Positions 1-49,092 of a stretch of DNA of 49,092 bases are shown here, piece after piece. This DNA is from a virus. The notes under the pieces were generated by a model. That model had not been told where the DNA came from. It searched no databases and was given only the letters and a program-made list of their open reading frames with translations. How positions within the stretch are numbered: position 1 is the stretch's first letter; each line of letters opens with the position of its first letter. The stretch lies in the IMG/VR virus record IMGVR_UViG_3300028025_001202, positions 1-49,092 of that record. One strand, given 5' to 3'. Made by a program: the position numbers and the translations under genes.

Positions 1-186
1 GGACTTAGATGAATATATATTTTTTCTTTTTAGATAAATTATTTTTTTCTCTTTTCTTATTTATTTTGTTCATTTTGTACATAAAAGAATATAATATACT
101 AATAATCAATTAGTTAACTAGTGTACAAATTAAAAATTTTGTACATAAAAAAAACTAAAAAGTGTACAACTTTAACTTAAAACGAT
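1..186. promoter_or_regulatory. AT-rich leader with four TGTACA palindromes; candidate divergent control region or origin
   Basis: This stretch has no gene. It is very AT-rich and has four copies of the palindrome TGTACA, at 76-81, 122-127, 140-145 and 163-168. Two lie in an identical 14-base repeat TTTTGTACATAAAA (73-86 and 137-150) and two in AGTGTACAA (120-128 and 161-169). The rightward block starts at 187 and the leftward block at 49078, so if the window ends join this is the only divergent region of the genome. The repeats could bind a regulator or a replication initiator. I found no clear TAnnTTTG box here. The role is inferred from repeat density and position. Confidence 0.45.
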
Positions 187-483
187 ATGTTTGAAATAAA
201 TGATAGAGTATTTCACATCCAATATGGATGGGGTGAAGTATATGATACAAGTAAGACGGGTATTTTTTATGTTAAGTTCGACAATGGAAATTCATGTGCA
301 TTTAGCACTCTTTTACAACCTTTGCTTTCTTATACTGAATACACATTAGAAGGATTTACATTGGAAAAACCTAAACCTAGTTGGTGGTCTGTTAACCAAG
401 AGTGGGTAAATGCAGGAGTAACAGAACATTTTATGGATTTCCTAGAAAGAAACTTTGAACCACCAGTACGCAAATGCAAGTAA
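187..483 (+). CDS. Small conserved-looking protein with CarD/Tudor-like beta pattern
   Basis: 98 residues. The first 40 residues alternate in a beta-strand pattern (DRVFHIQYGWGEV, then FYVKFDNG) resembling small barrel domains of the CarD/KOW/Tudor type that bind nucleic acid or RNA polymerase. The rest is Trp- and Glu-rich with no motif I know. It is the first gene of the rightward block and follows the TGTACA repeats. The start is ATG; the sequence before it (TTAAAACGAT) resembles that before the gene at 7898. Its last 10 bases overlap the primase start. A regulatory or DNA-binding role would fit, but it rests only on fold resemblance read by eye. Confidence 0.7.
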   Translation: MFEINDRVFHIQYGWGEVYDTSKTGIFYVKFDNGNSCAFSTLLQPLLSYTEYTLEGFTLEKPKPSWWSVNQEWVNAGVTEHFMDFLERNFEPPVRKCK

Positions 484-2852
484 CCATATTCTCAAATATT
501 AAGGAGACATCTGTCCCATTCTATCGGGATGTCTTGGCTATACTCTCCAGAGTCAAGGAGGGTAAGTCCAAAGACATTGTCCGCAAGATTAGATTGGAAA
601 AAGATAAGGAGCTACGTAACAAGCTCAAGCAAGAGTTGCCTGCGATATGTTTCTCAGGTACGTTCTCTAAGCGTGAAGACTCGGCTCTCATGGAGCATAG
701 TGGTCTGATATGTTTAGACTTCGATAACTTCCCATCCAATGATGAGATACTAGCCAAGAAAGATGAATTGGCTAATGACCCTTATACGTTTTCAGTTTTT
801 ATATCCCCATCAGGCAATGGCCTGAAGGTATTGGTTAAGATACCAAAGGATGCTAACAAGCACAAGTCATTCTTTAATGCACTGGAGGCTTACTATAACT
901 GCGAGCAGTTTGATAAGACATCCAAGAATGTATCACGTGTGTGCTACGAGTCATACGATCCGACCATCTTTGTTAACATCAACTCTATTGAGTGGAACAA
1001 GATTGATGATGCAGAGATTGAGCACGTGACAAAGGACATGAGGCCGACCATCCCTATCGATGATGAGAACGAAATCATTAATAGACTAGCTAAGTGGTGG
1101 GATAATAAGTTTGGCTTCGTGTCAGGTGCACGCAACAATAACTTGTTCGTGCTTGCTATGGCTTTTAATGAGTATGGTGTGTCTAAGTCTGAGGCGATGT
1201 ATCGCATGATGGCATTTGCATCTGAGGACTTTACAACCAAGGAGATTCAATCCATCATTGACTCAGCCTATCGTCATACTGACAAGTATGCCACTAAGTA
1301 TTTTGAGGACACCTCACGTGTTGACTTTGCAAAGAATCAACTTAGCCGTGGCGTACCAAAAAAGGACATCCGTTCTCAACTGAAAGCCTCCGGAGTGGAG
1401 GACGGAACGATTGATTCAGTATTAACTAGAATCGAGGAGGAGCAAAGCAAGAATACATTCTGGACTAAGAGTGACAAGGGTGTGGTGACATTGATACACT
1501 ACGAACTCAAGACATTCTTAGAAAACAATGGGTATCGCAAGTATGTGCCTGAGGGTAACAAGGGTTTCATCTTTGTACGCATCAATCAGAACTTGATTGA
1601 GATGTGCACAGAGGATGACATCAAGGACTTTGTGTTAAACCACATCCTTGATAACTTTCAGGATCTAAGCGTGTACAATTACTTTGCGGACAAGACCCGA
1701 TTCTTTAGAGAGGACTTCTTGTCTATGCTTGACTCAGTCAACATCTATTTTGTGGAGGACACAAAGGATGAGGCGTACCTATACTTCAAGAACGGTGTGG
1801 TCAAGGTGACTAAGAACCAAACTGTCCTGCTTAACTATGAGGACTTAGGTGGCTACGTTTGGTCTGACCAAGTCATCCAACGTGACTTTGTGTTCTGCCC
1901 CGCAGATGAGTGTGACTACAAAACATTCATTCGCAACATCGGTGGCAATGATGACCAACGTGTGGCCTCCATCGAGTCTACCATCGGGTTCATCCTACAT
2001 GCATTTAAGAATGGTGGCTACTGCCCTGCGGTAATCATTAATGATGAGGTGATATCAGAGAACCCTGAGGGAGGTACTGGTAAGGGTCTATTCATGAACG
2101 GCATCAGTCGCATGAAGAAGGCAGTTACTATTGATGGCAAATCATTCTCATTCGATAAGTCTTTTGCTTATCAGTTAGTGAGCACAGACACGCAGGTGTT
2201 AGTGTTCGATGATGTGAAGAAGAACTTTGACTTTGAGCGTTTATTCTCGGTAGTTACTGAGGGCATCACGGTTGAGCGTAAGAACAAAGATGCGATAAAG
2301 ATTCCATTCCATAAGTCACCTAAGGTTGTCATCACGACCAACTACGCTATTCAAGGTAAGGGTAACTCATTTGAGAGGCGTAAGTGGGAGATGGAGTTCA
2401 AGCAATTCTATTCTAAAGACTTCACACCTCAGGATGAGTTTGGTCGGTTGTTGTTCAACGATTGGAGCCAAGATGATTGGTGTGCGTTCGACAACTACAT
2501 GATCAAAGTATTGCAGGGCTACCTAAATACTGGCTTGGTTAAGTGTAACTTTGTAAACCTTAAAGAACGCAAGTTCAGGGCAGAGACTAACGCTGAGTTT
2601 GCTGAGTGGGCTCACGAATTTGGGCCGTCATTCATACCAACAAATCAGCGATTCAGACCTGATGATGTGTTTGATAAGTTTATAGCGGATAACAACGGAA
2701 TGTTCCGTATGCTATCTAAGCAACGATTTAATTCGTGGCTACGTACCTACTGCTTGCATTTAACTGGTAGCAACCCTGTAGAGGGTCGTGATGGTGCAGG
2801 TAAGTGGATGGTGTTCCCATTAAAAGAAGATAAACAATTAGAATTATTATGA
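474..2852 (+). CDS. PrimPol-like primase fused to SF3 helicase (BT4734/VirE-N type)
   Basis: 792 residues; the replication protein of the phage. Residues 1-175 match the BT4734-like/VirE N-terminal family, an archaeo-eukaryotic primase fold: the acidic pair is in CLDFD (D82, D84) and the SPSGNGLK segment is at 111-118. Residues about 200-270 are helical and resemble a PriCT linker. Residues about 500-660 are an SF3/DUF5906-like helicase: Walker A GGTGKG with K537, Walker B D579-D580, a TTN sensor ending at N623 and an arginine-finger candidate at R635/R636. The last 120 residues look like a winged helix. No other DNA polymerase gene is visible, so this protein may both prime and extend, or prime for a host polymerase. 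It overlaps the next gene by ATGA. Confidence 0.9.
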   Translation: MQVTIFSNIKETSVPFYRDVLAILSRVKEGKSKDIVRKIRLEKDKELRNKLKQELPAICFSGTFSKREDSALMEHSGLICLDFDNFPSNDEILAKKDELANDPYTFSVFISPSGNGLKVLVKIPKDANKHKSFFNALEAYYNCEQFDKTSKNVSRVCYESYDPTIFVNINSIEWNKIDDAEIEHVTKDMRPTIPIDDENEIINRLAKWWDNKFGFVSGARNNNLFVLAMAFNEYGVSKSEAMYRMMAFASEDFTTKEIQSIIDSAYRHTDKYATKYFEDTSRVDFAKNQLSRGVPKKDIRSQLKASGVEDGTIDSVLTRIEEEQSKNTFWTKSDKGVVTLIHYELKTFLENNGYRKYVPEGNKGFIFVRINQNLIEMCTEDDIKDFVLNHILDNFQDLSVYNYFADKTRFFREDFLSMLDSVNIYFVEDTKDEAYLYFKNGVVKVTKNQTVLLNYEDLGGYVWSDQVIQRDFVFCPADECDYKTFIRNIGGNDDQRVASIESTIGFILHAFKNGGYCPAVIINDEVISENPEGGTGKGLFMNGISRMKKAVTIDGKSFSFDKSFAYQLVSTDTQVLVFDDVKKNFDFERLFSVVTEGITVERKNKDAIKIPFHKSPKVVITTNYAIQGKGNSFERRKWEMEFKQFYSKDFTPQDEFGRLLFNDWSQDDWCAFDNYMIKVLQGYLNTGLVKCNFVNLKERKFRAETNAEFAEWAHEFGPSFIPTNQRFRPDDVFDKFIADNNGMFRMLSKQRFNSWLRTYCLHLTGSNPVEGRDGAGKWMVFPLKEDKQLELL

Positions 2853-3703
2853 CAACAGTCAACTCTTTAAGTGGAGGCAAAACATCATCATATATGGCGG
2901 CTCATTTCCCAGCTGACGTAGATTTATTCTCTTTGGTTAGAACCACAGATGAGTCGTGTAAGTTTAAGGACGATGCAATCAGAAAGATTGTAGAAGACAG
3001 GCTTCAGACTGATTTTATTGGTACGCTAGAAGAGGATGCAATTATCTACACGATGCTAGATTTAGAGCAGTATCTAGGTAGAAAGATTACTTGGATAACC
3101 GGCCCAACTTTTGACTCAATCGTTAACAAGAATCGCAAAGACAATGGGGAGTATTATAAATACTTGCCTAATGTAATGCAAAGATTCTGCACGGTGCATA
3201 TGAAAGTTAACCCAATCTTTGAATGGTGTAGAGCCAATACGGATCTACCTGTTGAAATGAGAATTGGGTTCAGGGCTAATGAGACTAGACGTGCCAACAA
3301 TATGTTGAAGCGTTGCGTAGATGGCATTGAGAACTTTAGGGTTATCAAGTCAACTAACGAGCGTGGCAGACATAAGTGGCACTCTATCCCATACCGCACA
3401 CCAAGATTCCCTTTGATAGAAGAAAACATTTTAAGAGAGCAGGTTCACGAGTATTGGAAAGATAAACCAGTAAGGTTCGCTTACATGAACAACTGTGTTG
3501 GATGTTTCCATCGTAATCCTGCTTTACTTAAGTTAATGTCGGAAATTCAGCCCACTAAGTTTGATTGGTTCGCTAATCAGGAGACCGACTCGGCTAGATT
3601 TATTAAGGGTACATCTTATAATAAAATCAAAGAATCATTTAAACAAGTGGAATTATTTGAGTCGGACTTTAATGAATGCGACTCAGGTTTCTGCGGACTA
3701 TAA
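2849..3703 (+). CDS. PP-loop ATPase, PAPS-reductase-like
   Basis: 284 residues. The N-terminus has the PP-loop SGGKTSS (8-14) of the adenine nucleotide alpha hydrolase superfamily, and RFCTVHMK (112-119) resembles the second conserved block of PAPS reductases. Five cysteines stand out: C114, the CVGC pair C216/C219, and C277/C282 close to the C-terminus. The last four could hold a metal or Fe-S cluster, as in thiolation enzymes and DndC-type proteins. Phage members are usually labelled PAPS reductase, but sulfate assimilation is unlikely to be the job; thiolation or another nucleotide modification is plausible. It is coupled by ATGA to the primase, and a Cys-rich small protein follows two bases later. 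The fold is clear; the substrate is unknown. Confidence 0.85.
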   Translation: MTTVNSLSGGKTSSYMAAHFPADVDLFSLVRTTDESCKFKDDAIRKIVEDRLQTDFIGTLEEDAIIYTMLDLEQYLGRKITWITGPTFDSIVNKNRKDNGEYYKYLPNVMQRFCTVHMKVNPIFEWCRANTDLPVEMRIGFRANETRRANNMLKRCVDGIENFRVIKSTNERGRHKWHSIPYRTPRFPLIEENILREQVHEYWKDKPVRFAYMNNCVGCFHRNPALLKLMSEIQPTKFDWFANQETDSARFIKGTSYNKIKESFKQVELFESDFNECDSGFCGL

Positions 3704-3705
3704 CT

Positions 3706-3900
3706 ATGCCAGATATTTCAATGTGTCCTGGGGGCAACTGTCACGATAAGCAGAACTGCTATCGATACACAGCAAAAGCAAGTGACTACCAATCTTATTT
3801 CATGACACCACCTGTAAAGGAGGATGGTACATGTCAGTATTTTTGGAACAACGAACAATACGATAACTATAAAAAAGAAGATGCCATACTTGAATCATAA
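3706..3900 (+). CDS. Small Cys-rich protein, possible zinc binder
   Basis: 64 residues from the ATG at 3706, two bases after the previous stop. The longer reading from 3676 lies mostly inside the previous gene and is rejected. The sequence opens MPDISMCPGGNCHDKQNCYR and has a fourth cysteine in TCQYFW, so C-x4-C-x5-C plus a distal C could hold one metal ion. Short proteins of this pattern recur in phages of Bacteroidota. Tight coupling to the PP-loop gene suggests a shared process, but nothing here shows the activity. It overlaps the next gene by 20 bases. Confidence 0.75.
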   Translation: MPDISMCPGGNCHDKQNCYRYTAKASDYQSYFMTPPVKEDGTCQYFWNNEQYDNYKKEDAILES

Positions 3901-4513
3901 CATTCCAACACTAACTTGTTTCATACGTAACGAGTTTTTATTTAACCATACCAAGGGGCATGGAGAGCACACGCTATGTGACGTTCACTCAGTCGCATCC
4001 ATTGAGAAAAGAATCCCTTTGTTTGAGGCATTCTTGGAGAACGGAGTCAACTGGACACGCAGACCTATCCACGCATTCTGTTGGAGAAAAGATGCGGAGG
4101 AGCTACCACTTACTGAGTACATGTATTGGGACTGCTTTAGCTCATACGTAGATGTTCAGGTAAGAGCACGCATGTCAGGGCTAAGAGCTGACCTGATTTC
4201 AATAACAGGAGTAAAGAGAAAAGGTGTTTACTTGTTTACGCTAGACTGGGCATTTGAGAACAAGAGTATGCTAGATACGAACTTCTCTGAGACACCTGAG
4301 CACAAGTGTGGTCACGTGTTTAAGATGGACAATGGCAACTACTTTATCTATCCTAACAACAGAATCATTTGGATGGACAATGCTTGGACTTACAATCGCA
4401 TTGATAAGAACCCTGGCTATCAGATTGACATGTCGGTGTACTCTATTGAGAACAAGACAAACTACGAGACTGATTATAGTTATGTAACTGAGTTTAAAGA
4501 AGAAAAAAAATGA
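3881..4513 (+). CDS. Hypothetical protein
   Basis: 210 residues from the ATG at 3881; the upstream extension to 3824 is covered by the Cys-rich gene in another frame and is unlikely to be used. The protein is globular and rich in Trp, Tyr, His and Cys (for example WRKDAEEL and MYWDCFSSY), with no membrane segment or repeat. I do not recognise a family. It is the third member of a tightly packed cluster with the PP-loop protein and the Cys-rich protein, which suggests joint function. It ends with an ATGA overlap into the next gene. Confidence 0.75.
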   Translation: MPYLNHNIPTLTCFIRNEFLFNHTKGHGEHTLCDVHSVASIEKRIPLFEAFLENGVNWTRRPIHAFCWRKDAEELPLTEYMYWDCFSSYVDVQVRARMSGLRADLISITGVKRKGVYLFTLDWAFENKSMLDTNFSETPEHKCGHVFKMDNGNYFIYPNNRIIWMDNAWTYNRIDKNPGYQIDMSVYSIENKTNYETDYSYVTEFKEEKK

Positions 4514-4794
4514 AGCTATACACGGAAGAACAGTTGTTAAATTCAATGCAATCTGTTAGATATTATGTTAATCATTATAGTGAAAATGTTGTTGATAAAA
4601 TAATTGACAACCACGTTAAAGCATTGAAACCTATAGAGATACCAAGTGATGATGATATTTGTGATGAAGCAGAAAGCATTGCTCATAATTATTTTGTAAT
4701 GCAACGCAATCATTATCAGGGATTAGAAGAAGGTGCCAAGCGAATGGCATATTGGTTAATGAAGAACTTTGAACAAAAAGACAATGGGAAATAA
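4510..4794 (+). CDS. Hypothetical small helical protein
   Basis: 94 residues, ATG overlapping the previous TGA. It is predicted mostly helical and acidic in the middle (PSDDDICDEAES), with a C-terminal helix MAYWLMKNFEQK. There is no recognisable motif. Base composition is slightly more AT-rich than the neighbouring enzymes. It overlaps the next gene by 11 bases, so both are probably translated from the same message. Confidence 0.65.
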   Translation: MKLYTEEQLLNSMQSVRYYVNHYSENVVDKIIDNHVKALKPIEIPSDDDICDEAESIAHNYFVMQRNHYQGLEEGAKRMAYWLMKNFEQKDNGK

Positions 4795-5128
4795 ACAAAC
4801 AGCAGTAGAATGGTTGGCTAATCAAATAGCTGAAATGCCTAATACTTATTTAACTGGCAAGTATGGGTTTATTGAATTATCTGGTGTTGTAGGAGATAAA
4901 GTTTATCGAATAAATGCAGATATAATGTATTTAATCGATGAAGCCAAACAAATGGAGAAAGATCAGATGATAGAATTTGCTATGCATCTGCATAAGGTAG
5001 ATGACAGTAAAACTGGCACAGATATTCTTATGGATGAAGCAGAACAATATTACAACGAAACATACGCAAATGATACAACTGAGGGATTACCAAAAGAAGA
5101 TAGTAAGCGACGGGCTTGGCATTATTAA
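4784..5128 (+). CDS. Small conserved phage protein (TAVEW...AEQYYNETY type)
   Basis: 114 residues from the ATG at 4784, which begins MGNKQTAVEWLANQIAEM. The pattern TAVEWL near the start, DEAKQMEKDQMIEFA in the middle and AEQYYNETYAND near the end recurs in small proteins of many phages of Bacteroidota. Its function is not known to me. The start at 4769 would add five residues inside the previous gene and is less likely. Its last 59 bases overlap the helicase gene in another frame. Confidence 0.75.
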   Translation: MGNKQTAVEWLANQIAEMPNTYLTGKYGFIELSGVVGDKVYRINADIMYLIDEAKQMEKDQMIEFAMHLHKVDDSKTGTDILMDEAEQYYNETYANDTTEGLPKEDSKRRAWHY

Positions 5129-6305
5129 AGAGCACGGTCTACTATATCTATCCATGGAGGTAAGAACTGGTAAGACCATGACATCCTTAGCTATATGCGA
5201 TGCGTTGGGTGCTAAAGAAGTATTGTTTATCACTAAGCTAAAGGTGGTGCCGGGTATCAAGAAAGACCATAAAGATTTAGGTTGTAACTTTAACCTTACG
5301 TGTGTAAACTATGAGTCGATTCATAAACTTGAGGGGACAAATTGGAACCTCATAATTTGTGATGAAGCACACACGATGGGTGCATTCCCTAAGCCTAGCA
5401 AAAGAGCGAAGCAGGTTAAAGATTTGGTAAAGAAGTCTAACGCAAAGGTTATATTTCTATCGGGTACACCGACACCTGAGAGTTACTCTCAGATATACCA
5501 CCAACTTTATGTGCATCCTAACAACCCATTCAGATCGTATGTCAACTTTTATAGGTGGGCTAATGACTATGTTAAAGTTAAAATAAAATACATAGGTGCA
5601 ATGAAAGTTAATGACTACTCAGGTGCAATGAAGGATAAGATTATGGATGCCATCAAGCATCTAATGATATCATTCACCCAAGAGAAGGCAGGCTTTACTA
5701 CATCAGTAGAGGAGGCAGTGCTTAGAATTGCAATGAAGCCAATGACATACAAGTTAGCTAACAAGCTAAAGAAGGACTCGGTTGTTCAAGGTGATGACGA
5801 TGTGATTCTTGCTGACACTGGTGCTAAGATGATGAACAAACTTCATCAGATGTATTCCGGTACCATCATACTTGAATCAGGCAAGCGGTTAGTGTTTGAC
5901 TACACCAAGGCTGAGTATATCAAGGAGCAGTTTAGAAACAAAAAGATAGGAATCTTTTATAAGTTCAAAGCTGAATGGGATGCATTGAAGTTTGTTTTTG
6001 GAGAGGACTTAACAGATAATCTTGATGAGTTCAATACCACTCGCAAGAACATCGCTCTTCAGATTGTATCAGGCCGTGAAGGGATCAGCCTCCGCAATGC
6101 CGACTTCTTGGTGTACTATAACATAGACTTTAGTGCAACATCATATTGGCAGAGCAAGGACAGGATGACCACCATCGACAGAAAGTTTAACAAGGTGTAT
6201 TGGGTATTTACGATTGGAGGAATAGAAGAAAAGATTTATGAAGTGGTTCAACAAAAAAAGGATTACACTCTAAATTTTTTCAAGAAAGATTTCTTAAATT
6301 CGTAG
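5070..6305 (+). CDS. SF2 DNA helicase (SNF2/DEAD-like)
   Basis: 411 residues from the ATG at 5070, which places the Q-motif-like IQLRDYQKKI at the very start; an earlier start at 5001 adds sequence with no helicase character. Motif I is VRTGKT (K35), motif II is the DEAH box D98-H101, motif III is SGTPTP, and the C-terminal RecA lobe has GREGISLRNAD and SYWQSKDRM as motifs V and VI. At about 410 residues it is a minimal two-lobe helicase, as in many phages. It is followed four bases later by a VRR-NUC nuclease, which suggests work on replication or recombination intermediates. Confidence 0.9.
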   Translation: MIQLRDYQKKIVSDGLGIIKEHGLLYLSMEVRTGKTMTSLAICDALGAKEVLFITKLKVVPGIKKDHKDLGCNFNLTCVNYESIHKLEGTNWNLIICDEAHTMGAFPKPSKRAKQVKDLVKKSNAKVIFLSGTPTPESYSQIYHQLYVHPNNPFRSYVNFYRWANDYVKVKIKYIGAMKVNDYSGAMKDKIMDAIKHLMISFTQEKAGFTTSVEEAVLRIAMKPMTYKLANKLKKDSVVQGDDDVILADTGAKMMNKLHQMYSGTIILESGKRLVFDYTKAEYIKEQFRNKKIGIFYKFKAEWDALKFVFGEDLTDNLDEFNTTRKNIALQIVSGREGISLRNADFLVYYNIDFSATSYWQSKDRMTTIDRKFNKVYWVFTIGGIEEKIYEVVQQKKDYTLNFFKKDFLNS

Positions 6306-6309
6306 CCCC

Positions 6310-6615
6310 ATGTCAGAACAACAAATCCAATCCAAACGAATTAAGCAACTAGAGAAAGAAGGGTACTACGTTCTTAAGTTAATTAAGACTAACAAGAACG
6401 GCATACCTGACTTACTAGCTTTGCACCCGACGAAAGGAGTTTTGTTTAGTGAGGTGAAGACACCAACAGGAAAAGTATCGGACTTACAAAAATTTAGACT
6501 AGATGAGCTTAGAAAACATGGATTTAGAGTCGAAGTATTTCGAGGACAGACAGATGGTAGCAGTACCGAGGAGTCTTTTCGGGTGGATAAACTCGATGAA
6601 GGCGGATACTTTTGA
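6310..6615 (+). CDS. VRR-NUC domain nuclease
   Basis: 101 residues, close to the size of stand-alone phage VRR-NUC proteins. The PD-(D/E)xK core is intact: D34 in IPDLLAL, E48 and K50 in FSEVKTP, and Q60 in SDLQKFRL. Such proteins act as structure-specific nucleases or Holliday junction resolvases, so a role in resolving replication intermediates before packaging is likely. It sits directly after the SF2 helicase and its end overlaps the next gene by 20 bases. Confidence 0.9.
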   Translation: MSEQQIQSKRIKQLEKEGYYVLKLIKTNKNGIPDLLALHPTKGVLFSEVKTPTGKVSDLQKFRLDELRKHGFRVEVFRGQTDGSSTEESFRVDKLDEGGYF

Positions 6616-6895
6616 TCAGGTAACTGATGCATTGGTATACTTCTCAAACGAAATAAACGAAAATGATGATAGAAGTATCGTCTTTAACGTGGTAGGAGAA
6701 GAGCCCAAGTATTTTAGGTTCTTAGCTTCTAAAGGAGAAATAACGTTTGATAACCAACCTCCTGAAGATATGGTAGCAGTTGAGTTACTAGAGCAGATAG
6801 ACATCGACGAATTTTTAGACGAGGTACTAGCTGGCAATCAAATTATTAAAGACAAAACAATAAAACGATTTATCGCATCTTATGAGCTTATTTGA
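6596..6895 (+). CDS. Hypothetical acidic protein
   Basis: 99 residues from the ATG at 6596 (MKADTFDQVTDALVYF). Other in-frame starts at 6554 or 6503 are possible, but they would run deeper into the nuclease gene. The protein is acidic, alternates short strands and helices, and ends in a basic segment. I recognise no motif. Its 3' end overlaps nrdB by 14 bases, so it belongs to the same message. Confidence 0.65.
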   Translation: MKADTFDQVTDALVYFSNEINENDDRSIVFNVVGEEPKYFRFLASKGEITFDNQPPEDMVAVELLEQIDIDEFLDEVLAGNQIIKDKTIKRFIASYELI

Positions 6896-7874
6896 AAAAA
6901 GAATTGCATACAAACCTTTTGAATACCCTGAGTACTATACAGAAGGATGGCTTAAACAAGCTCAGGCATTTTGGTTACACACAGAGATTCCCATGTCATC
7001 CGATGTAAAGGATTGGAATGAGAATCTAACAGAGAATGAGAAGCACGTGGTAGGCAATATCCTACTAGGCTTCGCTCAAACAGAATGTGCTGTGTCAGAC
7101 TATTGGACAGGCATGGTGACTGATTGGTTTCCTAAGTATGAAATCATTCAGATGGCTATGATGTTCGGAGCTCAGGAGACTGTTCACGCAACAGCTTACT
7201 CGTATCTTAATGATACCCTTGGTCTTGATGACTACGAAGGATTCATGCACGAGCCTGCTATTGCTAGTCGTGTGGAGGCATTAACATCTGTGCCTCACCA
7301 TTACAATTATAAGATTCTTTGCACCAGTGCACCGGCCCGTAGAGATGTGGCTAAATCACTAGCAATCTTCTCAGCGTTCACTGAGGGAGTAGCACTGTAC
7401 AGCTCATTCGCTGTGCTCTACTCGTTCCAATTGAACAACAAGCTAAAAGGTGTTGGCCAACAGATGAAGTGGTCTGTAAGGGATGAGGCTTTGCATTCTA
7501 AGATGGGATGTCAATTGTTCCGTCACATGTGCGAGGAGTTCCCTGACCTAAAGACAGATGCCAAGGATGCTATCATCGAGGCGGCTAAGTTAACGCTTGA
7601 TATGGAGATGAAATTCATCGACAAGATATTCGAGAGGGGAGACTTAGAGAACTTAAAGGCTTACGACCTCAAACACTTTATGCACAAACGCATCAATGAC
7701 AAGTTAGTAGAGTTAGGCTATGACCCTATCTTTGCTTACGACCCTGCGGCCGCTGAACAATTAGATTGGTTCTACCAATTAACAGCAGGCGTTGAGCATT
7801 CTGATTTCTTTGCAACTAGACCAACAGCATACAGTAAAGCCAACGAAGGCGAGGACTGGAGTGACATGTTTTAA
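6882..7874 (+). CDS. nrdB: Ribonucleotide reductase class I, beta subunit
   Basis: 330 residues. It houses the metal cofactor that starts the radical for ribonucleotide reduction. The six expected ligand positions read E68, E99, H102, E168, E202 and H205, with a tyrosine (Y106) four residues after H102 as in classical radical-bearing subunits. The first ligand is Glu where E. coli class Ia has Asp. The C-terminus NEGEDWSDMF is the usual acidic tail with an aromatic end that docks into the alpha subunit. It lies upstream of nrdA, separated by two small genes. It supplies deoxynucleotides for phage DNA synthesis. Confidence 0.95.
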   Translation: MSLFEKRIAYKPFEYPEYYTEGWLKQAQAFWLHTEIPMSSDVKDWNENLTENEKHVVGNILLGFAQTECAVSDYWTGMVTDWFPKYEIIQMAMMFGAQETVHATAYSYLNDTLGLDDYEGFMHEPAIASRVEALTSVPHHYNYKILCTSAPARRDVAKSLAIFSAFTEGVALYSSFAVLYSFQLNNKLKGVGQQMKWSVRDEALHSKMGCQLFRHMCEEFPDLKTDAKDAIIEAAKLTLDMEMKFIDKIFERGDLENLKAYDLKHFMHKRINDKLVELGYDPIFAYDPAAAEQLDWFYQLTAGVEHSDFFATRPTAYSKANEGEDWSDMF

Positions 7875-7897
7875 ATTTAACTAAATTAAATAAAACG

Positions 7898-8194
7898 ATG
7901 ATCAAGCATCACCCAATTCACGAACAAGACCTAATAGATTTAGGTTTTGAGAAAGTACTTATCTCTAAACACGAGTCAGGGCATGAGCACGATTTCTATT
8001 ACTACGTGTATGTAATATCCAATCACACTACCTTGATAACTAACGCTGATGATGAAGCAAAACTTGGCAGGTGGCATGTGTACTTATTTGATGATGACTT
8101 TTACTTTGACGAGATAGAGCCTCTAACAAACTTTTTAACATCTTTTAGCTATGCCAAACTCCCCGATAAAAATGGAGATAGTGTTGCCAGATAA
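7898..8194 (+). CDS. Hypothetical protein between nrdB and nrdA
   Basis: 98 residues with ATG at 7898, preceded by ATAAAACG. The start LIDLGFEKVLISKHESG followed by a YYY-rich strand pattern resembles small proteins common in phages of Bacteroidota whose function is unknown to me. It is acidic and probably an alpha/beta fold. It lies between the two ribonucleotide reductase genes, but no feature ties it to that enzyme. Its end overlaps the next small reading frame by 44 bases. Confidence 0.65.
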   Translation: MIKHHPIHEQDLIDLGFEKVLISKHESGHEHDFYYYVYVISNHTTLITNADDEAKLGRWHVYLFDDDFYFDEIEPLTNFLTSFSYAKLPDKNGDSVAR

Positions 8195-8288
8195 GTCAAC
8201 CGCTTCGATAGATGCAAGTAGCTCCGAGAGTGCTGTGCAAATGATAGAATTTTTACTTGAACTAATTAAATCTTTAGAAAATGATTAA
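8151..8288 (+). CDS. Small predicted protein bridging to nrdA
   Basis: A 45-residue frame starting MPNSPIKMEIVLPDK and ending IKSLEND. It fills the gap before nrdA exactly, overlapping the upstream gene by 44 bases and the nrdA start by 8 bases, which is the packing style of this block. The second half is an amphipathic Leu-rich helix. It may start instead at the internal ATG at 8172. No family is recognised; support comes from position and an open frame only. Confidence 0.5.
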   Translation: MPNSPIKMEIVLPDKSTASIDASSSESAVQMIEFLLELIKSLEND

Positions 8289-10044
8289 TCACGCAGAGAG
8301 CCTAGGATGGGAACTAGATGTAGATTTCCCAGCTTGGGGTAACTCACCCGAATACGTAAAGACAATCTCAGGTGGATACCTGCTTGCAGGAGAGAAACCA
8401 ATAAACGCATACGCACGTGTGTCTCGTGCTGTAGCTGATAGACTTGGTAAGCCTGAGTTGGCTGACAAGTTCTTTCAATACATTTGGAATGGATGGTTAA
8501 ACCTAGCCACACCTGTGCTATCTAACACAGGAACAGACAGAGGCTTACCTATTTCTTGTTATGGTATTGACATTGAGGACTCAGTGTTTGATATCGGAAC
8601 CAAAAACTTAGAGATGATGCTACTAGCCAAGCATGGTGGCGGAGTAGGTGTGGGCTTTAACCGCATCCGTCCTGCAGGATCAAAGATATCTAAGAACGGT
8701 ACGTCTGATGGTGTTATTCCATTTAGTAAGATATTTGACTCTACTATTCTTGCAACATCACAGGGCAATGTCCGTCGTGGTGCGGCATCGAGTAATCTAA
8801 ACATTGAGCACAAAGACTTTGAGGATTGGTTAGAGATTCGTGAGCCTAAAGGGGATGTAAATCGTCAGTGCTTAAACCTACACCAATGTGCTGTGGTGGG
8901 TGATAAGTTTATGCGTAAGCTAGAAGATGGAGATGTGGATGCCCGTCGCAAGTGGGGTAAGTTACTGCAGAAGCGTAAGGCCACAGGTGAACCGTACATT
9001 ATGTTCAAAGGCAACGTGAACAAGCAGAACCCTGAGGCATACAAGAAGAATAGCTTGAAGGTATACATGACCAACATCTGCTCTGAAATCGTATTGCACA
9101 CAGATGAAAACCATAGCTTTGTTTGTTGTCTGTCATCAGTCAACCTAGCTAAGTACGATGAGTGGAAAGACACAGACTTAATCTATGTAGCTACATGGTT
9201 CCTAGATGGTGTGCTAGAGGAGTTCATCCAAAAAGCTAAGAACATGAAAGGCTTCGAGAATGTAGTTCGCTTCGCTGAGAAAGGTCGTGCTATTGGCCTA
9301 GGTGTACTTGGGTGGCATACATACTTACAACAGAAAGGTATTCCATTCGAAGGACTACTTGCTCAATTTGAGACACGTAAGATATTCTCTCAGATTAAGA
9401 TTGAGTCTGAGCGTGCATCACGTGACATGGCCGCTGAATATGGTGAGCCACTATGGTGCGTAGAGACAGGTATGCGTAACACACACCTTCGTGCTATTGC
9501 TCCCACAGTATCCAACTCTAAACTAAGTGGTAACGTATCAGCTGGTGTTGAGCCTTGGGCCGCTAACGTATTCACAGACCAATCAGCTAAGGGTACATTC
9601 ATTCGCAAGAACAAAGAACTTGAGAAAGTGCTAAAGAAGATTGGCATTAACACTAGAGAGATATGGGATAAGATTCTTGCCGATGGTGGATCAATCCAAG
9701 ACATACCTGAGCTAGACAGTTGGTTCTATGTGAACGGTAAGTTGACAGAGAATCCTGAAGGCGATGACCACATCCCAGTTAAAGATGTATTTAAAACATT
9801 CAAGGAGATAAACCAATTAGAATTAATTAAACAGGCAGGTATCCGTCAGCAGTACATCGACCAATCTGTTTCGTTGAACCTAGCATTCCCATCTCAGGCT
9901 ACACCTAAATGGATTAATCAGGTACACATGGAGGCATGGAGACAACGCATCAAAACATTGTATTATATGCGAACTGAGTCTGTTTTACGTGCTGATATTG
10001 CTACACGTGCAACCGACCCTGATTGTTTATCTTGTGATGGTTAA
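8281..10044 (+). CDS. nrdA: Ribonucleotide reductase class I, alpha subunit
   Basis: 587 residues, shorter than the E. coli enzyme (761) because the N-terminal ATP cone is absent; overall inhibition by dATP is therefore not expected. Catalytic parts are present: C93 in ISCYG, the N265-C267-E269 triad in TNICSEI, the second redox cysteine at C282/C283, the radical-transfer pair Y561-Y562, and the C-terminal CLSC pair C582/C585 that is re-reduced by a thiol donor. I see no thioredoxin or glutaredoxin gene, so a host donor is probably used. Together with nrdB it makes dNDPs from ribonucleotides during infection. Confidence 0.95.
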   Translation: MINHAESLGWELDVDFPAWGNSPEYVKTISGGYLLAGEKPINAYARVSRAVADRLGKPELADKFFQYIWNGWLNLATPVLSNTGTDRGLPISCYGIDIEDSVFDIGTKNLEMMLLAKHGGGVGVGFNRIRPAGSKISKNGTSDGVIPFSKIFDSTILATSQGNVRRGAASSNLNIEHKDFEDWLEIREPKGDVNRQCLNLHQCAVVGDKFMRKLEDGDVDARRKWGKLLQKRKATGEPYIMFKGNVNKQNPEAYKKNSLKVYMTNICSEIVLHTDENHSFVCCLSSVNLAKYDEWKDTDLIYVATWFLDGVLEEFIQKAKNMKGFENVVRFAEKGRAIGLGVLGWHTYLQQKGIPFEGLLAQFETRKIFSQIKIESERASRDMAAEYGEPLWCVETGMRNTHLRAIAPTVSNSKLSGNVSAGVEPWAANVFTDQSAKGTFIRKNKELEKVLKKIGINTREIWDKILADGGSIQDIPELDSWFYVNGKLTENPEGDDHIPVKDVFKTFKEINQLELIKQAGIRQQYIDQSVSLNLAFPSQATPKWINQVHMEAWRQRIKTLYYMRTESVLRADIATRATDPDCLSCDG

Positions 10045-10118
10045 AATTTTTTATTAAAAATATACAAGTAATTAGATATTTAACTAAATTTACAAAGGTT
10101 AAAGTGATAATTTTTTTG

Positions 10119-10152
10119 AAGGGGAGGTGTTTATCGTTTTACACTTCCCCTT
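10119..10152 (+). terminator. Hairpin after nrdA, probable intrinsic terminator
   Basis: AAGGGGAGGTGT (10119-10130) pairs with ACACTTCCCCTT (10141-10152) over 12 base pairs with a 10-base loop, followed by a T-rich run. The single G-T contact pairs only in the + strand RNA, which supports action on rightward transcripts. It separates the ribonucleotide reductase genes from the last three rightward genes. Confidence 0.7.
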
Positions 10153-10161
10153 TATTTGTTT

Positions 10162-10362
10162 ATGAAAGAGCATATTGACTATACTAACACAACAATTCGA
10201 TTCATCAATAAGATGACGGATGAGATATATGAGGCTCTTATGGACAAAGAGTACGAAGATCTTCAGGATTCCATTTACATTCTAATCGAAAAATTAAATC
10301 AATTACGTGATGAAACCTTACCTAGAATACGCACTAGAACTACACCAGCAGGGAGACCTTAA
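10162..10362 (+). CDS. Hypothetical small helical protein
   Basis: 66 residues from the ATG at 10162; the codon at 10156 is TTG and is less likely to be the start. The protein is helical and acidic, with heptad-like spacing (MTDEIYEALMDKEYEDLQD), and ends in a basic tail RIRTRTTPAGRP. It lies just after the nrdA hairpin and overlaps the metallophosphoesterase by 53 bases. I recognise no family. Confidence 0.6.
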   Translation: MKEHIDYTNTTIRFINKMTDEIYEALMDKEYEDLQDSIYILIEKLNQLRDETLPRIRTRTTPAGRP

Positions 10363-11440
10363 TAAAGCTGAGATTGCTAAAAGAGTACAGGAACACTACA
10401 GTATGCACGACCGCAACGTAGAGACTCTTCGCAAGAAAATATCCGCATACATTTTAAAGATAGAGCACAAGAGCCTCAGTGATGAGTGTGATGCGCAAGG
10501 TGCACCCGCAGGTGAGGTGTCGCACTACTGGCTAAAAACAGACAAGCATTCTATATTTGTTAAGGTTGACAAGAAAGACCCGATAGAAGCCTACCATGAT
10601 ATGCGAGCAGACATCGTGGCTGAGATGCAAAAGCACGCACCTGTATACCCTAAGTTAGATCGTAACAATAATCAAGATGGCCACCTATTAGTAGTTGACC
10701 CAGCTGACATTCACATCGGTAAGTTAGCCTCCTCATTTGAGACTGGAGATGATTACAATAATCACATCGCTGTTCAGCGTGTACTTGATGGTGTACGTGG
10801 TATTATACAAAAGGCATCAGGATTTAATATCGACAAGATTCTTTTTGTAGGTGGCAATGACATTCTTCATATAGACACACCAAAGCGTACGACTACGGGC
10901 GGAACTCCACAAGATACAGATGGAATGTGGTATGACAACTTTAGAGTCGCTAAGAAGCTATATATCGACGTCATCGAGATGCTAATTAGTATTGCTGACG
11001 TTCACTTTGTGTTCAACCCATCAAACCACGACTACACTAATGGTTTCTTTTTAGCTGATGCTATTGAGTCTTGGTTCCACAACAATCCCAACATTACATT
11101 TGATTGCTCTATCGCACACAGAAAGTATACAAAATATGGAAACAATTTAATTGGGACTACGCATGGCGATGGTGCGAAGACTCAAGACTTACCTTTATTA
11201 ATGGCTCATGAAGCAAGCAAGGAGTGGGCAGAATCCAAACACCGTTACGTATATACTCACCATGTGCACCACAAGTCTTCTAAGGATTATATGGGCGTTT
11301 GCGTCGAGTCTCTCCGATCTCCCAGTGGTACCGATTCATGGCACCATAGAAATGGCTATCAACACGCACCTAAAGCGGTTGAGGGATTCATCCACCACAA
11401 AGAGAATGGGCAGGTTGCACGACTAGTTAATATATTTTAG
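10310..11440 (+). CDS. Metallophosphoesterase with N-terminal helix-turn-helix
   Basis: 376 residues from the ATG at 10310 (10307 is GTG). Residues about 17-45 look like a helix-turn-helix. The calcineurin-like phosphoesterase core follows, with its metal-binding motifs in order: D133-x-H135 in DPADIHIGK, GGND at 181-184, SNHD ending at D241, THGDG with H285, and the THHVH cluster at 316-320. Phage members may act on DNA ends, like Mre11/SbcD, or on nucleotides or RNA; the HTH favours a nucleic acid target. It is upstream of the Dps-like gene. Confidence 0.85.
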   Translation: MKPYLEYALELHQQGDLNKAEIAKRVQEHYSMHDRNVETLRKKISAYILKIEHKSLSDECDAQGAPAGEVSHYWLKTDKHSIFVKVDKKDPIEAYHDMRADIVAEMQKHAPVYPKLDRNNNQDGHLLVVDPADIHIGKLASSFETGDDYNNHIAVQRVLDGVRGIIQKASGFNIDKILFVGGNDILHIDTPKRTTTGGTPQDTDGMWYDNFRVAKKLYIDVIEMLISIADVHFVFNPSNHDYTNGFFLADAIESWFHNNPNITFDCSIAHRKYTKYGNNLIGTTHGDGAKTQDLPLLMAHEASKEWAESKHRYVYTHHVHHKSSKDYMGVCVESLRSPSGTDSWHHRNGYQHAPKAVEGFIHHKENGQVARLVNIF

Positions 11441-11448
11441 TATTTTTG
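11415..11448 (+). promoter_or_regulatory. Bacteroidota-type promoter before the Dps-like gene
   Basis: TTG at 11415-11417 and TATTTTTG at 11441-11448 match the -33 TTG and -7 TAnnTTTG elements of Bacteroidota promoters, with a 23-base spacer at the upper end of the usual range. The ATG follows 15 bases after the -7 box. The box lies just after the stop of the metallophosphoesterase, so the last rightward gene may have its own transcript. Confidence 0.4.
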
Positions 11449-11463
11449 TGAAAACATAATATC

Positions 11464-11817
11464 ATGACAGTACAAGAATATGTTAGTGCATTGATGGAGA
11501 TTGAGAATATATCTCACATCGCACACCTACAGACATCATCATTCGCAGAGCATAAGGCTTTGAATGAATTATACGACGGAATTGCTGACCAGTTCGACGC
11601 ATTCGTGGAGGCTTACCAAGGTAAGTATGGCATCATCAAAGGATACAAGTCTTTTAAATTAGATGAGTCTGTTGATATGGTATCTTATTTGAAAGAAAAG
11701 ATGTCAGCATTTGAAATGTATAAGGCTACATTAACTGATGGCTACTTGCAACAAATGGTTGACAACACACAAGAGTTATTGAGTACAACTCTATATAAAT
11801 TAAGATTTTTAAGTTAA
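11464..11817 (+). CDS. Dps/ferritin-like small protein
   Basis: 117 residues, all helical. The segment from H18 to E49 follows the ligand spacing of the Dps ferroxidase site: H18, H30 (12 later, as H31/H43 in Listeria Dps), D45 and E49 (as D58/E62), with N34 where Dps has Asp. It resembles a ferritin-like family (I recall DUF5856) found in phages and elements of Bacteroidota. It is shorter than Dps (about 150-165 residues). A role in binding iron or protecting DNA is inferred; it could have lost that activity. It has a candidate promoter of its own and is the last gene before the convergent terminator. Confidence 0.65.
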   Translation: MTVQEYVSALMEIENISHIAHLQTSSFAEHKALNELYDGIADQFDAFVEAYQGKYGIIKGYKSFKLDESVDMVSYLKEKMSAFEMYKATLTDGYLQQMVDNTQELLSTTLYKLRFLS

Positions 11818-11840
11818 AATTGCGTATAAGGTGATTAGTT

Positions 11841-11870
11841 AAAAAGGGGGCTCTTGGCCCCCATTTTTAT
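11841..11870. terminator. Bidirectional terminator between converging blocks
   Basis: GGGGGCT (11846-11852) pairs with GGCCCCC (11856-11862) over a three-base loop, flanked by A5 on the left and T5 on the right. It therefore gives a U-tract to transcripts in both directions. It lies in the 54-base gap between the last rightward gene and the end of the 2173-residue leftward gene, exactly where both blocks must stop. Confidence 0.85.
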
Positions 11871-11871
11871 T

Positions 11872-14800
11872 TTAGAACTTCACTTTTGTTTTTGATTTAG
11901 AAGCAGTTTTTTCTTCTTTAGCTTTCTTTTTATTTTTCAAAGCTTGATTCTTTACAATCTTCTCGATGTTTGTTCCATAACTCAAGAATTCTCTTGGCCC
12001 TAATGTACTAGCAGTTATGGCTCTAGGTATCAAGGATAATTTTAGTTGTTTCTTCTGCTCCTCTGTGTATTCTGTTTTATTCCCATACTTATCAGTGAAG
12101 TAACCTTTGTCTGCATCTTTATACGTTTGGTATATTTTATACAATGTTTCATAAGCGACATTCGGAACACCACCAATTAAGGACATTAAACTTTCTCCCT
12201 CTTTCGGGTCTTTTACATAGAATCTAAATGGAGTATCTAGCCTTTCTTTTTTCTTTGCTGTCTCTCTTTCTTGTAATGTTTTTCTAGGTTTACGTTTGCC
12301 CTTTACTTTTTTGCCTAATAATGATTCTGCATTTTTAGCAGCTTCTTTCTCGGCTTCTTTTTCAGCTTCTTTTTTAGCTTTTAGTTGTTCATCTGGAGTA
12401 CCTCCTTGAATCATATCTAAAGCTGAATTAAGGCTTAATAATACTAAATCAGATGTAAATTCAGGTAAATTAAGAGCAAATTCATTAAAAAGTTTACCAT
12501 AAAATATCTTATCCTTAAATTGTTCGTCTAGTAATTTATCCTCTTCGTCTCTATCGTCTCCACCTAAAGAAGCATATGCTGCTGCTAATAACCATCCTTG
12601 TATACCTCTTTGAACCCATTCGAATATATATGATTCAGCAATACCGGATGCTAAAGATTGTAAAGCAACAGCTTTATCTTCAATGTTAGAGTTTTTAGAT
12701 GTAAGTATTGTTATATTTCTTGCATTCTTATCCTTTAAGTTAAATTGATAAGACGCAAACGGAAATACCAATTGACGAATAATCTTTGTGGTTGGATTTT
12801 TAGATGCAAGTAACTTTCCTCCCAACTCAGATACGTTCATATTTTGCTGATCTTGAACCATATATTCAGCGTAATCAGCAGCCTCTTCGTTTATTTCGTG
12901 AGTTTTCCAGTCAATATTTGTATCTAAACCTAAGTCCTTTAGTTTCTTTCTGTAGTATGCAAACCAAGAAACTTTAGCTACAAAAACGTCAGGCTTTTTT
13001 AAGAATGTTTCAATATAGAAATCACTTATATTTGAAGCACCATCTACCAATTGGTTTACATTCTTATTTTTATTCCTCTCTATTAAATTCTCTGCATAGT
13101 CTATGGATGTTTGAGACTCTGCACCACGCAAAGAAATACCATATCCAGAATTATTTAATGCTTTTATAGCATCATCATTCATATAATCTGCAAAGCTATT
13201 AAGATAAGCCTGTGGGTCGTCAATAGTATTGATTAATGTATTAAATGTCATAGGCAATGATTGCTTAACAGCAGCATTCATAGATCCTAAACCAATCTTT
13301 GTACCCATACGACTTACAGTAGAGAGTACCTTAGCTGCAATCTTAGTTTCATATAAACTAGATGTATCTGATCGCTCTCTTAATGCATTTATATTAAACA
13401 TCAAACGATCCTTAATCATTTGTCTTTGATTGTAATCAGGAATCATTTCTTTAAATGCGTTTGAGTTTATATAACCCATATACCTTTGAACAAAAGGAGT
13501 TGTTCTTACATCTATTATGGTTCTTTCTAAAGCTTTAATATTACCAGAATCAAAGTCATAATCTCTAACACGGGTAACTTCATTATTCGTCATAGGAAGA
13601 CCTTCTATTCTATTTATTTTTTGTAACGTACCAACACGCTCAGTTTTTATTGCATCAAAATCCATTTTAAATGAACCTTTAGTCAATAAATCAACGCTTG
13701 TATCTGAGGCTAATTTTTCATACATCTCAGGGGTATAGTTTGTATCTTCACCTAGAATTATACCATAATAATCGGCCGCCATTCTCTTAAATTCAGGATA
13801 GTATTTTTTCCATTCGTTTTGGAATTCCTGAACAGCAGTTTGATTTATAGGATCAATTTCTTTCTTAACACCATCGATATCTTTTTTATCTTTTATTTTT
13901 TGATATACCTGGTCATATAGGTCAGCTTTCTTGACCAATAAACTGTCTTTCGTCTTTTTCAATTCTTCAATCGTAAGACGTAATTGCTTCATCTTTCTAT
14001 CGAACTCTTTTTTAATTTCCTCAGGAGTTCCATTTAGAATGGTTCTAGATAAATCAGCAAATATACCACGCTCGTATGCATTATATGCTGTATAGAAATC
14101 TTGGTCATTTGGTCTAGAGCCTTTAAATCTTTCTGAGTATTTATCAGCAAACTTATTAGCAATACTTTTACCATCAACAAATCCCTTAACAATTCCAGAA
14201 AACCCAGAGTTTCTTAAGAACTTAATACCCTTGGCTGTGCTTCTAAACATATTGACAACCAAAGAGTCCACCTTTGATACATAGCGACCCCATAGAGAAC
14301 TATATATCTTACCAGCAAGAGGAATTCGTCCTAATAATCCATAGATTAATGGTTGGGCGACTAAACCTGCATTTAAATCTTTATCGGAATTAGTAACACC
14401 AACGTATGATTCATACACAGCTCCCATTCGAGTTGTAATACCATTAACGATTAAGTTCTCTAATGCATTTACAGCAGCCAATTGTTTATCAAGAGGCAAT
14501 GCTTCAATGTCCATATTTAAGAAATTGTTAATCAAATCAAAATCGGCATCCAACTCATCAATCTCCCCGTTGGCCATCATATCACGTACAACATCAGAGA
14601 ACCCCTCAAAGGCATTCTTAGTGTATTCTTTTACTATGTCGGACTTAGTAGAATCTGCATTCTCTACATTCTCTTCCACTGATGAGATGTAATTTTGAAT
14701 GTCTTCTAATGACATAGTGTCGTCGATTAGTTTTGCATCCACCAAATATTGGTATTGATCCAATAAGATATTTTTATTTATCTCATCTTGGATATCTTTC

Positions 14801-17800
14801 TGCTCTTTAACATAATCATTTATTTCAGACAATACAGCTGCACGTCTTGCTAATACTTCTCCTTTAACTACTTTTACACCACGTACCGCATTGAACATTT
14901 GTTCAGTATAATCAATATACTCATCAATATCCTCTACTAAACTTGGTCTGATAGCTACGAGTCCTCTTGCTGCAATCTTAATATCATCAACTACAGTATC
15001 TGACTTAATAGCTTTCTTAATCTTAGCTTTTAAATCATTAGCCTGAGCTACCTTAGCCGCATACTCAGCGTTATCTAATACACGTTCAACTCTATTAAAG
15101 AAGTTCTCACGTATAGCAGGATTCATCAAATTAGATTTCAACCCATTCAATAAAACATTGGCTTGGGCTTGAGTTAACTTGTTCCCTTTCTGAAGTGACT
15201 TTATTTTAGCTACCGCATTAGCAATACTTGTTTGCACTGCTTTAGTAGCAACCTTTGCTCCTTTAGCTTCTGCTTTTAATGTAGCTTTCAATGCATCTAA
15301 TTCATTGATAGCAATCTTATCTAAAGATCCTTTTAGAATACTATTTACTTTCTCTATGAATTTTTTTCTAGCATCTACTGTATCTAGCTTTTTGCCTAAT
15401 GCATTGAATACAATATTAAGGTCTCTTTTGCTTAATGCACCTTGAATATTTTTCTTTACATAATCATTAATAAGCTTTCTTGCTTTTTCTGCAAAGTCAA
15501 ATCCTGTCTTAGCAGCCTTAGATTCTACTCGCAACTTTTCTTTTAATCCTGTAACTTCATTAACAGGAACTTTCTTACCAGGCTCTTGACCTAATATCTT
15601 TTTAGCTGATGGGGCTTTCTTACCTTTTGTAGGTGTGACAGGCTCTTCTGTTACTTGCTCAACTACTTCTTCAGGTTGAACTTCTTCAGTAACTGTAACC
15701 GTTGGGCCACTGGTAACTTGCTCAGTGACTCCTTGAGTTGTTGGAGTTTGTTCGATGGCTCCGAAGACTTCATCGATGTCTTGTTCTGTTGCATTTTGCT
15801 CAAAGTTTTTAAGTGTGTATTGGTAAGCTATCTCTTGAGCACGTTGCCCACGGATTGTTCTTTTTTGATTGTTATTCGTATCTAAGTTTACAGATACTAC
15901 ATCACCATTTTCATCATAATTAATAGCAGCCATTGGATCGCTATAATTATTTAGTAAAGTATTACCCTCTATTGTTACAGAGTTGTCATCGTTTACTGTG
16001 ATTTCTAAAGGTGCCTCCTCAGAAAGACCTAACTCTTCTAGAGATTGGTCTTGTATTTCATTGATGTTGCCAAGTTCAGTAATTCTATCGTCAGATTCAA
16101 ACACAACTGTGCCATTCTCTTCAGTATACAAACTACCCCTTTTGCCATCTAATGTAAATACTTTAGGCTTATCTACTGCATCAATTATTGTTACAGCCGG
16201 GGTAACAACCTCTTCTGTAGTAGTTACTACTTCTTCAGTAGGAGTTACTTCTTCTGCTTTAACTTCTTCGGTAACGACTTCAGGTTCTGCTTGGGGTTCT
16301 CCTTGCGCCACTTCTCCGCTAACTCCGGTTTCTGGCTGTACAGGTACTTCACTTGTTGTTTGCTCTTGAACGGCATTTTCTGGTATTTTAGATAGTTGTT
16401 CGTTATTTTTATTTATTATCGCTTGCTTACTTTCAATTTCAGCTGCAATGTTTTTAACTAATTGCGGATTTTTATTTGCCATATAAGCAGATAAATCATC
16501 AATCTCATTTTGGACTTTCTGATTCTGTGCAATTAAAGCAAAAGCTTCCCTTTGTCCTTTAGTAGAAAGATTGTCAGGTATTTCCTGCAATATTTTTTTG
16601 CTATTAGCTAGTTCTTTTATAGATGCCTTAGCTTGATCTTCAGTAATCTTACCTTCGATAAATTGCACTTGCAAGTTTGCTAAAGTGGCTGTCATATGGT
16701 TGTCATCCAACACCAAGTCTCTCCACTCTTCAAAGTCAGCATCACTCATTTGCTTTCCTGACAAAGCTCTTTGGGCCCCTGAAATTGTACCACCCATAAT
16801 AAGACCACCTAAGCCTTCTACGTGTGCATCATATAAAACCTTATCTAAAAATTCACCTGAAAGCAATTTAGGGTTTTCAAATAAGTCAATATTATTTGCC
16901 TTGTCATAAATTTCCTTAGTAACAACTTCTGTCGCAGATTGAAGACCACCAGTTTCAAATTCACTTAAGTAGGCTTTTGCTGCTGTAGTTCCTCCTTGTA
17001 AAATCATCTTACCTACAGCACTTTCTGCAACCTTTTTAGTAGCTAATTCTATAGCTCCTAACGTAGCATTTTTAGGAATCTGAGACAATACCATATTGGT
17101 AAATCTACCCAACAAAGGGGTGCCTTTACCTAATACATTTCTAAATCCAAAATCCTCTAAGAATCCAGATACAATCGCAATGGGAAGTGTTATCTTCTTT
17201 CTTTCGTTCTCATCCATTGAAGCTGTCTGAGGATTGTTATCCATCTCTTCATTTAGATTAGCATACATTTGCATTGCACCTGTAGCAAAACGACCATATC
17301 CACCTGAAGCCATCATAGGAATACTTTCAGCAACACCTAATACGGCCTGAGCAATATCCCCTGACTTCTTTTTTTCTTGAATAAATTCCTCAGTAGTACC
17401 CTCAGATTTTACTCCTTCGTAACCTTTCTTTAGAATTGGTTTAAACTCATTAATAACTTCTTTCTTAGAAAGGTCTTTAACTTTAGTTTGTATTTGATCT
17501 TCGGTAAGTTTGCCTTTTGATTCTTTGATAACCTTGTTTCTTAGCTCAGATTCCTTTTGCTTGCTTGCATAAGGTATTCCCATTAAATCAAGTATTTCAA
17601 TACCTGCATCAATGGTTGCCCTTTGCATACCTTGGCCATACTTTTCGAATCCAGTTACAACAGAATTCCAAAGAGCACCACCCCAATTACCTTGCTTGGC
17701 TTTTTCCGCATAGTTTTGAGTGACTAATTTATTTAATCCCTTTACATCTTGATTTAACTGTGCAACATCTTGGTTTACAGTTTCAGACTCTTTATTTAAT

Positions 17801-18393
17801 GATTCTTTTTGATTTTCTAAAGTAGCAATCTTAGCATTGACCGATGGGTCATTAGGGTTTAATTCGATGTAAGCATTTAACTCATCGTATTGTTTTGACA
17901 ACAAATCAGCCCTCTTTTTTAAATCGACTTGTTTAATAGATAAGTCTTTTGATTTACCGCTTAAAGCTTTACCAACAAAATCAACATCTTTAGTAACACT
18001 CCCTTTAGGAGCGAAAAAAACGGGATTGGTATAATCAAATTTATTCTTCTTTTTTGATGGGTCTAATAATAGCAATCCCATGCTTTCTCCTTGTGTAGGA
18101 GATTTTAATATAGAACCCTTTTGACGAGGAGCCGTAGGTGAAGCAGACGCCCCAGAAACAGACAGAACTTCTTCTGTAGGTTGTGACGGATTTTTTTTTT
18201 TAGCTTCGCCAAAAAACTGAGTATAAAACTCTGTTTCAGGCTTGGTATATAAATCTTCAGAAACTAATAATCCATGTAATTTTTTTTGAGATTCAGGATT
18301 TGAAAACTGCTTCTCAAAATCATCAAATGATTTAGTGTAAAGATTCTCACTTACCAATAAATTATGTAATTTTTTTCTGCTAGTGTTATCCAT
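11872..18393 (-). CDS. Giant internal virion (ejection) protein, 2173 residues
   Basis: Start is the ATG at 18393 (18396 is TTG). Residues 7-62 hold two copies of a short helical motif (KKLHNLLVSENLYTK and KKLHGLLVSEDLYTK), a pattern seen at the start of large proteins from Bacteroidota elements. Two Pro/Glu/Val/Thr-rich linkers (about 680-735 and 880-930) separate mostly helical regions; a hydrophobic stretch lies near 1918-1941 (QRGIQGWLLAAAYASLGG) and the C-terminus is Lys-rich. I see no confident enzyme motif. Its size and its position after two smaller A/Q- and K-rich proteins mirror the internal core proteins of podoviruses (T7 gp14-15-16, P22 gp7-20-16) that enter the cell with DNA. 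That role is inferred. Confidence 0.75.
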   Translation of the reverse strand: MDNTSRKKLHNLLVSENLYTKSFDDFEKQFSNPESQKKLHGLLVSEDLYTKPETEFYTQFFGEAKKKNPSQPTEEVLSVSGASASPTAPRQKGSILKSPTQGESMGLLLLDPSKKKNKFDYTNPVFFAPKGSVTKDVDFVGKALSGKSKDLSIKQVDLKKRADLLSKQYDELNAYIELNPNDPSVNAKIATLENQKESLNKESETVNQDVAQLNQDVKGLNKLVTQNYAEKAKQGNWGGALWNSVVTGFEKYGQGMQRATIDAGIEILDLMGIPYASKQKESELRNKVIKESKGKLTEDQIQTKVKDLSKKEVINEFKPILKKGYEGVKSEGTTEEFIQEKKKSGDIAQAVLGVAESIPMMASGGYGRFATGAMQMYANLNEEMDNNPQTASMDENERKKITLPIAIVSGFLEDFGFRNVLGKGTPLLGRFTNMVLSQIPKNATLGAIELATKKVAESAVGKMILQGGTTAAKAYLSEFETGGLQSATEVVTKEIYDKANNIDLFENPKLLSGEFLDKVLYDAHVEGLGGLIMGGTISGAQRALSGKQMSDADFEEWRDLVLDDNHMTATLANLQVQFIEGKITEDQAKASIKELANSKKILQEIPDNLSTKGQREAFALIAQNQKVQNEIDDLSAYMANKNPQLVKNIAAEIESKQAIINKNNEQLSKIPENAVQEQTTSEVPVQPETGVSGEVAQGEPQAEPEVVTEEVKAEEVTPTEEVVTTTEEVVTPAVTIIDAVDKPKVFTLDGKRGSLYTEENGTVVFESDDRITELGNINEIQDQSLEELGLSEEAPLEITVNDDNSVTIEGNTLLNNYSDPMAAINYDENGDVVSVNLDTNNNQKRTIRGQRAQEIAYQYTLKNFEQNATEQDIDEVFGAIEQTPTTQGVTEQVTSGPTVTVTEEVQPEEVVEQVTEEPVTPTKGKKAPSAKKILGQEPGKKVPVNEVTGLKEKLRVESKAAKTGFDFAEKARKLINDYVKKNIQGALSKRDLNIVFNALGKKLDTVDARKKFIEKVNSILKGSLDKIAINELDALKATLKAEAKGAKVATKAVQTSIANAVAKIKSLQKGNKLTQAQANVLLNGLKSNLMNPAIRENFFNRVERVLDNAEYAAKVAQANDLKAKIKKAIKSDTVVDDIKIAARGLVAIRPSLVEDIDEYIDYTEQMFNAVRGVKVVKGEVLARRAAVLSEINDYVKEQKDIQDEINKNILLDQYQYLVDAKLIDDTMSLEDIQNYISSVEENVENADSTKSDIVKEYTKNAFEGFSDVVRDMMANGEIDELDADFDLINNFLNMDIEALPLDKQLAAVNALENLIVNGITTRMGAVYESYVGVTNSDKDLNAGLVAQPLIYGLLGRIPLAGKIYSSLWGRYVSKVDSLVVNMFRSTAKGIKFLRNSGFSGIVKGFVDGKSIANKFADKYSERFKGSRPNDQDFYTAYNAYERGIFADLSRTILNGTPEEIKKEFDRKMKQLRLTIEELKKTKDSLLVKKADLYDQVYQKIKDKKDIDGVKKEIDPINQTAVQEFQNEWKKYYPEFKRMAADYYGIILGEDTNYTPEMYEKLASDTSVDLLTKGSFKMDFDAIKTERVGTLQKINRIEGLPMTNNEVTRVRDYDFDSGNIKALERTIIDVRTTPFVQRYMGYINSNAFKEMIPDYNQRQMIKDRLMFNINALRERSDTSSLYETKIAAKVLSTVSRMGTKIGLGSMNAAVKQSLPMTFNTLINTIDDPQAYLNSFADYMNDDAIKALNNSGYGISLRGAESQTSIDYAENLIERNKNKNVNQLVDGASNISDFYIETFLKKPDVFVAKVSWFAYYRKKLKDLGLDTNIDWKTHEINEEAADYAEYMVQDQQNMNVSELGGKLLASKNPTTKIIRQLVFPFASYQFNLKDKNARNITILTSKNSNIEDKAVALQSLASGIAESYIFEWVQRGIQGWLLAAAYASLGGDDRDEEDKLLDEQFKDKIFYGKLFNEFALNLPEFTSDLVLLSLNSALDMIQGGTPDEQLKAKKEAEKEAEKEAAKNAESLLGKKVKGKRKPRKTLQERETAKKKERLDTPFRFYVKDPKEGESLMSLIGGVPNVAYETLYKIYQTYKDADKGYFTDKYGNKTEYTEEQKKQLKLSLIPRAITASTLGPREFLSYGTNIEKIVKNQALKNKKKAKEEKTASKSKTKVKF

Positions 18394-18403
18394 CAATTAT
18401 TAT

Positions 18404-19834
18404 TTATAATGCGTCTGCTTTACCCGCCTTCTTAGTCTTTTGTTTTGCTGCAGCCTTAGGCTTTGCAGCAGATTTTGCTGCAGGCTTACTACCAGACAAA
18501 AGTAACCAATCTTTTTCAATAATTCCGCTTTTGTTGGATGGGTGAATAGCTTTAAATGTACTCTTTAAATCAGCTACAGTGTATACAGTTTTGCCATTAG
18601 CATCAACGTATTTAACACCGCCTGGTATGGTTATAATATTTGTAATTGAATATCCTTTATTATTTAAATCATTTGCTATATCTTTTGCAGCTTCACTATC
18701 TTTACCTTTTGATTGTATATCAGTTAGGTTATTTACAGCTACCTGTCTTAGTGTAGCTCTATTTACATCGGCAACTTTAGGCTTACCACCTCCGCCACCA
18801 GTAGTCTTAATGGCATTAGGATTAGTTGTTACTGATTTCTTTTGACCTGTTTTAGCAGAAATTAATTCATTTAAACTACCCACTGCCTCCTCTTTCATCT
18901 TTTCATCAATGACAGGTGCAGGGAACCCATTAGCATCTTTTGTTATAAATATAAGTTTTGCATTAGGGTTTGCTTTTAATTTTTCTTTCTTTTCTGAGTC
19001 TGTTCTATAAAAATCGTAACCCTCTCTTTCAGAAAGCACACGTGCTACATCATAAGGTGTAGCTACATAACTAGCAATAAATGTATCTTTAGCATTCTTA
19101 TAATCAGGATTGTTTTCCATAGAGGATGTTTTGAGCAACCCTCTAGCTCCTAAATTAGATAATACATCATAAGTTGCTACCTTGAATTTATCGGCAGCTA
19201 GATCGTAGTTAACTATGTCATCTTGGAACTTATCGTATCTAGCTACAATGCCAGGAGTTGTTTCAGTTCCCTCAATAACCTCATTTGTATTTGGATCTAT
19301 CTTAGCAAACATTAATCGCTTATCTTTAATAATAGGAGATGTGTTTTCTAAATCTCCTGTTTGCAAAAATATTTCATTAAAATACCTTCCCAATGGAGAT
19401 TGTTTTTCAGCATCTGCAATTATTCTTTGTTCTGCACTAGCATAACCATCAATAGAAGACTTTAAATCGTTTACATCTTGAACTAGATTTTCTCTCTCAA
19501 TCTTAGCATCCATTTTAGATATTTGGCCCGACTTTTGTAGATTCTCTAATTCTTGTAATCTATTAGCTATTCCATCTACTGCTTTGAATTTAATCTCCTT
19601 TATAGTAGGTGCAGACACAGCTTTAAACCCAGAACGAAGAGGAGCCATAGCTTTTTCAGTTTCTGAAGCTAATAACAAATCTTGTTTCTCTTGGAGTTTT
19701 TCTTGTTGCAATAAAGCCTTTTCATCCTCAGCTCTTTTTCTTTCTTGCAAATCAATAACATTGGAAACTAATCCAGTACCGATTTTCCCAAAATCAATTG
19801 GTTGGGTTGCTACATATCCTGCGTATTCTGCCAT
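18404..19834 (-). CDS. Putative internal virion protein, 476 residues
   Basis: A soluble, mostly helical protein. The N-terminus (MAEYAGYVATQPIDFGKIG) is followed by a long charged coiled-coil-like segment (about 30-140), a Gly run at about 345-350 and a Lys/Ala-rich tail (KPAAKSAAKPKAAAKQ) suited to bind DNA or a membrane. There is no enzyme motif. It lies between the small Ala/Gln-rich protein and the giant protein, so it is the middle member of a probable three-protein ejection set comparable to T7 gp15 or P22 gp20. The assignment is positional. Confidence 0.7.
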   Translation of the reverse strand: MAEYAGYVATQPIDFGKIGTGLVSNVIDLQERKRAEDEKALLQQEKLQEKQDLLLASETEKAMAPLRSGFKAVSAPTIKEIKFKAVDGIANRLQELENLQKSGQISKMDAKIERENLVQDVNDLKSSIDGYASAEQRIIADAEKQSPLGRYFNEIFLQTGDLENTSPIIKDKRLMFAKIDPNTNEVIEGTETTPGIVARYDKFQDDIVNYDLAADKFKVATYDVLSNLGARGLLKTSSMENNPDYKNAKDTFIASYVATPYDVARVLSEREGYDFYRTDSEKKEKLKANPNAKLIFITKDANGFPAPVIDEKMKEEAVGSLNELISAKTGQKKSVTTNPNAIKTTGGGGGKPKVADVNRATLRQVAVNNLTDIQSKGKDSEAAKDIANDLNNKGYSITNIITIPGGVKYVDANGKTVYTVADLKSTFKAIHPSNKSGIIEKDWLLLSGSKPAAKSAAKPKAAAKQKTKKAGKADAL

Positions 19835-19836
19835 AA

Positions 19837-20529
19837 TTATTGTCCTATTTTAGAGTATGGATTAGCATAGTACCCTGTTATACCACTAGGCATATTAAAA
19901 TTCATGGGAGTTGTATTCAATTGGTTTGAATAATCTTTTACCGATTGGCCAAAAGCTGTATCCCCCAAAGTACCTTTGTTACCATAAATGTCTTTATATG
20001 ATGCCAATGTTGCAATATCAGAAGCACCTTGTGCTAAACCGCCAACCCCAGCAGCAATATTACTAGCTCCTTCAGCAGCGGCAATCTGAGCCCCTTGAAT
20101 TCTACTTTGTGCTAATGATGCTTCTCTGTTAGCTCTATTAGCTTCAATTTGCTGTGCATTTTGAGCTCTAGCTATATCACGTGCATATTGGGCTTCTTGT
20201 GCTTGTGCAGCTAATTGTAAATCTTGAGCTTGCGCTTGTTGATTTGCTGCAGTCAATCCTCCAAGAACAGTAGCTGCGCCACCCTCTTGTAATGCTTGTA
20301 TATTACTAGCTTGTCTTGCTTGCATATTTTGTTGAGCCAACTCAAGCCCTAATGTAGGAACTTGAATATCCGCAAATTTATTAGCTTCATTAATGGCTGC
20401 AAATTGTTGGGCAGCCTTACTAGCCGCATTACTAGCATCTGTTCTTGCTTTTTGCCCTTGGTATATCTGGTAGCCAGAACCTAAGGCAGATATTCCTAAA
20501 CCTATAGCGGCAGCTGTTCCTATTCCCAT
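19837..20529 (-). CDS. Putative ejection protein, Ala/Gln-rich
   Basis: 230 residues. A short hydrophobic Gly/Ala segment at the N-terminus (GTAAAIGLGISALGSGYQIY) is followed by a long Ala/Gln/Arg-rich helix (about 25-160), a Gly-rich stretch and an Asn/Pro-rich tail. This composition is typical of the smallest internal virion protein of podoviruses (T7 gp14 or P22 gp7 type), which inserts into the cell envelope at DNA entry. It is the first of three such genes in the direction of transcription. No direct motif proves it. Confidence 0.7.
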   Translation of the reverse strand: MGIGTAAAIGLGISALGSGYQIYQGQKARTDASNAASKAAQQFAAINEANKFADIQVPTLGLELAQQNMQARQASNIQALQEGGAATVLGGLTAANQQAQAQDLQLAAQAQEAQYARDIARAQNAQQIEANRANREASLAQSRIQGAQIAAAEGASNIAAGVGGLAQGASDIATLASYKDIYGNKGTLGDTAFGQSVKDYSNQLNTTPMNFNMPSGITGYYANPYSKIGQ

Positions 20530-20530
20530 G

Positions 20531-20938
20531 TTATAATAATTTTATCATTTCGGTACATCCTTCTTGCGTTTTAATAAATCCGCAATTTTCGTATTTATCT
20601 ATTAAGCTCTTATTGCGTAAAACAGTCCAAACAGCTTTGTGTCCTGAGTTTTTACACACAACAGAAATAGATTCAATTAAAAATTCAATTGCTTCTTTTC
20701 TGTCTTCTTCTTTATATTCAAAATTGGATACAATAAACTCACAAAAAGCAATACCTGAATTGGTTAAATAAGCAAAACCTGCGCAAATATTTATGTCTCC
20801 TTTTGAAACCATAAAACCACCTACTCCATTATTCGGTAGCATTTCTTTTGCCGGTGCTTCCCATCTCCAATCTTTCCACCACTTAACCAATGTTTCATCG
20901 TAGTCACTTTCGTTTAGTAACCTTATATTAAATTCCAT
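20531..20938 (-). CDS. GNAT-like acetyltransferase
   Basis: 135 residues. It starts with a typical GNAT strand-helix opening (FNIRLLNESDYDETLVKWWKDW), has a central strand segment around IAFCEFIVS, a helix at EAIEFLIESIS, and the C-terminal NKSLIDKYENCGF, which resembles motif B of GNAT enzymes. The usual Q/RxxGxG/A acetyl-CoA loop is not clear, so it may be degenerate. Phages of Bacteroidota often carry such a gene beside the ejection proteins; its target is unknown. It lies one base after the next gene's start codon, within the tail/ejection operon. Confidence 0.65.
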   Translation of the reverse strand: MEFNIRLLNESDYDETLVKWWKDWRWEAPAKEMLPNNGVGGFMVSKGDINICAGFAYLTNSGIAFCEFIVSNFEYKEEDRKEAIEFLIESISVVCKNSGHKAVWTVLRNKSLIDKYENCGFIKTQEGCTEMIKLL

Positions 20939-20959
20939 TCTACAAATATAATTAAATTA

Positions 20960-21688
20960 TCAAGGATAACTCTTAAATACATCAGAAGTTACCATATACA
21001 TTTCAGTGTAATCTGTATCGTTATTTGTAAACTCTACGCTTAAGTAAGTGCCTCTTGTTGGGCTAGATTCTGCCACAGGACTTTTCTCATAAAGAATAAA
21101 ACTACCATTTGTCGGTGCAGTGCCAGTCACACTCACGGTTACTGTAGTTGCGGTATGCGCAGTAATTGGCCCAATGCGTGTAAGTACGCCTGCGTTTACC
21201 CAATAAAGAATATCTCCTGTGCTAATTATATCGCCTATATTAAACGTAAATGTTAATAGACCTGCCGCATAAGTAGTTACATTGCCTATACCTTGAACAG
21301 ATGTCATAGATACATCATTGGCAGATAATTCAGTTCTTCTAATATAACCATACCACGTCCCTTCTTTTAAGTCATACCAATCAGCATCAATGTAACCTTC
21401 TCCTTGATCAGATAAAATATCTGTTTCCCAAGCAGTAGTTGAATTAGTGGCTATAGTTTTAAATGACTTTGTCTGAGACGGTTCAGTATTAAAAATGGTA
21501 GTTATTTTAGATGGGTATAAAACGCCATAATAACTATTTCTAGTTATATTGGAATTATGCTTATATAAATTACCATTCTTAAATGTGTACAAATAATTAT
21601 TCATAGACACCATCCACTCAGGTAAATATGAGTGGTATGATGTCCATCCTGATAATCTCGGAGAATATGTTATTGTATAGTTAGCCAT
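20960..21688 (-). CDS. Tail structural protein following the stabilisation protein
   Basis: 242 residues, beta-rich and low in charge. It begins MANYTITYSPRLSGWTSYHS and has PEWMVSMNNYLYTFKNGNLY, a pattern I associate with a virion protein that sits after the P22 gp10-like gene in crAss-like and related phages. The second half is Thr/Gly-rich (GIGNVTTYAAGLLTFTFNIG). It is 27 bases downstream of the stabilisation gene. It probably sits in the tail hub. The exact role is not known. Confidence 0.7.
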   Translation of the reverse strand: MANYTITYSPRLSGWTSYHSYLPEWMVSMNNYLYTFKNGNLYKHNSNITRNSYYGVLYPSKITTIFNTEPSQTKSFKTIATNSTTAWETDILSDQGEGYIDADWYDLKEGTWYGYIRRTELSANDVSMTSVQGIGNVTTYAAGLLTFTFNIGDIISTGDILYWVNAGVLTRIGPITAHTATTVTVSVTGTAPTNGSFILYEKSPVAESSPTRGTYLSVEFTNNDTDYTEMYMVTSDVFKSYP

Positions 21689-21715
21689 ATGCTTACAAAT
21701 TTACTTATTTTAATA

Positions 21716-24700
21716 TTACGGACAACTATAGAACGGTGTAATTTGAATTGAGCCATTGTATGCAGGTGGAGGTGTGCTTTGTGTAAGCGTAGCTCCTGTG
21801 TAAGTGTAGAATACAGGGGTCATACTAGGCAATACATATCTTCTTCCTACAGAAACTGGTACTATCGTAGTGTATGCAATACCAACACCAGGGGAACACT
21901 CAGACAACTCATAGTAAGTTGTCAATGTAGGACATCCTGTTAAACCTGTATCTGTAATTGATATTAATGTTCCACCAGGGCTTGATCCCAATACGCTAGT
22001 TATAGAGTAAGTAGACCCACCTGATTCAACTCTATCATTAACAGAGAATGTGCCTATCGCATATGCCTGAGAGTTAGCTGTAGATCCGTCAGAACACTTG
22101 TATAATGCATACCAATCAAAAGTTGGAGTAGGGCATCCCTCTTCTCCTGTTGTAGTAATAGGTATTAATTCGCCCTCAGGCTCAGTGTTTAGAATATCTG
22201 TAATAGTATACGTATCACCATCAGAAGTAACACGCTCATTTAAATCAAATGATCCTTCTGCGTATTGTTCAGAAAATATAGTATTTAATGTCTCACAATT
22301 CAATAACTCATACCAGTCATAAACAACTGGCTTTGTAGCTTGTGTAACTGCTATAGTAATGTCATCTGTACATCCTGATACAGTGATATTTAAACTTCTT
22401 GGAGCTCCTAAGTTTTCTAAAACCTCAACATATATCAGTTGGTTATTTGACCCAAATCTATCACTAATCGTCAACCATCCGTTAGTAGGCACCGTTATTA
22501 CCCAATCTGTATTTGACTCAATATAGAATGATTTCTTTTGCACTGTGCCATTGAAAGATAAACTAGTAGGCGTTACTGAGATATAACAAGTTTCAATCTT
22601 TCTATCGTTATCTACAGCTAAAACATAATGCTCGAAGTATGGATCAAACATACCTAGTTTTACTGTATTGGTATCTAGGTTCGCCTTAAACCAGTTTTTC
22701 ATGCCTTGAGATGATATCTCAAATAACCCATTAGGTTGTAATGCCATTACAGCACCACGTCTAGCATCTGTGAAGAATAAATCATTCCCCCATTTAGTAA
22801 AACTCTCTGGGTTTAAACTAATTCCATACTCACCTTCGTAAGAAATCTGAGTACCCAATACCTCAGGAATGGATGCAACAACGCCTCCACCTGTAGAGTC
22901 ACTCAATAAATTCTTACCATAAAGAACCTTAGATACTTTACTTTCTTGTAATACAATTAAATCTGTATCACGAGAGAATAATTTTTGAATAGACCCAAAG
23001 AATCTATCTAAATACTTAAAGTTACCAAGTGATAAGTTAAACTCATTTAACCTATTAATTGCAGTTGTTTCAGTATAAATACCACTATATGTTAGTGCTT
23101 GAACAACTGTTTGTTGTTCGTATCCTTCAATAGTTGAATTAGCACGTGGACTAAATTGCATTGTTGCAGAATTAAAGTCATCTCTAATTCTAAAACTTTC
23201 TACTCCATTACCAAATGAGAATGCGTTAAAATCGGAATTAAAGTTAAACGTGTTTAAACTTATTATCGCCGGAGCACCCAATGCAATATTCTGATTGTCA
23301 ACATTTCCATAGTGATTGCCATCGATAATAGGATACGTTTGTGAAAGCTCATAATATATATCTTGGTTGGTGTCTAATGGAACTGTTTCAAACAAAGATG
23401 GGAACTCAGACTGCTGTAATGAAAACTGTGTATCAATAGCAGGTTCAACTCCCCCCTGGAATGAATAAAAATACATGTACACAGGGTACGTCAAAGTGCT
23501 TGGAGCAATAGTTGACCCTTGTGATATAAGACCTGGTCTACCAGTAGAAACTAATACCCCACGTCTAAAGCAAACATTCTTAGGCCCAATACTTTGATCT
23601 GATTCATCTAAAGCAATCCATTTCTGATATGCTCCATCTTCAATAAACCACTCCTCAATATTTACGTAATCTTTTGTTGATATAAATGTTTGAGTAATCC
23701 ATTGGTCAGTACCGTTAGTCTCCTTGTATTTAAACGTCAATATAGCACCTGCATTAACAGGTCTATCTTGATTATCACCCGGTGATGGACTCCATCCATC
23801 TAAAGTAAAAAATACGCCCGGTACAGGAGTGCTATGGTCAATAAGCCCACCAAATATATTTAAACATACATCTTCTAAATTACCTCTACAATTAACAACC
23901 CAATAGTCCTTTGTTCTGTGGCCTGTGTTTGACAAGAATCTAATAGAACAAGTACTACCTGAATAAGTTAGTGTTTGGTCAGCAGCTGAGTTAATTGTAA
24001 TTCCACTAGCAACTAATACTTTGTAGTTGCCATCATATGAAACATAATACTTAAATGTATCAGCTACACCTGATGTAGAGTCAATCTCAACATAGAACCT
24101 AGCATCATTTGCTCCTGTGTAAGCATTGCTTGCACCTACTATCATATCGTTGATGCCAACACCATAAAAAATAGCGTTCTCAGCAACATTAAATCTATCC
24201 GTAACTAGTGTGCTAGGTGGATCTTCTCCACCTCCAACATTGTAGTCGTAGAAATATGTAAGAGGAGGCAATACAGATGACTCTATCTTAATTCTAAAGT
24301 ATACACCAGCAGGCTGATTAGAATCAGCACTGTTTAAGAAGTTTGCATTCTTAGATTGGATATCTAATATCTTATACTGAATATTAGTATTATTTGTTGC
24401 ACTCTTAAGATATACGTAAGAGCCAACAGATATTTTATCTTGGTCTGCTTGGTTAATTAAAAACCACTTGAATTGCCCGTCTTCAAAATAAGTCAATGGG
24501 AATACGTTATAGTATTCTTGCTTATCTTGCTTAATTACAAATCTATAATGAGTCGCAAAAGAAGGTGGCTCATAAGTACCATCAATAGTTACACGGATAT
24601 TATTTCCGGTGATAGCATTTGATGCAGGAATATAAATTGTGTTAGTATTCTCTGTTGGTGTAATTACAGTAGTCATTCTACCATAATCATCTAAATATAC

Positions 24701-25852
24701 AATACCTATTTCGTAATCTCTATTACTCTTAAATGTAGGAGTAGGAGTGCCGCTTAAAATAGATTGCGTTACTAATGATAATGAGAAAGCTGGGTTAATT
24801 GGCTCCTTATTTTCCTTTAATAAATTAAAGAACTGAGTATAGTTGCCATACACCAATCTACTACCAATTAATTCTTGAGACTTCGCCTTAATTGGCACGT
24901 TGTCAAAAAGTCTATTTAATTGCTCAGCAGGAAGTAACGTGAATACTTTATTGTTTTTGAACTTAAAAGAATACTCTGTATTGTCGTTATAATTATTTAG
25001 CTCTTTAACTAAGCTATCAATTATGTATGTGTTAGTACTTTGAGTGTCTCTAAATACTAATTGGATTTCTTTTACGTTCTTTGACCCAGAGTTAAAAGTT
25101 ATATCTGCTGTGTTAAAGTTATTAACCATAGATATGTTTTCTGACACTCCATAATCGTAAGCATATTCTTTTGGGAAGAATGCTACAGGTGAAAATGGAG
25201 ACAATGCGCTGTACTCATTATCTAAATACTTGTAGCGATAAGAAAAGTAAAGAAACTTATTCTCTAAATTATTAGCTTCTCCTTCTGAATATAAATTAAT
25301 TGCAGGAGCCTCTAATGGAGGGGCTAAGATAACATTTATGTCAGCTTCAGTAAACCCATCTACTGCATAATTCTTTGCACGATCAACATTAATCCTACGT
25401 GGAGGATTTAGGTTGTCAGTCCAAAAAAGAAGTCCGTTGATATAGTTGATGCCTGTAACGAAATACGCCTTGTCAAAGCCAAGCAATGAAGTCGTAGTGG
25501 GTGTTAACTTAGTAGCCCGAAGTACAGGAGTTGTTATATCTAACGTTTCGTTATACTCATACACCGCATCTAATGTGTCAGATGCCACCAACCAATAAAT
25601 AGAATTGTTAGCCTCAACAGCCAGCGAGCCAATGCAAGTAGCATTAGTTAACTCCAAGTCTTCGCCTTTTAAAATATTACCCAAATAGTTTTGGGCTACA
25701 CCATTACGACTGCCATCCTCCTCAACAAATGCACCATCAGAGTCGCCTACAATAATATTAAGCGCATCTCGATATGCCCCATCAGGTAAGAAGTGTGGGT
25801 CGAGGTCCTTATTCATAACCCCTGAAAGGAAATTTCTTTGAAGTTCTATCAT
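21716..25852 (-). CDS. P22 gp10-like stabilisation protein with BACON and repeat modules
   Basis: 1378 residues. The N-terminus (LSGVMNKDLDPHFLPDGAYR, then DALNIIV) is the signature of the P22 gp10-like tail stabilisation family found in crAss-like phages; it closes the neck after DNA packaging. About residues 1090-1170 form a BACON domain (TSLSFNGT, ESNTDWVI, GWLTIS, RSLNITVSGC), a Bacteroidota carbohydrate-binding or mucin-binding fold also seen in crAss-like phages. Then come two tandem modules of about 65 residues (starting YDWYELLNC and FDWYALYKC) and a third (YYELSEC) that is shared with the small protein at 39990-40424. The C-terminal extension is likely surface-exposed and used in adsorption. 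Confidence 0.8.
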   Translation of the reverse strand: MIELQRNFLSGVMNKDLDPHFLPDGAYRDALNIIVGDSDGAFVEEDGSRNGVAQNYLGNILKGEDLELTNATCIGSLAVEANNSIYWLVASDTLDAVYEYNETLDITTPVLRATKLTPTTTSLLGFDKAYFVTGINYINGLLFWTDNLNPPRRINVDRAKNYAVDGFTEADINVILAPPLEAPAINLYSEGEANNLENKFLYFSYRYKYLDNEYSALSPFSPVAFFPKEYAYDYGVSENISMVNNFNTADITFNSGSKNVKEIQLVFRDTQSTNTYIIDSLVKELNNYNDNTEYSFKFKNNKVFTLLPAEQLNRLFDNVPIKAKSQELIGSRLVYGNYTQFFNLLKENKEPINPAFSLSLVTQSILSGTPTPTFKSNRDYEIGIVYLDDYGRMTTVITPTENTNTIYIPASNAITGNNIRVTIDGTYEPPSFATHYRFVIKQDKQEYYNVFPLTYFEDGQFKWFLINQADQDKISVGSYVYLKSATNNTNIQYKILDIQSKNANFLNSADSNQPAGVYFRIKIESSVLPPLTYFYDYNVGGGEDPPSTLVTDRFNVAENAIFYGVGINDMIVGASNAYTGANDARFYVEIDSTSGVADTFKYYVSYDGNYKVLVASGITINSAADQTLTYSGSTCSIRFLSNTGHRTKDYWVVNCRGNLEDVCLNIFGGLIDHSTPVPGVFFTLDGWSPSPGDNQDRPVNAGAILTFKYKETNGTDQWITQTFISTKDYVNIEEWFIEDGAYQKWIALDESDQSIGPKNVCFRRGVLVSTGRPGLISQGSTIAPSTLTYPVYMYFYSFQGGVEPAIDTQFSLQQSEFPSLFETVPLDTNQDIYYELSQTYPIIDGNHYGNVDNQNIALGAPAIISLNTFNFNSDFNAFSFGNGVESFRIRDDFNSATMQFSPRANSTIEGYEQQTVVQALTYSGIYTETTAINRLNEFNLSLGNFKYLDRFFGSIQKLFSRDTDLIVLQESKVSKVLYGKNLLSDSTGGGVVASIPEVLGTQISYEGEYGISLNPESFTKWGNDLFFTDARRGAVMALQPNGLFEISSQGMKNWFKANLDTNTVKLGMFDPYFEHYVLAVDNDRKIETCYISVTPTSLSFNGTVQKKSFYIESNTDWVITVPTNGWLTISDRFGSNNQLIYVEVLENLGAPRSLNITVSGCTDDITIAVTQATKPVVYDWYELLNCETLNTIFSEQYAEGSFDLNERVTSDGDTYTITDILNTEPEGELIPITTTGEEGCPTPTFDWYALYKCSDGSTANSQAYAIGTFSVNDRVESGGSTYSITSVLGSSPGGTLISITDTGLTGCPTLTTYYELSECSPGVGIAYTTIVPVSVGRRYVLPSMTPVFYTYTGATLTQSTPPPAYNGSIQITPFYSCP

Positions 25853-26749
25853 TTACTTAATCCACTTAGATTGGCCTCTCATGCTCATTAGCAAGCGACC
25901 TGGGTGTAAATTACTTAATCTAATCTTTGTGTTTCTCCAGTTGGAAACCTTTTCTTTGCGAGCTCTGTTAATAACATACTCAGGCTGATTTGCCTTAGTA
26001 TTTAAAATAGCCCACTTAATATATGAGTAGATATACTCTTCTGCTAACTTATTGATAACAATTTGATTGTCGTCACCTGGATACAACCCGTCAGAAATAT
26101 ATTCTAATACCACAGAGCGATTAAACATGCCTGAGCTAAAGTTAATAACTCCGGCTGCTTTATCTACTCTAAATGTTGGGTTAACGTTTGCTACCTCGGT
26201 GTTTAATCCATAAGCAGCACCGAATCCCCAAGTGAAATACCAAAGACCATCTACATACCAACCCCACTGATTATTGAATGGACATAACATATAGTTCTCA
26301 CCATCAATACGGGATAAGTCTAATTTAGATGTTCCTTGTAATGCATTGCCTTGATCATCAAATAAGATTTGATATTCATCATCCTGCAAGAATTCAATAG
26401 ATGAATTAGCTTGAGGATTCTCAGTCATTGGGTACAAATTACCACCCCAAAATAAAGATACACGAACATAGTTTACGTAATCTGGAGGCAAGATAAATTT
26501 AAGGTCATGCCCAACTTCTAGCTGTAAAGCATTAATCTGGCGATTACCATCATAGTTTAATTCCTGTACCGCTCTTTTGGCGTGGAATAAAACTTTATAT
26601 CTATTGATATTATTTAATAAATCTCCATCGTCTGTATACATCAAGATGAAGTTGTTTACAACATCACCTAATGTTACATTCTGATACGTGCCCCAATTGG
26701 CATCGGTAGGGGAGACCCCATCATTGGTATAATATTTTTCCTGATTCAT
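25853..26749 (-). CDS. Head-tail adaptor / neck protein
   Basis: 298 residues with no signal or membrane segment. LPPDYVNYVRVSLFW and aromatic strands in the middle suggest a neck ring or tail-tube component, and the C-terminal third is helical (EEYIYSYIKWAILNTKANQP) and basic. It lies between the 230-residue adaptor and the P22 gp10-like gene, the place held by tail tubular or connector proteins in crAss-like phages. It abuts the stabilisation gene and its start overlaps the upstream stop. Role inferred from context. Confidence 0.7.
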   Translation of the reverse strand: MNQEKYYTNDGVSPTDANWGTYQNVTLGDVVNNFILMYTDDGDLLNNINRYKVLFHAKRAVQELNYDGNRQINALQLEVGHDLKFILPPDYVNYVRVSLFWGGNLYPMTENPQANSSIEFLQDDEYQILFDDQGNALQGTSKLDLSRIDGENYMLCPFNNQWGWYVDGLWYFTWGFGAAYGLNTEVANVNPTFRVDKAAGVINFSSGMFNRSVVLEYISDGLYPGDDNQIVINKLAEEYIYSYIKWAILNTKANQPEYVINRARKEKVSNWRNTKIRLSNLHPGRLLMSMRGQSKWIK

Positions 26750-27441
26750 TATTGTTGTTTTTGATCAGTGTACGTTTCTTCTGCTTTAGCTGCTTGAACT
26801 ACATCAGCTTCTCTAATACTTACTCCTGCATATTGGCAAATCTTAACCACCAACTTAGGGAAATCAGATATAGCTAATTCAAAATCTTGGTAGTCATTTG
26901 CTGATTGGTTAAATAAAGGACTACCGTTTACGACCGTATAAGTCCACTTAGGGTCAGCTGGGTAGCGAACATAGTAGATATTAATATCGTCTGTAATAGT
27001 AGTTGGGTATACAGTTATTTGATTGCCCTGCATAACGTATGTAGGATATGTTTCTGTAGGTGCCGTTAAATTGGAATTAAGCAAATAATGTAACTTCTCT
27101 TGATTAACGTGAGTAACCTCTTTGCCATTATAGTACAGTACGTTTAATAAGAAAAAGTTTTCAGGCAAGTCAAATTTATCATCTGTGTTATTATAAACCA
27201 AGTCTGTGTTCTTAGAAAAGAAATCAATAGTTTGGTCTATTTGCTTAGTGATATCTGAGTATCCACTAGTTTCCATGCCCTTCATGTCCTTTATTTTGGA
27301 CTGCTGAAAGTCAAAGAAGTATTGCATGAACAATTCTAACTGAGCCTGCTTCGCAAAGCTGTTGAATTCTTCTGGAGTAATAAACCCATTATTATCCTTA
27401 TTGATAATATTTAGGACAGTATTTCGTACGGAATTTATCAT
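26749..27441 (-). CDS. Head-tail adaptor, gp4-like candidate
   Basis: 230 residues. The N-terminal half is helical (NTVLNIINKDNNGFITPEEF) and the centre is beta-rich (ITVYPTTITDDINIYYVRYP), a layout seen in ring-forming adaptors such as P22 gp4 relatives. The first helices contain DKDNNG-like acidic residues that resemble an EF-hand loop, but a functional calcium site is not certain. It overlaps the next gene by one base. A hairpin terminator and a promoter-like box lie just upstream of its start. Confidence 0.65.
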   Translation of the reverse strand: MINSVRNTVLNIINKDNNGFITPEEFNSFAKQAQLELFMQYFFDFQQSKIKDMKGMETSGYSDITKQIDQTIDFFSKNTDLVYNNTDDKFDLPENFFLLNVLYYNGKEVTHVNQEKLHYLLNSNLTAPTETYPTYVMQGNQITVYPTTITDDINIYYVRYPADPKWTYTVVNGSPLFNQSANDYQDFELAISDFPKLVVKICQYAGVSIREADVVQAAKAEETYTDQKQQ

Positions 27442-27446
27442 AATGA

Positions 27447-27454
27447 CAAAGATA
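27447..27454 (-). promoter_or_regulatory. Possible -7 promoter box before the adaptor genes
   Basis: On the minus strand this reads TATCTTTG, a match to TAnnTTTG. It follows the T-run of the hairpin terminator and is only five bases from the ATG at 27441, so a transcript from it would be nearly leaderless. I see no TTG at the right distance. It is listed because a similar box follows the other terminator in this operon. Confidence 0.25.
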
Positions 27455-27455
27455 A

Positions 27456-27483
27456 TAAAAAAAGGGCACTAGATGTGCCCTCT
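27456..27483 (-). terminator. Hairpin terminator, leftward
   Basis: GGGCAC (27464-27469) pairs with GTGCCC (27475-27480) around a five-base loop. On the minus strand the stem is followed by a run of seven or eight T. It lies directly downstream of the 248-residue gene, so it can end or attenuate head-gene transcripts before the neck genes. Confidence 0.8.
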
Positions 27484-27487
27484 TAAT

Positions 27488-28234
27488 TTAACGATATTTT
27501 TTAGATAGTAACTCGTAAATATCTAATCCATCATTACTTTGTAGCCAAGACACAAGTAGTTTCACTGGGTCTTCTCCAAATGGGACACCCATTAACTTGT
27601 TTTTATTGTCAGGCAGGTTAAAGAAGATGTCACGTTTCTTATTCTTTAATACAAACGTTCCATCTTGAAATGCTTTAGCTGCAATATCATTCAGCTTAAG
27701 CTCAGGATCATTTAACATATTCATGAAATCATAAGGATGATTACGTGCATATAAAATTAAATCACGTCTTAATTCCTCTGTAGTTAAACGATCAACACGT
27801 GCACCTAATAACACACGTCCTAATGCATCTGCAGTATTGATATCTAAATCACGTGCAGCAAGTTGTGCATCCAATTGAGAGTACATAACTTCAATCTGAT
27901 TGTTTGCATCTCTTTGAGTATCAACCTCTTCGAATAACACACCATTGTCTGGGTGGAATTCTAAAAATTGTTGTAATACTTGATTGTACTTATTAACAGC
28001 TAATAAACCATCTTCAAAGATGATTGGCTCTAAAATGAAGTTACCATCTTGTTCGTCTTCAAATGGAGACTTTTGGTTAACTGCATAACGCAATGCACGG
28101 TTAAGACCTTTAGTTGTATCGAAGTACAATAAAGATTTGTTTCTAGTATTTCTACTAGCAAGCATAAAGCTGATAGGGAATGTTTTTCTTTTAAGGACAT
28201 AGACCTTGTCCTTTAATTCTTTCTGAGTTGACAT
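27488..28234 (-). CDS. Conserved-looking protein after the capsid gene, virion or assembly role
   Basis: 248 residues, soluble, mixed alpha/beta. It starts MSTQKELKDKVYVLKRKTFP and has an acidic, Asp/Asn-rich middle (DTQRDANNQIEVMY). I do not recognise a family. It has its own unit: a TAATTTTG promoter box 24 bases before the ATG and a hairpin terminator right after the stop. The position next to the capsid gene suggests a head protein such as a decoration or completion factor. That is an inference from context. Confidence 0.65.
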   Translation of the reverse strand: MSTQKELKDKVYVLKRKTFPISFMLASRNTRNKSLLYFDTTKGLNRALRYAVNQKSPFEDEQDGNFILEPIIFEDGLLAVNKYNQVLQQFLEFHPDNGVLFEEVDTQRDANNQIEVMYSQLDAQLAARDLDINTADALGRVLLGARVDRLTTEELRRDLILYARNHPYDFMNMLNDPELKLNDIAAKAFQDGTFVLKNKKRDIFFNLPDNKNKLMGVPFGEDPVKLLVSWLQSNDGLDIYELLSKKYR

Positions 28235-28257
28235 TATATTTGATTTTAAAATTTAAA

Positions 28258-28265
28258 CAAAATTA
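28258..28265 (-). promoter_or_regulatory. -7 promoter box for the gene at 27488-28234
   Basis: On the minus strand it reads TAATTTTG, a full match to TAnnTTTG, 23 bases upstream of the ATG at 28234. It follows the capsid terminator immediately. No clear TTG is seen 17-23 bases upstream because the terminator stem occupies that place. Confidence 0.4.
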
Positions 28266-28270
28266 AATAA

Positions 28271-28290
28271 GGGGAGACCGAAGCCTCCCC
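28271..28290 (-). terminator. Capsid gene terminator with TTCG loop
   Basis: On the minus strand GGGGAG pairs with CTCCCC, extended by a G-T and a C-G pair around a TTCG tetraloop, followed by TTATTT. It begins ten bases after the capsid stop codon. UUCG-capped stems are unusually stable, so this should end most capsid transcripts. Confidence 0.8.
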
Positions 28291-28299
28291 CTAAGTTTA

Positions 28300-29715
28300 C
28301 TAGTTCTCGAACAAGAAGAAGTTGTTCGCACCAAGAGTACATAAAGCACGCTCAGATAAGAAGTTAACCTCCATTGCATCTAAAGAACTTGTTTGAGCAC
28401 CACCAGCAGAACCAGTGATCCAAGTTTTGTAACGACGATCTTCAGTTTCAGAAGCACGGTAACGTACGTGTAAGAACGGACGCTTTGCATTCTTTCCTAA
28501 GATTTGATCGTATACGTTAGTAGAACCTGCAGGTACCAAGATACCGTTGATAGCTCCACCTACGATTCCACCACGAGTAGTTGCATCGTTTAAGTATTTC
28601 CAATCAGTCTTGTAGAAATCGTATCCACGCTTAAAGCCTGTGAAACCTAAGTTTAACGCCATTTGCTCGCTGTTATCGAACAAACCGTAAGAAGTACCAC
28701 CTGAACCATAAGAGTTTTGAGATGCCAACATATCGTCGATATCGAAACCAAACTTACGGTTTAAGAAGATAACGTTCTCTTGGATTGCTCCTTGCTTGTC
28801 AAGACGTTGGATGATAGAATCGAAGTCAGACAAAGTAGTTGGGTTACCACCTGCCCAAACGTTTCCACGCTCTGCAACTGCATTGAATAAACCTTGAGTA
28901 CCAGCAGCACCAGGTTGTACTTGAGAAGAAGCAACAGTTAAGTAAGTAGCAGCAGCTGAACCAGCTTCTGCAGGAACACCTTCAACCATTGACATCTCTA
29001 AGTAATCTTCGAAACGTAAACGAGTCTCGTGCTCAGATTTGATGTACCATAAGTAACCAGTAGCACCATTCTCAGAAGTTACTTCAACCCATCCGATTTG
29101 AGCCATATCAGAACCAGACACACTGTACTTGTCTTTGATGATGATTGGCTTGTTCTCGAAGAATAAGTCTTGAGACTCTAAAGAACCTTCCATTCCTAAT
29201 GAACCCTTAGTGAATTCAGAACCGTAAACGAAAGCAGTAGAAGCAGTATCTACAGCGATTGATTGTCCTGAAGCAGCATAGTAAGCCACAGTGAAAGTGT
29301 TAGCAGCTGTATCTACTGCAGTAATAACCGCTTTGTCAGAAGCTGAACCAGCGTTTGCAGATAAGAATACAGTTTGGTTAACACGGAAGTTAACAGTTAC
29401 ATCTGCATCTTCAACAGTCCACACAGCTGTATCTTGTCCTGCAGCAGCTGCTGAAGTACAGTTTACATACTTAGTGTGTAAACGACCTTGCTCTGCCCAT
29501 TTGATTAAGTCAGAGTTAGAAGGTAATTCTGCACCTACCATACGTAAGAAAGATGCAATAGAACGATTACCATAACGCTCGAATTCAGCCTCGTAAGTAT
29601 CAGGTAGATACTGGTTTAAGAAGTCGAAGTTAGTAATGTAGTTTGTAGGCAATGTTGCCTTTACCGCTGAGGGCTCTAATTGAAAGCCCGGGGTAGCTTG
29701 AACTGATCCAGCCAT
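28300..29715 (-). CDS. Major capsid protein
   Basis: 471 residues, the size expected for an HK97-fold capsid protein of a crAss-like or related podovirus. The N-terminus (AGSVQATPGFQLEPSAVKAT) and the early LPDTYEAEFERYGNRSIASF helix resemble crAss-like capsid proteins. A Thr/Ala-rich beta segment (about 85-170) may be an insertion domain. A conserved-looking C-terminal part includes RYRASETEDRRYKTWITGS. The codon choice is cleaner (more GC, strongly biased) than in the neighbours, as expected for a highly expressed gene. It follows the scaffold gene and has a dedicated terminator. Confidence 0.85.
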   Translation of the reverse strand: MAGSVQATPGFQLEPSAVKATLPTNYITNFDFLNQYLPDTYEAEFERYGNRSIASFLRMVGAELPSNSDLIKWAEQGRLHTKYVNCTSAAAAGQDTAVWTVEDADVTVNFRVNQTVFLSANAGSASDKAVITAVDTAANTFTVAYYAASGQSIAVDTASTAFVYGSEFTKGSLGMEGSLESQDLFFENKPIIIKDKYSVSGSDMAQIGWVEVTSENGATGYLWYIKSEHETRLRFEDYLEMSMVEGVPAEAGSAAATYLTVASSQVQPGAAGTQGLFNAVAERGNVWAGGNPTTLSDFDSIIQRLDKQGAIQENVIFLNRKFGFDIDDMLASQNSYGSGGTSYGLFDNSEQMALNLGFTGFKRGYDFYKTDWKYLNDATTRGGIVGGAINGILVPAGSTNVYDQILGKNAKRPFLHVRYRASETEDRRYKTWITGSAGGAQTSSLDAMEVNFLSERALCTLGANNFFLFEN

Positions 29716-29733
29716 TTGTTTGTTGTTTAGTTT

Positions 29734-30840
29734 TTAGTTTTTAAATGATTTAATCTTAAGTCTGTTACCGTGATCACTATCCATTGCTGTTACTTTAAAT
29801 CCACCTTTCTCGATGTTTTGCGGAGCATTTCTAATACTCATATCAATGTTTTTACTTTGTCGAGCACTGTCATCGATTGCATCGGCTTTTCCCATATCAT
29901 AGAAAAATTTAGCCATTGCATCTGGGTTCATTGCCGCAGCAATTGTTTTGTGATACTGTTTAGCATCCTTAATGTATCCATCTTCATTAACAAAATTGTT
30001 AAAGAATTTAGAAATGTCTGTTTGTTGAGCTTTCAGCTGCTCTGGAGTCCCCGGTTTATAAGAAATCTCTTTATCTCCAATCTTGAAATCAAAACCTTTG
30101 AATTCATCAGAGAATAAATCGTTTGTCTTATTAATAAAGTACTCCGATTTTTTAGCCTGCTCCTGCTGCATAGCAGAAGAAGAGCTGATATATTGCTTGT
30201 AAGATTCCAAAGCCTCTCTGTCCTCATCAGGAATAGTAGACTCCATCCTCGACTCAAGGGGAGCTTTGTATTTTTCCTTTTGTTCTTCAAAGTACTTTGA
30301 CGCCTTGCCAAGTTCTTTTTTAAGTGCTAATTTTTTGCGTTTGATTTCTTTCTCATCATCCTCATCTTCATCATAGCTAAATCTTGATTCGTACTCGAAT
30401 GCGATATCCTCATCATCAAAATCAGGATTAGTCTCACGCATATAATCAGCTAGAAGTCTTTCTGGTGTAACCTTAGAAAAATCTTGGTTAACACGGTAAA
30501 AGTCTTCTAAACCACGCCCTGTCTCTTTCTTAAATTTTAAGAAAGCATTAACATCTTCAGGTAGTAACTCCTGTTGAGGCTGTGGCTTTTCTGTAAACAA
30601 TTCATCCAAAGAGGTTACCTCCTTGTTGAATTTGGTTTTTAAATATGAAAGAACGTCGTTGTCGCCAAATTGTGGCTGACTTTCAATAACTTCCTGAGTT
30701 GCCTCGGTAGTTGCATTTAACTCTGCGGCCATCTCCTCTATAGGAGCGGTCTTTTCAGCGTGTTCGTCAAGCAATTGTTGCTCAACCTCTGCTACAGACT
30801 TCTCTTCGAAGTCCACTAGTTTTACTTGAATATTATCCAT
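29734..30840 (-). CDS. Scaffolding protein
   Basis: 368 residues, very rich in Glu, Asp and Lys and mostly helical, with an acidic run (FSYDEDEDDEKEIKRKK) near residues 150-170. It lies between portal and capsid genes, the usual place for a scaffold, and has no membrane or enzyme features. It would guide prohead assembly and leave before packaging. A TACTTTTG box precedes the ATG, so scaffold and capsid may be transcribed together. Confidence 0.75.
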   Translation of the reverse strand: MDNIQVKLVDFEEKSVAEVEQQLLDEHAEKTAPIEEMAAELNATTEATQEVIESQPQFGDNDVLSYLKTKFNKEVTSLDELFTEKPQPQQELLPEDVNAFLKFKKETGRGLEDFYRVNQDFSKVTPERLLADYMRETNPDFDDEDIAFEYESRFSYDEDEDDEKEIKRKKLALKKELGKASKYFEEQKEKYKAPLESRMESTIPDEDREALESYKQYISSSSAMQQEQAKKSEYFINKTNDLFSDEFKGFDFKIGDKEISYKPGTPEQLKAQQTDISKFFNNFVNEDGYIKDAKQYHKTIAAAMNPDAMAKFFYDMGKADAIDDSARQSKNIDMSIRNAPQNIEKGGFKVTAMDSDHGNRLKIKSFKN

Positions 30841-30859
30841 TTGATTTAATTTAGTTGCA

Positions 30860-30867
30860 CAAAAGTA
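30860..30867 (-). promoter_or_regulatory. -7 promoter box for scaffold and capsid genes
   Basis: On the minus strand it reads TACTTTTG, a full match to TAnnTTTG, 19 bases upstream of the scaffold ATG, in the short gap after the portal gene. A weak GTTTA lies about 20 bases further upstream in place of the TTG element. It would boost capsid expression over the upstream packaging genes. Confidence 0.45.
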
Positions 30868-30877
30868 GTAATAAAAT

Positions 30878-33310
30878 TTATCTTGGGTTAAACTCCTCTA
30901 AACTGAAGCCGTCTAACGAATCTTCTTGAGACTCAAAGTTCATTGCAGGTAGGTCTTTTTGACGTTGCTCAATTAACTTTGATTGCTGAGTAGCTTGGAG
31001 TTTTGTGCGATCATCCTTAGCTTTCTCTTTGTCCATATCTAGTTGCTTAATCTTCTCAACCTCCATACCTTTTAGTTGCATGTTGTAATTGAATTCAACC
31101 GACATTAATTGCTCTTTAATCTGAGCTTCAGCTTGCATTCTTTGTACATCCAACTGCATTTGGTTTTGAGCAATCATAGCTTTAGCTTGCGCCTCAGCTT
31201 GAATAGCTTGTAACTTAAATTGAGCGGCCGCTTGAGAAGATTGGATATTACCCTGAGTTTGCATTTGGATTTTTGCTTGCTCATTATCCATATCTTGCTT
31301 CTGCTTATTCTTACGTTTAAGTTTTAGCAATTCGTTGGCAATTTTAATATTCTTCATTTGACGGATATCAATAGCGTCCTCAAGCGTGATTTGATCACGT
31401 TGTAAAGCCATCTGAATATTCGCTTCTAGTTGACCTCTTTCTTCTTCGTCAGGAGCAACCTCAATAAATATACCAAAGTCATGTAAGTACAAGTCTTTAA
31501 TTTCTTCTAAAATAGCAACATTGTATTTACCAATTTGCATTGTAAACTCTTCTTTGAAATCAGAGTATTCTAATATATCCGCAACACGAAGAGACAACGC
31601 CTCCGATAGCCTGCGAGTAATAAATAAACTTCCCTCTAAGATGTGACGAGTTGCAGTATTTGAATTAAGTGCTGCAAGCTTTTGAACACCTACTAATGCA
31701 TCAGGGTTTGGAGTAGAAGCATCACGTGCTTCGTTCAATCCTGTTACATCACGGATCATGCTAAGGTACTGATTGTATGCATTAATCAATGCAGTAATCT
31801 TACCTTGGCCACTATTAGTATTGAGTTCTTGAATTGGAACACGGCCATGGTTTAAGTCACCATCAGTTGTCATGCTACGTCCAATAACACTACCCGTTTG
31901 GAAATACAAACGAAGAGCATCTTCTGGGTTGTAAGCACCACCTGTACCTAAGTCAACCTCATTAATACCATCAGCATCAATGAACACACCATCTGGTACA
32001 ACACGTTGAAGAACTTGTTGTAATTTAAGATGGGTCATTTGAATTAAGTCAGCAAAAGGAATCATACGACGAGTCAGTGACTCAACAATTCCTTTGTACA
32101 TTCTTGGTGCTACAGCTATATATTGTGGTAATGCATACTGAGAAGCAGATTTAGGGCGAACCATATTGCGAGCAAGCTCCCACTTAAGTAAATAAGGAGA
32201 TCCAGGTACCATAATACCTTCGTACCATACGTCAATTCTCTTCTCAATTCTCTCAAACCTTTCTTCAGTTCCTTCCGGAGGATTAAAGTTCTCATTTTTT
32301 TGGATTACACGAACTCCATTGTTCTCAAGATATTTCTTCTTGTAAACAAATGTCTTATCTGTTTTGTAGTTAAAATATAATAATGTAACCACATCCCTAT
32401 TAAAGATGTCGCTACGGTAAGGACGCATAATCCCATAATAATTGTACCACGCAGTTCCTAATTGCTGAATCTCTGCCAACTCCTCTTTTGTAATGTCTGG
32501 CTTAATCTTAATTAGTTCTGTGATTGGTACTTGCTTTACTTCTCCCCAATAGAAACAATCGTCAAATGTTGGGGACTCTGTGTAACTATATACAATGTTA
32601 GCGGGGTCAACATACTCCACACGAACTCCGGTTCCTGGAACAAATGAGTGCTTTACTACTCCTATGCCAATTGTTGTGATGTCGTAGTCGACCCTTTTAC
32701 GAACGTCTTGGTAATGATTTAAGTCTAAGATAGTATTGATTGCCTCTTCTTCAGCAATCTCAATAGCAGGCTTATACTTAAGCTGCATATATAAAGATAA
32801 CTCTTGTTCATTCTCAGGGATGTCTTGCTCAGGAATATTATAAGCATCAACACCTAACTGTTCTTTACCTATTTTTAAAACATCTTTTGCAATCATATCC
32901 CTCTCAACCATCTGTTGAAATCCAAATCGATTGTCCATTGACATTGCGTCTTGCGCATATGCTTTAACCTCAAATAAGCGATCGTGCATGCCATTAACAA
33001 CAATGTCAACAAACTTAGGGATAATTGGAACTGGAGTCCAATCAAGGTTAATGTGCGACATATCGCCATCAACTTCTAATTGGCTCTTATATTTAGCTAC
33101 CGGTTGTTCGCCTCTAGCATATAATCTAATGCGATGGAAATCAATCCATTGTGAATAATATCGGCAACTATTGCCTGTCTTTGCAAACCATTCGTATGAA
33201 ATGCTTTGCCCAATTCTTAAGCCATATTCCCAAGATGCCTTTTCCTGATCAGTTGCTAACTGTGAGGGGAATTGGGTATCTGGCATTAATATTCCAAGAG
33301 GTTTGTTCAT
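30878..33310 (-). CDS. Portal protein
   Basis: 810 residues, large as in crAss-like and podovirus portals. Segments DWTPVPIIPKFVDIVVNGM (about 90-108), YDITTIGIGVVKHSFVPGTG and RDVTGLNEARDASTPNPDAL match what I know of crAss-like portals. The last 150 residues are a Gln/Ala-rich helix (QAEAQAKAMIAQNQMQLDVQ), probably the barrel that extends into the head. It forms the ring through which DNA is packaged and ejected. Its ATG overlaps the terminase stop by four bases. Confidence 0.9.
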   Translation of the reverse strand: MNKPLGILMPDTQFPSQLATDQEKASWEYGLRIGQSISYEWFAKTGNSCRYYSQWIDFHRIRLYARGEQPVAKYKSQLEVDGDMSHINLDWTPVPIIPKFVDIVVNGMHDRLFEVKAYAQDAMSMDNRFGFQQMVERDMIAKDVLKIGKEQLGVDAYNIPEQDIPENEQELSLYMQLKYKPAIEIAEEEAINTILDLNHYQDVRKRVDYDITTIGIGVVKHSFVPGTGVRVEYVDPANIVYSYTESPTFDDCFYWGEVKQVPITELIKIKPDITKEELAEIQQLGTAWYNYYGIMRPYRSDIFNRDVVTLLYFNYKTDKTFVYKKKYLENNGVRVIQKNENFNPPEGTEERFERIEKRIDVWYEGIMVPGSPYLLKWELARNMVRPKSASQYALPQYIAVAPRMYKGIVESLTRRMIPFADLIQMTHLKLQQVLQRVVPDGVFIDADGINEVDLGTGGAYNPEDALRLYFQTGSVIGRSMTTDGDLNHGRVPIQELNTNSGQGKITALINAYNQYLSMIRDVTGLNEARDASTPNPDALVGVQKLAALNSNTATRHILEGSLFITRRLSEALSLRVADILEYSDFKEEFTMQIGKYNVAILEEIKDLYLHDFGIFIEVAPDEEERGQLEANIQMALQRDQITLEDAIDIRQMKNIKIANELLKLKRKNKQKQDMDNEQAKIQMQTQGNIQSSQAAAQFKLQAIQAEAQAKAMIAQNQMQLDVQRMQAEAQIKEQLMSVEFNYNMQLKGMEVEKIKQLDMDKEKAKDDRTKLQATQQSKLIEQRQKDLPAMNFESQEDSLDGFSLEEFNPR

Positions 33311-35520
33311 ATCTTGTTAATTCTACTGAAGGAACCAGTGTTATCGTAAGTTGCAAATTTAATGCTTATTTTTGACTCTTTTTTCTCAGGCAAATATACG
33401 TGCTTTTGATTTGCCATAATAGCATATCCCGAACTAATTGACGCATCATACTTTGTTCTGTCGTTTATGTCGAATTTAGCCCAGTCTTGAAGTGTTCTAT
33501 TAAACGGCATATTTCCTATTTCATCAGGCTGACGGTAGTTACCCTCCATGTCTAATCCTATATTACGTTCGATGTATGTCTCGATTCCAGTTGCATGTGC
33601 TTGCTTAATGTCTTCACTTGATGACGGTATACCACCAATCTCTCTTTCCGTGAAAGATAGTTTGTGTACATGCTTATCGGGCCTGTTCATTGAGAACCCA
33701 CGGTAGCCTCTATTCTTAAAATGATATAAAAGTCTAGCCTTGTTATTCTCGCAAAGGATAGGCATACCATAGAACACACAAGCCATTAGGACCTCTTCAA
33801 AGAATATTTCTGCTGTCTGTGGACGAGCAATGTATTCTAAAAAGAAAGTATTGGATGGGGCTCCTGTCATATTAAACTTGGTCAATCCGTGAAGCGAACC
33901 GTTTGATCCACCAAAGGTCGCACCTGAGATGTCGTAGGGGTCACAACCAAACGCACCAATATGCTCATTGCCCGGATATCTATTCCCATTTTTAGTAATA
34001 TAATTATTGTTTACGCCCGGCCCTGGTATCCAAGATACTAAGAACCTACCGTTTTTATCAGGAGTCCAAATAACTTTGGTGTCTTTCTCTCCGTTAGCCC
34101 AGTGAAAGTAGCCACGTGTTATTACGTGGTCTTGAACTAAGCTGTCATTGTAGTCTATCTGCTGATAAATTTTAGTCAAGTTAAATAAAGATGACTTGGT
34201 CTCATCACGGAAAGCGTGTGACTCTGTTCTAGGAAACTGACGATAGAATTCATTTAGTGCATCAGGATTAGCCTTTAGCGATGCAACTTCATTATTCCAA
34301 TACTCAATTACCCCTTGCGTTATCCAAGTCCCCTCTGCCGAACGTACAGGCTTCTCAGGTCTTTCTAAGACTGCGTGACCATACTCGTCAATATATCCCT
34401 CAAAGTTATACTCCATCGGGATAAAGAGCGAATACAGACCTGAAATAGTCTGACCATTCTGGTTTCTTTTCTTGACGTTTGAGTCATAGTAAATCCGTTT
34501 ATAGTTTTCTCCACCTTTGTCGAGTGCGTTTGATGTTGAACCCATCATACACTTGCCAATAATCCTGGCACCTAAACGAAGACAAGTTTTTCTAACACGC
34601 CAACCGTTCTCTATGTTCATAGGACGCTCTAACTTAGCAGCCTCATCCTCAACCAAATATAACAATTTTTCTCCATCATAACTGTTGTCCGCTGTGTTAC
34701 GCCAGTCAATAGTTGTATCCAATCCGTCAATCTCTTCCTCGTTCTCCTCGTGCATATTCTTACGAGTAATCTTAGAAGCTGGGACACGGAATGCAAGTTC
34801 TGTTTTTGGTGCAGACATACCATCACGCACGGGTTGGAAAAAGAATGGATAGTTATTTGCAATCGGAACTACCTTATCGGTAAACATCTTCTTAGCATCG
34901 GGCCCCGTCTTAGATGTCAAACCTATACGAGCATCCTTAGCTAAGGTTGCGATGTTGACAGCTTCTGATGAAGCCATAAATGAGAAACCTGAACGACGGT
35001 TCTTAAGGTAGCACATGCCAAAGCATCTGCTGTCAGCCTTACACGCTTCCCAAAATATAAAGAATATTCTGTTTGATTCACGGAAGTCAGGATGACCTAC
35101 GTCAGTCTTTGACCATTGCAAGTACATATAATGTGCACCTGTGATATAAGTCTTATCGCCATTATTAATAAACCAATAGCCTAGCTCACGTCTGTCAAAC
35201 TCTTTCTCGATGTAGTCTACCCATTGAGACTTAAATGAATTGTCACGACGGTTCCAATCAAAGATGGTCTTGATGCGAGATAGCTCTTTAGGTAGCTCTG
35301 TGGCTTTCCACTTGTTACCATCGTAGTCAACCTTGTCGGGAGCCAATGGTAGAGCAACTCTTAGGCCACTGATATTGTAGACCTCTCCAATCGTGCCATC
35401 TTTTGACACGACCACAAAGTCGTACTCAGGGTCCCAACCATACTCCCAATCTTTCTTTGCATTTCTTTTTGCAAGAATCTTATCAGGAACGGTAGACTCA
35501 TCAATGTAAAATAAACTCAT
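33307..35520 (-). CDS. terL: Terminase large subunit
   Basis: 737 residues. It is the packaging motor, with an ATPase half and a nuclease half. The Walker A position reads KNRRSGFSF (173-181), lacking the standard GKS/T lysine; Walker B is LLYLVEDE with D292-E293, and the coupling motif is MMGSTSN (325-331). The nuclease half has GAFGCDPYD with D527 and D530. The N-terminus is long, with about 170 residues before Walker A. It is coupled by ATGA to both the upstream oxygenase and the downstream portal. The assignment rests on motif order and on neighbours. Confidence 0.88.
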   Translation of the reverse strand: MSLFYIDESTVPDKILAKRNAKKDWEYGWDPEYDFVVVSKDGTIGEVYNISGLRVALPLAPDKVDYDGNKWKATELPKELSRIKTIFDWNRRDNSFKSQWVDYIEKEFDRRELGYWFINNGDKTYITGAHYMYLQWSKTDVGHPDFRESNRIFFIFWEACKADSRCFGMCYLKNRRSGFSFMASSEAVNIATLAKDARIGLTSKTGPDAKKMFTDKVVPIANNYPFFFQPVRDGMSAPKTELAFRVPASKITRKNMHEENEEEIDGLDTTIDWRNTADNSYDGEKLLYLVEDEAAKLERPMNIENGWRVRKTCLRLGARIIGKCMMGSTSNALDKGGENYKRIYYDSNVKKRNQNGQTISGLYSLFIPMEYNFEGYIDEYGHAVLERPEKPVRSAEGTWITQGVIEYWNNEVASLKANPDALNEFYRQFPRTESHAFRDETKSSLFNLTKIYQQIDYNDSLVQDHVITRGYFHWANGEKDTKVIWTPDKNGRFLVSWIPGPGVNNNYITKNGNRYPGNEHIGAFGCDPYDISGATFGGSNGSLHGLTKFNMTGAPSNTFFLEYIARPQTAEIFFEEVLMACVFYGMPILCENNKARLLYHFKNRGYRGFSMNRPDKHVHKLSFTEREIGGIPSSSEDIKQAHATGIETYIERNIGLDMEGNYRQPDEIGNMPFNRTLQDWAKFDINDRTKYDASISSGYAIMANQKHVYLPEKKESKISIKFATYDNTGSFSRINKI

Positions 35521-35978
35521 ATCTTTTTTAAGAATGCAACTTGAACAATTCTAGAATCTTCTCCTTGTCCATAATTATTATAGATATTCCTAGAATGTGG
35601 AATTATAGAATCAAATACAAACAACCTATTAAACTTGGCGTTGGTAATCAATATTTTATTGTAACATTCGTCATACAAAGTAGTACCATCTTCTTCAGGT
35701 GGATTCTTTGTTAGATATAATATAGCAGTCAAGTCGCCCATCATTTCATCTGTATGAATAAAGTTTGGTTCTACTTGCCCCTCAGGAGATATACGAATAA
35801 AGTTATGAGCAATCTCATAATCAGGGTGCATATTTAATAATAACTGGGCAAACTCATCTCCATCTCTAGGCTGTATTCCTTTAAACACTTTGTCTCCATC
35901 TGGCACATCATAGAATTCACCACTTAAAACATCTTGTAAGTGTTGATCGGGGTTCGGCAAAAAATTGTCTATTACCAT
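35517..35978 (-). CDS. 2OG-Fe(II) oxygenase, prolyl 4-hydroxylase-like
   Basis: 153 residues. It has the iron triad of the double-stranded beta-helix oxygenases: H75-x-D77 in FIHTDEMMGD and H128 in IIPHSR, with R143 as the likely 2-oxoglutarate ligand. The size fits small phage prolyl hydroxylase-like proteins. It lies between terL and the small helical gene with four-base and one-base overlaps. Its substrate could be a virion or host protein or DNA; the sequence does not decide. A collagen-like fibre is made by the same phage, but its repeats have almost no proline. Confidence 0.85.
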   Translation of the reverse strand: MVIDNFLPNPDQHLQDVLSGEFYDVPDGDKVFKGIQPRDGDEFAQLLLNMHPDYEIAHNFIRISPEGQVEPNFIHTDEMMGDLTAILYLTKNPPEEDGTTLYDECYNKILITNAKFNRLFVFDSIIPHSRNIYNNYGQGEDSRIVQVAFLKKI

Positions 35979-36259
35979 TATTTAGTCTTTGCTCTTTGTT
36001 CTGCGAACCCACGGTTGGTAGGTGCAGAGTTACCAACTACTCCCTCGATAATATTATTCTCCTCCTCGACTCTTTTAAGAATCTCAAAAGCGTCCATGAT
36101 AGCCAATTTCTTTGCTGCCGCTGCATTCTTAAGTTTGTCTGCAGACAAGTCATCATCCATGTGGGTGACAATCTTTTCCTCAGCAACCTTGATTAACTCC
36201 TCAACGGCTTTATACCCAGAGTCAATGATGCGTTTCTTTAACTCAGTTATTTTGTTCAT
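35978..36259 (-). CDS. Small helical protein, possible terminase small subunit
   Basis: 93 residues, fully helical and charged (LSADKLKNAAAAKKLAIMDA), with a flexible C-terminus. It lies two genes upstream of terL where a small terminase subunit would be expected, and no other candidate is seen. It lacks a clear helix-turn-helix, so the assignment is weak. It overlaps its upstream neighbour by 17 bases. Confidence 0.6.
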   Translation of the reverse strand: MNKITELKKRIIDSGYKAVEELIKVAEEKIVTHMDDDLSADKLKNAAAAKKLAIMDAFEILKRVEEENNIIEGVVGNSAPTNRGFAEQRAKTK

Positions 36260-36806
36260 CTAATTTAATTGTTAGATTCTTAGTATACATACGGTACACT
36301 TTCTGACCATCAATATAGAATGGATACTCGCTCTCAGGCTCAAACGTGACCGTGTCACCCTCTTTTAATCCTAATGCTAGTGCTTCTTCATTCGGGTACT
36401 TTATCGTGCCTACAAGAGGCTTCTCTGCGTCCGCAGTAAGTATGCCTGTGTAGTCATTCTCCACAGGAGAAATAAACACGTAGCGACCAATACCAATCCA
36501 ATCTGCACCAGGTTTCTTGTATGCATACGGATCATCAATAAAGTACAAGTCCTCTCGGAAGTAATTCCAAGCAGACTTCTCTCTACCACGCATATCGTAA
36601 TACAACCTAAAAGTATTGTGATGCACAATAATCGTATCGCCTGGTTCAACAGGACCCTCGTATCCAATAGGCGTAGAGATAACAACAGCCTCACGCATAG
36701 TGGCAAGGTGGTCTTCTTTCGATGTAGAAATAATGAGCTCTCCCCTCGTGTTGTCATATCTCTTGCCATCACGGGGTTGCACTATAAAGTAAAATGGGGA
36801 CTTCAT
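36243..36806 (-). CDS. Hypothetical beta-rich protein
   Basis: 187 residues with a strand-rich pattern. VVISTPIGYEGPVEPGDTII and the later LKEGDTVTF resemble the loop and barrel of GroES-type folds, and the middle has conserved-looking HHNTFRLYYDMRG and EDLYFIDDPYAY. I cannot assign a family with confidence; a GroES-like barrel is the best structural guess. It lies upstream of the packaging genes. Confidence 0.65.
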   Translation of the reverse strand: MKSPFYFIVQPRDGKRYDNTRGELIISTSKEDHLATMREAVVISTPIGYEGPVEPGDTIIVHHNTFRLYYDMRGREKSAWNYFREDLYFIDDPYAYKKPGADWIGIGRYVFISPVENDYTGILTADAEKPLVGTIKYPNEEALALGLKEGDTVTFEPESEYPFYIDGQKVYRMYTKNLTIKLDEQNN

Positions 36807-36807
36807 A

Positions 36808-37026
36808 TTAGAAATCTATATTATATTCAATTAAGAATGGCATGTTGCCATTAATCTTTTTCCATAAGACCACCTCATCATTAGCCTCGATGTAGATTTC
36901 AATATCTCCTGCATCGGTCTGACGAATCAAATGTATCTTATAGTTTCCTTGTAGCACAGATTGATTATGCATATAATTCATTGCATTCTTATAATCTGCA
37001 CCAACTGATATCTTACGAATTACCAT
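36808..37026 (-). CDS. Hypothetical small protein
   Basis: 72 residues from the ATG at 37026 (MVIRKISVGADYKNAMNYM). The longer frame to 37116 lies inside the upstream gene and is not favoured. A short N-terminal helix is followed by strands (GDIEIYIEANDEVVLWKKI). There is no motif. It overlaps the upstream gene by 14 bases. Confidence 0.65.
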   Translation of the reverse strand: MVIRKISVGADYKNAMNYMHNQSVLQGNYKIHLIRQTDAGDIEIYIEANDEVVLWKKINGNMPFLIEYNIDF

Positions 37027-37267
37027 CTTTATTCTTGATTTCTCCAGTAGCAAAGTCAATCGTGATATCTCCGTACTTAGCGTGTAGTTCTTGCTGAATG
37101 CTAACGTGCGTTGCACCAGCTACATCTAATTGAGCTAAAACAGATTGCTTCTCTAACTTGGTGTTGTGGATTTGAATCTCAGCGTCTGCCAAAGCATTGC
37201 GAAGATTTCTGATTTCTGTGTGAGCCGCTCTGAAACGGTCCAACTCGTCTTGTGTTAATTTATCCAT
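37013..37267 (-). CDS. Small coiled-coil protein
   Basis: 84 residues. Residues 1-60 form an amphipathic helix with coiled-coil spacing (LRNALADAEIQIHNTKLEKQ), and the C-terminus reads ELHAKYGDITIDFATGEI, a pattern I have seen in small proteins of many phages of Bacteroidota. The function is unknown. It is the first gene of the packaging part of the leftward block, next to the divergent glycosyltransferase. Confidence 0.7.
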   Translation of the reverse strand: MDKLTQDELDRFRAAHTEIRNLRNALADAEIQIHNTKLEKQSVLAQLDVAGATHVSIQQELHAKYGDITIDFATGEIKNKDGNS

Positions 37268-37280
37268 TGTATTATATTTT

Positions 37281-37312
37281 TTTGTAAAAGTACTAATTAT
37301 ATTTTAATTTTA
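37281..37312 (+). promoter_or_regulatory. Possible promoter of the glycosyltransferase
   Basis: TTTG at 37281-37284 and TAATTTTA at 37305-37312, 20 bases apart, approximate the -33 and -7 elements of Bacteroidota promoters; the last base departs from TAnnTTTG. The ATG follows only four bases later, so the message would be nearly leaderless. The 49-base gap is divergent, and the only + strand gene in the right block needs a promoter near here. Confidence 0.3.
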
Positions 37313-37316
37313 GCAT

Positions 37317-39350
37317 ATGAAGCTACTATACTTAATTCCTCACTGTTCAACTGGCGGGATGCCTGCATTTGTTTTACAAAGTATTATCTGCAGTAATTTA
37401 GATATAGAGGTGGTAGAGTATCAATGCCATAGCCTAGATTATGTCGTACAACGTAATGCCATTAAAAGTCTTGTTCCTTTTCATACTTTGCACGAGGACA
37501 AGATGGAATTATTTAATATCATAGCTAAGTTCAACCCTGACATTGTTCACATTCACGAGCCAGCTGAACGCTTTAATCGTGATATGATATCTGAATTATA
37601 TCGTGAAGACCGAAGGTACAGAATTGTGGAGACGTGTCACGACGTGTCATTTAACCATGACAAAGAAAAGATATTTAATCCTGATGCGTATTACTTCTGC
37701 ACACCATATCACTTAGAGACATTCGCTTCATCGCCATCTTACAAAGAGGTGATTGAGTTTCCAATAGATGATAAAAGAAATGACCTGTATCTAAATCCTT
37801 TTGACACAAGAGAAATAAACGTAGTCAATGTGGGATTATGGACTCCTGGTAAAAACCAAGCTGAGGGTCTTGAAATAGCTAAGAAGTATCCACATATGAA
37901 CTTTCACTTTGTTGGAAACCAAGCTATAAATTTCAAGCATTACTGGGAGCCATTAATGAAGGATTTGCCAGCCAATGTGAAAATATGGGGAGAAAGAAGA
38001 GATGTAGAAAATTATATGAGATGGGCAGATATATTTATGTTCAACTCTACTTGGGAGTGTAACCCTTTGGTATTACGTGAGGCAATATCTTTTGGTAAGC
38101 CAATTATAGCTCACAACCTGCCACAATATGGCTCAATGTTTAATAAGTATATTCAACCCATAGATACTGACTTAAATACTATTAAATGTAATTACACTAT
38201 ACCTACAGATAATACATCTTGGAAATTCTGGGATAAACAAATGGCATTCTATAATAAAGTAATGACACTAGACAAACAAGAACAAGATGTAACCATCATC
38301 CAACACTTTGTTGGTCAACCATACCTAGAAATTAAATCAGGACTGAAAGCCGACTTTAAGGTACAATACTTTGATGGCGACAAGTTAGTCTACGAGAATA
38401 CTATCGGATCAAATAGTTGGGTAAAACTAAATAGACAATACTATACTAAGTGGCATAGTAAAGTCTATATGGATGGTAAACTAATTCACGATAACGTACT
38501 CGACCTAGAAGGCAAGCGTGTGTACATCGCTATATCTAGTAAGTCATTAGGCGACACAATTGCTTGGGCTCCATACGCTTTAGAATTCCAAAAGAAGCAT
38601 AAGTGTAAAGTAATTATGTCAACTTTTTTGAACAAAATACTTGACATTCCTGAAATAGAGTTAGTAAAACCTGGAACAGTGGTGCCTAACGTGTATGCTC
38701 AATATAACATTGGCTGGTTCTACGACACAAACAAAGAGCCTGAACTACCTAACACAATTAAATTACAAGAGGCAGCTACTAAGATATTAGGACTTGAGTT
38801 TAAAGAGATTATGCCTAAATTAAAGTATGAGCCAGGTAATAATAACTATGGTAAATATATTACGATAGCTACTAATTCTACAGCTGGGTGTAAGTTTTGG
38901 ACAAAAGAGGGATGGCAAGGAGTGATAAACTATTTGCACGGAAAAGGCTACAAAGTAATTAATGTATCACTTGAGCCTAATCCTTTTGATAACTGTGAGC
39001 AGATTATTAATTATGACATCCAAAAGACAATGGCTATTATTCACCATAGTCAATTTTACCTAGGCTTAGGCAGCGGAGTCTCATGGTTAGCAAATGCATT
39101 AGGGAAAGAAGTAGTTATGATTAATAACTTCGCTGCAGATGGCCACGAGTTTGAGTGTATACGTGTGACTAACAAGTCAGTATGCAACAGTTGTTGGAAC
39201 AACCCTAACTTTAAATTCGATGCGGGGGATTGGGACTGGTGCCCCATCTTTAAAAATACTCCCCGACATTTTGAGTGCCAGAGGAGTATATCTGCTGATG
39301 ATGTAATATTACTTCTTAGTAAAAACGCCAAGCAATTGGGCCTTAGCTAA
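37317..39350 (+). CDS. Two-domain glycosyltransferase: GT4-like plus autotransporter O-heptosyltransferase (TibC/Aah-like)
   Basis: 677 residues. Residues 1-320 are a GT-B fold of the GT4 type (LLYLIPHCSTGGMPAFVLQS at the start, then NVVNVGLWTPGKNQAEGLE and ECNPLVLREAISFGKPIIAH). A strand-loop-strand segment (about 325-400) leads into a second GT-B domain of the bacterial autotransporter heptosyltransferase family: SLGDTIAWAPYALEF, then LGLGSGVSWLANALGK. Its four-cysteine iron finger is intact (C623, C626, C642, C654). In bacteria these enzymes add heptose to Ser/Thr of autotransporter repeats; the fused GT4 domain could extend or supply the sugar. It is the only + strand gene in a leftward block and overlaps the end of the next gene by 42 bases. 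The fibre's GTS repeats are the obvious candidate target. Confidence 0.88.
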   Translation: MKLLYLIPHCSTGGMPAFVLQSIICSNLDIEVVEYQCHSLDYVVQRNAIKSLVPFHTLHEDKMELFNIIAKFNPDIVHIHEPAERFNRDMISELYREDRRYRIVETCHDVSFNHDKEKIFNPDAYYFCTPYHLETFASSPSYKEVIEFPIDDKRNDLYLNPFDTREINVVNVGLWTPGKNQAEGLEIAKKYPHMNFHFVGNQAINFKHYWEPLMKDLPANVKIWGERRDVENYMRWADIFMFNSTWECNPLVLREAISFGKPIIAHNLPQYGSMFNKYIQPIDTDLNTIKCNYTIPTDNTSWKFWDKQMAFYNKVMTLDKQEQDVTIIQHFVGQPYLEIKSGLKADFKVQYFDGDKLVYENTIGSNSWVKLNRQYYTKWHSKVYMDGKLIHDNVLDLEGKRVYIAISSKSLGDTIAWAPYALEFQKKHKCKVIMSTFLNKILDIPEIELVKPGTVVPNVYAQYNIGWFYDTNKEPELPNTIKLQEAATKILGLEFKEIMPKLKYEPGNNNYGKYITIATNSTAGCKFWTKEGWQGVINYLHGKGYKVINVSLEPNPFDNCEQIINYDIQKTMAIIHHSQFYLGLGSGVSWLANALGKEVVMINNFAADGHEFECIRVTNKSVCNSCWNNPNFKFDAGDWDWCPIFKNTPRHFECQRSISADDVILLLSKNAKQLGLS

Positions 39351-39578
39351 AACAGTAATAGTCTCACTGTCTTTCACAAAAGTCTTAAGAGTCTCTTGAT
39401 CCGACGTATCTAGGTCAAGAACTTCACCTTTGTTTAAAGCAAGAGCCCATTCCCAATACTTCACAGCATCACCCTTGGTCTGCTGAATAAGTGTGTTAGC
39501 TAATAACTTTCCAGAATTAGCACCTTCTAGTTCTTTACCGTCTAAATCGGTTAGATTAAAATTAAAGTTTAGTTTCAT
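39309..39578 (-). CDS. Small conserved-looking protein of the tail region
   Basis: 89 residues from the ATG at 39578, which follows a good promoter; the longer frame to 39626 is rejected. It starts MKLNFNFNLTDLDGKEL and has a helical core (DAVKYWEWALALNKGEVLDL), a pattern common near tail genes in phages of Bacteroidota. It may be an assembly factor; its function is unknown to me. Its 3' end overlaps the converging glycosyltransferase. Confidence 0.7.
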   Translation of the reverse strand: MKLNFNFNLTDLDGKELEGANSGKLLANTLIQQTKGDAVKYWEWALALNKGEVLDLDTSDQETLKTFVKDSETITVLAKAQLLGVFTKK

Positions 39579-39595
39579 ATTTATGTTATTTTTAA

Positions 39596-39626
39596 CAAAT
39601 TTAAGCAATAGGTTCTTCAGATGCAA
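39596..39626 (-). promoter_or_regulatory. Bacteroidota-type promoter, best match in the window
   Basis: On the minus strand TTG (39624-39626), a 20-base spacer and TAAATTTG (39596-39603) match the -33/-7 consensus TTG-N19-23-TAnnTTTG exactly. The ATG at 39578 is 17 bases downstream. It lies within the last codons of the preceding gene. Confidence 0.55.
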
Positions 39627-39960
39627 CTACTTCCTCTACAATAGGTTCAGGCGTAGGCTCAGGAGTAGGCTCAGGAGGAACCGGAGGAATATAGTCTCCT
39701 GTGATGGTTAGGTTTAATTGCTCTGCAATCCAATCCCAAGCAAAAACGTCACTCTGCCATTCAGCATAAGCCTCGCCTGTCATTGATAAGTTACCTTGAG
39801 CAAGTTGTGTACCTACATTACCATTTTCTGTTGTAGAAAATAACCCGTACCAAAAAGTAGCAGATGTGTTTAAAGTTACATTAACTGCATAAGCATTTAA
39901 TATAGTTGCTTGTTGTACTGTGCCATTGTCCCAAATAGAGACTGGTGAAATTGTTTTCAT
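39601..39960 (-). CDS. Small tail-associated protein with Pro/Glu repeat tail
   Basis: 119 residues from the ATG at 39960 (MKTISPVSIWDNGTVQ); the extension to 39999 overlaps the upstream gene and lacks support. The N-terminal 85 residues are beta-rich and the C-terminus is a PPEPTPEPTPEP spacer ending in an acidic tip. It lies just downstream of the fibre genes. It is probably a small virion component. No family is recognised. Confidence 0.65.
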   Translation of the reverse strand: MKTISPVSIWDNGTVQQATILNAYAVNVTLNTSATFWYGLFSTTENGNVGTQLAQGNLSMTGEAYAEWQSDVFAWDWIAEQLNLTITGDYIPPVPPEPTPEPTPEPIVEEVVASEEPIA

Positions 39961-39989
39961 GTATATATTTTTTTTAAAATTACTAAAAA

Positions 39990-40424
39990 TTAAGGACAAC
40001 CTGTTTGTCCTGACACTATTTGTATTGACCCATTGTATCCTGCAGGCAGCGTAGTTTGCGATGTCCCATTATAAGTATAGAACACAGGAGTAATACTAGG
40101 CAATACATATCTCTGTCCTACTCCTAATGTAGGAGCAATCTTTGTCCACGCAGCAGCACCACCTGAGCAGTTATTAAGCTGGTAGTAGGTAGCAGGAGTA
40201 GCAACTAAATTACTCTTTACTACTAACTGATTATTACTCTTGCCTGCCAATGGAGCTGCTTGAATATCAACCGCTGATAATGCACCTGTTTTTGTTATCT
40301 CCCTGTTGCTAGGTATGCCCGGAGGAGGGATTGAACCAATTTGTATGAACACATTATTGTCTACAGCATTCTGTAGATTTGCCCAACTAACACATTGATT
40401 ACTTGCTAAACCTGCCCAAGACAT
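39990..40424 (-). CDS. Small tail protein sharing a C-terminal module with the stabilisation protein
   Basis: 144 residues. The last 65 residues (YYQLNNCSGG, then GQRYVLPSITPVFYTYNG and YNGSIQIV) closely match the end of the 1378-residue stabilisation protein. The first 80 residues include SNREITKTGALSAVDIQAAP, which looks like a tail-fibre attachment segment. It starts two bases after the fibre stop. The shared module suggests a common exposed domain on two virion proteins, perhaps for adsorption. Confidence 0.75.
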   Translation of the reverse strand: MSWAGLASNQCVSWANLQNAVDNNVFIQIGSIPPPGIPSNREITKTGALSAVDIQAAPLAGKSNNQLVVKSNLVATPATYYQLNNCSGGAAAWTKIAPTLGVGQRYVLPSITPVFYTYNGTSQTTLPAGYNGSIQIVSGQTGCP

Positions 40425-40425
40425 A

Positions 40426-43400
40426 TTAGTTTAAGTTTAGTTGTTTCTCTAATTCTTCCACACGTTTCTCTAGTCTTGCAATCTTAGCTGTATGTACCTC
40501 ACGATAAGAAAGACTTAATAAACCTTTGTCTCCAACACTTACTGCACTTGGTAATATCCCTTGTACATCTTGTGCAAAATATCCAAGCTCTTCCTTACCA
40601 TCCTTAATGTACAACTTAGCTGTAACAGATTCAATTCCTCTAGCTTCATAGTTATCTACAAGTAGAGTCTTAATAGTTTTATCTGATGACTCAAAGAATG
40701 ATGTTGCTGTAACAGAGCCGCTAAATGTTGTTGCACCAGCTGATGTTATAAGAAGTATTTGTCCTGCAGCTCCTGTACCTATACTAAAATCATTTCCAGC
40801 AGAACCAATGTTACCTAGTGACCAGTTTACATTTGCCGCAAAACCTATTCTTCCCCAATATTGGCCTGAACCATAATCATAATAACCAAACCTTATTCTA
40901 TCATCTGCTCCAGGTGTATTAAGGGCTGAATATGCAGCATTAGCACTAAATAATCCATCTTGTGTATATGCATAAAATCCACACCTAAATTTTAAGAATG
41001 AACTAAAAATTCCTGTTCCTGCAACATTTAATTTATATCCATTATCCGTTGTGGTGCCAATTAACACATTGCCTCCATCTCCATTTAATACTAAAGGTCT
41101 ATAAGCTACAGCTTGTTCTACAGCTTGTATTCTACCATATCCTGAAGAGTGATATCCTAATATTAATTGTTGATTAAAATTGCTACCTCTTCTGATAATA
41201 AACTGCTCATTTCCCGAGTCTGTAGAAATTAATACTTGACCATCAAATCTACCCGTTCCTGAAACGTACAATCTGTTTCCCGCATCCGTTGTGGTACCTA
41301 TTAGGACGTTACCTCCATTTTTTACTAATATTAAATTCGGATTGCCACTGCTAACATTCGCAAATTCCCACATACTTCGCCAAGCACTACCATTAAATGC
41401 CGCAGCAACAATTGTACTTCCATTAGTTCCTGCACTACTAGGAATTATTGTTAAATTATTATTAACAACATTATCAATATATAATAATGTTCCTGATAGT
41501 AAATCTCCTCCACCTGTATAATTTGATGCAATTCTAAATGTGCTTTGTGTTCCTGTTATATTTAAAGATTGACCATTTAATGTGCCACCTGCTGTAATAT
41601 TAGTTCCTGCGGTAATACTACTTTGAAAGCTAGCGGCTCCATTAGACGCTATTCGAAATCTAATTTCATTAGCAGTAAACGCAACTAAATCATTTACATC
41701 ACATCCTATTCTTGTATTAAAATCATTTGTAGATGTTGTACCTTGAAATGATAAAGTTGAAATTGCTCCATTACTACTTCTAATTACAGCAGGTACAGCA
41801 TCATTTGTTGATACAACCGTAAGTGTTCTACCTGTGCCACTAAACCTCCCCGTACCATTCACATCAAGTCTGAAGCCTGCGTCTGTTGTTCCATTTATTG
41901 TTATATTACCTGATGAAGCAACAGTAATATTGTGACGTGCTGCTGTGTTATCATAACACATATAAAAAGTGCCATCTCCAGCACCCATTGAATAATTACG
42001 AATTCCTCCTTGTAAATTTATAACTGCATAACCTGATGCATTAATTGATAATTGTTTGGTTGTTGTACCACTTCCCCAAGCAGTATTAACAGGAGTTAAT
42101 GTGTTAATCCCTAATGAACCAGCTGATGTTAAATGCATTTGATTAGTAGCTGCAATGCCTCCCCAATACAACCCACCCCCATTTGCATACATTGCAATAT
42201 ATCCACTTGAAGCCACAGATTTAAGTGCAAGAGAATTTAAAAATTCTATATCTCCCCCACTCGTTATACTCATACGTTCAATAGGAGTTTGAGATGCTCC
42301 ATCCGCACAAGTACTAAAAACAAGATTTGCTCCCATTGCAGGAGAAGATCCTCCGTTAGGAACTAATTTAGCTCCAATATAAGCAACGTCTCTTTGTGTA
42401 GTATTTGAAAGATCGTAGCCTCTAAAGTTTATATATCCAGTAGCAGAAGAAAATATATTATTCCCAGGGACATCTATTCTTAAAACTTCTTGTAATGCAC
42501 TACCTGTTATTGTGCCAGGATATATTTCAAGTTTTGCATTAGGTGTAGCCGTACCAATTCCTACATTTGTTGCATTGTCAAATATCTGACTATTACCAAT
42601 AGTACTTGCACCCGTGAACTTAGGCACATAATTAATGGTTCCTGATATATTTGCCGTTGTCGCAATTGCAACACCTCTCCACGTTAATGCACCGCCATTA
42701 ACTGCACCTAACGAATTACCTGTTGTTTCTGAAAAATTTATATATCCTCTGTCATTATTTTGAATACCTGCAACAAATATTGTATTAGCTATATTTCTAT
42801 CTGAAATTGTTGCATCATCTCCTACATTTATTCCAATTGCACCATTTACTAATGTGATTGCACCTGTCATCGTACCTCCTGCTAATGGTAAATAAGCTCC
42901 TGTTGGTGAAACAGATGTGTTAACAGAGCCATCAGCCATTAAGAACTGAGAAGATGTACCACCTGACTTAATAAATTTATTAGCAGTGATGTCCCCACTA
43001 AATGATGCACTACCACTAGCATTTAAAGTGATTCCTCCAACCAACGATAATGGTTCACAAACAAATGCAGGGCCATCTGCTTTTACATATATACCTGCAG
43101 ACCCTGGGTCAGTGTTAATGAAACTAGCCACATAATTATCAATCGCAGCACCTGATACAGTGATTGAGCCTGATGCCTCTGTGATAATACTATCTCCAAT
43201 TGTATTGGCTCCTGTAGCCTTAGGTATTTTATTAGTTGTAAGTGTACCTGTAATCTGACCAACTGGAGTTGTACCTGATGATCCTGATGTTCCATTCACA
43301 CCTGACGTGCCTGATGTACCGTTAACTCCACTAGTACCGTTCACTCCTGAAGTTCCGTTGATGCCTGATGTACCTGATACACCACTTGTTCCACTTGCTC

Positions 43401-45384
43401 CTGAACTTCCGCTTGAACCGCTTTCTCCACTTGTTCCACTACTGCCACTAACACCGCTTGTACCATCTACTCCTGACGTACCACTAACTCCTGATGTACC
43501 GCTTACTCCGCTTGTACCGTCAGCTCCTGAGGTTCCACTAGTACCCGACTCTCCACTAGTACCTGAAGAACCTGTAAGTCCTGAAGAGCCACTAGTTCCG
43601 TTAACACCGCTTGAACCTGATGTACCTGATGTGCCTGACTCAAATCCTATTGATGTAATTACATAAGAGTACTCAGAGTTCTCTGTGTAAAAATCTAATG
43701 CTCTTAATTGATTGTCATCATTGTTTACATATAAACTAACTAATACTTTCCATGTTGGGTCAATAGGTGTAGTTGCAAAAACTACATCTACAAAAACATT
43801 AGTAGGAGTTGTTGCGTTAACCCAAGCCAATGGGGCTGTATTTGTTAATACAGGGCTACCAATAGGTGTTCCGTTTGATTGGGTAAACTGAACACTAGCA
43901 TATGTAGATATATTATCGCTTTGGTCTTCTTTTAAATATTCTAAAGTGAATCTTTGAACACCTGCCGGGATAATAGTAAATCCTAATTCTTCTGTAATAA
44001 ATTGAGCTACTAACTTATCTTGCTCATTTGCTATTAAAGATACAGGTACAATAGACGGAGCTGGCAATGTTGTAGGCTCCTCACTCAAATTTTTGTATGG
44101 GGATATAGAACCTGCTTGTGAGTAGTTTAAATAATATATTCTACCACTAGATATTCCTTGAGCACCTGATGTACCTGCACTACCGTTAGTACCTGATGTG
44201 CCTGATGATCCTGTCAATCCTGATGACCCTGAAGTACCACTAGTACCTGTAGTACCTGATGTACCGCCTGTTCCGTCTGTACCTGAACTACCTGATGAGC
44301 CACTAGTTCCATCAATACCTGATGTGCCATTTACTCCTGAAGTGCCATCAATACCTGATGAGCCACTAGACCCTGAAGTACCACTAGTACCACCTGTGCC
44401 ATCTGTACCCGAAGTACCGCCAGTACCATCTGTACCGCTAGTTCCTCCTGTGCCTGATGTGCCATCTATTCCACTTGACCCGCTAGTTCCTCCTGAACCA
44501 CTTGAACCGCTAGTACCATCTATTCCCGATGTACCTCCTGTGCCATCTGTACCTGAACTACCTGATGTACCTGTTGTTCCTGACGTACCGTCTGTTCCAT
44601 CGATACCATCAATACCTGACGTACCTGACGTACCACGTGTACCTGAGGTGCCGTCTGAACCATTCGTTCCGCTAGTACCTGATGTGCCACCTGTGCCTGA
44701 TGAGCCTGATGTACCTGTTGTACCTGATGACCCACTTGTGCCAGCCGTGCCTGATGAGCCACTTGTACCTGTGGTGCCTGATGAGCCGCTTGTACCGTTT
44801 ACGCCACTAGTGCCTGATGTACCTGTCGTACCACTTGTACCTGAAGTACCTGTAGTACCACTTGTACCACTCACGCCTGTGAATAAGCCAAATGTAACCG
44901 GCTCGTCTTCAGAAATAGTTCCTGAGTTACCGCCAATAAAATCTAAGTCTAAGAAATAATAATCGCCATCTTCAACAACAGCTGTTACTTTGTATAGTCC
45001 GTATTCGCTAGGGAATCCTGGTCGATTAACAAGAATAATCTTGTCGTTCCAAACTTCTTCAATGAATATACCTGGCTCTGTGTTGGCCATGGTTAAGAAA
45101 GAAACCTTGATGGTCCCTGCGAGTCCAATTACATCTACTGTATCAAATGGATGGTCGACTAACTCAAACGTCTTCGCAGGCTGCGTTTCTGTTGGAGCAT
45201 ACATTCTGTATGACCAATTAAAACTACCTGTATCAATAATACCTACACGATTGAAGTATTCCGCTACAGCGTTGGCTGTAAAGTTTTTGGTTAATTTATC
45301 TGGAGTTTGCCAGTCCGAGCCTATCCAACGGTCGTTACCGGTGACATCTAAATCGGGAGAATACGTTGAGATTCTAGCACACAT
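40426..45384 (-). CDS. Collagen-like tail fibre with S74-type C-terminal chaperone
   Basis: 1652 residues. The first 165 residues are a compact attachment domain (ending GNSGTISEDEPVTFGLFTG). Two collagen-like arrays of Gly-X-Y triplets, mainly GTS/GSS/GVS/GVN, occupy about 170-410 and 582-705, split by a beta domain. The remaining shaft is Asn/Gly/Thr-rich with repeated fragments such as NVLIGTTTDAGNRLYVSGTG. The C-terminus (ESSDKTIKTLL, then LGYFAQDVQGILPSAV) is the intramolecular chaperone of the S74 peptidase family, and it ends in a coiled coil (ARLEKRVEELEKQ). It should form trimeric fibres for host recognition. Ser/Thr-rich arrays next to a TibC-like gene suggest glycosylation. Confidence 0.88.
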   Translation of the reverse strand: MCARISTYSPDLDVTGNDRWIGSDWQTPDKLTKNFTANAVAEYFNRVGIIDTGSFNWSYRMYAPTETQPAKTFELVDHPFDTVDVIGLAGTIKVSFLTMANTEPGIFIEEVWNDKIILVNRPGFPSEYGLYKVTAVVEDGDYYFLDLDFIGGNSGTISEDEPVTFGLFTGVSGTSGTTGTSGTSGTTGTSGTSGVNGTSGSSGTTGTSGSSGTAGTSGSSGTTGTSGSSGTGGTSGTSGTNGSDGTSGTRGTSGTSGIDGIDGTDGTSGTTGTSGSSGTDGTGGTSGIDGTSGSSGSGGTSGSSGIDGTSGTGGTSGTDGTGGTSGTDGTGGTSGTSGSSGSSGIDGTSGVNGTSGIDGTSGSSGSSGTDGTGGTSGTTGTSGTSGSSGLTGSSGTSGTNGSAGTSGAQGISSGRIYYLNYSQAGSISPYKNLSEEPTTLPAPSIVPVSLIANEQDKLVAQFITEELGFTIIPAGVQRFTLEYLKEDQSDNISTYASVQFTQSNGTPIGSPVLTNTAPLAWVNATTPTNVFVDVVFATTPIDPTWKVLVSLYVNNDDNQLRALDFYTENSEYSYVITSIGFESGTSGTSGSSGVNGTSGSSGLTGSSGTSGESGTSGTSGADGTSGVSGTSGVSGTSGVDGTSGVSGSSGTSGESGSSGSSGASGTSGVSGTSGINGTSGVNGTSGVNGTSGTSGVNGTSGSSGTTPVGQITGTLTTNKIPKATGANTIGDSIITEASGSITVSGAAIDNYVASFINTDPGSAGIYVKADGPAFVCEPLSLVGGITLNASGSASFSGDITANKFIKSGGTSSQFLMADGSVNTSVSPTGAYLPLAGGTMTGAITLVNGAIGINVGDDATISDRNIANTIFVAGIQNNDRGYINFSETTGNSLGAVNGGALTWRGVAIATTANISGTINYVPKFTGASTIGNSQIFDNATNVGIGTATPNAKLEIYPGTITGSALQEVLRIDVPGNNIFSSATGYINFRGYDLSNTTQRDVAYIGAKLVPNGGSSPAMGANLVFSTCADGASQTPIERMSITSGGDIEFLNSLALKSVASSGYIAMYANGGGLYWGGIAATNQMHLTSAGSLGINTLTPVNTAWGSGTTTKQLSINASGYAVINLQGGIRNYSMGAGDGTFYMCYDNTAARHNITVASSGNITINGTTDAGFRLDVNGTGRFSGTGRTLTVVSTNDAVPAVIRSSNGAISTLSFQGTTSTNDFNTRIGCDVNDLVAFTANEIRFRIASNGAASFQSSITAGTNITAGGTLNGQSLNITGTQSTFRIASNYTGGGDLLSGTLLYIDNVVNNNLTIIPSSAGTNGSTIVAAAFNGSAWRSMWEFANVSSGNPNLILVKNGGNVLIGTTTDAGNRLYVSGTGRFDGQVLISTDSGNEQFIIRRGSNFNQQLILGYHSSGYGRIQAVEQAVAYRPLVLNGDGGNVLIGTTTDNGYKLNVAGTGIFSSFLKFRCGFYAYTQDGLFSANAAYSALNTPGADDRIRFGYYDYGSGQYWGRIGFAANVNWSLGNIGSAGNDFSIGTGAAGQILLITSAGATTFSGSVTATSFFESSDKTIKTLLVDNYEARGIESVTAKLYIKDGKEELGYFAQDVQGILPSAVSVGDKGLLSLSYREVHTAKIARLEKRVEELEKQLNLN
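43271..43640 (-). repeat. Collagen-like repeat array 2 in the fibre
   Basis: About 370 bases of degenerate 9-base units encoding Gly-X-Y triplets (GTSGVSGTSGVNG and similar). Codons vary, so the DNA repeats are imperfect. The + strand frame reads Pro-rich (PDVPLVP) and is a shadow. Confidence 0.85.
44155..44880 (-). repeat. Collagen-like repeat array 1 in the fibre
   Basis: About 725 bases of 9-base units encoding roughly 80 Gly-X-Y triplets rich in Thr and Ser (GTSGTTGTSG, GSSGIDGTSG). Triplets with Asp or Asn (GTDG, GIDG) interrupt the array. Such arrays can change length by slippage or recombination and can alter fibre length. Confidence 0.85.
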
Positions 45385-45410
45385 AGGTGGTATCTTTGCT
45401 TGTTATCTTA

Positions 45411-45418
45411 CAAAAATA
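45411..45418 (-). promoter_or_regulatory. -7 promoter box of the fibre gene
   Basis: On the minus strand it reads TATTTTTG, a full TAnnTTTG match, 26 bases upstream of the fibre ATG in the short gap after the HNH gene. No TTG is seen at the standard distance. It would let the fibre be expressed independently of the inserted HNH gene. Confidence 0.45.
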
Positions 45419-45425
45419 CGGAATT

Positions 45426-45956
45426 TTACAGATACTTATTTATTATACCATTATCCTTTTCATACTTACATCTAGCAGCATAAGCATCTTCTTCTGAAAT
45501 AAAATGACCGATTGTTTTTTGCTTACCATTAATTTGCATAACTGCGACATACTTTTGTTTTGCTTTTATCCAAGTAACGCCAGTGTATTTACTAGTTGTA
45601 TTTATTTTATTAAATCTATGACAATTGTTTTCAATCATTGACACCCATTCTAAATTAGAATAGTGATTGTTTAATTTGTTCCCATCTAGGTGATTCACAA
45701 AATCACGACCTTCTTCTCTAGGCAAAAATGCTTCAGCTACTAATCTGTGCACAGAATACTTCATTGGTTTACCATTTCTTCTAAGTGAAATTCTTTTATA
45801 ACCTGCATTACTAATAAAAGGCGTTAATTCTTTTCCTGTTACAGGATATATAGATCCGTCTGACCTTTTATATTTCCTGTCTAATGATTTAACTTTTCCG
45901 CTTTCACTAACCATAAAGTGCCCTTCATAGCCAACAACATCTTTCCAAATTTCCAT
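45426..45956 (-). CDS. HNH homing endonuclease with NUMOD4 and AP2 domains
   Basis: 176 residues from the ATG at 45956 (MEIWKDVVGYEGHFMVSESG). Residues 2-30 are a NUMOD4 DNA-binding motif. The HNH core is H70 in YSVHRLVAEAFLP and NHLDGNKLNNHYSNLEW at 88-104. Residues about 122-166 are an AP2-type DNA-binding domain (SKYTGVTWIKAKQKYVAV). It is a free-standing homing endonuclease, a mobile gene that cuts phage genomes lacking it. It sits between lysis and fibre genes and interrupts no gene. A strongly structured leader lies directly before it. Confidence 0.9.
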   Translation of the reverse strand: MEIWKDVVGYEGHFMVSESGKVKSLDRKYKRSDGSIYPVTGKELTPFISNAGYKRISLRRNGKPMKYSVHRLVAEAFLPREEGRDFVNHLDGNKLNNHYSNLEWVSMIENNCHRFNKINTTSKYTGVTWIKAKQKYVAVMQINGKQKTIGHFISEEDAYAARCKYEKDNGIINKYL

Positions 45957-45965
45957 ATAAAAAAT

Positions 45966-46049
45966 AAGTCCTACAAAATCCACCGCATCTCACCTCGGTT
46001 TCATTTATAGGACTGTTTTTGTCTTTGTTGCGTAATGTGAGATGGCAAC
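45966..46049 (-). ncRNA. Predicted structured RNA with kissing loops in the HNH leader
   Basis: In the 132-base gap before the HNH start, minus-strand RNA can form four helices. P1: 46045-46049 with 46027-46031 (GUUGC/GCAAC). P2: 46004-46014 with 45967-45977 (11 pairs, one G-U). P3: 45996-45999 with 45982-45985. A loop-loop helix of 8 pairs joins the P1 loop (46037-46044, CAUCUCAC) to the P3 loop (45986-45993, GUGAGAUG). The G-U in P2 would be an unpaired C-A in the opposite transcript, so the structure belongs to the minus strand. P2 and P3 stack across a 4x4 internal loop with G/A mismatches. It may regulate HNH translation, or be a ribozyme or other RNA. I match it to no known family. Confidence 0.6.
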
Positions 46050-46088
46050 TACATGGCAAATGTAAAAATAAATAATATAAAAAACAAG

Positions 46089-46505
46089 TTATCTACCAGA
46101 TGTTACTTTAAATAACATCACAATAGTAAACATTAAAGTAAGTACACTAATGTCTTGTGCAACTTTGCCTATTTTTAATGATTTATGTGAATCCAAGAGT
46201 ATTTGATTCTCTTTTTTGCTTAGTAAATAAGCGTTCTCTGCGTTTTTAAGATAATTACTGTACTTGTTACGTTCTTCATCAAACGCACCAACTAACGTGC
46301 GAAGTGAATCAGCAGTAGCTTTTTTCTTGTCGTTATCTGACCTTAAATATTTAAATGTATTGTTGATTTCTTTTGCTTGACCTTCGGTCATCACAACAAG
46401 AGTATCTTTATTGATTATTCTTTTTGGATACTGTGCTATCGATAAGTGGCTCAATAATATAAGGCTCAATAATAAAACTATTAGCTTTGACTTGTAATTC
46501 TTCAT
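46089..46505 (-). CDS. Exported membrane-anchored protein with coiled coil, spanin-like
   Basis: 138 residues. An N-terminal signal-like helix (LIVLLLSLILLSHLSIAQ) is followed by a charged coiled-coil region (about 40-105) and a second hydrophobic helix near the C-terminus (ISVLTLMFTIVMLF). Its first 98 bases lie inside the end of the lipoprotein gene in another frame, an arrangement reminiscent of Rz/Rz1. It probably works with the neighbouring envelope proteins in lysis. No family is recognised. Confidence 0.65.
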   Translation of the reverse strand: MKNYKSKLIVLLLSLILLSHLSIAQYPKRIINKDTLVVMTEGQAKEINNTFKYLRSDNDKKKATADSLRTLVGAFDEERNKYSNYLKNAENAYLLSKKENQILLDSHKSLKIGKVAQDISVLTLMFTIVMLFKVTSGR

Positions 46506-46779
46506 TGGTCTTGGTTAGGTTTTCTATTTTATCTTCAAGTTTATCTATTTTCTGAACAGTAACTTCTATCTTACTAACCACAGCCTTATCAGCTTTCGTC
46601 ACAGCACTAGATGCAAACAATCCTGTTTTTTGAGAACGCAACATAATCGCAGCAAAGTCATCATCCTTTGCTACAACGTTTTTATTATCTAAGTCATTCT
46701 CTTTTTTATCTTGATCAGCTATTACCGATGAGCAAGAAAACAAAACGATAACCGAAAAGATAAAAACTAGACTTCTCAT
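46408..46779 (-). CDS. Lipoprotein with coiled coil, o-spanin candidate
   Basis: 123 residues. The N-terminus is a lipoprotein signal (SLVFIFSVIVLFSC) with C16 as the lipidation site. A charged coiled-coil segment follows (VQKIDKLEDKIENLTKTNEE). Outer-membrane lipoproteins of this size next to an inner-membrane coiled-coil protein are typical of spanin pairs. It overlaps the upstream i-spanin-like gene by four bases and the next gene by 98 bases. The pairing is inferred from layout. Confidence 0.7.
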   Translation of the reverse strand: MRSLVFIFSVIVLFSCSSVIADQDKKENDLDNKNVVAKDDDFAAIMLRSQKTGLFASSAVTKADKAVVSKIEVTVQKIDKLEDKIENLTKTNEELQVKANSFIIEPYIIEPLIDSTVSKKNNQ

Positions 46780-47060
46780 TTTATTTGACCCAATTGTTGT
46801 AGAACCATGATTTTACTCGAACTAGCTGAGAGGAGAGAATCGGACCTGCGTAACTGATTAGTACACGCATCAACTTTGATTTCCATTTTGTCGATTTTGC
46901 CATTTTGTCTTTCTATTTGGTCTGTGAATGTATTACGAACATCAATGTATAAATATGATATTCCGATTAATGCTAAAAATAAAGTGCCAACAACTGGGTT
47001 CTTGGCAAAATCTTTGAATGATATAGGTAATGGGTTAGTGTCGACTTTTTTAAGTGCCAT
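46776..47060 (-). CDS. Single-TM coiled-coil protein, i-spanin candidate
   Basis: 94 residues. A short basic N-terminus precedes a transmembrane helix (VVGTLFLALIGISYLYIDV, about 23-41), then a periplasmic coiled-coil-like segment (DQIERQNGKIDKMEIKVDAC). This is the topology of an inner-membrane spanin subunit. The next gene is a lipoprotein overlapping by ATGA, as expected for a two-component spanin. No sequence family is recognised. Confidence 0.65.
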   Translation of the reverse strand: MALKKVDTNPLPISFKDFAKNPVVGTLFLALIGISYLYIDVRNTFTDQIERQNGKIDKMEIKVDACTNQLRRSDSLLSASSSKIMVLQQLGQIK

Positions 47061-47062
47061 TA

Positions 47063-47206
47063 TTAATTAGGGGTTAGTTTTTTATCAACTAAAGATATGA
47101 TTTGTTTGGCTTTGTTATTATCAAAGAAATGCAAGTATATAAAGTACGCATCAATGCATAAGGCAGTTGCAACTATACACGATACGATAAAAATAGCTGC
47201 TCTCAT
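47063..47206 (-). CDS. Small membrane protein, 47 residues
   Basis: The frame starts MRAAIFIVSCIVATALCIDA and has one hydrophobic helix (about 3-27) followed by a basic C-terminus ending LVDKKLTPN. Its ATG begins at the base that ends the upstream stop codon, and it ends two bases before the next start, so it fills the gap precisely within the lysis region. It may be an accessory lysis protein. Support comes from an open frame and tight spacing. Confidence 0.55.
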   Translation of the reverse strand: MRAAIFIVSCIVATALCIDAYFIYLHFFDNNKAKQIISLVDKKLTPN

Positions 47207-47334
47207 TATCTTCCTTGCCCTCTGTTACGTTTAGTTTTTTTGTCTTTTGGTCCTGATGTCTTAGCATGCTTGCCCTTACGACGTACTCCGAATGTAATCT
47301 TCTTTGCTTCGGATGATACTTTTGATTTTGCCAT
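47206..47334 (-). CDS. Small very basic protein, 42 residues
   Basis: The frame starts MAKSKVSSEAKKITFG and ends in RRKGKHAKTSGPKDKKTKRN plus RGQGR, with about 40 percent Lys/Arg. Very short proteins with this GPKDKKTK and RGQGR pattern recur in phages of Bacteroidota as far as I recall. Its ATG overlaps the endolysin stop (TAATG). It could bind nucleic acid or ribosomes; its role is unknown. Confidence 0.65.
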   Translation of the reverse strand: MAKSKVSSEAKKITFGVRRKGKHAKTSGPKDKKTKRNRGQGR

Positions 47335-48194
47335 TAGCTTAATAGGTTATAGTATTCTTTGAAATGTTTTTGTCTATCGGCAAGCCCAATTGTACCGCCA
47401 TTTACTCTTTTAGTTACCGAAGTTACAACATCTGGAGAACTACCTCTGTCGCATATTGACCACAAGTTATTCTTCTTAAAAAAGAACCCTGCCGAAGCTA
47501 AGGCATATTTAGTTGCAACCAAGTCTGGATTAGCCATAATGTTTTCAGGTACTGTGGCATCAAATGCTTCATAATTGTCCTTACCAGTGAGCTGGATATA
47601 GCCTCTTCCACGGTGCTTCCACCCGTCTCCTGATGCTTCGCTACCATTACCCATTCTGTTACCATAAACTAAGTTAGCAATCTTCTCAGGCTTTCGTTCG
47701 TATGCTTTTGCTTTCTCAATAGTCTTAAAGTATTTCTTAAAGATAGTAAGCAAGCCCTTCGCACCATAGTTTAAGTTTTCTTGAACAGCTCTAAAGCCTC
47801 CGCTCTCATGGCCACATTGAGCCAAGAAATGAGCAAGTCTTAATGTATTAGTAATCCCAAATCTGGCAGCTGTATCAGGAATCTGATCAATCACTGCTTG
47901 CGGTATATGACCTTTAAGTGCATCTAGTTTGAATACTGGCAATCCTGCACCTCCTGTAGTTGTTAGTAATGCAGGAACTTCAATTGTATGAGCACTAGGA
48001 GCAAATACAACTGGAGCAAACATCTTTGCCCAAGTATTAGGCCCAACTATGCCATCAGGAGTCAAGCCGTTAGCAGACTGCCATCCTTTGACAGCGGCTT
48101 CTGTCTTTGGCCCAAACTTACCAATGACATCTACGCCAAGTAATGCTTGGAGCTTCTTTACTTCTTCTCCTGTTGATCCTACTCTTAATAGCAT
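47334..48194 (-). CDS. Endolysin: peptidoglycan-binding domain plus GH19 lysozyme
   Basis: 286 residues. Residues 4-58 are a PG_binding_1 repeat (GSTGEEVKKLQALLGVD, then DGIVGPNTWAKMF). After a linker, residues about 95-286 form a GH19 chitinase/lysozyme-like domain: AHFLAQCGHESGGF with E130 as the catalytic acid, GDGWKHRGRGYIQLTGKDNY and TKRVNGGTIGLADR. It cuts peptidoglycan at lysis. There is no signal peptide, so release needs the holin-like protein two genes upstream. It starts one base after the preceding stop. Confidence 0.93.
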   Translation of the reverse strand: MLLRVGSTGEEVKKLQALLGVDVIGKFGPKTEAAVKGWQSANGLTPDGIVGPNTWAKMFAPVVFAPSAHTIEVPALLTTTGGAGLPVFKLDALKGHIPQAVIDQIPDTAARFGITNTLRLAHFLAQCGHESGGFRAVQENLNYGAKGLLTIFKKYFKTIEKAKAYERKPEKIANLVYGNRMGNGSEASGDGWKHRGRGYIQLTGKDNYEAFDATVPENIMANPDLVATKYALASAGFFFKKNNLWSICDRGSSPDVVTSVTKRVNGGTIGLADRQKHFKEYYNLLS

Positions 48195-48195
48195 T

Positions 48196-48810
48196 TTACT
48201 TTAGTTTATAATAGTAATACACACCATACATAACCGTGCCGTCTACATTAGCTCCAGCTGTGATATTATAGATGTTGTCCTTTTTTGTTTTATAAATTAA
48301 GCCTGCCTGTGCACCTCTTACCCCAAGGGAGTTGTTAACCATAACGCCACCTCCAACGTATAATTGACGGACTGGTGGTGCATACTTAGTAATAGTTTTA
48401 GTCTCTTTAACAACCGGTATACTAAAATTATCACGTGTGCGTCTATATGTTATTTTATTTTCTTTAACCGTGTCCAAGACAGCAATGTACCCGTAATCGC
48501 CTATCTTGATTGTATCTTTGTAAACAACTTTGTTTATATACAATTTTAATAGAGCCATGTACTGCTCTTTCAATCGAGCATAGTTTGTATCAGGTAGCAT
48601 CTCTGGTTTGGATGCCACCTCTACAATCACCTCTTTGTAAATGGGTACTTTCTTGACAATTACTGAATCGTATCTCTTCCAAGTAGTATCATGAACAGTA
48701 ATCGTGTCATTAGGCTTTACCTCAGCATTCCTACTTCTTTCTCTCATAAAGAGAACTAGAAGCACCATGCTGATGACAAACATAATAATACTAACCTTCA
48801 GACTCTTCAT
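48196..48810 (-). CDS. Single-TM periplasmic protein of the lysis region
   Basis: 204 residues from the ATG at 48810 (MKSLKVSIIMFVISMVLLVL); the codon at 48828 is GTG. One N-terminal transmembrane helix (about 5-22) is followed by a periplasmic part: a charged segment (NDTITVHDTTWKRYDSVIVK), a helix, and a C-terminal beta-rich portion (LYVGGGVMVNNSLGVRGAQA) that looks like barrel or sheet strands. Proteins like this accompany endolysins in phages of Bacteroidota. A role spanning the envelope in lysis is possible. It overlaps the holin-like gene by 20 bases. Confidence 0.7.
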   Translation of the reverse strand: MKSLKVSIIMFVISMVLLVLFMRERSRNAEVKPNDTITVHDTTWKRYDSVIVKKVPIYKEVIVEVASKPEMLPDTNYARLKEQYMALLKLYINKVVYKDTIKIGDYGYIAVLDTVKENKITYRRTRDNFSIPVVKETKTITKYAPPVRQLYVGGGVMVNNSLGVRGAQAGLIYKTKKDNIYNITAGANVDGTVMYGVYYYYKLK

Positions 48811-49078
48811 ATGGCTCGATTTGGCCACCTAGGGCTTTTTGTCTTTCTGTTTCGTTTTGGCGGTTCTTTACTTTCTCAAATGCTGAGATGCCAAAACAAG
48901 CCGCAGTTAATCCTGCAAAAATCTCTAATATAATCGGCTCAATAACAAACTGCTGTTGTAATGCCCCTGTAACGATATCAACTGTCCCATAGGCCACCAA
49001 AACTACGAATGATGCAAAACCTAAAACCGACTTTTCGTTAATCTCGTTGTCGTCTTTAAAAATGTCAATTAAAGCCAT
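48791..49078 (-). CDS. Holin-like protein, two transmembrane helices
   Basis: 95 residues. Two hydrophobic helices (VLGFASFVVLVAYGTVDIV, about 18-37; IILEIFAGLTAACFGISAF, about 48-67) are joined by a short loop and followed by a charged, acidic C-terminus. Size, topology and position before the endolysin fit a holin. It is the first gene of the leftward block, close to the right end of the window. No sequence family is recognised, so this is a topology-based call. Confidence 0.7.
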   Translation of the reverse strand: MALIDIFKDDNEINEKSVLGFASFVVLVAYGTVDIVTGALQQQFVIEPIILEIFAGLTAACFGISAFEKVKNRQNETERQKALGGQIEPYEESEG

Positions 49079-49092
49079 TTCTTTCTTTCTTT

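Follow-up and report, generated by a model that had tools for sequence, protein, structure and literature searches.

A promoter-linked kissing-loop leader upstream of a phage HNH homing endonuclease gene and its RNA family

The HNH locus and the fold of its leader

The window, a 49,092-nt stretch of viral DNA (IMG/VR record IMGVR_UViG_3300028025_001202), derives from a virus whose terminase shares 67% identity with that of an uncultured podovirus and about 44% with those of the Flavobacterium elemo phages. A gene for a 176-aa NUMOD4-HNH_3 homing endonuclease occupies positions 45,426–45,956 of the minus strand and has a 138-aa gene on one side and a large tail-fibre gene on the other. The tail-fibre gene encodes long collagen-like GTSGTSGSSG repeats (42,000–44,900) that give rise to overlapping spurious ORFs on both strands. 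Elsewhere in the window, a phage-encoded ribonucleotide reductase large subunit (8,281–10,044) lies amid helicase and exonuclease genes.

Upstream of the HNH gene, the minus strand carries TACATTTG (46,057–46,064), a match to the Bacteroidota −7 promoter consensus TAnnTTTG (PMC7366714), 7 nt before the first hairpin of the leader. A TTG at 46,085–46,087, 20 nt further upstream, is a possible −33 element, though weak alone. The leader itself folds as minus-strand RNA (46,049–45,967). Hairpin 1 (46,027–46,049) has the stem GTTGC/GCAAC (46,049–46,045 with 46,031–46,027) and the loop CATCTCACATTAC. Hairpin 2 (45,967–46,014) comprises an 11-bp outer helix (AGTCCTATAAA/TTTGTAGGACT, 46,014–46,004 with 45,977–45,967), a 4×4 internal loop (UGAA/GGAU) with tandem G-A juxtapositions, a 4-bp inner helix (ACCG/CGGT, 45,999–45,996 with 45,985–45,982), and a 10-nt loop. 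The two loops kiss through CATCTCAC (46,037–46,044) and GTGAGATG (45,986–45,993), which form eight pairs, all Watson-Crick (46,044–46,037 with 45,993–45,986). Between the hairpins lies an A-rich linker, AAAGACAAAAAC (46,015–46,026; family consensus roughly AAARACATTA), and directly 3′ of hairpin 2 is a U-rich run, TATTTTTTAT (45,957–45,966). The HNH start codon, ATG 45,956, follows hairpin 2 at a distance of 10 nt and takes part in none of the helices. GTG 45,983, the start of a longer ORF, lies within hairpin 2, and two related contigs, L001 and L003, do not preserve it.

A first-pass annotation of this DNA had described four mutually compatible helices, one pair of which could form only in minus-strand RNA, and had judged such a fold rare by chance. 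The minus strand does contain the four helices, and the outer helix of hairpin 2 contains one U-G pair whose plus-strand equivalent is A-C. The z-score of the minimum free energy is −3.26 for the minus strand vs −0.95 for the plus strand. The combined fold score of 57.5 was reached by none of 1000 dinucleotide shuffles (maximum 43.2). In a scan of 769 kb of related loci the window copy, the only one in the window, scores 59.7, and no shuffled sequence scores at least 56. The window leader is a real structured RNA, beyond chance. The annotation had also recognised no RNA family here, and in our covariance-model search no Rfam family matched the leader at its gathering score. This includes the HEARO/IscB omega RNA; the encoded protein is likewise NUMOD4-HNH_3 and not IscB-type.

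Compensatory change and the leader family

The same HNH protein is encoded on three other contigs at 78–94% identity. One of these, L002, has a leader nearly identical to that of the window. The other two, L001 and L003, share both the HNH and the tail-fibre gene with the window but carry a leader unrelated in sequence, and blastn homology starts only 8 nt before the HNH ATG. Homologous leaders that keep the gene but lose complementary helix bases with no compensation had been named in advance as the finding that would speak against the structure. What we found is that the L001/L003 leader again forms two hairpins with complementary loops, TGTAGGAC with GTCCTACA, and that more distant HNH relatives show the same architecture in other sequences. 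The near relatives MW202828 and elemoA lack the element in the 50 kb of each that was examined. When the leader and HNH start were used together as a DNA similarity query, other phages matched only at the NUMOD4-coding start.

Covariation in homologous leaders had been suggested as a check, and orthologues do show compensatory changes. We aligned an orthologous leader that precedes a small gene adjoining a single-stranded DNA-binding protein (SSB) gene, in four distinct sequences 86–100% alike by BLAST (alignment A7). All 28 pairs are formed throughout (112 of 112 cells), with double compensatory changes at six places, the kissing helix accounting for three (GTGAGACG/CGTCTCAC, GTGAGAAG/CTTCTCAC and GTGGAACG/CGTTCCAC); none of 500 shuffles was as good. 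On comparative grounds, no other single result proves the kiss as strongly as these changes. A MAFFT alignment of the leader type with a large hairpin 1 loop (A6) was not structure-true, so no model was built from it. In one variant leader (L070:2376–2494), hairpin 2 carries an inserted extra hairpin close to its kissing loop.

To sample the family gene-blind, we used a DNA pattern that constrained only part of the loops and stems; it returned 86 IMG/VR stretches, and 57 distinct sequences among them entered the analysis. In 57 of 57, the loop positions left free by the pattern are complementary (56 by Watson-Crick pairs, one with a G-U). The outer stem of hairpin 2 occurs with 22 distinct arms, 97.7% paired as opposed to 76% with shuffled partners. 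Most copies of this subfamily have the internal loop UGAU/UGAU; L024 and L026 lack the internal loop. A TAnnTTTG-type box lies upstream of every copy, 4–5 nt before hairpin 1 in all 55 measured, so that these copies, like the window, carry the −7 hallmark of Bacteroidota primary-sigma promoters. The family layout is a TAnnTTTG box, about 5 nt, hairpin 1, an A-rich linker, hairpin 2 and a U-run, with the start codon usually 8–22 nt further on.

Further searches gave concordant results. Scanning 161 loci for a hairpin, a kiss, a second hairpin and a T-run gave 23 matches scoring at least 52 in real DNA vs one in shuffled DNA, and a promoter-anchored version found 14 vs none in 11 phage genomes or parts of genomes. 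Eight copies, with the kiss left out, served to build a covariance model, R1, which recovered about 20 further leader copies. Complementarity of at least 7 nt between a copy's own loops was present in 26 of 28 tested copies, weaker ones included, vs 98 of 756 cross pairs (13%) and 12% of shuffles. One of the two failing copies, L357, has only 6 complementary bases; among strict R1 hits, the only failure was a chromosomal false match. Several candidates were rejected. The lone R1 match in 300 genomes from a single family, sampled around an Algibacter genome, lacks a kiss, a match at position 38873 of Polaribacter phage P12002L is palindromic, and searching viral and genome collections for exact copies of the pattern TGATAAAGANNNNNNNCCTTTTGA gave mostly chance matches and one true one.

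Comparative sequence evidence thus places the window leader in a new promoter-linked family of phage leader RNAs, about 85 nt long, whose copies differ in sequence yet keep the fold. Chance complementarity in an AT-rich intergenic region is hardly conceivable as an explanation, being refuted by the compensatory changes, the shuffle statistics and the 57 of 57 complementary loops. The literature searched holds no description of an element of this kind; that absence is not proof of novelty, but by this measure the element is previously undescribed.

Downstream genes and cassette structure

We initially assumed an association with HNH genes only, an assumption rejected after the gene-blind search. 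By our own count, about 37 of the 50 distinct proteins downstream of pattern-found leaders are nucleases. These include 28 HNH_3, four GIY-YIG and one MUG113/T5orf172 protein, with others HNH or endonuclease VII-like by PHROGs. The proposed link to homing endonucleases therefore holds as a strong bias but is not specific to HNH, since the leader also precedes genes for GIY-YIG and further nucleases, for a helicase and for replication. About 11 of the 50 are conserved 78–79-aa proteins of unassigned function (MNTISVQGFKIDINHF...), found after the leader at L416:9354–9587 and on L385, L386, L387, L393, L408, L413, L424, L438, L380 and L432; the L416 protein has no Pfam or PHROGs match.

Several cultured phages carry the leader. 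Three copies occur in Flavobacterium phage hattifnatt9-1, preceding a helicase gene, a NUMOD4 HNH gene and gp044, with a different kiss sequence each time; leaders at its other TAnnTTTG promoters are short and plain. The element precedes a replication protein in Polaribacter P12002L, gp030/gp024 in Cellulophaga phi19:1 and phi10:1, gp62 in phage 11b, AIX11908 in FCL-2 and an HNH gene in FCV-1.

Leaders before unrelated nucleases are 76–88% alike, a range partly fixed by the search pattern, and similarity drops to about background inside the ORFs that follow. At one site the insertion itself can be delimited: the HNH site of filifjonk9-1 is empty, with flanking genes about 10 nt apart, whereas hattifnatt has about 620 bp there, consisting of promoter, leader and HNH gene. 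This comparison indicates that leader and gene travel together, and for this one insertion site the leader can be said to move with its endonuclease as a promoter-leader-ORF cassette. The earlier suggestion that the leader marks the insertion is thus better recast, with the leader as part of what inserts. The site of the hattifnatt HNH cassette is taken up in lillamy9-2 by a gene (L360:752–1552) whose annotation includes a ParB-like domain.

Possible modes of action

We read the window leader as the 5′ leader of the HNH homing endonuclease mRNA, and propose that it serves as a cassette-borne, transcription-attenuating expression brake tuned by the kiss; we put the probability of this reading at about one half. 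Judging from the spacing, transcription from the TAnnTTTG promoter would start at or just before hairpin 1. The loop of this 5′-terminal hairpin would kiss that of hairpin 2, a pairing supported by covariation, and hairpin 2 with its U-run may form an intrinsic terminator-like attenuator before the start codon. Only a fraction of polymerases would then get through to the gene, and the kiss and linker could tune read-through by keeping hairpin 2 in a fixed shape. The targets of such a brake would be homing endonucleases and a small number of further phage genes, which the leader probably holds in check. The presence of the same leader before helicase and replication genes counts against a brake directed at endonucleases.

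We favour transcription attenuation because hairpin 2 and its U-run resemble an intrinsic terminator, with the G-C-rich stem base and immediate U-run of that class. The first 5 nt after hairpin 2 are 99% T in the pattern set and 91% T in a broad set. At least two of the three basal hairpin 2 pairs are G-C in 55 of 55 pattern-set copies, and at least two of the four basal pairs in 30 of 34 broad-set copies. Exceptions are few: some have A-T basal pairs, and in others, including the window copy, the U-run is interrupted. A simple terminator scan of the window returned no terminator, the loop and internal loop of hairpin 2 exceeding its size limits. The U-run stays beside hairpin 2 even when the ATG is 15–49 nt away, and does so in L397, L406 and L445 with no ORF start nearby, which argues for termination over translation as its role. 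In these three contigs the U-run is followed by a further, apparently structured stretch (TATATAACGTTYC...) ahead of the next clear ORF.

How strong such a terminator could be is constrained by context. The hattifnatt cassette lies within an operon, just upstream of an SSB gene, where a strong terminator should be costly; read-through there would have to be sizeable or termination conditional. In the window, a candidate promoter box (TATTTTTG, 45,411–45,418, minus strand) precedes the tail-fibre gene downstream of HNH (ATG 45,384), and this gene could therefore stay active despite attenuation at the HNH leader. The leader showed no general fold of the mutually exclusive antiterminator kind. 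It shares with bacterial intrinsic terminator attenuators the G-C stem base, the immediate U-run and a position between promoter and ORF, but differs in that no alternative antiterminator helix was found and the terminator loop pairs with a 5′-terminal hairpin of the same RNA.

The foremost alternative, which we consider somewhat unlikely, is translational control, in which a folded leader whose 3′ end lies 8–22 nt from the AUG would impede 30S loading or set its timing, or would shield the 5′ end of the mRNA, with no termination. Hairpin 2 and the U-run do sit where Flavobacterium johnsoniae prefers A-rich, unstructured RNA for initiation (PMC6847099), and hairpin 1 probably contains the 5′ end. 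Ordinary pre-ATG regions of hattifnatt9-1 (L335) are 51% A and 31% T; given this norm and the F. johnsoniae preference, the leader should act as a brake on either reading. Precedent comes from T4-type homing endonuclease mRNAs, in which hairpins bury the ribosome-binding site (RBS) of I-TevI and Aeh1 mobE, with segB implicated (PMC3014915). These leaders likewise place RNA structure ahead of a phage homing endonuclease, and I-TevI too has its own (late) promoter; by analogy, the window leader probably resembles them in purpose. The T4-type control of HNH translation raised in the first-pass annotation nevertheless fails in its mechanism. In T4-type leaders the Shine-Dalgarno sequence or AUG lies inside a helix, whereas here the AUG and its neighbours are unpaired, which rules out RBS sequestration of that kind; the window leader also adds a U-run on hairpin 2 and a second, kissing hairpin, and its fold is common to unrelated nuclease families. 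Translational control in general is further weakened by the U-run tracking hairpin 2 and not the AUG, and by copies with no ORF near.

The complete promoter-RNA-terminator unit, the distance of ORFs from some copies and the same leader ahead of unrelated genes would suit a stand-alone small RNA of ~85 nt, its downstream gene expressed by leakage or acquired through mobility. We think this improbable, as the ORF usually starts 8–22 nt downstream with a strong nuclease bias, no conserved sequence is present that might have a target in trans, and kiss sequences drift freely with compensation. A type III toxin-antitoxin RNA was rejected, the leader being single-copy and the downstream genes not toxins of that kind. 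The HK022 put RNAs, which modify polymerase to read through downstream terminators, also consist of two hairpins at the very start of a phage-promoter transcript, and the leader occurs in operons that need read-through. To our knowledge, put RNAs have no kiss or U-run; the terminator-like 3′ end of the leader and its want of a conserved polymerase-contacting sequence make promoter-proximal antitermination a distinctly poor candidate. A self-cleaving ribozyme, as the annotation had also ventured, or a ligand-binding riboswitch would fit the compact kissing-loop fold and the internal loop conserved in one subfamily. Self-cleavage is unsupported, however, with neither an Rfam ribozyme match nor an invariant core outside the helices across subfamilies, and with L024 and L026 dispensing with the internal loop; we regard both as very improbable.

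Plasmid antisense RNAs such as pMV158 RNAII (PMC4485353) also use loop-loop pairing in a leader region but between antisense partners in trans, where the phage leader has both loops in one RNA. If the attenuator reading is true, the leader would be a natural kissing-loop-clamped terminator, a part undescribed in the literature searched. A more speculative possibility, which we advance only tentatively, is a new class of phage regulatory RNA, in which a kissed terminator-like hairpin carries a per-copy loop code, the terminated leader could also act in trans on its own gene only, and unrelated endonucleases converged on or traded the cassette. More broadly, selfish DNA endonucleases of several unrelated families in Bacteroidota phages share one mobile control unit, made up of promoter and kissing-loop leader. 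It makes testable how free-standing homing endonucleases hold expression low enough to persist, and experiments are possible now in cultured Flavobacterium and Cellulophaga phages. Flavobacterium and Cellulophaga phages also share a conserved stretch, TTTAATAGTTRTMGGTAATCTTWAAACC, which contains a small hairpin and separates the U-run from the start codon of a small gene (L335:14445–14487, L341:10455–10495 and L364:505–545). The crAss-like cr55_1 has a similar stretch, and inspection by eye showed no kissing leader there.
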